Source of the DNA: a virus
IMG/VR virus record: IMGVR_UViG_3300047392_000149
Span: 1-23,705 of that record
Length of the DNA stretch: 23,705 nt
Reading direction: 5' to 3' (one strand)
Each line of letters begins with the position of its first letter. Position 1 is the first letter of the stretch. The notes under the pieces are model-generated. The model had not been told where the DNA came from. It saw only the letters and a list, made by a program, of their open reading frames with translations, and did no database searches. Shown piece after piece: positions 1 to 23,705 of the stretch. A program made the position numbers and the translations under genes.

Positions 1-1
1 G

Positions 2-172
2 CTACAGCTTCATTGCTTTAGTAAGTATATGGATAAGGAAATTCAGGATCTATTCGCCACTGAGCGCTGGCTTACGGATAAGCTAAACATTGATGCTAGC
101 TACAAGAAGCTTAACCGCGCTATGCCTTGGAATTACAACTTCGCTAGCATGATTGTATATAATGCCCGTTAA
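2..172 (+). CDS. C-terminal end of an unknown protein (cut by window edge)
   Basis: An open frame runs from the first bases of the window to a TAA at 170-172 and gives about 56 residues with ordinary composition (it ends ...NFASMIVYNAR). The start lies outside the window. Its stop overlaps the start region of the next gene by about 11 bases, the same overlap style used elsewhere in this window, which supports it being a real coding end. I do not recognise a family. Confidence 0.55.
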   Translation, partial: LQLHCFSKYMDKEIQDLFATERWLTDKLNIDASYKKLNRAMPWNYNFASMIVYNAR

Positions 173-377
173 GTGCGAGAACTGCGTATTCTTTGACTTA
201 GTAGTCGAAGCCGGTGAATTGTTCAAATTTATCAATCCACGCGGTGACGAAGTAAGTAGGCAGCATGATAGTAATGTATATATCTGCCGTGCTAGTCCTC
301 CAATTACGGGAGATTGGCCACAGGTATCGACAGATGATTGGTGTGGTAAGTTCCAGCCAAAAGAAGGGGAGGCTTAG
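162..377 (+). CDS. Small cysteine-pair protein, unknown function
   Basis: This 71-residue protein begins MPVKCENCVFFD. It has a CxxC pair at residues 5-8, single cysteines further on (in the segments YICRA and DWCGKF), and is acidic in the middle. The four cysteines suggest a small metal-binding fold, but that is inference. I chose the ATG at 162; an in-frame ATG at 153 is also possible and neither has a clear Shine-Dalgarno sequence. Translation is probably coupled to the upstream gene, which ends at 172. The stop codon TAG at 375-377 lies inside the hairpin of the following terminator. No function is assigned. Confidence 0.75.
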   Translation: MPVKCENCVFFDLVVEAGELFKFINPRGDEVSRQHDSNVYICRASPPITGDWPQVSTDDWCGKFQPKEGEA

Positions 378-392
378 GCTTCCCCTTTTTTT
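366..392 (+). terminator. Rho-independent terminator overlapping a stop codon
   Basis: GGGGAGGC (366-373) pairs with GCTTCCCC (378-385), with one G-T pair, around a TTAG loop, followed by seven T (386-392). The loop contains most of the TAG stop codon of the preceding gene. Confidence 0.85.
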
Positions 393-397
393 CTGTG

Positions 398-426
398 TTG
401 ACATGGTTTGCCTTTTGGTGTATATT
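398..426 (+). promoter_or_regulatory. Sigma70-type promoter
   Basis: TTGACA at 398-403, a 17-bp spacer, then TATATT at 421-426. It lies directly after the terminator at 366-392 and upstream of the gene at 450. Predicted transcription start is near 433, leaving a short leader that contains GGAG (440-443). Confidence 0.85.
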
Positions 427-449
427 TATTGAAATTAATGGAGATACTT

Positions 450-614
450 ATGGATTTACCTCACACATTTCTTATGCAAAAGTCTTATGCTAGTGGGGAG
501 ACCTTTGGTCGAGAAGCAGAGCAAAAAGAAATTATTAGTTATATTGAAACGCATCACCCTCAGATTCGCTGGTTAGCAGAACTGATTAGACATGGAGAAC
601 ATAATGACCGATAA
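450..614 (+). CDS. Small protein, unknown function
   Basis: A 54-residue protein, MDLPHTFLMQKSYASGE..., first gene after the promoter at 398-426. The start at 450 is favoured over upstream in-frame starts because GGAG at 440-443 is well spaced and the earlier starts lie within or before the -10 element. The end overlaps the next gene by 11 bases. Charged and probably helical; no family recognised. Confidence 0.7.
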   Translation: MDLPHTFLMQKSYASGETFGREAEQKEIISYIETHHPQIRWLAELIRHGEHNDR

Positions 615-948
615 GTTTATGCAAGAGTTTAACGAGTACAATAAGCTGATGAAGCGTCTAGGCTCTAAGACTAAGACGCTGGCACAGTACGAAGCCTACC
701 GCTCAGGCAAGCTACGCCGCTCACGCGGCAAAGGCCACCCTAAACCTGCGATGGAAGCCACAACTTATCGTCGTGAGACTCCAAAGTATCCTAGCGGCGA
801 CACCTATGACTCATTCGCTGCCCCTAAGCGCGAAATGAAGTATACTGGCGACCGCCTTCTTGGTATCGCCACTATGCACAAGTCCAACATGGTTCCTGTA
901 TTTAGTCAGGAATCTGCGGAAGAAATCTCAAAGATGCGGAGAAACTAA
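604..948 (+). CDS. Conserved phage protein, basic, unknown function
   Basis: This 114-residue protein begins MTDKFMQEFNEYNKL. It has a basic central section (SGKLRRSRGKGHPKP) and ends with a segment around GDRLLGIATMHKSNMVPVFS, a pattern I remember from small conserved proteins of large myoviruses without an assigned role. Start 604 is preceded by GGAG (595-598); an in-frame ATG at 592 is less well placed. It overlaps the previous gene by 11 bases and its TAA shares one base with the next ATG (TAATG), so the three genes are probably translated together. Confidence 0.8.
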   Translation: MTDKFMQEFNEYNKLMKRLGSKTKTLAQYEAYRSGKLRRSRGKGHPKPAMEATTYRRETPKYPSGDTYDSFAAPKREMKYTGDRLLGIATMHKSNMVPVFSQESAEEISKMRRN

Positions 949-1127
949 TGAAATGCAGACTTAACACAGACTCATGGGACGATCTAGGTGTTGAATACAT
1001 TGTTCATGCCTATAGTAAGAGTACTAGTTCGACAGCAGTAAAGTTAGAATTAGAAGCTCAGGACGGTACTATAGTAACGAGGTCTGTAGCCTCACATCAA
1101 ATAGAATGGATTGACGATGAAGATTGA
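948..1127 (+). CDS. Small protein, unknown function
   Basis: A 59-residue protein, MKCRLNTDSWDDLGVEYIV..., ending WIDDED. It starts on the last base of the previous stop (TAATG) and overlaps the next start at 1117 by 11 bases. It looks like a small beta-rich domain (alternating hydrophobic residues in TAVKLELEAQDGTIVTR). No function is assigned. Confidence 0.75.
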   Translation: MKCRLNTDSWDDLGVEYIVHAYSKSTSSTAVKLELEAQDGTIVTRSVASHQIEWIDDED

Positions 1128-1758
1128 TATTGGACCATACAAGAGACATCTTACTACTTATCGTACTAAGTGCGATTATCTCGAACTTAGGTATAAAGAA
1201 GACTGGTATACAGTAGAGAAATCCGACTACACTTGGATTGACCGGATTGTAATTGGATTTCTAGGCAGTATCGACTACTGTCTGAAGCCTTTCAATAAGT
1301 TTCTTGGTAATCGTAAGGTCGAGATCAAGTACGATTCCTACGATACTTGGAGCCTAGACCATACTCTATCCCTTATTATTCTACCAGGACTAAAGCAGCT
1401 TAAGGCCACTAATCATGGCTATTCTAGTGTGGACAACGAAGACCTGCCTACTGCCTGCCTCAAGGATGCTTCCGGCGAAGAACGCTGGGAGTGGGTCATG
1501 GACGAAATGATTTGGGCTTTCGACGAGATTGCCAATGATTACCCTGGTAAAGACGCCTTCTATAGCGGGAATCGTGATGTTATCTGGACCAAGGTGGATA
1601 TTAATGGAGACGAAGACCCAGAAGGCACTTATTCTAGAATGGATAAAGGACCGAATGATACTTTTTATCTTGACTTTGAAGGCCAAAAGAAGTATGATGA
1701 TCGTATTCAAAGAGGATTAATTCTCTTTGGTAAGTATTATCGTAATTTATGGGACTAA
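1117..1758 (+). CDS. Conserved phage protein of unknown function
   Basis: A 213-residue soluble protein. A central segment, YDTWSLDHTLSLIILPGLKQLK, followed by EERWEWVMDEMIWAF, matches a conserved phage family I recall from T4-like and other large phages; no biochemical role is known to me. I start it at ATG 1117, overlapping the upstream gene by 11 bases, rather than at TTG 1111. It is rich in tryptophan and tyrosine and acidic towards its end. A promoter-like sequence for the following gene sits inside its 3' part (1670-1698). Confidence 0.85.
   Translation: MKIDIGPYKRHLTTYRTKCDYLELRYKEDWYTVEKSDYTWIDRIVIGFLGSIDYCLKPFNKFLGNRKVEIKYDSYDTWSLDHTLSLIILPGLKQLKATNHGYSSVDNEDLPTACLKDASGEERWEWVMDEMIWAFDEIANDYPGKDAFYSGNRDVIWTKVDINGDEDPEGTYSRMDKGPNDTFYLDFEGQKKYDDRIQRGLILFGKYYRNLWD
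1670..1698 (+). promoter_or_regulatory. Possible internal sigma70-type promoter
   Basis: TTGACT (1670-1675), 17-bp spacer, TATGAT (1693-1698), inside the end of the 1117-1758 gene and about 55 bases before the deaminase-like gene at 1760. It fits the same pattern as the intergenic promoters but lies in coding sequence, so chance is possible. Confidence 0.45.
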
Positions 1759-1759
1759 T

Positions 1760-2080
1760 ATGAGTAGGCGACAAATTCAGAGCATTACAGCGGTAATCTA
1801 TGACAAGAAAGGACGAGTTCTTAGCGTTGGCAAGAACTCGTATGTCAAGACACATCCTAAGCAGGCTAGACACGCCCATAAAGTTGGTCTGCCAGATAAG
1901 ATTTTTCTTCATGCTGAGATGGATGCGATTATTCGCTGTCGTGATTTGAGTGTCGCTCATAAGATTTTAGTAACTCGTGTAACTAGAAACGGCAAATATG
2001 GCAATGCCAAGCCTTGTCCTGTTTGTCAGTCAGCAATTAAAGAAGCCGGTATAGGTCAAGTGGAGTGGACCAGTGACTAG
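1760..2080 (+). CDS. CMP/dCMP-deaminase-like zinc protein
   Basis: A 106-residue protein with the cytidine-deaminase zinc signature: HAEMDAI (His51, catalytic Glu53) and PCPVC (Cys86, Cys89). The family hydrolytically deaminates cytosine nucleotides or bases. With dUTPase and ThyX in the same window, dCMP to dUMP is the likely reaction, but the protein is shorter than typical dCMP deaminases and I cannot see the nucleotide-specificity residues, so tRNA or other cytosine substrates remain possible. ATG 1760 follows the preceding stop by one base; a longer frame from GTG 1727 lies inside the upstream gene. The next gene begins at GTG 2073 within its end. Confidence 0.85.
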   Translation: MSRRQIQSITAVIYDKKGRVLSVGKNSYVKTHPKQARHAHKVGLPDKIFLHAEMDAIIRCRDLSVAHKILVTRVTRNGKYGNAKPCPVCQSAIKEAGIGQVEWTSD

Positions 2081-2249
2081 TTTTCAAGCTAAACTTGAGA
2101 AAAATAAAGAAAATTATGCCTACATAACCGGCGTGCAAGCCGCTTATTCTAATGAGAAGATGGCATCGCCATATCTAAAGGGGTCAGAGGCAGAATCACA
2201 GTGGCTCGATGGTTATCTAGATGCTGTATTTTTGAGGAATATGAAATGA
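2073..2249 (+). CDS. RMF-like small protein (ribosome modulation factor fold)
   Basis: A 58-residue protein starting at GTG 2073, with GGAG at 2062-2065 as ribosome binding site. The segment from YITGVQAAYS through SPYLKGSEAESQWLDGYLDA follows the layout of ribosome modulation factor: G..A, then a [NSC]PY motif, then W(L).G(W/Y)..A near the C-terminus. In bacteria RMF binds the 30S platform and promotes 100S dimers in stationary phase. Phage and plasmid proteins of this fold are known but mostly uncharacterised. The match is by motif only. It overlaps the deaminase gene upstream and the next gene (ATGA) downstream, so it is co-translated. Confidence 0.65.
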   Translation: MTSFQAKLEKNKENYAYITGVQAAYSNEKMASPYLKGSEAESQWLDGYLDAVFLRNMK

Positions 2250-2479
2250 GTCTAGAAGTTGAAGCGTTTGAAGGCGAGTTAAAGGCCCTCCGTAGAATAT
2301 ATAAGTCATATATACATATTATGGCCCCACATATTCCTGACACTTATTTTATTTGTGGTGAACTGGGTGCAAAAGACAACAACAATATGCCAGATAAGCT
2401 GATGGTATGTCCGGCTTATGGGCTAGATTTCTTTTATGTGTATGAGTACACTGGAGAGACAGCAGGAACAGAATGGTAG
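2246..2479 (+). CDS. Conserved phage protein, unknown function
   Basis: A 77-residue protein with a helical N-terminus (MSLEVEAFEGELKALRRIY) and a segment FICGELGAKDNNNMPDKL followed by MVCPAYGLDFFYVY. I recall similar 'GE...D..PD..CPAYG.D' segments in phage proteins without known function. Start 2246 overlaps the upstream TGA (ATGA), giving translational coupling; the earlier start at 2201 would bury most of the upstream gene. It overlaps the next start at 2473. Confidence 0.75.
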   Translation: MSLEVEAFEGELKALRRIYKSYIHIMAPHIPDTYFICGELGAKDNNNMPDKLMVCPAYGLDFFYVYEYTGETAGTEW

Positions 2480-2634
2480 ACTTTAGAAAAGAAGCAGTGA
2501 CTCTAGCTAAGAGTATAGTAGAAGATTGGGACGAGAATGAAAAGTTTGAGACCATTGTAACTATTATACAAGATTATATCACTGACATGGACACTAAGTA
2601 TCAAGGAAAGGTTTGCAAATGCCAAAGTATCTAG
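2473..2634 (+). CDS. Small acidic protein, unknown function
   Basis: A 53-residue protein, MVDFRKEAVTLAKSIVED..., mostly helical and acidic, ending KVCKCQSI. It overlaps the preceding gene by 7 bases and the following gene (ATG 2619) by 16 bases. No family recognised; its support is the overlap pattern and its composition. Confidence 0.6.
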   Translation: MVDFRKEAVTLAKSIVEDWDENEKFETIVTIIQDYITDMDTKYQGKVCKCQSI

Positions 2635-2885
2635 TAGAGACAGTATCTATGTTTCGTATGCGTTATGTGGTCGAATGTGAGAGCGCAGAACACGCTATGG
2701 ACGAGGTTACTATGGAAGAAGTTGAGGAATTCGGGCAGAAGCATCTCGGAGAAACCATCATTAGTACAAGAGTAGTTAGTGATGAAGAAATTCGAGAGTT
2801 ATTCTATGAGGAGCACCCATACTTAGAGAGTTGGGGGCCAGAAAAAGCTTTTGAGTACGTACATAAGATGGTGAAGTATGATTAA
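2619..2885 (+). CDS. Conserved phage protein, unknown function
   Basis: An 88-residue protein beginning MPKYLVETVSMFRMRYVVE, followed by an acidic helical stretch (DEVTMEEVEEF) and a central ETIISTRVVSDEEI. I remember closely similar small proteins from T4-like phages, always of unknown function. AAGGAAAGG just upstream is the ribosome binding site and fixes the start at 2619. Its end overlaps the start of the membrane-protein gene at 2878. Confidence 0.85.
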   Translation: MPKYLVETVSMFRMRYVVECESAEHAMDEVTMEEVEEFGQKHLGETIISTRVVSDEEIRELFYEEHPYLESWGPEKAFEYVHKMVKYD

Positions 2886-3054
2886 AATTATTTTAGGCTT
2901 TTTAGCAGCATTCTTCTTTTTCTATATTGCTATTGATTCTTTCAGGCAGTTAACAGGAAAAGAAAAATGGGTGTTGACAAAGTCAGTTGTTTATAGTATT
3001 ATGTGTGCATCAGCCGCGATTGGATTGATCGCGTTGATTATAGTTCTCTTTTAA
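2878..3054 (+). CDS. Small two-helix membrane protein
   Basis: A 58-residue protein with two hydrophobic segments, about residues 3-19 (IILGFLAAFFFFYIAI) and 38-57 (VVYSIMCASAAIGLIALIIV), joined by a short polar loop (DSFRQLTGKEKW). It overlaps the upstream gene by 8 bases. The layout would suit a holin or pinholin, but it sits next to the SPFH-like gene rather than a lysis gene, and short two-helix proteins are common in phages, so no function is assigned. The promoter for the next gene lies inside its coding sequence. Confidence 0.8.
   Translation: MIKIILGFLAAFFFFYIAIDSFRQLTGKEKWVLTKSVVYSIMCASAAIGLIALIIVLF
2974..3002 (+). promoter_or_regulatory. Sigma70-type promoter inside a coding gene
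   Basis: TTGACA (2974-2979), 17-bp spacer, TATTAT (2997-3002). It lies in the 3' half of the small membrane-protein gene and would start transcription near 3009 for the SPFH-like gene at 3068. Confidence 0.7.
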
Positions 3055-3067
3055 GGATTTTTATATA

Positions 3068-3865
3068 ATGAAGCGTATTGCTAAGTTTGCCGTTCTCGCA
3101 GGTCTTATGGCCACTGCTTCGGCGTGTACTCGTATTGAAACTGGTGAAGTCGGTGTTCGACGTTCGCTTGATAAGACAATTGAAACTAGTGAGTTGATGC
3201 CTGGCTCTGTTAATCAGACGCTGTTCGGCGATGTTATGACCTTCCCTGTTAAGGATGTTTCTGCTGATATCACAGACTTGACTCCGCTGGCGGCTGACAA
3301 CTCAACCATCGCTGATTTCGATATGGCTGTTATCTATTCAATCAATCCTACTTCTGTAGCTGAATTGTTCATTGGTAAGAGTCGTACTTTTCATGCTGAT
3401 ACGGAAGAAGGCGACACATTGTTGATGTACAATTATGTACGCAACCTAGGTCGTAACGCTGCATATAAGGTTGCTCGTAAATACGAGTCACTTAAGATGG
3501 CTGATAACCGTGCTGAAATCGAGCAGCTTGTCCGTCAGGAAATCGTTACCCAACTAGCTAACGAGAAGCTTGATACTTCGATTACAATCTCGCAGGTACT
3601 TGTTCGCCAGATTAAGCCCGCTGCAAATATTGTTCAGTCCGCTAACCTTTTGGTGCAGGCACAGAACGAAAACAAGCGTAAGGAAGTTGAAGTTTCAACT
3701 GCAAAGCTTGAAGCACAGCGTATCTCGGCATTGAACGCTAACGCTGGTGCAACGAAGTACATGGAAGCAACTGCTATCGTGACGATCGCAGAAGCCATCA
3801 AAGACGGCAAGGTTAACACTATTGTTGTTCCTTACGACTTCAAAGGTATCGTAAACGTCAAGTAA
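3068..3865 (+). CDS. SPFH/prohibitin-like predicted lipoprotein
   Basis: A 265-residue protein. Residues 1-20 form a signal peptide ending in a lipobox-like ATASAC, so Cys20 is predicted to carry lipid. The mature part starts with an SPFH-type beta domain (TGEVGVRRSLDKTIE...LMPGSVNQTLFGDV), continues through an R-V-RNLGRNAAYKVARKY helical region, and ends with a charged helix (ENKRKEVEVSTAKLEAQRI) and a conserved tail, as in prohibitin, HflC and stomatin relatives. Cellular members form membrane-bound rings that organise proteases and lipids, and usually use an N-terminal helix as anchor rather than a lipid. AAGGA at 3053-3057 is the likely ribosome binding site. Role in the phage unknown; envelope modification during infection is a guess. 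Confidence 0.85.
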   Translation: MKRIAKFAVLAGLMATASACTRIETGEVGVRRSLDKTIETSELMPGSVNQTLFGDVMTFPVKDVSADITDLTPLAADNSTIADFDMAVIYSINPTSVAELFIGKSRTFHADTEEGDTLLMYNYVRNLGRNAAYKVARKYESLKMADNRAEIEQLVRQEIVTQLANEKLDTSITISQVLVRQIKPAANIVQSANLLVQAQNENKRKEVEVSTAKLEAQRISALNANAGATKYMEATAIVTIAEAIKDGKVNTIVVPYDFKGIVNVK

Positions 3866-3874
3866 TTTTTATAC

Positions 3875-3903
3875 TTGACATAATCCCCTCAATCAGCTAT
3901 AAT
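3875..3903 (+). promoter_or_regulatory. Consensus sigma70 promoter embedded in a hairpin
   Basis: TTGACA (3875-3880), exactly 17 bp, TATAAT (3898-3903): a perfect consensus match. The spacer is the left arm of the hairpin at 3882-3924 and the -10 element lies in its central part. Predicted start near 3910, feeding the phosphoesterase gene. Confidence 0.92.
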
Positions 3904-3930
3904 AATAGCCTGATTGAGGGGATTTTTTTA
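3882..3930 (+). terminator. 15-bp inverted repeat with T-run, terminator for the SPFH-like gene
   Basis: Left arm 3882-3896 and right arm 3910-3924 are perfect reverse complements (15 bp). The 13-base centre can pair further (CTAT with ATAG). A run of T follows (3923-3929). Read from the SPFH-like gene it forms a strong terminator. GAGGGG (3916-3921) in the right arm also serves as Shine-Dalgarno sequence for ATG 3930. Confidence 0.88.
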
Positions 3931-4730
3931 TGCGTATTAAACAGATGAGCGATCTTCACCTAGAGTTCGATGCTAACTTCTTTCCTAAGAATGAGGAAAA
4001 GGCAGATATCCTAATGCTCAATGGTGATATTTGTATGGGGGCACTTTTCGATAAGAGCCCAGAAAGCCCTTACCATGCTAAGGCACTAGAGTTTCTTAAC
4101 TTCTTCCGGTTCTGTTCCGAGGAGTACGAGGAGGTTCTTTATATTCCAGGTAATCATGAATATTATCGTGGCTATATTGATACTACTGATGATATTATTC
4201 GAAAAACTCTTTCAGTGTTTCCGAATATTCATTTTCTAAATAATCAGAAGTGGGAGAAGGATGGTATCACGTTTCTAGGGGCTACTCTTTGGACTGATAT
4301 GAATCATAGAAATCCTATTACAGAACAGTACCTTATGTCTAGTATGAATGATTTTCGAATTATTAACTGGAAAGAGGATAGTTATGGTGGTCGATTCCGT
4401 CCTTCGGATGCCGCTGCATTTCATTACAGAACTATGAAGTTCTTTGATGAGGCTAGTGCTGGGCTAGATAACGTTGTTATCATGAGTCACCATGCTCCGT
4501 CCTTCATGAGTGTTCACCCTAAGTATCATAATGATTTCCAAATGAACTATGGCTACTACTCCTTGTTAGACGGGTTTATCATAGATCGACCACAAATCAA
4601 GCTATGGACACACGGACATATGCACGATTGCTTCGATTATAAGATTAACGATACTAGGGTTGTTTGCAACCCGCGTGGCTATAAGAACGAGAACAAGTTC
4701 TTTAAGCGGCATCAGATTTTAGAAGTCTAA
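3930..4730 (+). CDS. Calcineurin-like metallophosphoesterase
   Basis: A 266-residue protein with the full metallophosphoesterase motif set in order: SDLHLEF (Asp8, His10), NGDI (about 31-34), GNHEY (about 73-77), SHHAP (about 190-194) and THGHMH. These residues bind two metal ions and hydrolyse phosphomono- or diesters. The substrate cannot be read from sequence; cyclic nucleotides, nucleic acid ends or host phosphoproteins are possible. The start is fixed by GAGGGG in the upstream hairpin arm. It is a single-gene transcription unit with its own promoter (3875-3903) and terminator (4734-4772). Confidence 0.9.
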   Translation: MRIKQMSDLHLEFDANFFPKNEEKADILMLNGDICMGALFDKSPESPYHAKALEFLNFFRFCSEEYEEVLYIPGNHEYYRGYIDTTDDIIRKTLSVFPNIHFLNNQKWEKDGITFLGATLWTDMNHRNPITEQYLMSSMNDFRIINWKEDSYGGRFRPSDAAAFHYRTMKFFDEASAGLDNVVIMSHHAPSFMSVHPKYHNDFQMNYGYYSLLDGFIIDRPQIKLWTHGHMHDCFDYKINDTRVVCNPRGYKNENKFFKRHQILEV

Positions 4731-4733
4731 CAA

Positions 4734-4772
4734 AAAAGCCCGCCTCCAGCAATGGAAGCGGGCTTTATTTTT
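4734..4772 (+). terminator. Rho-independent terminator
   Basis: AAAGCCCGC (from 4735) pairs with GCGGGCTTT (about 4757-4765), with a short inner TCC/GGA helix, followed by ATTTTT. It begins four bases after the phosphoesterase stop. Confidence 0.9.
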
Positions 4773-4784
4773 AGGTATGCGCCG

Positions 4785-4815
4785 ACGTAACACTTTTAGA
4801 GTTCAAATGTTACGT
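4785..4815. repeat. 8-bp inverted repeat between convergent operons
   Basis: ACGTAACA (4785-4792) and TGTTACGT (4808-4815) are exact reverse complements around a 15-base centre. It has no T-run on either side, so it is not an ordinary terminator; no further role can be read from the sequence. Confidence 0.6.
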
Positions 4816-4826
4816 GTGCATAAAGA

Positions 4827-4854
4827 AAGCCCGCCAGGCGAACCTGACGGGCTT
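4827..4854 (-). terminator. Terminator of the minus-strand operon, possibly bidirectional
   Basis: AAGCCCGCCAGG (from 4827) pairs with CCTGACGGGCTT (4843-4854), one mismatch, loop CGAA. Read on the minus strand it lies just after the hydrolase stop and is followed by TCTTTA. On the plus strand it is followed by CTTTTA, so it may stop transcripts from both sides. Confidence 0.8.
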
Positions 4855-4857
4855 CTT

Positions 4858-5199
4858 TTAATGTTTCGGTTTGTAGAAAATATGATCTCCAAACCTATAT
4901 GTTATCTTAAATCTATAAGACCATTTAGGCTTGACTGTCAAATTATGGAAGTAAGTAGCCCCGTTAGTAGGGTCTTTCCCAGGTTCTAATACCATCTGTC
5001 TTACGCGTTGCCACATAGGATCTTTTGGTCTCTTAGTTCCTTTTGCGAATTGGTTGGGTTGTTTAACAATAATACAAGGCTTAACGCCCTGCTCTTTGCT
5101 GCGATTCATTATTACATGAATAACGGCTCTGATACCTTGTTCACCTTCCCCACGACTTTCAGCATATACTACGCTTGCTACTTCACTTATACAATCCAC
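4858..5199 (-). CDS. SleB-type cell wall hydrolase (predicted endolysin)
   Basis: A 113-residue protein matching the cell-wall-hydrolase family (Hydrolase_2, as in spore SleB). VVYAESRGEGEQGIRAVIHVIMNR holds the catalytic glutamate (Glu14) and the conserved helix; QFAKG..., MVLEPGKDPTNGATYFHN and a C-terminal YRFGDHIFYKP follow the family pattern. These enzymes act on peptidoglycan glycan strands (lytic transglycosylase or amidase activity has been proposed). It has no signal peptide, so release would need a holin. The start is GTG at 5199, 9 bases after the bS21 stop, with only a weak ribosome binding site. Last gene of the minus operon. Likely the phage lysin, although spanins are far away at 7582-8264. 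Confidence 0.85.
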   Translation of the reverse strand: MDCISEVASVVYAESRGEGEQGIRAVIHVIMNRSKEQGVKPCIIVKQPNQFAKGTKRPKDPMWQRVRQMVLEPGKDPTNGATYFHNLTVKPKWSYRFKITYRFGDHIFYKPKH

Positions 5200-5208
5200 T
5201 AGTAGTTA

Positions 5209-5400
5209 TCACGATATTTTTTCGCGCTCCCTACGTCTCTCCCTGACTATAGCCGCCCGCTTTAACCTACGCTTTTTATCACTAGGTTTTTCGAAGCAAC
5301 GACGTTCCTGTAACTCTTTGAAGACGCCTTCGTCGATGAGTTTTCTCTTTAGAATCTGCATCGCACGATCCACGTTGTTATTTCTTACTTCGACTTTCAT
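5209..5400 (-). CDS. rpsU: Ribosomal protein bS21
   Basis: A 63-residue protein with the whole bS21 pattern: VRNNNVDRAMQILKRKL, then a conserved CFEKPSDKKRR and a basic tail ending RRREREKIS. bS21 sits on the 30S platform near the anti-Shine-Dalgarno helix and affects initiation. Phage-encoded copies are known from marine and very large phages and are thought to steer ribosomes towards phage mRNA; that role is inference here. ATG at 5400 overlaps the dUTPase stop (ATGA), so the two are translationally coupled. Length is typical for alphaproteobacterial and phage versions. Confidence 0.95.
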   Translation of the reverse strand: MKVEVRNNNVDRAMQILKRKLIDEGVFKELQERRCFEKPSDKKRRLKRAAIVRERRREREKIS

Positions 5401-5807
5401 AGACCTGTTGACCCGAATCCTTTATCTTCTCTTGTATTATCTAGTGTATGGTCAGGGAGTTTGTAAACCTGTGCCACAACTAGCTGCGCGATTCTATCGC
5501 CCTTCTCAATGCTAAAAGTACTAGAACTAGTATTATACAAAATGATTTTAATCTCACCTTGATAATCTTCGTCAATAGTGCCAGGGGAATTGAGAACAGT
5601 GATACCATGCTTTGCCGCAAGGCCCGAACGAGGGCGGACTTGCCCCTCCGTGCCCTTGGGGAGATTAATCCGTAGACCAGTGCCTACCAACTTTCTCTCA
5701 CCAGGCTCAAGCGTGGTTGCTTCAATACTATGAAGATCTAGACCAGCCGATCCGATTGTTTGGTATTGAGGAATAATTGCATCCTCATGTAACTTCTCAA
5801 ATGTCAT
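5397..5807 (-). CDS. dut: dUTPase
   Basis: A 136-residue trimeric-type dUTP diphosphatase with all five motifs: AGLDLHS (about 19-25), RPRSGLAAKHG (about 57-67), GTIDEDYQGEI (about 74-85), GDRIAQLVV, and the C-terminal glycine-rich GFGSTG. It hydrolyses dUTP to dUMP and pyrophosphate, limiting uracil in DNA and supplying dUMP to ThyX (9581-10255). ATG 5807 overlaps the upstream gene by 11 bases and its stop overlaps the bS21 start. Full length, no missing catalytic residue. Confidence 0.97.
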   Translation of the reverse strand: MTFEKLHEDAIIPQYQTIGSAGLDLHSIEATTLEPGERKLVGTGLRINLPKGTEGQVRPRSGLAAKHGITVLNSPGTIDEDYQGEIKIILYNTSSSTFSIEKGDRIAQLVVAQVYKLPDHTLDNTREDKGFGSTGL

Positions 5808-6000
5808 CCAGTAACATTCCTTGTAAGCATGTCATAATAGTTGCTCCATTTAGTTTAAACTTCATGGAATCAATATCCAATCCGTTATCTATGGCCCATG
5901 GAATTAACTGTTCCTGTACAAATTCTAGTACAGGGTCGATTTCATCCACTATGGCTACAGTGGGATTACTCCCAAATAGCTTGACCACATTATCGTCCAT
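5797..6000 (-). CDS. Small acidic protein, unknown function
   Basis: A 67-residue protein, MDDNVVKLFGSNPTVAIVDE..., acidic and probably helical, ending TCLQGMLLDDI. A longer frame from 6084 exists, but ATG 6000 gives the 11-base overlap with the upstream gene that is standard in this operon, and a weak AGGG lies upstream. It overlaps the dUTPase start by 11 bases. No function is assigned. Confidence 0.7.
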   Translation of the reverse strand: MDDNVVKLFGSNPTVAIVDEIDPVLEFVQEQLIPWAIDNGLDIDSMKFKLNGATIMTCLQGMLLDDI

Positions 6001-6205
6001 TATGACAGACCCTAATAAACCTTGCTTTAGTGTTAGTTTTGTCGGGGTTAGGGATTGAAAAGCAAACCCGTTTTCCGGCAGCAAGGGCCTTGACTTTGAA
6101 TATAGCTCGGTCTATAACTCCCCAAGTGTCAAACGAATGTGCTGTCGAAACATTACGACGTTCGCCCTTAGAGACCTGCTTTGACCTTTTTCTCTTTTTA
6201 CCCAA
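5990..6205 (-). CDS. Small basic conserved phage protein
   Basis: A 71-residue basic protein beginning (M)GKKRKRSKQVSKGERRNV and ending around GKRVCFSIPNPDKTNTKARFIRV. I recall this combination (KGERRNV start, IPNP...N..FIRV end) from T4-like phages; its function is unknown, and nucleic-acid binding is plausible from charge only. The start is TTG at 6205, preceded by AAGGAAA, overlapping the end of the Myb/SANT-like gene by 8 bases. Confidence 0.75.
   Translation of the reverse strand: MGKKRKRSKQVSKGERRNVSTAHSFDTWGVIDRAIFKVKALAAGKRVCFSIPNPDKTNTKARFIRVCHNGR
6090..6118 (+). promoter_or_regulatory. Possible antisense promoter within the minus operon
   Basis: Plus strand TTGACT (6090-6095), 17-bp spacer, TATAAC (6113-6118), inside the 5990-6205 minus gene. 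Transcription would start near 6125 and run across the Myb/SANT-like gene in antisense. It could be a chance match. Confidence 0.35.
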
Positions 6206-6365
6206 AAGTCCATTTCCTTTTTCTTAAATATGATACCTGATTATGTATGGCCTTTTCTGTTCGGCCTGGTAGCAGTTCAAGAAGTTCCTTCATCGGCTTG
6301 AGCTTATAATACTTTTTCAAAACGTAACGCTCCTCGTCCGTCCAAGGTCTCTTCTTGTACTGCAT
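6198..6365 (-). CDS. Myb/SANT-like small DNA-binding protein, possibly leaderless
   Basis: A 55-residue protein, MQYKKRPWTDEERYVLKKYY..., then LLELLPGRTEKAIHNQVSYLRKR. The spacing W-T-x-E-E...L...Y...LPGRT..AI...V..L is that of a single Myb/SANT helix-turn-helix repeat, so DNA binding is likely. It is first in the minus operon. The promoter at 6372-6400 puts the transcription start on or within a base or two of the ATG at 6365, and no Shine-Dalgarno sequence precedes it. It may regulate the operon or adjacent transcription units; that is inference. Confidence 0.75.
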   Translation of the reverse strand: MQYKKRPWTDEERYVLKKYYKLKPMKELLELLPGRTEKAIHNQVSYLRKRKWTFG

Positions 6366-6371
6366 TCATGT

Positions 6372-6400
6372 AATATATGTGATTTTAGCTCGAAAGTCAA
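6372..6400 (-). promoter_or_regulatory. Sigma70-type promoter for the minus operon
   Basis: On the minus strand: TTGACT (6400-6395), 17-bp spacer, TATATT (6377-6372). Predicted start about 6365, which coincides with the ATG of the Myb/SANT-like gene. Confidence 0.85.
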
Positions 6401-6455
6401 GACATATTTTGGCCCAAACTAGGAAAGATTTGTTATGGGGTGCTTAATTTATTTC

Positions 6456-6484
6456 TTGACACAAAGGCTCAAAGTGTGTATAGT
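6456..6484 (+). promoter_or_regulatory. Sigma70-type promoter
   Basis: TTGACA (6456-6461), 17-bp spacer, TATAGT (6479-6484). Predicted start about 6491, one base before ATG 6492. Confidence 0.85.
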
Positions 6485-6491
6485 GCATAAC

Positions 6492-6632
6492 ATGACTGAG
6501 AAGAAATGTCAAAAGAAGTGCAAGCTAGACCAAGATAATTTGGTCTGCCTTGGATGTGGTAGAACCCTAATGGAGATTATAGATGCAGGAAACGCACACG
6601 CAAAAAATGGAAAGAAAAAGAAAGCAACGTGA
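6492..6632 (+). CDS. DUF1289-like small zinc-binding protein, possibly leaderless
   Basis: A 46-residue protein: MTEKKCQKKCKLDQDNLVCL then GCGRTLMEI and a lysine-rich tail. Cysteines in C-x3-C...C-x2-C with GC.RT..EI are the DUF1289 pattern, a small probable zinc site seen in many proteobacterial proteins of unknown role. I start it at ATG 6492; a longer frame from 6435 would cross the promoter at 6456-6484. No Shine-Dalgarno sequence is present and the predicted transcript start is adjacent to the ATG. Confidence 0.75.
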   Translation: MTEKKCQKKCKLDQDNLVCLGCGRTLMEIIDAGNAHAKNGKKKKAT

Positions 6633-6759
6633 TCTTTGGTATCGCTCGACAGGGCAAAAGCTCATTCTAGCTAATATCTCGAAGAATCATATGGACTACG
6701 GAATGAGCCCAGCTCAGCATCTACGTGCTAAGCAGGAACGCGCAGAAAATAATTCTTGA
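6583..6759 (+). CDS. Small basic protein, unknown function
   Basis: A 58-residue protein, MQETHTQKMERKRKQRDLWY..., ending AKQERAENNS. GGAG at 6572-6575 supports ATG 6583, which gives a 50-base overlap with the preceding gene; ATG 6607 is an alternative with a 26-base overlap but no ribosome binding site. Highly charged and helical. Its TGA overlaps the -35 element of the tmRNA promoter. No function is assigned. Confidence 0.6.
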   Translation: MQETHTQKMERKRKQRDLWYRSTGQKLILANISKNHMDYGMSPAQHLRAKQERAENNS

Positions 6760-6784
6760 CTTTTGGTGTAACTTTTGTTATATC
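6756..6784 (+). promoter_or_regulatory. Sigma70-type promoter for the tmRNA gene
   Basis: TTGACT (6756-6761), 17-bp spacer, TATATC (6779-6784). Predicted start about 6790, just ahead of the acceptor piece of the permuted tmRNA. Confidence 0.75.
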
Positions 6785-6853
6785 AGATACATAGTCGCTG
6801 ACAGCCGACAATAAAAGCGGACAAGACCGGAGTTCGATTCTCCGCGGCTCCAC

Positions 6854-6906
6854 CATGAATACTGTTCCGATAGAGGGTTCAGTTGCCGAAAAGAGCAGTA
6901 TTCATG
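6854..6906 (+). repeat. Hairpin of the tmRNA intervening segment
   Basis: CATGAATACTG (6854-6864) is the reverse complement of CAGTATTCATG (6896-6906), 11 bp, with a 31-base loop. It stacks next to the acceptor helix (6845-6851 with 6909-6915) and would hold the two pieces together in the precursor. Confidence 0.9.
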
Positions 6907-6984
6907 ACGGGGCCGACCTGGGTTCGATTGACGTGTAATAGGAACGCCGAGACTATTGACTGGCAAAGTGCCACTAAACTAAAT

Positions 6985-7029
6985 GCTAACGATAACGATA
7001 GCTTTGCAGATATCCGCCTAGCGGCATAA
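6985..7029 (+). other. tmRNA proteolysis-tag reading frame
   Basis: GCT AAC GAT AAC GAT AGC TTT then GCA GAT ATC CGC CTA GCG GCA TAA encodes ANDNDSFADIRLAA. It starts with the ANDN typical of alphaproteobacterial tags and ends LAA, the signal read by ClpXP-type proteases. It has no ribosome binding site of its own because ribosomes resume here from a stalled message. Confidence 0.93.
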
Positions 7030-7042
7030 TCTACACGGGTAC

Positions 7043-7074
7043 GGCTCCACCTTGGAACAGAACGGGCCATTTTT
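7043..7074 (+). terminator. Possible weak terminator after the tmRNA
   Basis: GGCTC (7043-7047) can pair with GGGCC (7064-7068), one G-T pair, followed by ATTTTT. The long loop makes it weak; it may instead be read through into the next genes. Confidence 0.35.
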
Positions 7075-7088
7075 CATAGGGAGATAAA

Positions 7089-7250
7089 ATGAGTAATCCA
7101 TGGACTATACCTTTCGACGGCATCACGCATGTTTGTTGGAAAGATAAAGAAGGTACTCCACAGCACAGGAAGATGACATTCGCGGAAGAAAGCGCTTATT
7201 TCAAATCTAGTGACAAGGAGAAATACCTCAATGAACTACTCCGTATCTGA
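7089..7250 (+). CDS. Small protein, unknown function
   Basis: A 53-residue protein, MSNPWTIPFDGITHVCWKD..., with AGGGAG at 7078-7083 as ribosome binding site. It ends KEKYLNELLRI and overlaps the next gene by 20 bases. No promoter is visible between it and the tmRNA, so it may be co-transcribed with the tmRNA precursor. No function is assigned. Confidence 0.7.
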   Translation: MSNPWTIPFDGITHVCWKDKEGTPQHRKMTFAEESAYFKSSDKEKYLNELLRI

Positions 7251-7518
7251 GGAAGTACCCCTAGCTTGGGATCATATCATCAATACCTTTATAACTATGG
7301 TAGAAAATGATGTTAACTTTAATAATGGGGTAGCAATTGAAGATGTTCAATGTTCAGTACGACACGGAACTTTAGCTATTATGTATAGAGGTGGAAGCAA
7401 GATAACAGATGCTTTCTCTATGTTTGCTAAAGAAATGTCTGCTAATACTTGTTCAGGATGTTCAATGCCCTCTACTAGGCGTATATTTGGATCTCCTAAA
7501 TGTGATGACTGCTACTAG
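7231..7518 (+). CDS. Small zinc-finger-like protein, unknown function
   Basis: A 95-residue protein, MNYSVSEEVPLAWDHII..., with a C-terminal CSGC ... CDDC pair of CxxC motifs that probably binds zinc. AAGGAG at 7215-7220 sets the start at 7231. The TAG stop is the first triplet of the following terminator stem. No family recognised. Confidence 0.75.
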   Translation: MNYSVSEEVPLAWDHIINTFITMVENDVNFNNGVAIEDVQCSVRHGTLAIMYRGGSKITDAFSMFAKEMSANTCSGCSMPSTRRIFGSPKCDDCY

Positions 7519-7540
7519 GGGGCTTAACGGCCCCCTATTT
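7516..7540 (+). terminator. Terminator-like hairpin overlapping a stop codon
   Basis: TAGGGGGC (7516-7523) pairs with GCCCCCTA (7530-7537) around a six-base loop, followed by TTTGCATTTGT. The T-run is poor but the stem is strong. Confidence 0.7.
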
Positions 7541-7581
7541 GCATTTGTCTGGCTGATTCGTAAGAATCACAGAGCAGAAAT

Positions 7582-7983
7582 ATGCTATTCTTCGCATTAA
7601 GGATGCTAGGATTCGGTAAAAAGTTACTAGAACTAGCCATTAAACATTGGAAGATAGTACTTCCGGTAGTTATAATTATAGTAGAGTTCTTTGTAGTATC
7701 CAATGTTTACTATAACAAAGGAGTTACAGAAGAACGCACTAAGTGGGAAAAGAGAATTCAAATAGAGGGTGAGAAAAACAAAAAGCTCACAGACTCTATC
7801 GCTTCCCAAGCAGTTAACTACGGTGAACTTGCTAGAAAGCAAGATCAGGCTAGAGTACAAAAAGAAGTTATTCATGAAAATAGTATCAGAACTATTATTC
7901 AAGAAAAGCCTGTATACAAAGAGTGTAAAACAGATGCAGATGTTCTAAAAGAACTTAATGCAATCAGAGGGTTAGGACAATGA
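7582..7983 (+). CDS. i-spanin (Rz-like inner-membrane spanin subunit)
   Basis: A 133-residue protein with one N-terminal membrane helix (about residues 24-43, IVLPVVIIIVEFFVVSNVYY), a long charged coiled-coil (about 46-105) and a C-terminal KPVYKECKTDADVLKELNAIRG, matching the layout of Rz-type spanins. It would sit in the inner membrane and, with the o-spanin, fuse inner and outer membranes at the end of lysis. Its stop overlaps the o-spanin start (ATGA). ATG 7582 has only a weak ribosome binding site; ATG 7603 is possible but its AAGG is too close. Confidence 0.85.
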   Translation: MLFFALRMLGFGKKLLELAIKHWKIVLPVVIIIVEFFVVSNVYYNKGVTEERTKWEKRIQIEGEKNKKLTDSIASQAVNYGELARKQDQARVQKEVIHENSIRTIIQEKPVYKECKTDADVLKELNAIRGLGQ

Positions 7984-8264
7984 AAAAACTAATATTAGCT
8001 TTGGCGCTTCTTACTACCGCTTGTGCAAGTAAGGAGACAGGACTAGCCCCAGCCGTGCAAATCCCTCCTCTTCCAGGAAATCTCGCACAAAAAGCAGAAC
8101 CTCTACCGCCTATTACAGACCCAACTATGGGTGGACTTGTACAGGCTAATGTAGATACTAGTAAAAGATATAATGCAGTATCTTTTCAATTGAACAAGGT
8201 CATAGACCTATACATTTGCGTAAAAGATGCTGTAAACAACAAAAAGGAACTAAAATGTCAGTAG
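7980..8264 (+). CDS. o-spanin (Rz1-like outer-membrane lipoprotein)
   Basis: A 94-residue protein with a signal peptide ending LTTAC (lipid on Cys15), a proline-rich segment (IPPLPGNLAQKAEPLPPI) and a C-terminal RYNAVSFQLNKVIDLYICV, typical of Rz1-type subunits. It is predicted to be an outer-membrane lipoprotein that binds the i-spanin coiled coil across the periplasm. It overlaps the i-spanin gene by four bases and the next gene by ten. Confidence 0.88.
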   Translation: MKKLILALALLTTACASKETGLAPAVQIPPLPGNLAQKAEPLPPITDPTMGGLVQANVDTSKRYNAVSFQLNKVIDLYICVKDAVNNKKELKCQ

Positions 8265-8572
8265 AAACTACACTACAGGAACGTGGCGCTCGCTATGGTT
8301 CCTTTGAAGAACACGCCACTATTGCTCAGGCTATTCAGGATGCGTTTCGTATCTATCCTGAGAAGTGGGAAACACTTCCTCCAGTAATTAAGCAAGGCTT
8401 CACTACTCTAGCTGATAAGATTGCTCGCACTCTTAATGGTGATGAGTATTACGATGATAACTATCACGACATTGGTGGATATGCAAAACTAATGGAAGAC
8501 TGGGTTCGTAAACAGAATGCCCCACTAGAACTACACGTTCCAGAACATAGCGTTGTTGGTGCAACTGTTTAA
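8255..8572 (+). CDS. Conserved phage protein (DUF6378-like)
   Basis: A 105-residue protein with LQERGARYGSFEEHATIAQ near the N-terminus, ADKIARTLNGDEYYDDNYHD and GGYAKLMEDW, which I recognise as a widespread phage/prophage family (I believe DUF6378) of unknown role. AAGGA at 8244-8248 fixes the start at 8255. It overlaps the o-spanin end by ten bases. Confidence 0.8.
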   Translation: MSVETTLQERGARYGSFEEHATIAQAIQDAFRIYPEKWETLPPVIKQGFTTLADKIARTLNGDEYYDDNYHDIGGYAKLMEDWVRKQNAPLELHVPEHSVVGATV

Positions 8573-8579
8573 ATAAGCC

Positions 8580-8608
8580 TTGACTTCGCTTGTTAGTTTT
8601 GCTATATT
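8580..8608 (+). promoter_or_regulatory. Sigma70-type promoter
   Basis: TTGACT (8580-8585), 17-bp spacer, TATATT (8603-8608); predicted start about 8615, ahead of the gene at 8628 with AAAGGA as ribosome binding site. Confidence 0.85.
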
Positions 8609-8627
8609 AATTATAGAAAGGATTAGT

Positions 8628-9218
8628 ATGAATTTATTCTATCTAGATGATGACCTAGATAAATGTGCCGAGTATCATATCGACAAGCATGTCGGTAAGA
8701 TGCAGCTAGAGGCAGCACAGCTTATGACTACCACATTGTGGGTAGATAAGTATCTAGGCTTTATTCCACGTAAACTAACAAGCGAAGAATTAGGAGTTAT
8801 TAATGATGTTAAGCGCAATGAACCGGCTATTGACCAGCGTGTATTCACTCGATATTTGCCAACTCACATTAATCACCCAAGTGCTATCTGGGCACGTAGT
8901 AGCCTAGAGCATCACTACTGGATTATTAACTACATCAATGCTCTTAATGAGGAGACGATGTGGCGTGGTAATAAATCTCATGCCTCTTGTGCAGAGGCCA
9001 ATCGTATGCCAGAACCTACTAGATTGCCCAATGTAGGGTGGTCTACACCAACCCTTGCTATGCCGGACCAACTTAAGAGTGACGATGCCGTCGCTTCTTA
9101 TCGCAAGTTCTATATGCTAGACAAGGGTCCATTCGCTTCGTGGAAGCGTCGCGGTAAGCCAGACTGGTGGGACGATGATATGGTAGCTGCACAAGCTGGC
9201 AGAATCTCAGGGCGATAA
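8628..9218 (+). CDS. Conserved phage protein of unknown function
   Basis: A 196-residue protein beginning MNLFYLDDDLDKCAEYHIDK and continuing HVGKMQLEAAQLM. Later come NHPSAIWARSSLEHHYWI, a histidine at NKSHASC, PDQLKSDDAVASYRKFY and SWKRRGKPDWW. This layout belongs to a phage family I have seen in many myoviruses. The conserved D, C, H, D, K, H residues near the start look like an active or metal site, but no activity is known to me. The start at 8628 is set by AAAGGA and by the promoter, which overlaps the longer frame from 8580. Confidence 0.85.
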   Translation: MNLFYLDDDLDKCAEYHIDKHVGKMQLEAAQLMTTTLWVDKYLGFIPRKLTSEELGVINDVKRNEPAIDQRVFTRYLPTHINHPSAIWARSSLEHHYWIINYINALNEETMWRGNKSHASCAEANRMPEPTRLPNVGWSTPTLAMPDQLKSDDAVASYRKFYMLDKGPFASWKRRGKPDWWDDDMVAAQAGRISGR

Positions 9219-9340
9219 TGGACTTAGTTTTATCAATAATCTTCTTTTTGGTTTTGATAGCTATATTGTCACAAATACCTTGGCAAATATGGTTAATTAC
9301 CATTTTGATACTAATTATAAAAGGAAATAGTACTAAATGA
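9218..9340 (+). CDS. Tiny hydrophobic membrane protein
   Basis: A 40-residue protein, MDLVLSIIFFLVLIAILSQI..., almost entirely hydrophobic with two short segments separated by PWQIW and a polar end KGNSTK. It starts on the last base of the preceding TAA and its TGA overlaps the next ATG. The tight coupling on both sides supports it as real. Function unknown. Confidence 0.6.
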   Translation: MDLVLSIIFFLVLIAILSQIPWQIWLITILILIIKGNSTK

Positions 9341-9570
9341 GTGAATCAGACGACTACAAACGCGGATGGCAGCGTGGATGGAACGACGGGTTTAATGCCG
9401 GTAAAAACCATTTGCAAATGCCCGTATACCCAGTTCGTGGACCGATCCCAACTTGGCAGCCAATTAACCAGGTTTTAACTACGTGTTCTAAGTGTAGTAA
9501 AGTTTGGACGGGCGCAGTCGGGTATTATTGTCCACAATCTGACTGCCCAATTCAACCCAAAGCCACATGA
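9337..9570 (+). CDS. Small protein with zinc-ribbon-like C-terminus
   Basis: A 77-residue protein. The N-terminal YKRGWQRGWNDGFNAGKNH has the regular aromatic-glycine spacing seen in short phage proteins. The C-terminal half has CSKC, a 14-residue gap, then CPQSDC, a probable zinc site. AAGGAAA at about 9321-9327 supports the start, which overlaps the previous TGA (ATGA). Function unknown. Confidence 0.75.
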   Translation: MSESDDYKRGWQRGWNDGFNAGKNHLQMPVYPVRGPIPTWQPINQVLTTCSKCSKVWTGAVGYYCPQSDCPIQPKAT

Positions 9571-9580
9571 GGAACACTTA

Positions 9581-10255
9581 ATGAGTGAAGTAAATTTAAT
9601 AGGGCTTACTAAGCCCAGTGCATATACAGACTGTAGCACAGCCGAAGAACTAGTAGCTTGGGCGGCTAGAGTATCTAACCCCTCGAATCAGAACAATGCG
9701 GCGACAGCTAATAAGCTAGTTCAGTATCTAATCAAGAACAAGCATTGGTCGCCTCTGGAGATGGTCCATGTCTCAATGGAAATTAAAACGACTCGCGACA
9801 TTGCTCGCCAAATACTCCGACACAGAAGCTTCTCCTTCCAAGAATATAGCCAACGTTATGCTGATCCAACAAGAGATCTTGGATTTGTTAGAAGGGAAGC
9901 TCGCCTACAGGATCGGAAAAATCGGCAGAACTCCGTCGAAGTGGAAGACAAGAAGCTCTCAGAAGAGTGGAATGTAGTTCAAGCTCAACTAATCAATACC
10001 GCTAAGGAGGCCTATAACTGGGCTGTCAAAAATGGTATTGCTAAAGAACAGGCTCGCGCAGTTCTCCCTGAAGGAAATACCGAATCAGTCATGATTGTGA
10101 CCGGTACACTTCGTTCATGGGTTCATTACTGCCAGCTTCGTATGGATAAAGCAACACAAAAAGAACACCGCATAGTTGCAGAACAATGCTGGGATATCAT
10201 TAAGCAACATTTCCCAAATGTTGCAGAGGCCTGTGAAAGCCTTGGAGAAATTTAA
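9581..10255 (+). CDS. thyX: Flavin-dependent thymidylate synthase ThyX
   Basis: A 224-residue protein with the ThyX signature RHRSFSFQEYSQRY (residues 80-93) and the C-terminal helix QLRMDKATQKEHR that contributes to the active site. ThyX methylates dUMP to dTMP using methylenetetrahydrofolate, FAD and NADPH. Together with dUTPase (5397-5807) and the deaminase-like protein (1760-2080) it supplies dTTP for phage DNA. GAGGAA upstream is the ribosome binding site. Length and motifs are normal. The AbrB-like gene follows two bases after the stop. Confidence 0.97.
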   Translation: MSEVNLIGLTKPSAYTDCSTAEELVAWAARVSNPSNQNNAATANKLVQYLIKNKHWSPLEMVHVSMEIKTTRDIARQILRHRSFSFQEYSQRYADPTRDLGFVRREARLQDRKNRQNSVEVEDKKLSEEWNVVQAQLINTAKEAYNWAVKNGIAKEQARAVLPEGNTESVMIVTGTLRSWVHYCQLRMDKATQKEHRIVAEQCWDIIKQHFPNVAEACESLGEI

Positions 10256-10256
10256 G

Positions 10257-10397
10257 ATGGAACTAGAGTACAATGAAGACCTCGATGAGCATTTCATCGT
10301 AATACCTGAGAGCATGCTCAGGAGACTAGATTGGGAAGAGGGCGATATGCTAGACTACGATCTAGAAGAGGAAGTGATTAGGATCTTCAAAATTTAA
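10257..10397 (+). CDS. AbrB/MazE-like small protein
   Basis: A 46-residue protein, MELEYNEDLDEHFIVIPESM..., with IP..ML..L.WEEGD.L.Y.LEEE, the pattern of a swapped-hairpin AbrB-type domain as in SpoVT/MazE antitoxins. Such domains dimerise and bind DNA. No toxin-like partner is adjacent, so an antitoxin role is not supported. Start 10257 follows GGAG at 10244-10247; a longer frame from 10176 lies in the ThyX gene. Confidence 0.7.
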   Translation: MELEYNEDLDEHFIVIPESMLRRLDWEEGDMLDYDLEEEVIRIFKI

Positions 10398-10398
10398 C

Positions 10399-10427
10399 TT
10401 GACATTCCAAGTCTTTCTTAGTATAAT
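10399..10427 (+). promoter_or_regulatory. Consensus sigma70 promoter
   Basis: TTGACA (10399-10404), 17 bp, TATAAT (10422-10427): a perfect match. It begins just after the preceding stop and drives the HTH gene at 10455, which has AAGGAG at 10442-10447. Confidence 0.93.
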
Positions 10428-10454
10428 AGCAACTCATTTTCAAGGAGATATAGT

Positions 10455-11165
10455 ATGGCAGCTCGTGGTAAAGTAAAGGCTAAAGAAGGTGAAAACCTTA
10501 CTGAAGCGCATATCAAGAGGGTTATTGAACTTCTAGAGGCTGAGAAGCCAATCTCTAAGAAGGATGCTTGTGAGATTCTTAATATCTCATATAACACTAC
10601 GCGTCTGTCCAAGATTATTGAACAGTACAAGCAAGACCAAGATGAGCAGCAGCGTCGTCGCGCTGCAAATCGTGGCAAAGCTGCAACTCCTTTCGAGGTT
10701 CAGGCCATTATTGAGGGCTACCTTGACGGAGACGCAATAGCAGATATTTCAAAGCGTATTTATCGTTCTACAGCCTTTGTAAAGGATGTTATTGAGTCAG
10801 TAGGCGTTCCCCAAAAAGTAGTTAGCGGGGATTACTGGCATGCGGGAATTATTCCCGAACAGTGTGCACGAGAAGAATTCGAGCGAGGTCAGATTGTTTG
10901 GCATGCTCGTAGGCATTGTATGGCCATCGTGTTAGAACGTAAACATGGCGTAAGTGATAAACATATCAGTAATTACTACCAAGTTTATGTTATTGAACCG
11001 ATTGAAGAAGTCTCTCCTTACTTTCCTCACTTAGAGGGGTATGGAGGCTACTACGACGGTGCCTATGCGTACGATCTAGGATCACTAGATCATCTTAAAC
11101 AATATGGAGTGGACGTATATCGTCCCTATAGGCCATACTTTAAAACATGGCTCGAAGGAAAATAA
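10455..11165 (+). CDS. Helix-turn-helix DNA-binding protein
   Basis: A 236-residue protein. The basic N-terminus (MAARGKVKAKEG) is followed by a helix-turn-helix (about 16-60: ITEs of the type KKDACEILNISYNTTRLSKII), a basic linker (QQRRRAANRGK) and a second resolvase-type helix-turn-helix (about 76-116: IEGYLDGDAIADISKRIYRSTAFVK). The C-terminal 110 residues are tyrosine-rich (YGGYYDGAYAYDL, VYRPYRPYF). I recall related proteins from T4-like phages. It is probably a regulator or DNA-binding factor under its own strong promoter; targets are unknown. Confidence 0.8.
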   Translation: MAARGKVKAKEGENLTEAHIKRVIELLEAEKPISKKDACEILNISYNTTRLSKIIEQYKQDQDEQQRRRAANRGKAATPFEVQAIIEGYLDGDAIADISKRIYRSTAFVKDVIESVGVPQKVVSGDYWHAGIIPEQCAREEFERGQIVWHARRHCMAIVLERKHGVSDKHISNYYQVYVIEPIEEVSPYFPHLEGYGGYYDGAYAYDLGSLDHLKQYGVDVYRPYRPYFKTWLEGK

Positions 11166-11166
11166 A

Positions 11167-11532
11167 TTGCTTGTACATCATCACCTTGTAGTGAGGGCAG
11201 AACTATCTGCCCCGCCAACTGATCCAACTTATATAACTGCGTGGAAGAAGAATCTAGTGGAAGCCATTGGAATGAAAATTCTAATGGGTCCATATGCTAC
11301 GTATTCTAATATGCCAGGTAATCGCGGACTCACTGTAGCCACAGTCATTGAGACTAGTCACATAGTTCTACATGTTTGGGATGAGGAAAGCCCAGGTCTT
11401 ATGCAGCTTGATGTATATTCCTGTGCCGAATTTAATAAAGATACGATTTTTGAGGCAATCCAAGAGTTTGTACCTACAAAAATAGACTACAAATTCTTAG
11501 ACCGTACAGGCGACTTCATCCTAGCCTCGTAG
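11167..11532 (+). CDS. S-adenosylmethionine decarboxylase-like protein
   Basis: A 121-residue protein starting at TTG 11167 (AAGGAAAA upstream), two bases after the HTH gene. MLVHHHLVVRAEL, GNRGLTVATVIETSHIVLHV and LMQLDVYSCAEF align with the SpeD/AdoMetDC fold, including Ser64-His65 at the self-cleavage position, His69 and Cys86. In SpeD the residue before the cleaved serine is normally glutamate; here it is threonine, with Glu62 one further back. So it may process differently, not process, or act on another substrate (pyruvoyl-dependent arginine or ornithine decarboxylases evolved from this fold). Active forms would feed polyamine synthesis. The product is predicted from sequence only. Confidence 0.75.
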   Translation: MLVHHHLVVRAELSAPPTDPTYITAWKKNLVEAIGMKILMGPYATYSNMPGNRGLTVATVIETSHIVLHVWDEESPGLMQLDVYSCAEFNKDTIFEAIQEFVPTKIDYKFLDRTGDFILAS

Positions 11533-11541
11533 AAAAATAAC

Positions 11542-11570
11542 TTGACTTTATACCCTTTTTGGAGTAACAT
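11542..11570 (+). promoter_or_regulatory. Promoter-like sequence overlapping a ribosome binding site
   Basis: TTGACT (11542-11547), 17 bp, TAACAT (11565-11570). The -10 match is weaker, and the predicted start (about 11577) falls just inside ATG 11574. GGAG (11561-11564) in the spacer is a normal ribosome binding site for that ATG in any read-through transcript. Confidence 0.45.
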
Positions 11571-11573
11571 TAC

Positions 11574-11771
11574 ATGTTAGAAAAAACTTTTACAGCTCTT
11601 GGCATTGGCGGAGTTACCCTACTTATACTAGGTTTCTTGGTTCTAGGCCCCTGGCTATCTATTTTAGCAGTTAATCAGTTATTTGGCACAGCTATCCAGC
11701 TTACACTCTGGAACTGGCTAGCCGTGGGATGGCTGCATATTGTAGTAGCTGGTACTTCATCTAAGAGCTAG
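11574..11771 (+). CDS. Small membrane protein
   Basis: A 65-residue protein with two hydrophobic segments (about 9-33, LGIGGVTLLILGFLVLGPWL, and 42-60), and a polar tail TSSKS. GGAG at 11561-11564 is its ribosome binding site. Last gene before the tail-fibre locus. Similar short membrane proteins are common in phages; a holin role is possible but not supported. Confidence 0.7.
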   Translation: MLEKTFTALGIGGVTLLILGFLVLGPWLSILAVNQLFGTAIQLTLWNWLAVGWLHIVVAGTSSKS

Positions 11772-11789
11772 GCTGCGTTAGCGGCAAGC

Positions 11790-11807
11790 ACGTACTCTTC
11801 GGTACGT
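11790..11807 (+). repeat. Hairpin before the tail-fibre locus
   Basis: ACGTAC (11790-11795) pairs with GTACGT (11802-11807) around TCTTCG. No T-run follows, so it is not a standard terminator; it may be an mRNA structure ahead of ATG 11819. Confidence 0.45.
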
Positions 11808-11818
11808 TATAGTTGGAC

Positions 11819-12154
11819 ATGGTACAAACTATACAAATAAAACGAGGTACGCGAGCTCAAATTGAAGCTGCTAAAGCAGCAGGTCAGCTAAGAGATGGCG
11901 AGCCTTACTTAATTATAGACGAAAATAGATTAGCCGTTGGAGTTAGCTCCAGCGGCTATTCGTCGTTTGCAAAGACAGAAGAACTTATAGACGAAAAAGT
12001 AGCCATTGTTGCAAATGGTGTCCCAGGATATCTAGGCGGTACCACTGGAACAGATGGGGTACTTAGAACCAATAGTAGTATAACAATTCAAAAAGATATT
12101 AACAACAGCTTCATGGAATTAGCTGTAGCGAATGTAGACTTCGGCACATTCTGA
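11819..12154 (+). CDS. Short tail-fibre-module protein
   Basis: A 111-residue protein whose first 55 residues (IQIKRGTRAQIEAAKAAGQL, then GEPYLIIDENRLAVG...GYSSFAKTEEL) are clearly related to the N-terminus of the next gene (IKRGTKAQLDAAVTANTL..GEPYLITDQNRIAIG...YEVFAKSSEI). The rest is a short linker with a glycine-threonine turn ending NVDFGTF, much like the end of the next protein (IDGGTF). It lacks a fibre shaft. It could be a small structural adaptor or a shortened paralogue. The start is ATG 11819, without a clear ribosome binding site; TTG 11813 is in frame. Confidence 0.75.
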   Translation: MVQTIQIKRGTRAQIEAAKAAGQLRDGEPYLIIDENRLAVGVSSSGYSSFAKTEELIDEKVAIVANGVPGYLGGTTGTDGVLRTNSSITIQKDINNSFMELAVANVDFGTF

Positions 12155-12164
12155 GAATAAATAA

Positions 12165-13883
12165 ATGGCAAATCTTTTAAAAATTAAAAGAGGTACTAAA
12201 GCCCAACTTGATGCTGCTGTTACAGCTAATACATTAAATCTGGGCGAACCATACCTAATTACAGACCAAAATCGTATCGCAATAGGTACAGGATCAAATA
12301 GTTATGAAGTATTCGCTAAGTCTAGTGAAATTCAAGCTCTTGATGCGGATCTTACCGCGATTTCTGGTTTAACCGGCACAGGGTTTCTAAAAAGAACAGG
12401 TACTGATACTTGGGCACTAGATACAAACACGTACCTGACAGCACTCACAGATACATTAGCTACCGTAACAGCTCGTGGTGCGACAACATCAACAGCAGTT
12501 ACTTTAAATGGTGGCGCTACTATCGGCAGCACCGGTCTAGTTGTTAATGGCTCCACAAGTGGGACAGCAACCGTTGTAGCAACAGCTATTGCTGGTAGTG
12601 CTACGCTAACACTACCAGCGACTACTGGTACTCTAGCCTTAACCTCGCAGATTCCTACCGTTAATAATGGTACATTTACTCTAAATATTGGTACGGCTGC
12701 CGCATCTGGTGCCTCAGTAACAGTTAGTGCAGGTACTGGTTATACAGCTAATAGCGCGACTAATACTACATACAGTGTTAGTGTAGGTCCATCACTAAGT
12801 GCTTTAGCTACATTTATGGCTACTGGTACTGCTGGATTTATTAGGCGTACTGCCATTGATACCTATGCTATTGATACAAGTACATACCTAACTGGCAACC
12901 AAACCATTACATTAACAGGCGATGTCACAGGTAGTGGCACCACTTCTATTACAACAACTTTAGCTAACTCTGGTGTTACCGCTGGAACTTATACTAAAAT
13001 TACTGTTGATGCTAAGGGCCGTGTAACTTCAGGTACTACGCTATCAGCTACAGATATCCCAACACTGACTGCAGCTAAGATCAGTGACTTTGATACTCAG
13101 GTACGTACAAGTACAGTAGCACAGCTTGCAGCTCCTGGTGCCGCGCTTGCGATGAACTCTCAGAAAATTACGGGTCTAGCAGATCCTACTGCCGCTCAAG
13201 ATGCCGCGACTAAGGCATATGTAGATGGTGTAGCGCAGGGACTTGATGCCAAAATTTCAGTAAGAGCAGCTACAACTGCTGATATTACACTATCCGGTAC
13301 TCAGACAATTGACGGCGTAGCTGTTATTGCTGGTGATAGAGTTCTTGTTAAGAATCAAGCAACAAATACTCAGAATGGTATCTATGTTGTTGCAGCAGGT
13401 GCATGGTCACGTGCTACCGATGCTGATACTTGGAATGAGCTTATTGCCGCATTCACTTTCGTAGAGGAAGGTACAGCTAATGCCGACACAGGCTGGGTAA
13501 GCACTGTTAATGCTGGTGGAACCATTGGCTCTACGGCAGTAGCTTTTGTACAGTTTTCATCTGCGGGTGCTTATACGGCTGGTACAGGTATGGTTTCAAG
13601 TGGTAACACTTTCAATGTACAGGGTACAGCAAATCGTATCTCAGTAACTGCTGATAACGTTGATATCGACGCTGCCTATGTAGGTCAAACTTCAATTACT
13701 ACATTAGGTACAATCGCTACAGGTACATGGAACGCTACAGCAATTGGCGTAACAAAGGGTGGTCTAGGACTTACAGCAGCTGTAACCGGCCTACTAAAAG
13801 GTAACGGTTCTGCATACTCAGCAGCAGTAGCTGGAACTGACTACCTAGATCCAAATAGCACAATCGACGGCGGAACATTCTAA
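12165..13883 (+). CDS. Tail fibre protein
   Basis: A 572-residue protein. The N-terminal 60 residues form the same module as the preceding gene. It continues with threonine/alanine/glycine-rich beta-type sequence typical of trimeric fibre shafts, including the segments LTGDVTGSGTTSITTTLANS, ITVDAKGRVTSG and KITGLADPTAAQDAATKAYV, which recur in many phage fibre proteins, and ends DPNSTIDGGTF. It carries no S74 chaperone and no glycine-rich tip of its own, so it may form a proximal fibre part or need a separate adhesin from the locus. The start has no strong ribosome binding site; 10 bases separate it from the preceding stop. Confidence 0.85.
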   Translation: MANLLKIKRGTKAQLDAAVTANTLNLGEPYLITDQNRIAIGTGSNSYEVFAKSSEIQALDADLTAISGLTGTGFLKRTGTDTWALDTNTYLTALTDTLATVTARGATTSTAVTLNGGATIGSTGLVVNGSTSGTATVVATAIAGSATLTLPATTGTLALTSQIPTVNNGTFTLNIGTAAASGASVTVSAGTGYTANSATNTTYSVSVGPSLSALATFMATGTAGFIRRTAIDTYAIDTSTYLTGNQTITLTGDVTGSGTTSITTTLANSGVTAGTYTKITVDAKGRVTSGTTLSATDIPTLTAAKISDFDTQVRTSTVAQLAAPGAALAMNSQKITGLADPTAAQDAATKAYVDGVAQGLDAKISVRAATTADITLSGTQTIDGVAVIAGDRVLVKNQATNTQNGIYVVAAGAWSRATDADTWNELIAAFTFVEEGTANADTGWVSTVNAGGTIGSTAVAFVQFSSAGAYTAGTGMVSSGNTFNVQGTANRISVTADNVDIDAAYVGQTSITTLGTIATGTWNATAIGVTKGGLGLTAAVTGLLKGNGSAYSAAVAGTDYLDPNSTIDGGTF

Positions 13884-13895
13884 TAATTAAAGCCC

Positions 13896-13909
13896 TGCTT
13901 ATATAAGCA
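13896..13909. repeat. 14-bp perfect palindrome between fibre genes
   Basis: TGCTTATATAAGCA is its own reverse complement. It lies between the tail fibre gene and the glycine-rich adhesin gene, just upstream of the GGAGGGAG ribosome binding site (13911-13918). It could be a protein-binding site or an RNA structure. Confidence 0.6.
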
Positions 13910-13923
13910 CTGGAGGGAGCCAT

Positions 13924-15339
13924 ATGGCAAATACAATTCAATTAAGGAGGTCGGCTACTGCAAATGCGGTGCCGACCACCGCACAATTAGCTCTTGGTGA
14001 GCTTGCTATTAATACGACCGATGGTAAATTATACTTAAAGAAAAATGTATCCGGCGTAGAAACTATCGTTGATGTTACAGGTGGTGGAGCAAGTATATCC
14101 GTTTCGGATACGGCCCCAGCTTCGCCAGGTAACGGATCGCTATGGTGGAATAGCAATATTGGCGTTCTAAAAATTTACTATAATGACGGTACATCTAGTC
14201 AATGGGTCGATGCATCGCATACTTCTTCGGCTCCTTCTGGGGGCACAGTATCCTACCCACAGAACATCCAAAGTGGTAACTACACGCTTGTTCTTGATGA
14301 CGCTGGTAAGCACATTTATTCGGCGAACACGGGTGCACAGACAATCACGATCCCTACAAATGCTTCCGTTGCGTTCCCTATTGGGACTGCGATTACGATT
14401 GTGAACGAAGGTACAACGCAGATTGCCCTTTCGGTGGCGGGTGTAACTGTCCGCAATAACGCAAGTAGCGTGGCGCTTGCCGCTCCGATAATTAGTCCGG
14501 CTGGGGCAGTTCAGCTTCTCAAAGTTGGCACAAACACTTGGAAAGCAACATTTGGTGTCATGCTTAACAATGTAACTATACAATACCTAATCATTGCTGG
14601 TGGCGGTAGTGGTGGCGGAGGTCCACAGGGCGGTGGCGGTGGCGCTGGTGGTTACTTAACTGGCTCCGTAACAGCTAACGGAAGCATCGTCGTAACCGTA
14701 GGTGCTGGCGGCGCAAGCGGAACAGGTACTGGTAACAACGGAGTTAACTCATCAATAACAGGCGTCACAGCAGCGGTTGGTGGCGGTGCTGGTGGCCGAA
14801 ACGGACTTGCTGGTTCATCTGGCGGTTCTGGCGGCGGCGCTGGCTCTAACTATCCTAACGCAAACCTTGCAGGTGGCTCGGGCACAGCCGGTCAAGGTAA
14901 TGCTGGTGGTACTACAACAGATAGTGCTAATTACTATCAATCAGGCGGCGGCGGCGGCGGTGGAGCCGTTGGTGGTAATGGTTCAGGCACTACAGCTGGT
15001 GTTGGTGGTAATGGCCTTGCGTCCTCAATTACAGGGACATCAGTCACACGTGCTGGAGGCGGTGGCGGCGGGAATATTTATGGTGCACAAGGCGCTGGCG
15101 GTACTGGTGGTGGCGGAGCTGGAGGTAATCCTGGTACGTCAGGGACTGCGAATACTGGCAGCGGCGGCGGCGGTGCTACTAATGGCGGAAATACCTTTGG
15201 TGCTGGCGGCTCAGGTGTAGTCATCCTTTCAGTTCCCACTGTAGAATATAGTGGCGTAACTACTGGTTCGCCAACGGTTACAACCAGCGGTTCTAACACA
15301 ATTCTAACATTCAATTCATCAGGGAGTTATACGGCATGA
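13924..15339 (+). CDS. Glycine-rich tail fibre adhesin, copy 1
   Basis: A 471-residue protein. Residues 1-55 (MANTIQLRRSATANAVPTTA..., LGELAINTTDGKLYLK) are a fibre N-terminal module; the middle has SVSDTAPASPGNGSLWWNS and a beta domain. From about residue 220 it is a glycine-rich tip domain (QYLIIAGGGSGGGGPQGG..., with about ten glycine clusters), ending SGVVILSVPT...VTTSGSNTILTFNSSGSYTA. Glycine-rich sandwiches of this kind form receptor-binding tips in several phage fibres. GGAGGGAG is the ribosome binding site. The stop overlaps the next ATG. Its C-terminus is closely related to the second adhesin (20715-21686). Confidence 0.88.
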   Translation: MANTIQLRRSATANAVPTTAQLALGELAINTTDGKLYLKKNVSGVETIVDVTGGGASISVSDTAPASPGNGSLWWNSNIGVLKIYYNDGTSSQWVDASHTSSAPSGGTVSYPQNIQSGNYTLVLDDAGKHIYSANTGAQTITIPTNASVAFPIGTAITIVNEGTTQIALSVAGVTVRNNASSVALAAPIISPAGAVQLLKVGTNTWKATFGVMLNNVTIQYLIIAGGGSGGGGPQGGGGGAGGYLTGSVTANGSIVVTVGAGGASGTGTGNNGVNSSITGVTAAVGGGAGGRNGLAGSSGGSGGGAGSNYPNANLAGGSGTAGQGNAGGTTTDSANYYQSGGGGGGGAVGGNGSGTTAGVGGNGLASSITGTSVTRAGGGGGGNIYGAQGAGGTGGGGAGGNPGTSGTANTGSGGGGATNGGNTFGAGGSGVVILSVPTVEYSGVTTGSPTVTTSGSNTILTFNSSGSYTA

Positions 15340-15683
15340 GCCATTTTGCAAAAGTTATTGACGGCATCGTCACAGAAGTACTTGTTATCGAGCAAGACGT
15401 TATCGACACTGGTATGTTCGGCGACCCAGCACTTTGGGTGCAAACATCATACAACACTTATGGAGGTCAGCATCCAGAAGGACGTCCGCTGCGTAAAAAC
15501 TACGCAGGTGTTGGGTATACATACGATGCAGAGCGCGATGCGTTTATCCCCCCACAACCATTCCAATCATGGAATTTAAATGAAACAACTTGTTTATGGG
15601 AACCCCCTGTCGAATACCCAAATGACGGAAAACCATATTCATGGAACGAGGACTCACTTAACTGGGACTTACAACAACCGTAA
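15336..15683 (+). CDS. Conserved fibre-locus protein (MSHFAKV family)
   Basis: A 115-residue protein, MSHFAKVIDGIVTEVLVIEQ..., then WVQTSYNTYGG, LRKNYAGVGYTYDAERDAFI, PPQPFQSWNLNETTCLWEPP. I recall this family beside tail-fibre genes in cyanophages and pelagiphages; function unknown, possibly a fibre accessory or capping protein. ATG overlaps the stop of the adhesin gene. A truncated second copy lies at 21683-21724. Confidence 0.85.
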   Translation: MSHFAKVIDGIVTEVLVIEQDVIDTGMFGDPALWVQTSYNTYGGQHPEGRPLRKNYAGVGYTYDAERDAFIPPQPFQSWNLNETTCLWEPPVEYPNDGKPYSWNEDSLNWDLQQP

Positions 15684-15696
15684 GCATAATTTGCTT
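15682..15696. repeat. Short inverted repeat between fibre genes
   Basis: AAGCA (15682-15686) pairs with TGCTT (15692-15696), loop TAATT, starting inside the TAA stop of the preceding gene. It uses the same AAGCA/TGCTT words as the palindrome at 13896-13909. Confidence 0.4.
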
Positions 15697-15734
15697 GTGC
15701 GATTGCCCAGCCAAGGCAGTCCTTAGGATACTAT

Positions 15735-18700
15735 ATGGCATTAGATTTTCCGTCTAGTCCTACTAATGGACAGACTTTTGTATCAGGAAATAGAACCTGG
15801 ACATATAATACTACAACTTCTTCTTGGGAAGCGAGTTCCGTAGCTACAAGTAAGACAGCTAATTATGTTTATGCGGCACCAAATGGGTCCGCAGGAATAC
15901 CTGATTTTAGAGCTTTAGTAGCTGCTGATATTCCTACCCTTAACCAGAATACTACTGGAACAGCGGCTACAATTACTGGGGTTTACTCCGGTACAATAAC
16001 TTCTGGGCAAATTACTACTGGTCTTGGATTTACGCCTTATAACGCGACTAACCCAAGTGGTTATACATCAAATCTTGGGACTGTAACAGGTGTTACTGGT
16101 ACGGCTCCAATCGTATCTAGCGGTGGGACTGCTCCAGCTATTTCTATAAGTGCGGCTACATCAGCAGCAGCAGGCTCTATGAGCGCGGCTGATAAGACCA
16201 AATTGGATGGCATTGCTACTAGCGCGAACAACTATGTTCTGCCAAAAGCAACCGCCTCAGCACTCGGCGGTGTAGAAGTATTCGATGCTACTGTTCAAAC
16301 TGTAGCCGCAAATGCTGTTACCACTACAGCCTCGCGCACATATGGTGTTCAATTAAACTCGGCGGACCAAATGGTCGTAAACGTGCCGTGGACAAACTCT
16401 GGCGGTACGTTCGATGGACTAACTGCAAAAACTAGTGGTACTGGGACTTATCAAACGACTGGAGATTTCCGTGCACCTATCTTCTATGATAGTAATGACA
16501 CAGGCTATTACATAGACCCAAATAGTACAACAAATTTAAACTTAATACAAGCAAATACTTATCGTCAAAATGCATCAGGTGTACCAAGAGTAAACCTAGG
16601 TGATCCAACTGTCACAGAAATGGCACTATTTGATGGGCAATTCAATAATAAGACAGAATTCTTTCCACCAGCAAATGTTATATGCGAAACATCTACTAAT
16701 GGTACTACTTGGACAACGTATTCAGTAACTGATGCGCAGAAGAAATTACTGGTCGGAGGAGACAGCGGAGCTTCTATTTCCATTCCTAACGGCACGGCAT
16801 ATTTTCGTGTTCGTTTTATTAATAGAGGCGACTACGTTTATCTTAACGCACTGTATGCATACCATACTTCGGGAGGACATTCGACCCAAGTACAGATATA
16901 TAAAAAGGATTTTGGGTCCACAACTTGGGTTCAACATACATCTTCTACTGCATCAGTAGGAAGCTGGCCTGGACATATTTACTTACCGTTTAATACTATT
17001 GCGTATCATCCCGGTACATATGTTGATGAGGTTGCAGTCGTATTCATTCCTACATGGAATAATCCTACTTGGTCTGCCCAGAACATAGTTCTTCACCAAA
17101 TGCAAATTTGGGGTGGATATCCTGCGGGTAAGAGAAACATTTACAGTGTAGATTCTGATAAAAACGTTACTTTTCCTAGTGATGTTAGGGCTACACTTTA
17201 TTATGATAGTAGCGATACTAGCTACTATGTTGACCCTAATAGTGCGTCTCGGCTTAGGTCAGTTTATGTAACTGATGGTACTATTGATCCATCTAACGTT
17301 GGAGCTGGTGTAGGCCTTGGTTTTATTAACGAGCCTACCACATCCTTCGCTGCAACCGGCATCACCTTCGGCAGTGGTACCGGCCAGCACGGTGCAATCG
17401 TATATGGCTCAAACATAATGTATTTTGGGACCGAAAACGGCTCCGATAATACGATGACCTCAAAAGCTACGTTAAATAGTTCTGGTTCGTTTTCAGCCGA
17501 TGGCGATTTCCGCGCACCCATTTTCTACGACACCAACGACACTACCTTTTACGTGAACCCTAATAGTACTTCTGTTATGAATGCCATCCAACCCTGGGGT
17601 GAGGTTGGTATGCGTCGCGGGGATAGCGCAACACTTCTGCGCTCTTATAACACCTCCGCAAGCCAAGCAACACAGTTTTATGTCAACCATAATCTTGGTA
17701 ACGTAGAAATTGGTAACGCACGCGGCATTGTTTATGCTGGCGGAACCTATTGGCAGGTTGCTAACTCTACTCGTTCACCTATCTTTTATGATAGTGATGA
17801 TACGAGTCGATACGTTGATGCAAACAGCACTTCGCAGATAGGTTCAACATATGTTAACGGGTATTTCCAGATACAATATAATAGCGGCAACCAATTTGCT
17901 GGCATGGGCATTCGTAACAACTACGGTAGTGCTTCCGCGCAAGCTACCTCCTTCATTGATTTTATGAACGAAAACGGTATTCAGAAGACCTCTGTCTTTG
18001 GTAGAATAGCCACAGATGGAGCTGGTTACTTAGAATTCTTGTCTACTGCTGGAGGCGTATCGCGCTCAACTGATACTAGAACCACAACGGCTTATGCGTA
18101 CTCCAACCAATGGAGTTTCCAAACATCAGCAGGTATTTCAACTAATATCGTTTATGATAGAGATGATACAAGTCGATACCTAGATATTAACGGCGCAAAT
18201 GTATCTAACATTAATACTATTTTTACTGGTGTAGCATATTTTAGGTCAAATCCAGGGTCTGGCGTATATAGTGGCGCAGTATCAAGTCCGCCCCTACAAG
18301 TATATTCCACTGACGGCGGATCTGCTTTCATGTCATTCCACAGATCTGGCGCATATGCGGTTAACCTCGGCCTAGATCCGGACAACTATTTGCGTATAGG
18401 TGGTTGGTCAGCTTCATCTAATCGCTGGGTATTAGATATGTCCGGTAATAACTGGGCTGCTGGATCGTTCCGTGCTCCTATCTTCTACGATAGTGATAAC
18501 ACAACTTATTACATTGACCCTAACACCGGCTCTAATGTTTTTGGAGAATTTAAGGTTAACCAAAATGGTGCGGCAGGTATTCAATTAATCAGTACTACTG
18601 GCACACAAAGTTTATGGATTAGAACTGGGTACGACAATGCACCTACACCAAGTGTGAGTGCAACAAACGTGCAGTTTCAATCTAGTGGTTATTCCGGCGG

Positions 18701-20141
18701 CTCATTCACTTTCTGGAGTGGCAACACTTTAGCTTTGACAATTGCCGGAGATTATGCACAAGGTAATGCATCTCTTCGTGCACCTATCTTCTATGATAGC
18801 AACAACACTGCGTTCTACTTCGACGGTGCTAGCACAACCAACATTAATACGCTGTCAGGAAACGGGAAGACCGCACTTGAAACTGCTGATGGATATCTTC
18901 GTATCAACCAAGGTTCAGCATTTTCAAACGGTATATGGACAGGATCGAGTAATTTTCTTAATTCTGGCGGTATTCTTGGTTGGGGCAGTAACGGAGGGAC
19001 TACAAACTCTCGTGTGTACATTAATGGCGGAACATACAATGGTACAAACGTAATTTCATTGGATGGGTCAAATGGACGCATTACAGCATCGGATATAAGA
19101 GCACCAATCTTCTATGATACCGATAATACTGGTTACTATATAAATGCACACAGCGACTCAAACATTTATAGATTGTTTAGTTATCTAGGCGGCAGGGACA
19201 CAAACGGAAACTGGAATACTGGGTTCCAAAATACACCTGCTGCGGCGTATAACTTTCATGGCGACATTTCTAGTGGAGGTCCTGCGGGTTCATGGTGGTT
19301 CTACGAAAGTATGCGTCACTCAAATGCAACCAATTACTGGGGTACACAGATTGCATGGGGTTGGGAGGATAATGCCACCAGGTTGATGCAACGCAACGTC
19401 ACCAACGGATCATTTGGTGGGTGGGTTGAATACCTAAACACATCTGATCGCACATACAATGGCAACTTGTACATGACCGGCTCGATCAGGTCCACATCTA
19501 GTGATATGAGAGCACCTGTATTTTATGACCAGGATAATACTGGCTACTACATAAACGCCGCGGGTACATCATATATCAATGCTCTAAACATTGGTCCAAC
19601 TGCTGCTGGGTCGTCATATCTAAACATCAATGGTTATAACGCGTACGGCGGTACTGGTTATCATGGATTCCTAACAGTAAGCAATACGTATGGGTCAGCA
19701 ACAAATCCAAACCAATATTGGAGAATAAATGGTGCTGGAGGATTTGAAATTGTTAACTCTCCATACAATGCCGTTCTGTTTACCTTTACACAAGGTGGCG
19801 ACTTTACTGCTGCTGGTAACGTCACAGCTTATTCTGATCGTAAGTTAAAAGACAACTTCGAATCAATTTCCGATGCCATACAGAAGGTAATGCAACTTAA
19901 CGGCGTAACCTTTACACGTATTGATAAAGAAGACACAGCAACTCGCTATGCAGGTCTAATCGCGCAAGATGTCGAAGCAGTACTGCCAGAGGCTGTTCAG
20001 ATTAATGAGACCATCTCGTATGGAGAAGTTAAGTCAGTAGATTATAATGCTACGATAGCTTTATTAGTCGAAGCAATAAAAGAACAACAATCCCACATCA
20101 CTAAGCTTGAAGAAAAGCTTAATAAATTATTAGGAGAATAA
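15735..20141 (+). CDS. Long tail fibre with nine repeats and S74 intramolecular chaperone
   Basis: A 1468-residue protein. The N-terminus MALDFPSSPTNGQTFVSGNR is a typical fibre attachment module. Residues about 100-240 resemble shaft sequence. From residue 244 a motif of the type RAPIFYDSNDTGYYIDPNS occurs nine times, about 90-240 residues apart, each followed by a variable domain. The C-terminal 105 residues form a Peptidase_S74 chaperone (YSDRKLKDNFESI..., YAGLIAQDVEAVLP) with the catalytic dyad Ser1367/Lys1372 and a final coiled coil (KEQQSHITKLEEKLNKLL). The chaperone drives trimerisation and then cuts itself off. The variable domains between repeats are candidates for receptor binding or carbohydrate degradation; none shows enzyme motifs I recognise. 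Confidence 0.92.
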   Translation: MALDFPSSPTNGQTFVSGNRTWTYNTTTSSWEASSVATSKTANYVYAAPNGSAGIPDFRALVAADIPTLNQNTTGTAATITGVYSGTITSGQITTGLGFTPYNATNPSGYTSNLGTVTGVTGTAPIVSSGGTAPAISISAATSAAAGSMSAADKTKLDGIATSANNYVLPKATASALGGVEVFDATVQTVAANAVTTTASRTYGVQLNSADQMVVNVPWTNSGGTFDGLTAKTSGTGTYQTTGDFRAPIFYDSNDTGYYIDPNSTTNLNLIQANTYRQNASGVPRVNLGDPTVTEMALFDGQFNNKTEFFPPANVICETSTNGTTWTTYSVTDAQKKLLVGGDSGASISIPNGTAYFRVRFINRGDYVYLNALYAYHTSGGHSTQVQIYKKDFGSTTWVQHTSSTASVGSWPGHIYLPFNTIAYHPGTYVDEVAVVFIPTWNNPTWSAQNIVLHQMQIWGGYPAGKRNIYSVDSDKNVTFPSDVRATLYYDSSDTSYYVDPNSASRLRSVYVTDGTIDPSNVGAGVGLGFINEPTTSFAATGITFGSGTGQHGAIVYGSNIMYFGTENGSDNTMTSKATLNSSGSFSADGDFRAPIFYDTNDTTFYVNPNSTSVMNAIQPWGEVGMRRGDSATLLRSYNTSASQATQFYVNHNLGNVEIGNARGIVYAGGTYWQVANSTRSPIFYDSDDTSRYVDANSTSQIGSTYVNGYFQIQYNSGNQFAGMGIRNNYGSASAQATSFIDFMNENGIQKTSVFGRIATDGAGYLEFLSTAGGVSRSTDTRTTTAYAYSNQWSFQTSAGISTNIVYDRDDTSRYLDINGANVSNINTIFTGVAYFRSNPGSGVYSGAVSSPPLQVYSTDGGSAFMSFHRSGAYAVNLGLDPDNYLRIGGWSASSNRWVLDMSGNNWAAGSFRAPIFYDSDNTTYYIDPNTGSNVFGEFKVNQNGAAGIQLISTTGTQSLWIRTGYDNAPTPSVSATNVQFQSSGYSGGSFTFWSGNTLALTIAGDYAQGNASLRAPIFYDSNNTAFYFDGASTTNINTLSGNGKTALETADGYLRINQGSAFSNGIWTGSSNFLNSGGILGWGSNGGTTNSRVYINGGTYNGTNVISLDGSNGRITASDIRAPIFYDTDNTGYYINAHSDSNIYRLFSYLGGRDTNGNWNTGFQNTPAAAYNFHGDISSGGPAGSWWFYESMRHSNATNYWGTQIAWGWEDNATRLMQRNVTNGSFGGWVEYLNTSDRTYNGNLYMTGSIRSTSSDMRAPVFYDQDNTGYYINAAGTSYINALNIGPTAAGSSYLNINGYNAYGGTGYHGFLTVSNTYGSATNPNQYWRINGAGGFEIVNSPYNAVLFTFTQGGDFTAAGNVTAYSDRKLKDNFESISDAIQKVMQLNGVTFTRIDKEDTATRYAGLIAQDVEAVLPEAVQINETISYGEVKSVDYNATIALLVEAIKEQQSHITKLEEKLNKLLGE
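16464..19560 (+). repeat. Nine in-frame [R-x-P-I-F-Y-D] repeats of the long fibre
   Basis: Units start near 16464, 17183, 17505, 17769, 18139, 18468, 18774, 19096 and 19502. The core is (D)(F/L/I)RAPIFYD-x-(D/N)-(D/N)T-x-(Y/F)Y-(I/V)-(D/N), diverged at the fourth and fifth units (TRSPIFYDSDDTSRYVD, IVYDRDDTSRYLD). Nucleotide sequence is diverged while protein is conserved, so this is old internal duplication. Confidence 0.9.
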
Positions 20142-20142
20142 A

Positions 20143-20523
20143 ATGTCACTAACATACACATGGAGTATCAAGAGCCTAAAAAAGCAGGATGATCCTTCCA
20201 CAGAACTAAACGATATTATCGTGCAGACCTACTGGGAATGCACTGGCACTGACGAAAATGGTAATAGTGGCACTTTTAATGGTGCCACACCATTTGAGCC
20301 AGATCAGGTAGATGCAGCTAATTTTACTGCATATGAAAGCCTAACCGAAGCTCAAGTACTAGGATGGATTCAGGCAGTAGTCAATTCAAATCCTGGCTAC
20401 AAGGACCACATCGATCAGCAGATTCAAAAGCAGATTGATGCTATCATTAAACCAATCACGGAAGTAACAGATGGAGCACTACCATGGGCTCCTCCATCAG
20501 AAACTCCACCACTAACAGCATAA
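20143..20523 (+). CDS. Conserved fibre-locus protein, unknown function
   Basis: A 126-residue protein, MSLTYTWSIKSLKKQDDPST..., DIIVQTYWECTGTDENGN, NFTAYESLTEAQVLGWIQAV, and an end TDGALPWAPP. I recall this family near fibre genes in marine T4-like phages; probably structural or accessory. TAGGAG at about 20131-20136 is the ribosome binding site, one base between genes. Confidence 0.85.
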   Translation: MSLTYTWSIKSLKKQDDPSTELNDIIVQTYWECTGTDENGNSGTFNGATPFEPDQVDAANFTAYESLTEAQVLGWIQAVVNSNPGYKDHIDQQIQKQIDAIIKPITEVTDGALPWAPPSETPPLTA

Positions 20524-20533
20524 AGGAGAATTT

Positions 20534-20713
20534 ATGAGTAACCCAGAATTAGACCCAAAGCTTGCTGAAAATCAAGTACCTACAGTTAATGTTCAACTAA
20601 ATGTTAATGAACTGAACGTTATCCTAGGTGGTCTACAGGAGCTCCCGCACAGAGTGTCGGACCCTATTTTACGCAAACTAATGCAAGAAGCTCAAAATCA
20701 GCTAGGACAATAA
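20534..20713 (+). CDS. Small fibre-locus protein, paralogue of 21798-21995
   Basis: A 59-residue protein, MSNPELDPKLAENQVPTVNV..., with VNELNVILGGLQELPHRVSD followed by PILRKLMQEAQNQL. The second half aligns residue by residue with the gene at 21798 (VNEINIILAGLQELPFKVAE, PLIKNIIAQAQNNL). AAAGGAG upstream is the ribosome binding site. Function unknown; the two copies flank the second adhesin. Confidence 0.8.
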   Translation: MSNPELDPKLAENQVPTVNVQLNVNELNVILGGLQELPHRVSDPILRKLMQEAQNQLGQ

Positions 20714-20714
20714 A

Positions 20715-21686
20715 ATGGCACTACCAACGGGCACAATCAGCATGTCTCAAGTTAATACAGAACTAGGTCGTAGTGCTACAGCCACAATCAGTTTAGGTGA
20801 GACGGCTGTTCGCTCGTTGGCGGGTGTTGCCTCGGGGGCTATTTCAATGAATAACCTCCGAGGTAAGTCCGCAGCACCAGCTACATATACAGCATCTTAC
20901 TTAATTGTTGCTGGTGGTGGTGGTGGCGGTACGTGGCAAGGAGGTGGCGGTGGAGCAGGAGGTCTAAAGTTTGGCTCTACTACATTAAATGGAGGCACAG
21001 TGTACACAGTTACCGTCGGTGCTGGAGCTGCTCTAGTTACCAACAGTGCTGGTAATAACGGCTCTGGATCTTCTGCTTTAGGCGTCTCTACAACAGGCGG
21101 CGGTGGCGGCGGCTATGGAGGCGGTGCTGCAGGGAAAAACGGCGGCTCTGGTGGCGGTGGTGGCGGATATAACTATGTCGCGCGTACCGCCGGTAGCGGA
21201 ATATATGGCCAAGGTACAGATGGCGGATACGGCAGCGATATTGATTCCGGCGGCTATTATGGCGCCGGCGGAGGCGGCGGTAGCCTTAATCCTGGTATAT
21301 GGGGTAATGATATGTTCGGAGGTGATGGCGGTGCTGGTACAACATCTAGTATCACCGGCTCCTCTGTAACATATGCCGGGGGTGGCGGTGGAAGTATTTA
21401 CATTAGCAACACGCCAGGAGCTGGTGGAGCAGGCGGAGGCGGATCAGGAGGCTCAAGCTATGTAGCCGGGCAACCTGGAGATACAAACAAAGGCGGTGGC
21501 GGCGGCGGTGGATTTAATAACGGAGGCGGTTCAAGTAACGCTGGTGGCGCAGGAGGTTCTGGCGTAGTTATTATTTCCGTGCCAACATCATCCTACACAG
21601 GAAATACAACTGGATCACCCGTAGTCACAACAAGCGGTTCAAATACGATTATTAAATTTAATTCATCAGGGAGTTATACAGCGTGA
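20715..21686 (+). CDS. Glycine-rich tail fibre adhesin, copy 2
   Basis: A 323-residue protein. N-terminus MALPTGTISMSQVNTELGRS is a fibre/tail module seen in many phage proteins (residues 1-55, ending AISMNNLRGKSA). From about residue 62 it is a glycine-rich tip (SYLIVAGGGGGGTWQGGGGG...), ending SGVVIISVPTSSYTGNTTGS, then VTTSGSNTIIKFNSSGSYTA, almost the same end as adhesin copy 1. It may be an alternative receptor-binding tip. Its stop overlaps the start of a truncated MSHFAKV-type frame. Confidence 0.87.
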   Translation: MALPTGTISMSQVNTELGRSATATISLGETAVRSLAGVASGAISMNNLRGKSAAPATYTASYLIVAGGGGGGTWQGGGGGAGGLKFGSTTLNGGTVYTVTVGAGAALVTNSAGNNGSGSSALGVSTTGGGGGGYGGGAAGKNGGSGGGGGGYNYVARTAGSGIYGQGTDGGYGSDIDSGGYYGAGGGGGSLNPGIWGNDMFGGDGGAGTTSSITGSSVTYAGGGGGSIYISNTPGAGGAGGGGSGGSSYVAGQPGDTNKGGGGGGGFNNGGGSSNAGGAGGSGVVIISVPTSSYTGNTTGSPVVTTSGSNTIIKFNSSGSYTA

Positions 21687-21724
21687 GTCATTTCGCAAAA
21701 GTTATAAACGGCCCTGGGGAGTAA
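21683..21724 (+). pseudogene. Truncated remnant of the MSHFAKV-family gene
   Basis: GTG 21683 opens MSHFAKVINGPGE and then a TAA at 21722-21724. The first ten residues match the intact gene at 15336 (MSHFAKVIDG). The gene position and overlap with the adhesin stop are also the same. The rest of the gene (about 100 residues) is missing. This marks the end of a duplicated adhesin cassette. Confidence 0.85.
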
Positions 21725-21737
21725 CTAAAAATAGTTC

Positions 21738-21766
21738 TTGACTTCACGCCCAAATCCTAGTATAAG
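21738..21766 (+). promoter_or_regulatory. Sigma70-type promoter
   Basis: TTGACT (21738-21743), 17 bp, TATAAG (21761-21766), predicted start about 21773, for the gene at 21798 (AAGGAG at 21784-21789). Confidence 0.85.
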
Positions 21767-21797
21767 TATATTTCAAACACCCCAAGGAGCACATTAA

Positions 21798-21995
21798 ATG
21801 ACAGAAGAAACACCTCAGGTAGGGCCTAATCCAGAAGTAACAATCACGCTTCGGGTTAACGAAATCAACATCATTCTAGCAGGACTGCAGGAATTGCCTT
21901 TTAAGGTCGCAGAGCCTCTTATTAAGAATATCATTGCGCAGGCACAAAATAATCTTGCGCAAGAAGCTGTAGCAGAAGCTGCAACAGAAGCTTAA
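21798..21995 (+). CDS. Small fibre-locus protein, paralogue of 20534-20713
   Basis: A 65-residue protein, MTEETPQVGPNPEVTITLRV..., whose middle aligns with the gene at 20534 (see there). It ends in an alanine/glutamate-rich tail EAVAEAATEA that the other copy lacks. Unlike the other copy it has its own promoter (21738-21766) and terminator (22002-22034), so it may be made earlier or separately from the fibre genes. Function unknown. Confidence 0.8.
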   Translation: MTEETPQVGPNPEVTITLRVNEINIILAGLQELPFKVAEPLIKNIIAQAQNNLAQEAVAEAATEA

Positions 21996-22001
21996 TTATA
22001 T

Positions 22002-22034
22002 AAGGCCGGGATGAGTAATTGTCTCGGCCTTTTT
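22002..22034 (+). terminator. Rho-independent terminator
   Basis: AAGGCCGGGA (22002-22011) pairs with TCTCGGCCTT (22022-22031), one G-T pair, followed by TTTT. It ends the single-gene unit at 21798. Confidence 0.9.
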
Positions 22035-22044
22035 AAAAAATGTC

Positions 22045-22073
22045 TTGACATTCAAGCTATTTTAAGATATATT
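22045..22073 (+). promoter_or_regulatory. Sigma70-type promoter for the tRNA cluster
   Basis: TTGACA (22045-22050), 17 bp, TATATT (22068-22073); predicted start about 22080, ten bases before the first tRNA. Confidence 0.9.
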
Positions 22074-22089
22074 ACAAATAATCAGCAGC

Positions 22090-22166
22090 GGGGATGTAGG
22101 CCAATTGGCAGAGTCAACGGACTTAAAATCCGTACAGTGCGGGTTCGAGCCCCGCCATCCCTACCA
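22090..22166 (+). tRNA. tRNA-Leu (TAA), short variable region
   Basis: 77 bases with encoded CCA. Acceptor GGGGATG pairs with CATCCCT (first pair G-T); anticodon stem ACGGA/TCCGT with loop CTTAAAA gives anticodon TAA at 22124-22126; T arm GCGGG-TTCGAGC-CCCGC. The discriminator is A, as expected for leucine. The variable region is only about five bases, whereas leucine tRNAs normally have a long variable arm. Confidence 0.88.
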
Positions 22167-22167
22167 T

Positions 22168-22258
22168 AGTCCTGTAGCTTAAAGGTAGAGCGGTCGGATT
22201 TATATCCCGAAGCCCAGATTAGGGATCGGTCTCGGTTCGAATCCGAGTAGGACTACCA
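22168..22258 (+). tRNA. tRNA with probable anticodon TAT (Ile) and a long variable region
   Basis: 91 bases with encoded CCA, starting one base after the first tRNA. Acceptor AGTCCTG pairs with TAGGACT; D arm GCTTAAAGGTAGAGC; T arm CTCGG-TTCGAAT-CCGAG. The anticodon helix TCGG/CCGA encloses ATTTATATC, placing TAT at the anticodon with an A-C mismatch closing the loop. Between the anticodon helix and T stem there are about 20 bases with a CCC/GGG hairpin, a length seen in Ser, Leu or Tyr tRNAs but not Ile. The isoacceptor call is therefore uncertain. Confidence 0.7.
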
Positions 22259-22274
22259 ATTTTTCGGAGTATTT

Positions 22275-22451
22275 ATGAAAGCTATTATTGAAACTAAGTT
22301 TTTTGTTAGAGACGTTCCCCACGGTTCCTATCATAGCTTTCCTACATATTCCGATGAGATCGAGAAGACACTGACTAGTCAGTTAGAGTTTCTACAGCGT
22401 CATGGGTCTGAATACAGTTTGAGTCTAACTATTGAAGGAAATAAAAAGTGA
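22275..22451 (+). CDS. Small protein, unknown function
   Basis: A 58-residue protein, MKAIIETKFFVRDVPHGSYH..., ending SLSLTIEGNKK. CGGAG at 22265-22269 is the ribosome binding site. Its TGA overlaps the next gene's GTG (GTGA). Located directly after the tRNA pair and probably on the same transcript. No family recognised. Confidence 0.7.
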   Translation: MKAIIETKFFVRDVPHGSYHSFPTYSDEIEKTLTSQLEFLQRHGSEYSLSLTIEGNKK

Positions 22452-22717
22452 ATATTGACGAGTTACGAACTCTTCTAGCCACGGATATTGCTACTGTTAC
22501 TTTTACTAAGAAGGACGGTACTAAGCGTGAAATGATTTGCACTATGATTCCAGAATATCTTCCGGTTGTTGAACTCAACCCAAATATTAAGTATGGACCT
22601 TCTCCAACTATTGCTACAGTATGGGATCTAGAACAGAACGCATGGCGCTCATTTAAGTTCGATTCTGTATTATCTATTGAAACGGATTATTTTAATTATG
22701 TGGTCGAAAGCGCGTAA
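22448..22717 (+). CDS. Conserved phage protein, SH3-like fold family
   Basis: An 89-residue protein, MNIDELRTLLATDIATVTFT..., KKDGTKREMICTMIPEYLP, VWDLEQNAWRSFKFDSVLSI. I recognise a widespread phage family (DUF2693-type, SH3-like beta barrel) of unknown function. The start is GTG 22448 with AAGGAAA upstream, overlapping the previous stop. It overlaps the next gene's ATG by 20 bases. Confidence 0.82.
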   Translation: MNIDELRTLLATDIATVTFTKKDGTKREMICTMIPEYLPVVELNPNIKYGPSPTIATVWDLEQNAWRSFKFDSVLSIETDYFNYVVESA

Positions 22718-23126
22718 AGCAATTCTAGAGTCAAGTGAGCAATCATCAATCTATATTGGTTGTGACTCGCTCCGTATTCCTAAAAAGAATAAGGCTGACT
22801 TCTCTACAGTAATAATCCTACACAAAGATTCTAGGCATGGCTGTCTTGCCTTCCATAATAAGGTTACTATTCCTGACTATGGGCAGATGCGTCCTAGACT
22901 TCTAATGGAAGTTCATTATGCTCTAGAGGCATTTTATGCTATCGAAGATGTAGTAGGAGATAGACGGCTAGAGATTCACCTGGATGTTAATCCAGACCCT
23001 CGCCACGCAAGTAACGTAGTTACTAATGAGGCGCTTGGATGGGTTCGAGGATTAGGTATCCAGGCTCGAATTAAGCCAGATAGTTTTGCAGCTACTACAG
23101 CGGCAGATCACTTCGTAAGACACTAG
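22698..23126 (+). CDS. RNase H-like protein (DUF458-type)
   Basis: A 142-residue protein starting at ATG 22698. YIGCDSLRIPKK near the N-terminus, EIHLDVNPDPRHASN in the middle and IKPDSFAATTAADHF at the end match the RNase_H_like family PF04308 (DUF458). The aspartates of GCDS, HLDV and AADHF are the likely metal ligands. Activity has not been shown as far as I know; nucleic-acid cleavage or binding is inference. TTG 22677 is an alternative start. The last base of its TAG stop is the first base of the tRNA-Arg gene. Confidence 0.82.
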   Translation: MWSKARKAILESSEQSSIYIGCDSLRIPKKNKADFSTVIILHKDSRHGCLAFHNKVTIPDYGQMRPRLLMEVHYALEAFYAIEDVVGDRRLEIHLDVNPDPRHASNVVTNEALGWVRGLGIQARIKPDSFAATTAADHFVRH

Positions 23127-23202
23127 GTCCCGTAGCTCAGCTGGATAGAGCACGAGCCTTCTAAGCTTGGGGTCACAGGTTCGAATCCTGTCGGGATCAC
23201 CA
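23126..23202 (+). tRNA. tRNA-Arg (TCT)
   Basis: 77 bases with encoded CCA. Acceptor GGTCCCG/CGGGATC, D arm GCTCAGCTGGATAGAGC, anticodon stem CGAGC/GCTTG with loop CTTCTAA (anticodon TCT, reads AGA), T arm ACAGG-TTCGAAT-CCTGT. It begins on the final base of the preceding gene's stop codon. Confidence 0.95.
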
Positions 23203-23212
23203 ATTCTAATAT

Positions 23213-23287
23213 TCCCTGATGGCGCAGCGGTAGCGCAGTTGACTGTTAATCAATTGGTCGGAGGTTCGAATCCTTCTCAGGGAGCCA
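23213..23287 (+). tRNA. tRNA-Asn (GTT)
   Basis: 75 bases with encoded CCA. Acceptor TCCCTGA/TCAGGGA, discriminator G, D arm GCGC/GCGC, anticodon stem GTTGA/TCAAT with loop CTGTTAA (anticodon GTT), T arm GGAGG-TTCGAAT-CCTTC. Confidence 0.95.
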
Positions 23288-23298
23288 GGACATTTACA

Positions 23299-23469
23299 AT
23301 GGAACTAATTCTTTTAGGGTACTCCCTAACAATTCTTATATTTTTTGGGTGGACTTTAAAAGATGCTGAACAGTACTCTATAAAGCTCGTCCTATCTTTT
23401 CTTCTGCTAAGCCTAGCTTGGCCCATCGTTTTAGTCGTTTATCTATTAGACGGCAAAGAAGCCTCGTAA
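23299..23469 (+). CDS. Small membrane protein
   Basis: A 56-residue protein, MELILLGYSLTILIFFGWTL..., with two hydrophobic segments (about 3-18 and 28-49) and a short charged end DGKEAS. It starts 12 bases after the tRNA-Asn; the longer frame from 23167 runs back through both tRNAs and is not real. No clear ribosome binding site (AGGA at 23287-23290). Function unknown. Confidence 0.65.
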   Translation: MELILLGYSLTILIFFGWTLKDAEQYSIKLVLSFLLLSLAWPIVLVVYLLDGKEAS

Positions 23470-23484
23470 GGCCAGGAATCTAAT

Positions 23485-23705
23485 ATGGAACAACTACTTG
23501 ATGCACTAAAGCGTGCATTTGCTAATACTCATGCGATGTATATTAAGTCACACGGGTTTCATTGGAATGGAGTAGGGAATAACTTCCCACAATACCATGC
23601 CTTTTTCGAGACCATCTACAGCGAAGTCTACGACTCCATTGATAGTTTTGCAGAACATATTCGTGCTTGTGGGGGTTACGCTCCGGCAGCATATTCACAG
23701 CTATC
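23485..23705 (+). CDS. Dps-like ferritin-family protein (cut by window edge)
   Basis: The first 73 residues are present. HGFHWNGVGNNFPQYHAFFE followed by DSIDSFAEHIRACGGY matches Dps: His26, His38, Asp53 and Glu57 fall at the spacing of the ferroxidase ligands (H, +12 H, +15 D, +4 E). Dps oligomers oxidise and store iron and protect or coat DNA. It may protect phage DNA from oxidative damage; that is inference. AGGA at 23474-23477 is the likely ribosome binding site. The C-terminal half lies beyond the window. Confidence 0.9.
   Translation, partial: MEQLLDALKRAFANTHAMYIKSHGFHWNGVGNNFPQYHAFFETIYSEVYDSIDSFAEHIRACGGYAPAAYSQL

Follow-up and report, generated by a model that had tools for sequence, protein, structure and literature searches.

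The window analysed here, that is the whole stretch of 23,705 bases, is one entire IMG/VR record, in which a gene of the SPFH/Band 7 family is followed by a metallophosphoesterase gene. Between the two genes, about 55 bp hold together a promoter, a terminator-like hairpin and a Shine-Dalgarno (SD)-like core before one phage gene. The features of the locus are the following:

3068–3865 (+): upstream gene of the SPFH/Band 7 family (PF01145), a neighbour that differs in other phages
3875–3903 (+): sigma70-type promoter matching the consensus at 12/12 positions and retained in the related loci L004, L005, L369 and L373
3882–3896 (+): left arm of the hairpin, within the promoter spacer, recognised as a perfect inverted repeat with compensatory changes in orthologs
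3897–3908 (+): upper stem and loop in the RNA fold, where CUAU (3897–3900) pairs with AUAG (3905–3908) around the loop AAUA; it holds the copy of the –10 box and is followed by a bulged C3909
3910–3924 (+): right arm of the hairpin, from the inverted repeat and the RNA fold
3916–3921 (+): SD-like GAGGGG in the right arm, with the core GAGG at 3916–3919 and the ATG 10 nt further, from the sequence
3923–3929 (+): T-run of seven T, the putative terminator U-tract and SD-to-AUG spacer, on which arm pairing depends in the survey described below
3930–4730 (+): metallophosphoesterase gene (PF00149, PHROG 1649), before whose relatives the cassette is kept
4727–4774 (no strand assigned): terminator-like hairpin after the phosphoesterase gene, common to L003–L005

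The promoter is composed of TTGACA (–35) at 3875–3880, a spacer of 17 nt at 3881–3897 and TATAAT (–10) at 3898–3903, and its first hexamer starts 9 bases past the end of the SPFH gene, whose stop codon occupies 3863–3865. The arms at 3882–3896 and 3910–3924 are complementary at 15 of 15 positions, and the ATG of the phosphoesterase gene at 3930 directly adjoins the T-run. A perfect sigma70 promoter and a perfect 15-bp inverted repeat with a T-run, both described in the initial annotation of this DNA, are thus present in the same short segment, as a base-by-base check confirms. That annotation had also equated the spacer with the left arm, which holds for 3882–3896, and had placed TATAAT in the loop, which needs correction: in the RNA the copy of the –10 box lies half in the upper stem and not simply in the loop, because CUAU pairs with AUAG.

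The predicted RNA fold has 19 bp in its stem, 4 nt in its loop and a single bulged C (3909); its energy, calculated for 100 nt, is –32.1 kcal/mol (z –5.9). An RNA beginning at 3910 folds into no notable structure (z +1.6). From the position of the –10 box, transcription would be expected to start at about 3908–3913, and RNA 3' ends would be expected at about 3925–3931. A simple terminator scan did not list the hairpin, because its perfect arms are 13 nt apart and the scan accepted loops of 8 nt at most. When the window was shuffled 1000 times with its dinucleotides preserved, no comparable element was obtained (promoter at least 11/12, arm of at least 11 bp and at least 6 T of 8), and a similarity search of the locus DNA against annotated phages and plasmids gave no match. 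The promoter scan found two perfect sigma70 promoters in the first 20 kb of the window, one of which is that of the element. The second (TTGACA-17-TATAAT, 10399–10427) is near-identical in the relative G012, and the scan found no hairpin embedded in it.

Gene association and covariation of the cassette

The same type of element stands before relatives of the phosphoesterase gene in the viral contigs of L003, L004, L005, L369 (which is the same contig as L179) and L373, the L003 element being identical to that of the window. The gene preceding the cassette is the SPFH gene in the window and in L003, and a 90-aa gene (MPKYLVE...) in L004 and L005; in L004 the end of this upstream gene and the –35 box overlap. 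Since the upstream gene differs among orthologs, the cassette belongs to the phosphoesterase gene and not to the SPFH gene. In fact, about 50 other SPFH loci have tRNAs, other promoters or different genes behind the SPFH gene and are devoid of the terminator of the window, which rules out a terminator of the SPFH gene's own. The initial view of the hairpin as the 3' end of that gene has, therefore, to be abandoned, because it travels with the phosphoesterase. The cassette is not essential to the phosphoesterase gene either, as most distant relatives of this gene are without it and the annotated cyanophage relatives are located in operons. The further hairpin at 4727–4774 is placed at the end of the phosphoesterase gene, which therefore has the appearance of a single-gene unit.

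Five distinct orthologous cassettes (window, L004, L005, L369 and L373) were compared in register. Pair-preserving changes on both sides of the stem affect 10 of the 17 spacer positions, and not one pair is broken in these five sequences. Promoter, hairpin, T-run and SD-like core are all retained in the four diverged orthologs; across the five cassettes the cores read GAGG, GGGAG or AGGAGG, and the predicted minimum fold energies of the orthologous cassettes range from –27.0 to –28.5 kcal/mol. A cassette preceding an unrelated gene (L022) reaches –26.8 kcal/mol. The earlier proposal of a promoter lying within a terminator-like hairpin, so that RNA initiated from it would contain the right arm only, is strengthened by these comparisons, in which the arrangement is kept in orthologs with rewritten stems and recurs across viral contigs. 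The proposal that the right arm supplies the SD gains likewise from the SD-like core, kept in orthologs with other stems and in other cassettes, and this role of the arm appears probable.

Recurrence of the nested design in viral and cellular sequences

Viral contigs were scanned for a promoter, an SD-like RGRG, a T-run and an ATG at fitting distances, pairing not being required by the pattern. Near-identical matches were removed before counting, and spacers re-paired with the SD stretches of other matches served as permutation. Among the matches listed, the spacer was complementary to the SD stretch in 43/78 cases (55%) against 8.9% after permutation, and at the strictest threshold in 24% against 0.3%. 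In bacterial and archaeal genomes the same pattern gave 15% against 7.8%, again among the matches listed. When an A-run replaced the T-run, pairing of spacer and SD was observed in 9/117 of the matches listed (8%, against 5.3% permuted), whereas it persisted when the SD was moved beyond the T-run (18/42, or 43%, against 4.1%). Spacer pairing therefore follows the terminator and not the hiding of the SD alone.

A related comparison concerns the position of the SD itself. Where the T-run abuts the ATG, an SD-like core is found in the right arm in 18/25 hairpin-bearing cases among the matches listed, compared with 2/18 where the SD lies beyond the T-run (Fisher p about 1e-4); the figure is approximate, because 18 unlisted loci were inferred by list order. 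A first comparison, in which some of the loci with an abutting ATG had been selected beforehand for an SD, was repeated on another locus set. The difference between the two fractions argues that the right arm serves as SD when the SD has no other place.

The genes downstream of the surveyed cassettes include those of MazG-like pyrophosphatases and of a 5'-3' exonuclease family, as well as several small unknown families, and the sequences of the arms differ between gene families. Taken as sequence patterns, these data suggest that the nested design recurs with unrelated stem sequences in many phages and is virus-enriched. The cassette occurs before mazG in viral contigs, but it was not found before the annotated mazG genes of marine cyanophages, which are located in operons. 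A minority of the matches in cellular genome contigs, mostly Clostridia-type MAGs (L299, L308, L290 and L270), show the same pairing between promoter and SD arm.

A second design, without a T-run, was observed downstream of SPFH homologs in L007 and 20 other distinct sequences (e.g., L043, L044 and L082). Here the spacer of a promoter resembling TTGACA/TGTACA-17-TATAAC is complementary to codons of the following gene (MTMHLLGPAY...) over about 11–15 bp, and the pairing encloses the SD and the start codon. Covariation is mixed, as several outer pairs change on both sides and others mismatch. In L240 and L140, members of this gene family are preceded by a T-run cassette.

Relation to known elements and proposed mechanism

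Two families of phage elements resemble the cassette. Promoter early stem-loops (PeSLs) of T4-like phages are described as a strong sigma70-like early promoter and a stem-loop terminator placed between genes, and as mediating, or being linked to, gene shuffling (PMC4503421, citing Arbiol et al., 2010; Comeau et al., 2014). The element of the window has the strong sigma70-like promoter in its sequence (TTGACA-17-TATAAT) and, joined to it, a predicted stem-loop terminator indicated by sequence, fold, covariation and T-run dependence. In RB49, a phage with described PeSLs, one element at about 3201 of the record, on the minus strand, has its promoter within a terminator hairpin; the nesting is the same as in the window, but this RB49 element has a separate SD after the T-run. 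Compared with PeSLs as described in the citing article (PMC4503421), the right arm of the window element has the added role of holding the SD, and the U-tract would double as the spacer between SD and AUG. By its sequence, we file the element as an economical variant of PeSL.

The second family includes the leaders of T4 gene e, soc, 49 and I-TevI and of Aeh1 mobE, in which the SD of read-through RNA becomes part of a helix, whereas RNA from an internal promoter, without the 5' strand, gets translated; these leaders use T4 late promoters to delay expression and are presented as controls of translation and not as terminators (PMC3014915; PMC2988022). Folding predicts a similar behaviour for the window, with an SD paired in the long transcript and freer in the promoter-proximal one. 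However, a T4-type late promoter (TATAAATA) was not found in the 5' strand of the hairpin, which has TTGACA-17-TATAAT instead; the promoter is of sigma70 type and the hairpin depends on the U-tract. As the late promoter is absent, the element would work like the T4 e type without being a member of it, and it appears to unite the PeSL and the T4 e-type halves in about 55 bp. With ordinary intrinsic terminators it shares a stem of 15–19 bp and a U-tract, but those contain neither a promoter nor the ribosome site of the next gene, whereas the hairpin of the window has both.

We consider it likely that the element is a PeSL-type nested promoter-terminator of the phosphoesterase gene, in which the terminator also accommodates the ribosome site. 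In this mechanism, for which we infer promoter activity, termination, SD use and any timing, a polymerase arriving from the upstream gene would transcribe both arms, and the resulting hairpin of 15–19 bp with its U-tract would stop it just before the ATG. A polymerase starting at the embedded sigma70 promoter would begin at or next to the right arm, so that the hairpin could not form, and the leader of about 20 nt would use the right arm as SD and the U-tract as the spacer to the AUG. In residual read-through RNA, occlusion of the SD would act as a secondary layer. Together with the terminator-like hairpin after the gene, the cassette would form a self-contained, movable transcription unit.

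The initial annotation had proposed that read-through RNA hides the SD and that the gene is thereby insulated at both the RNA and the translation level. Hiding is predicted by folding, the SD being unpaired with a probability of 0.00–0.01 in read-through RNA against 0.25–0.63 in promoter-initiated RNA, but pairing between the spacer and the SD stretch is confined to loci in which a T-run comes next. Since pairing requires the T-run, termination is probably the selected core and translational hiding a likely by-product or secondary layer. Insulation at the RNA level is well supported by the sequence comparisons, while at the level of translation it is plausible from the predicted folds and probably secondary. 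Against the proposed mechanism count the predicted accessibility of the SD in promoter-initiated RNA, which is no higher than the values given above, and the GAGG at 10 nt from the ATG, which is a moderate SD.

Other explanations of the hairpin are much less probable. It could be mainly a translational switch like the leaders of T4 gene e and I-TevI, with the T-run as incidental spacing, and both the predicted difference in SD accessibility and the T4 precedent of a promoter in the 5' strand of a hairpin are in line with this; nevertheless, pairing is abolished by an A-run (8% against 5% permuted, among the matches listed) and stays when the SD is outside the hairpin (43% against 4%), which makes this reading very improbable. 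The palindrome over the –10 box might also be the DNA operator of a phage or host repressor, with hairpin and SD coincidental, since operators usually take the form of a perfect inverted repeat across a promoter. Yet close orthologs rewrite the arm sequences and keep the pairing, the arms differ between gene families and a T-run is needed for pairing; on these grounds we rejected this idea, to which hardly any credence can be given.

Modular shuffling, the role put forward for PeSLs, could be the main reason for keeping the cassette, which would then serve as a recombination site with secondary effects on expression. This appears improbable too, even if L005 and L373 share 95% identity in the cassette against 62% in the coding sequence and 67% upstream, and the upstream gene order differs between the window, L004 and L005. 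In fact, the cassettes of other pairs of orthologs do not exceed the genes in similarity (between the window and L369, 73% for the cassette and 75% for the gene), and the surveyed relatives carry one or few strong cassettes per contig, dense clusters being supported neither in them nor in 50 kb of Syn9. The identity between the L005 and L373 cassettes is what would be expected if cassettes also recombine, although strong constraint could do the same. A role in recombination is, in any case, compatible with the PeSL-type nested promoter-terminator and not exclusive of it.

If this PeSL-type reading is right, about 55 bp are enough for phages to accommodate three expression signals and to make a single gene a movable, insulated unit. 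A simple rule would recognise such units, namely a promoter spacer complementary to an SD after which a T-run and ATG come directly, and the survey suggests that the stem sequence changes freely across this recurrent design, which could be of use for compact insulated promoter-RBS parts. It also connects PeSL cassettes with T4-type translational switches in a way that can be tested. It is doubtful, though conceivable, that these cassettes are a dedicated early-only lock, a mirror image of the T4 lysozyme leader, general in environmental T4-like phages. In that case, once the host sigma is switched off, the promoter would die and upstream RNAs would stop at the hairpin, any late or antiterminated read-through RNA would have its SD buried, and one 55-bp sequence would enforce both timing and insulation.

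Phage and host context

The relatives G001–G003, which share the SPFH gene, carry Gp23 and a T4 portal, whereas the window contig is a fragment without either. In 52 records (the window, seven relatives and 44 contigs behind other loci), Gp23 was found above the cut-off in 10 and a T4-type portal in 11, many contigs being too short to tell. The nearest annotated relative of the SPFH gene comes from a Synechococcus phage. At 6752–7071 (+) the window contains a permuted (two-piece) tmRNA gene, missed by ARAGORN (Rfam tmRNA_permuted, 93.5 bits; alpha_tmRNA, 68.8 bits), whose tag frame appears intact and reads ANDNDSFADIRLAA-stop. The alphaproteobacterial type of this tmRNA hints at an alphaproteobacterial host. 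A tmRNA is also present in the relatives L097 (8284–8604) and L099 (5949–6349), and related phage contigs have GOLLD RNA genes surrounded by large tRNA arrays (L098:2524–2969 and L094:12444–12906).
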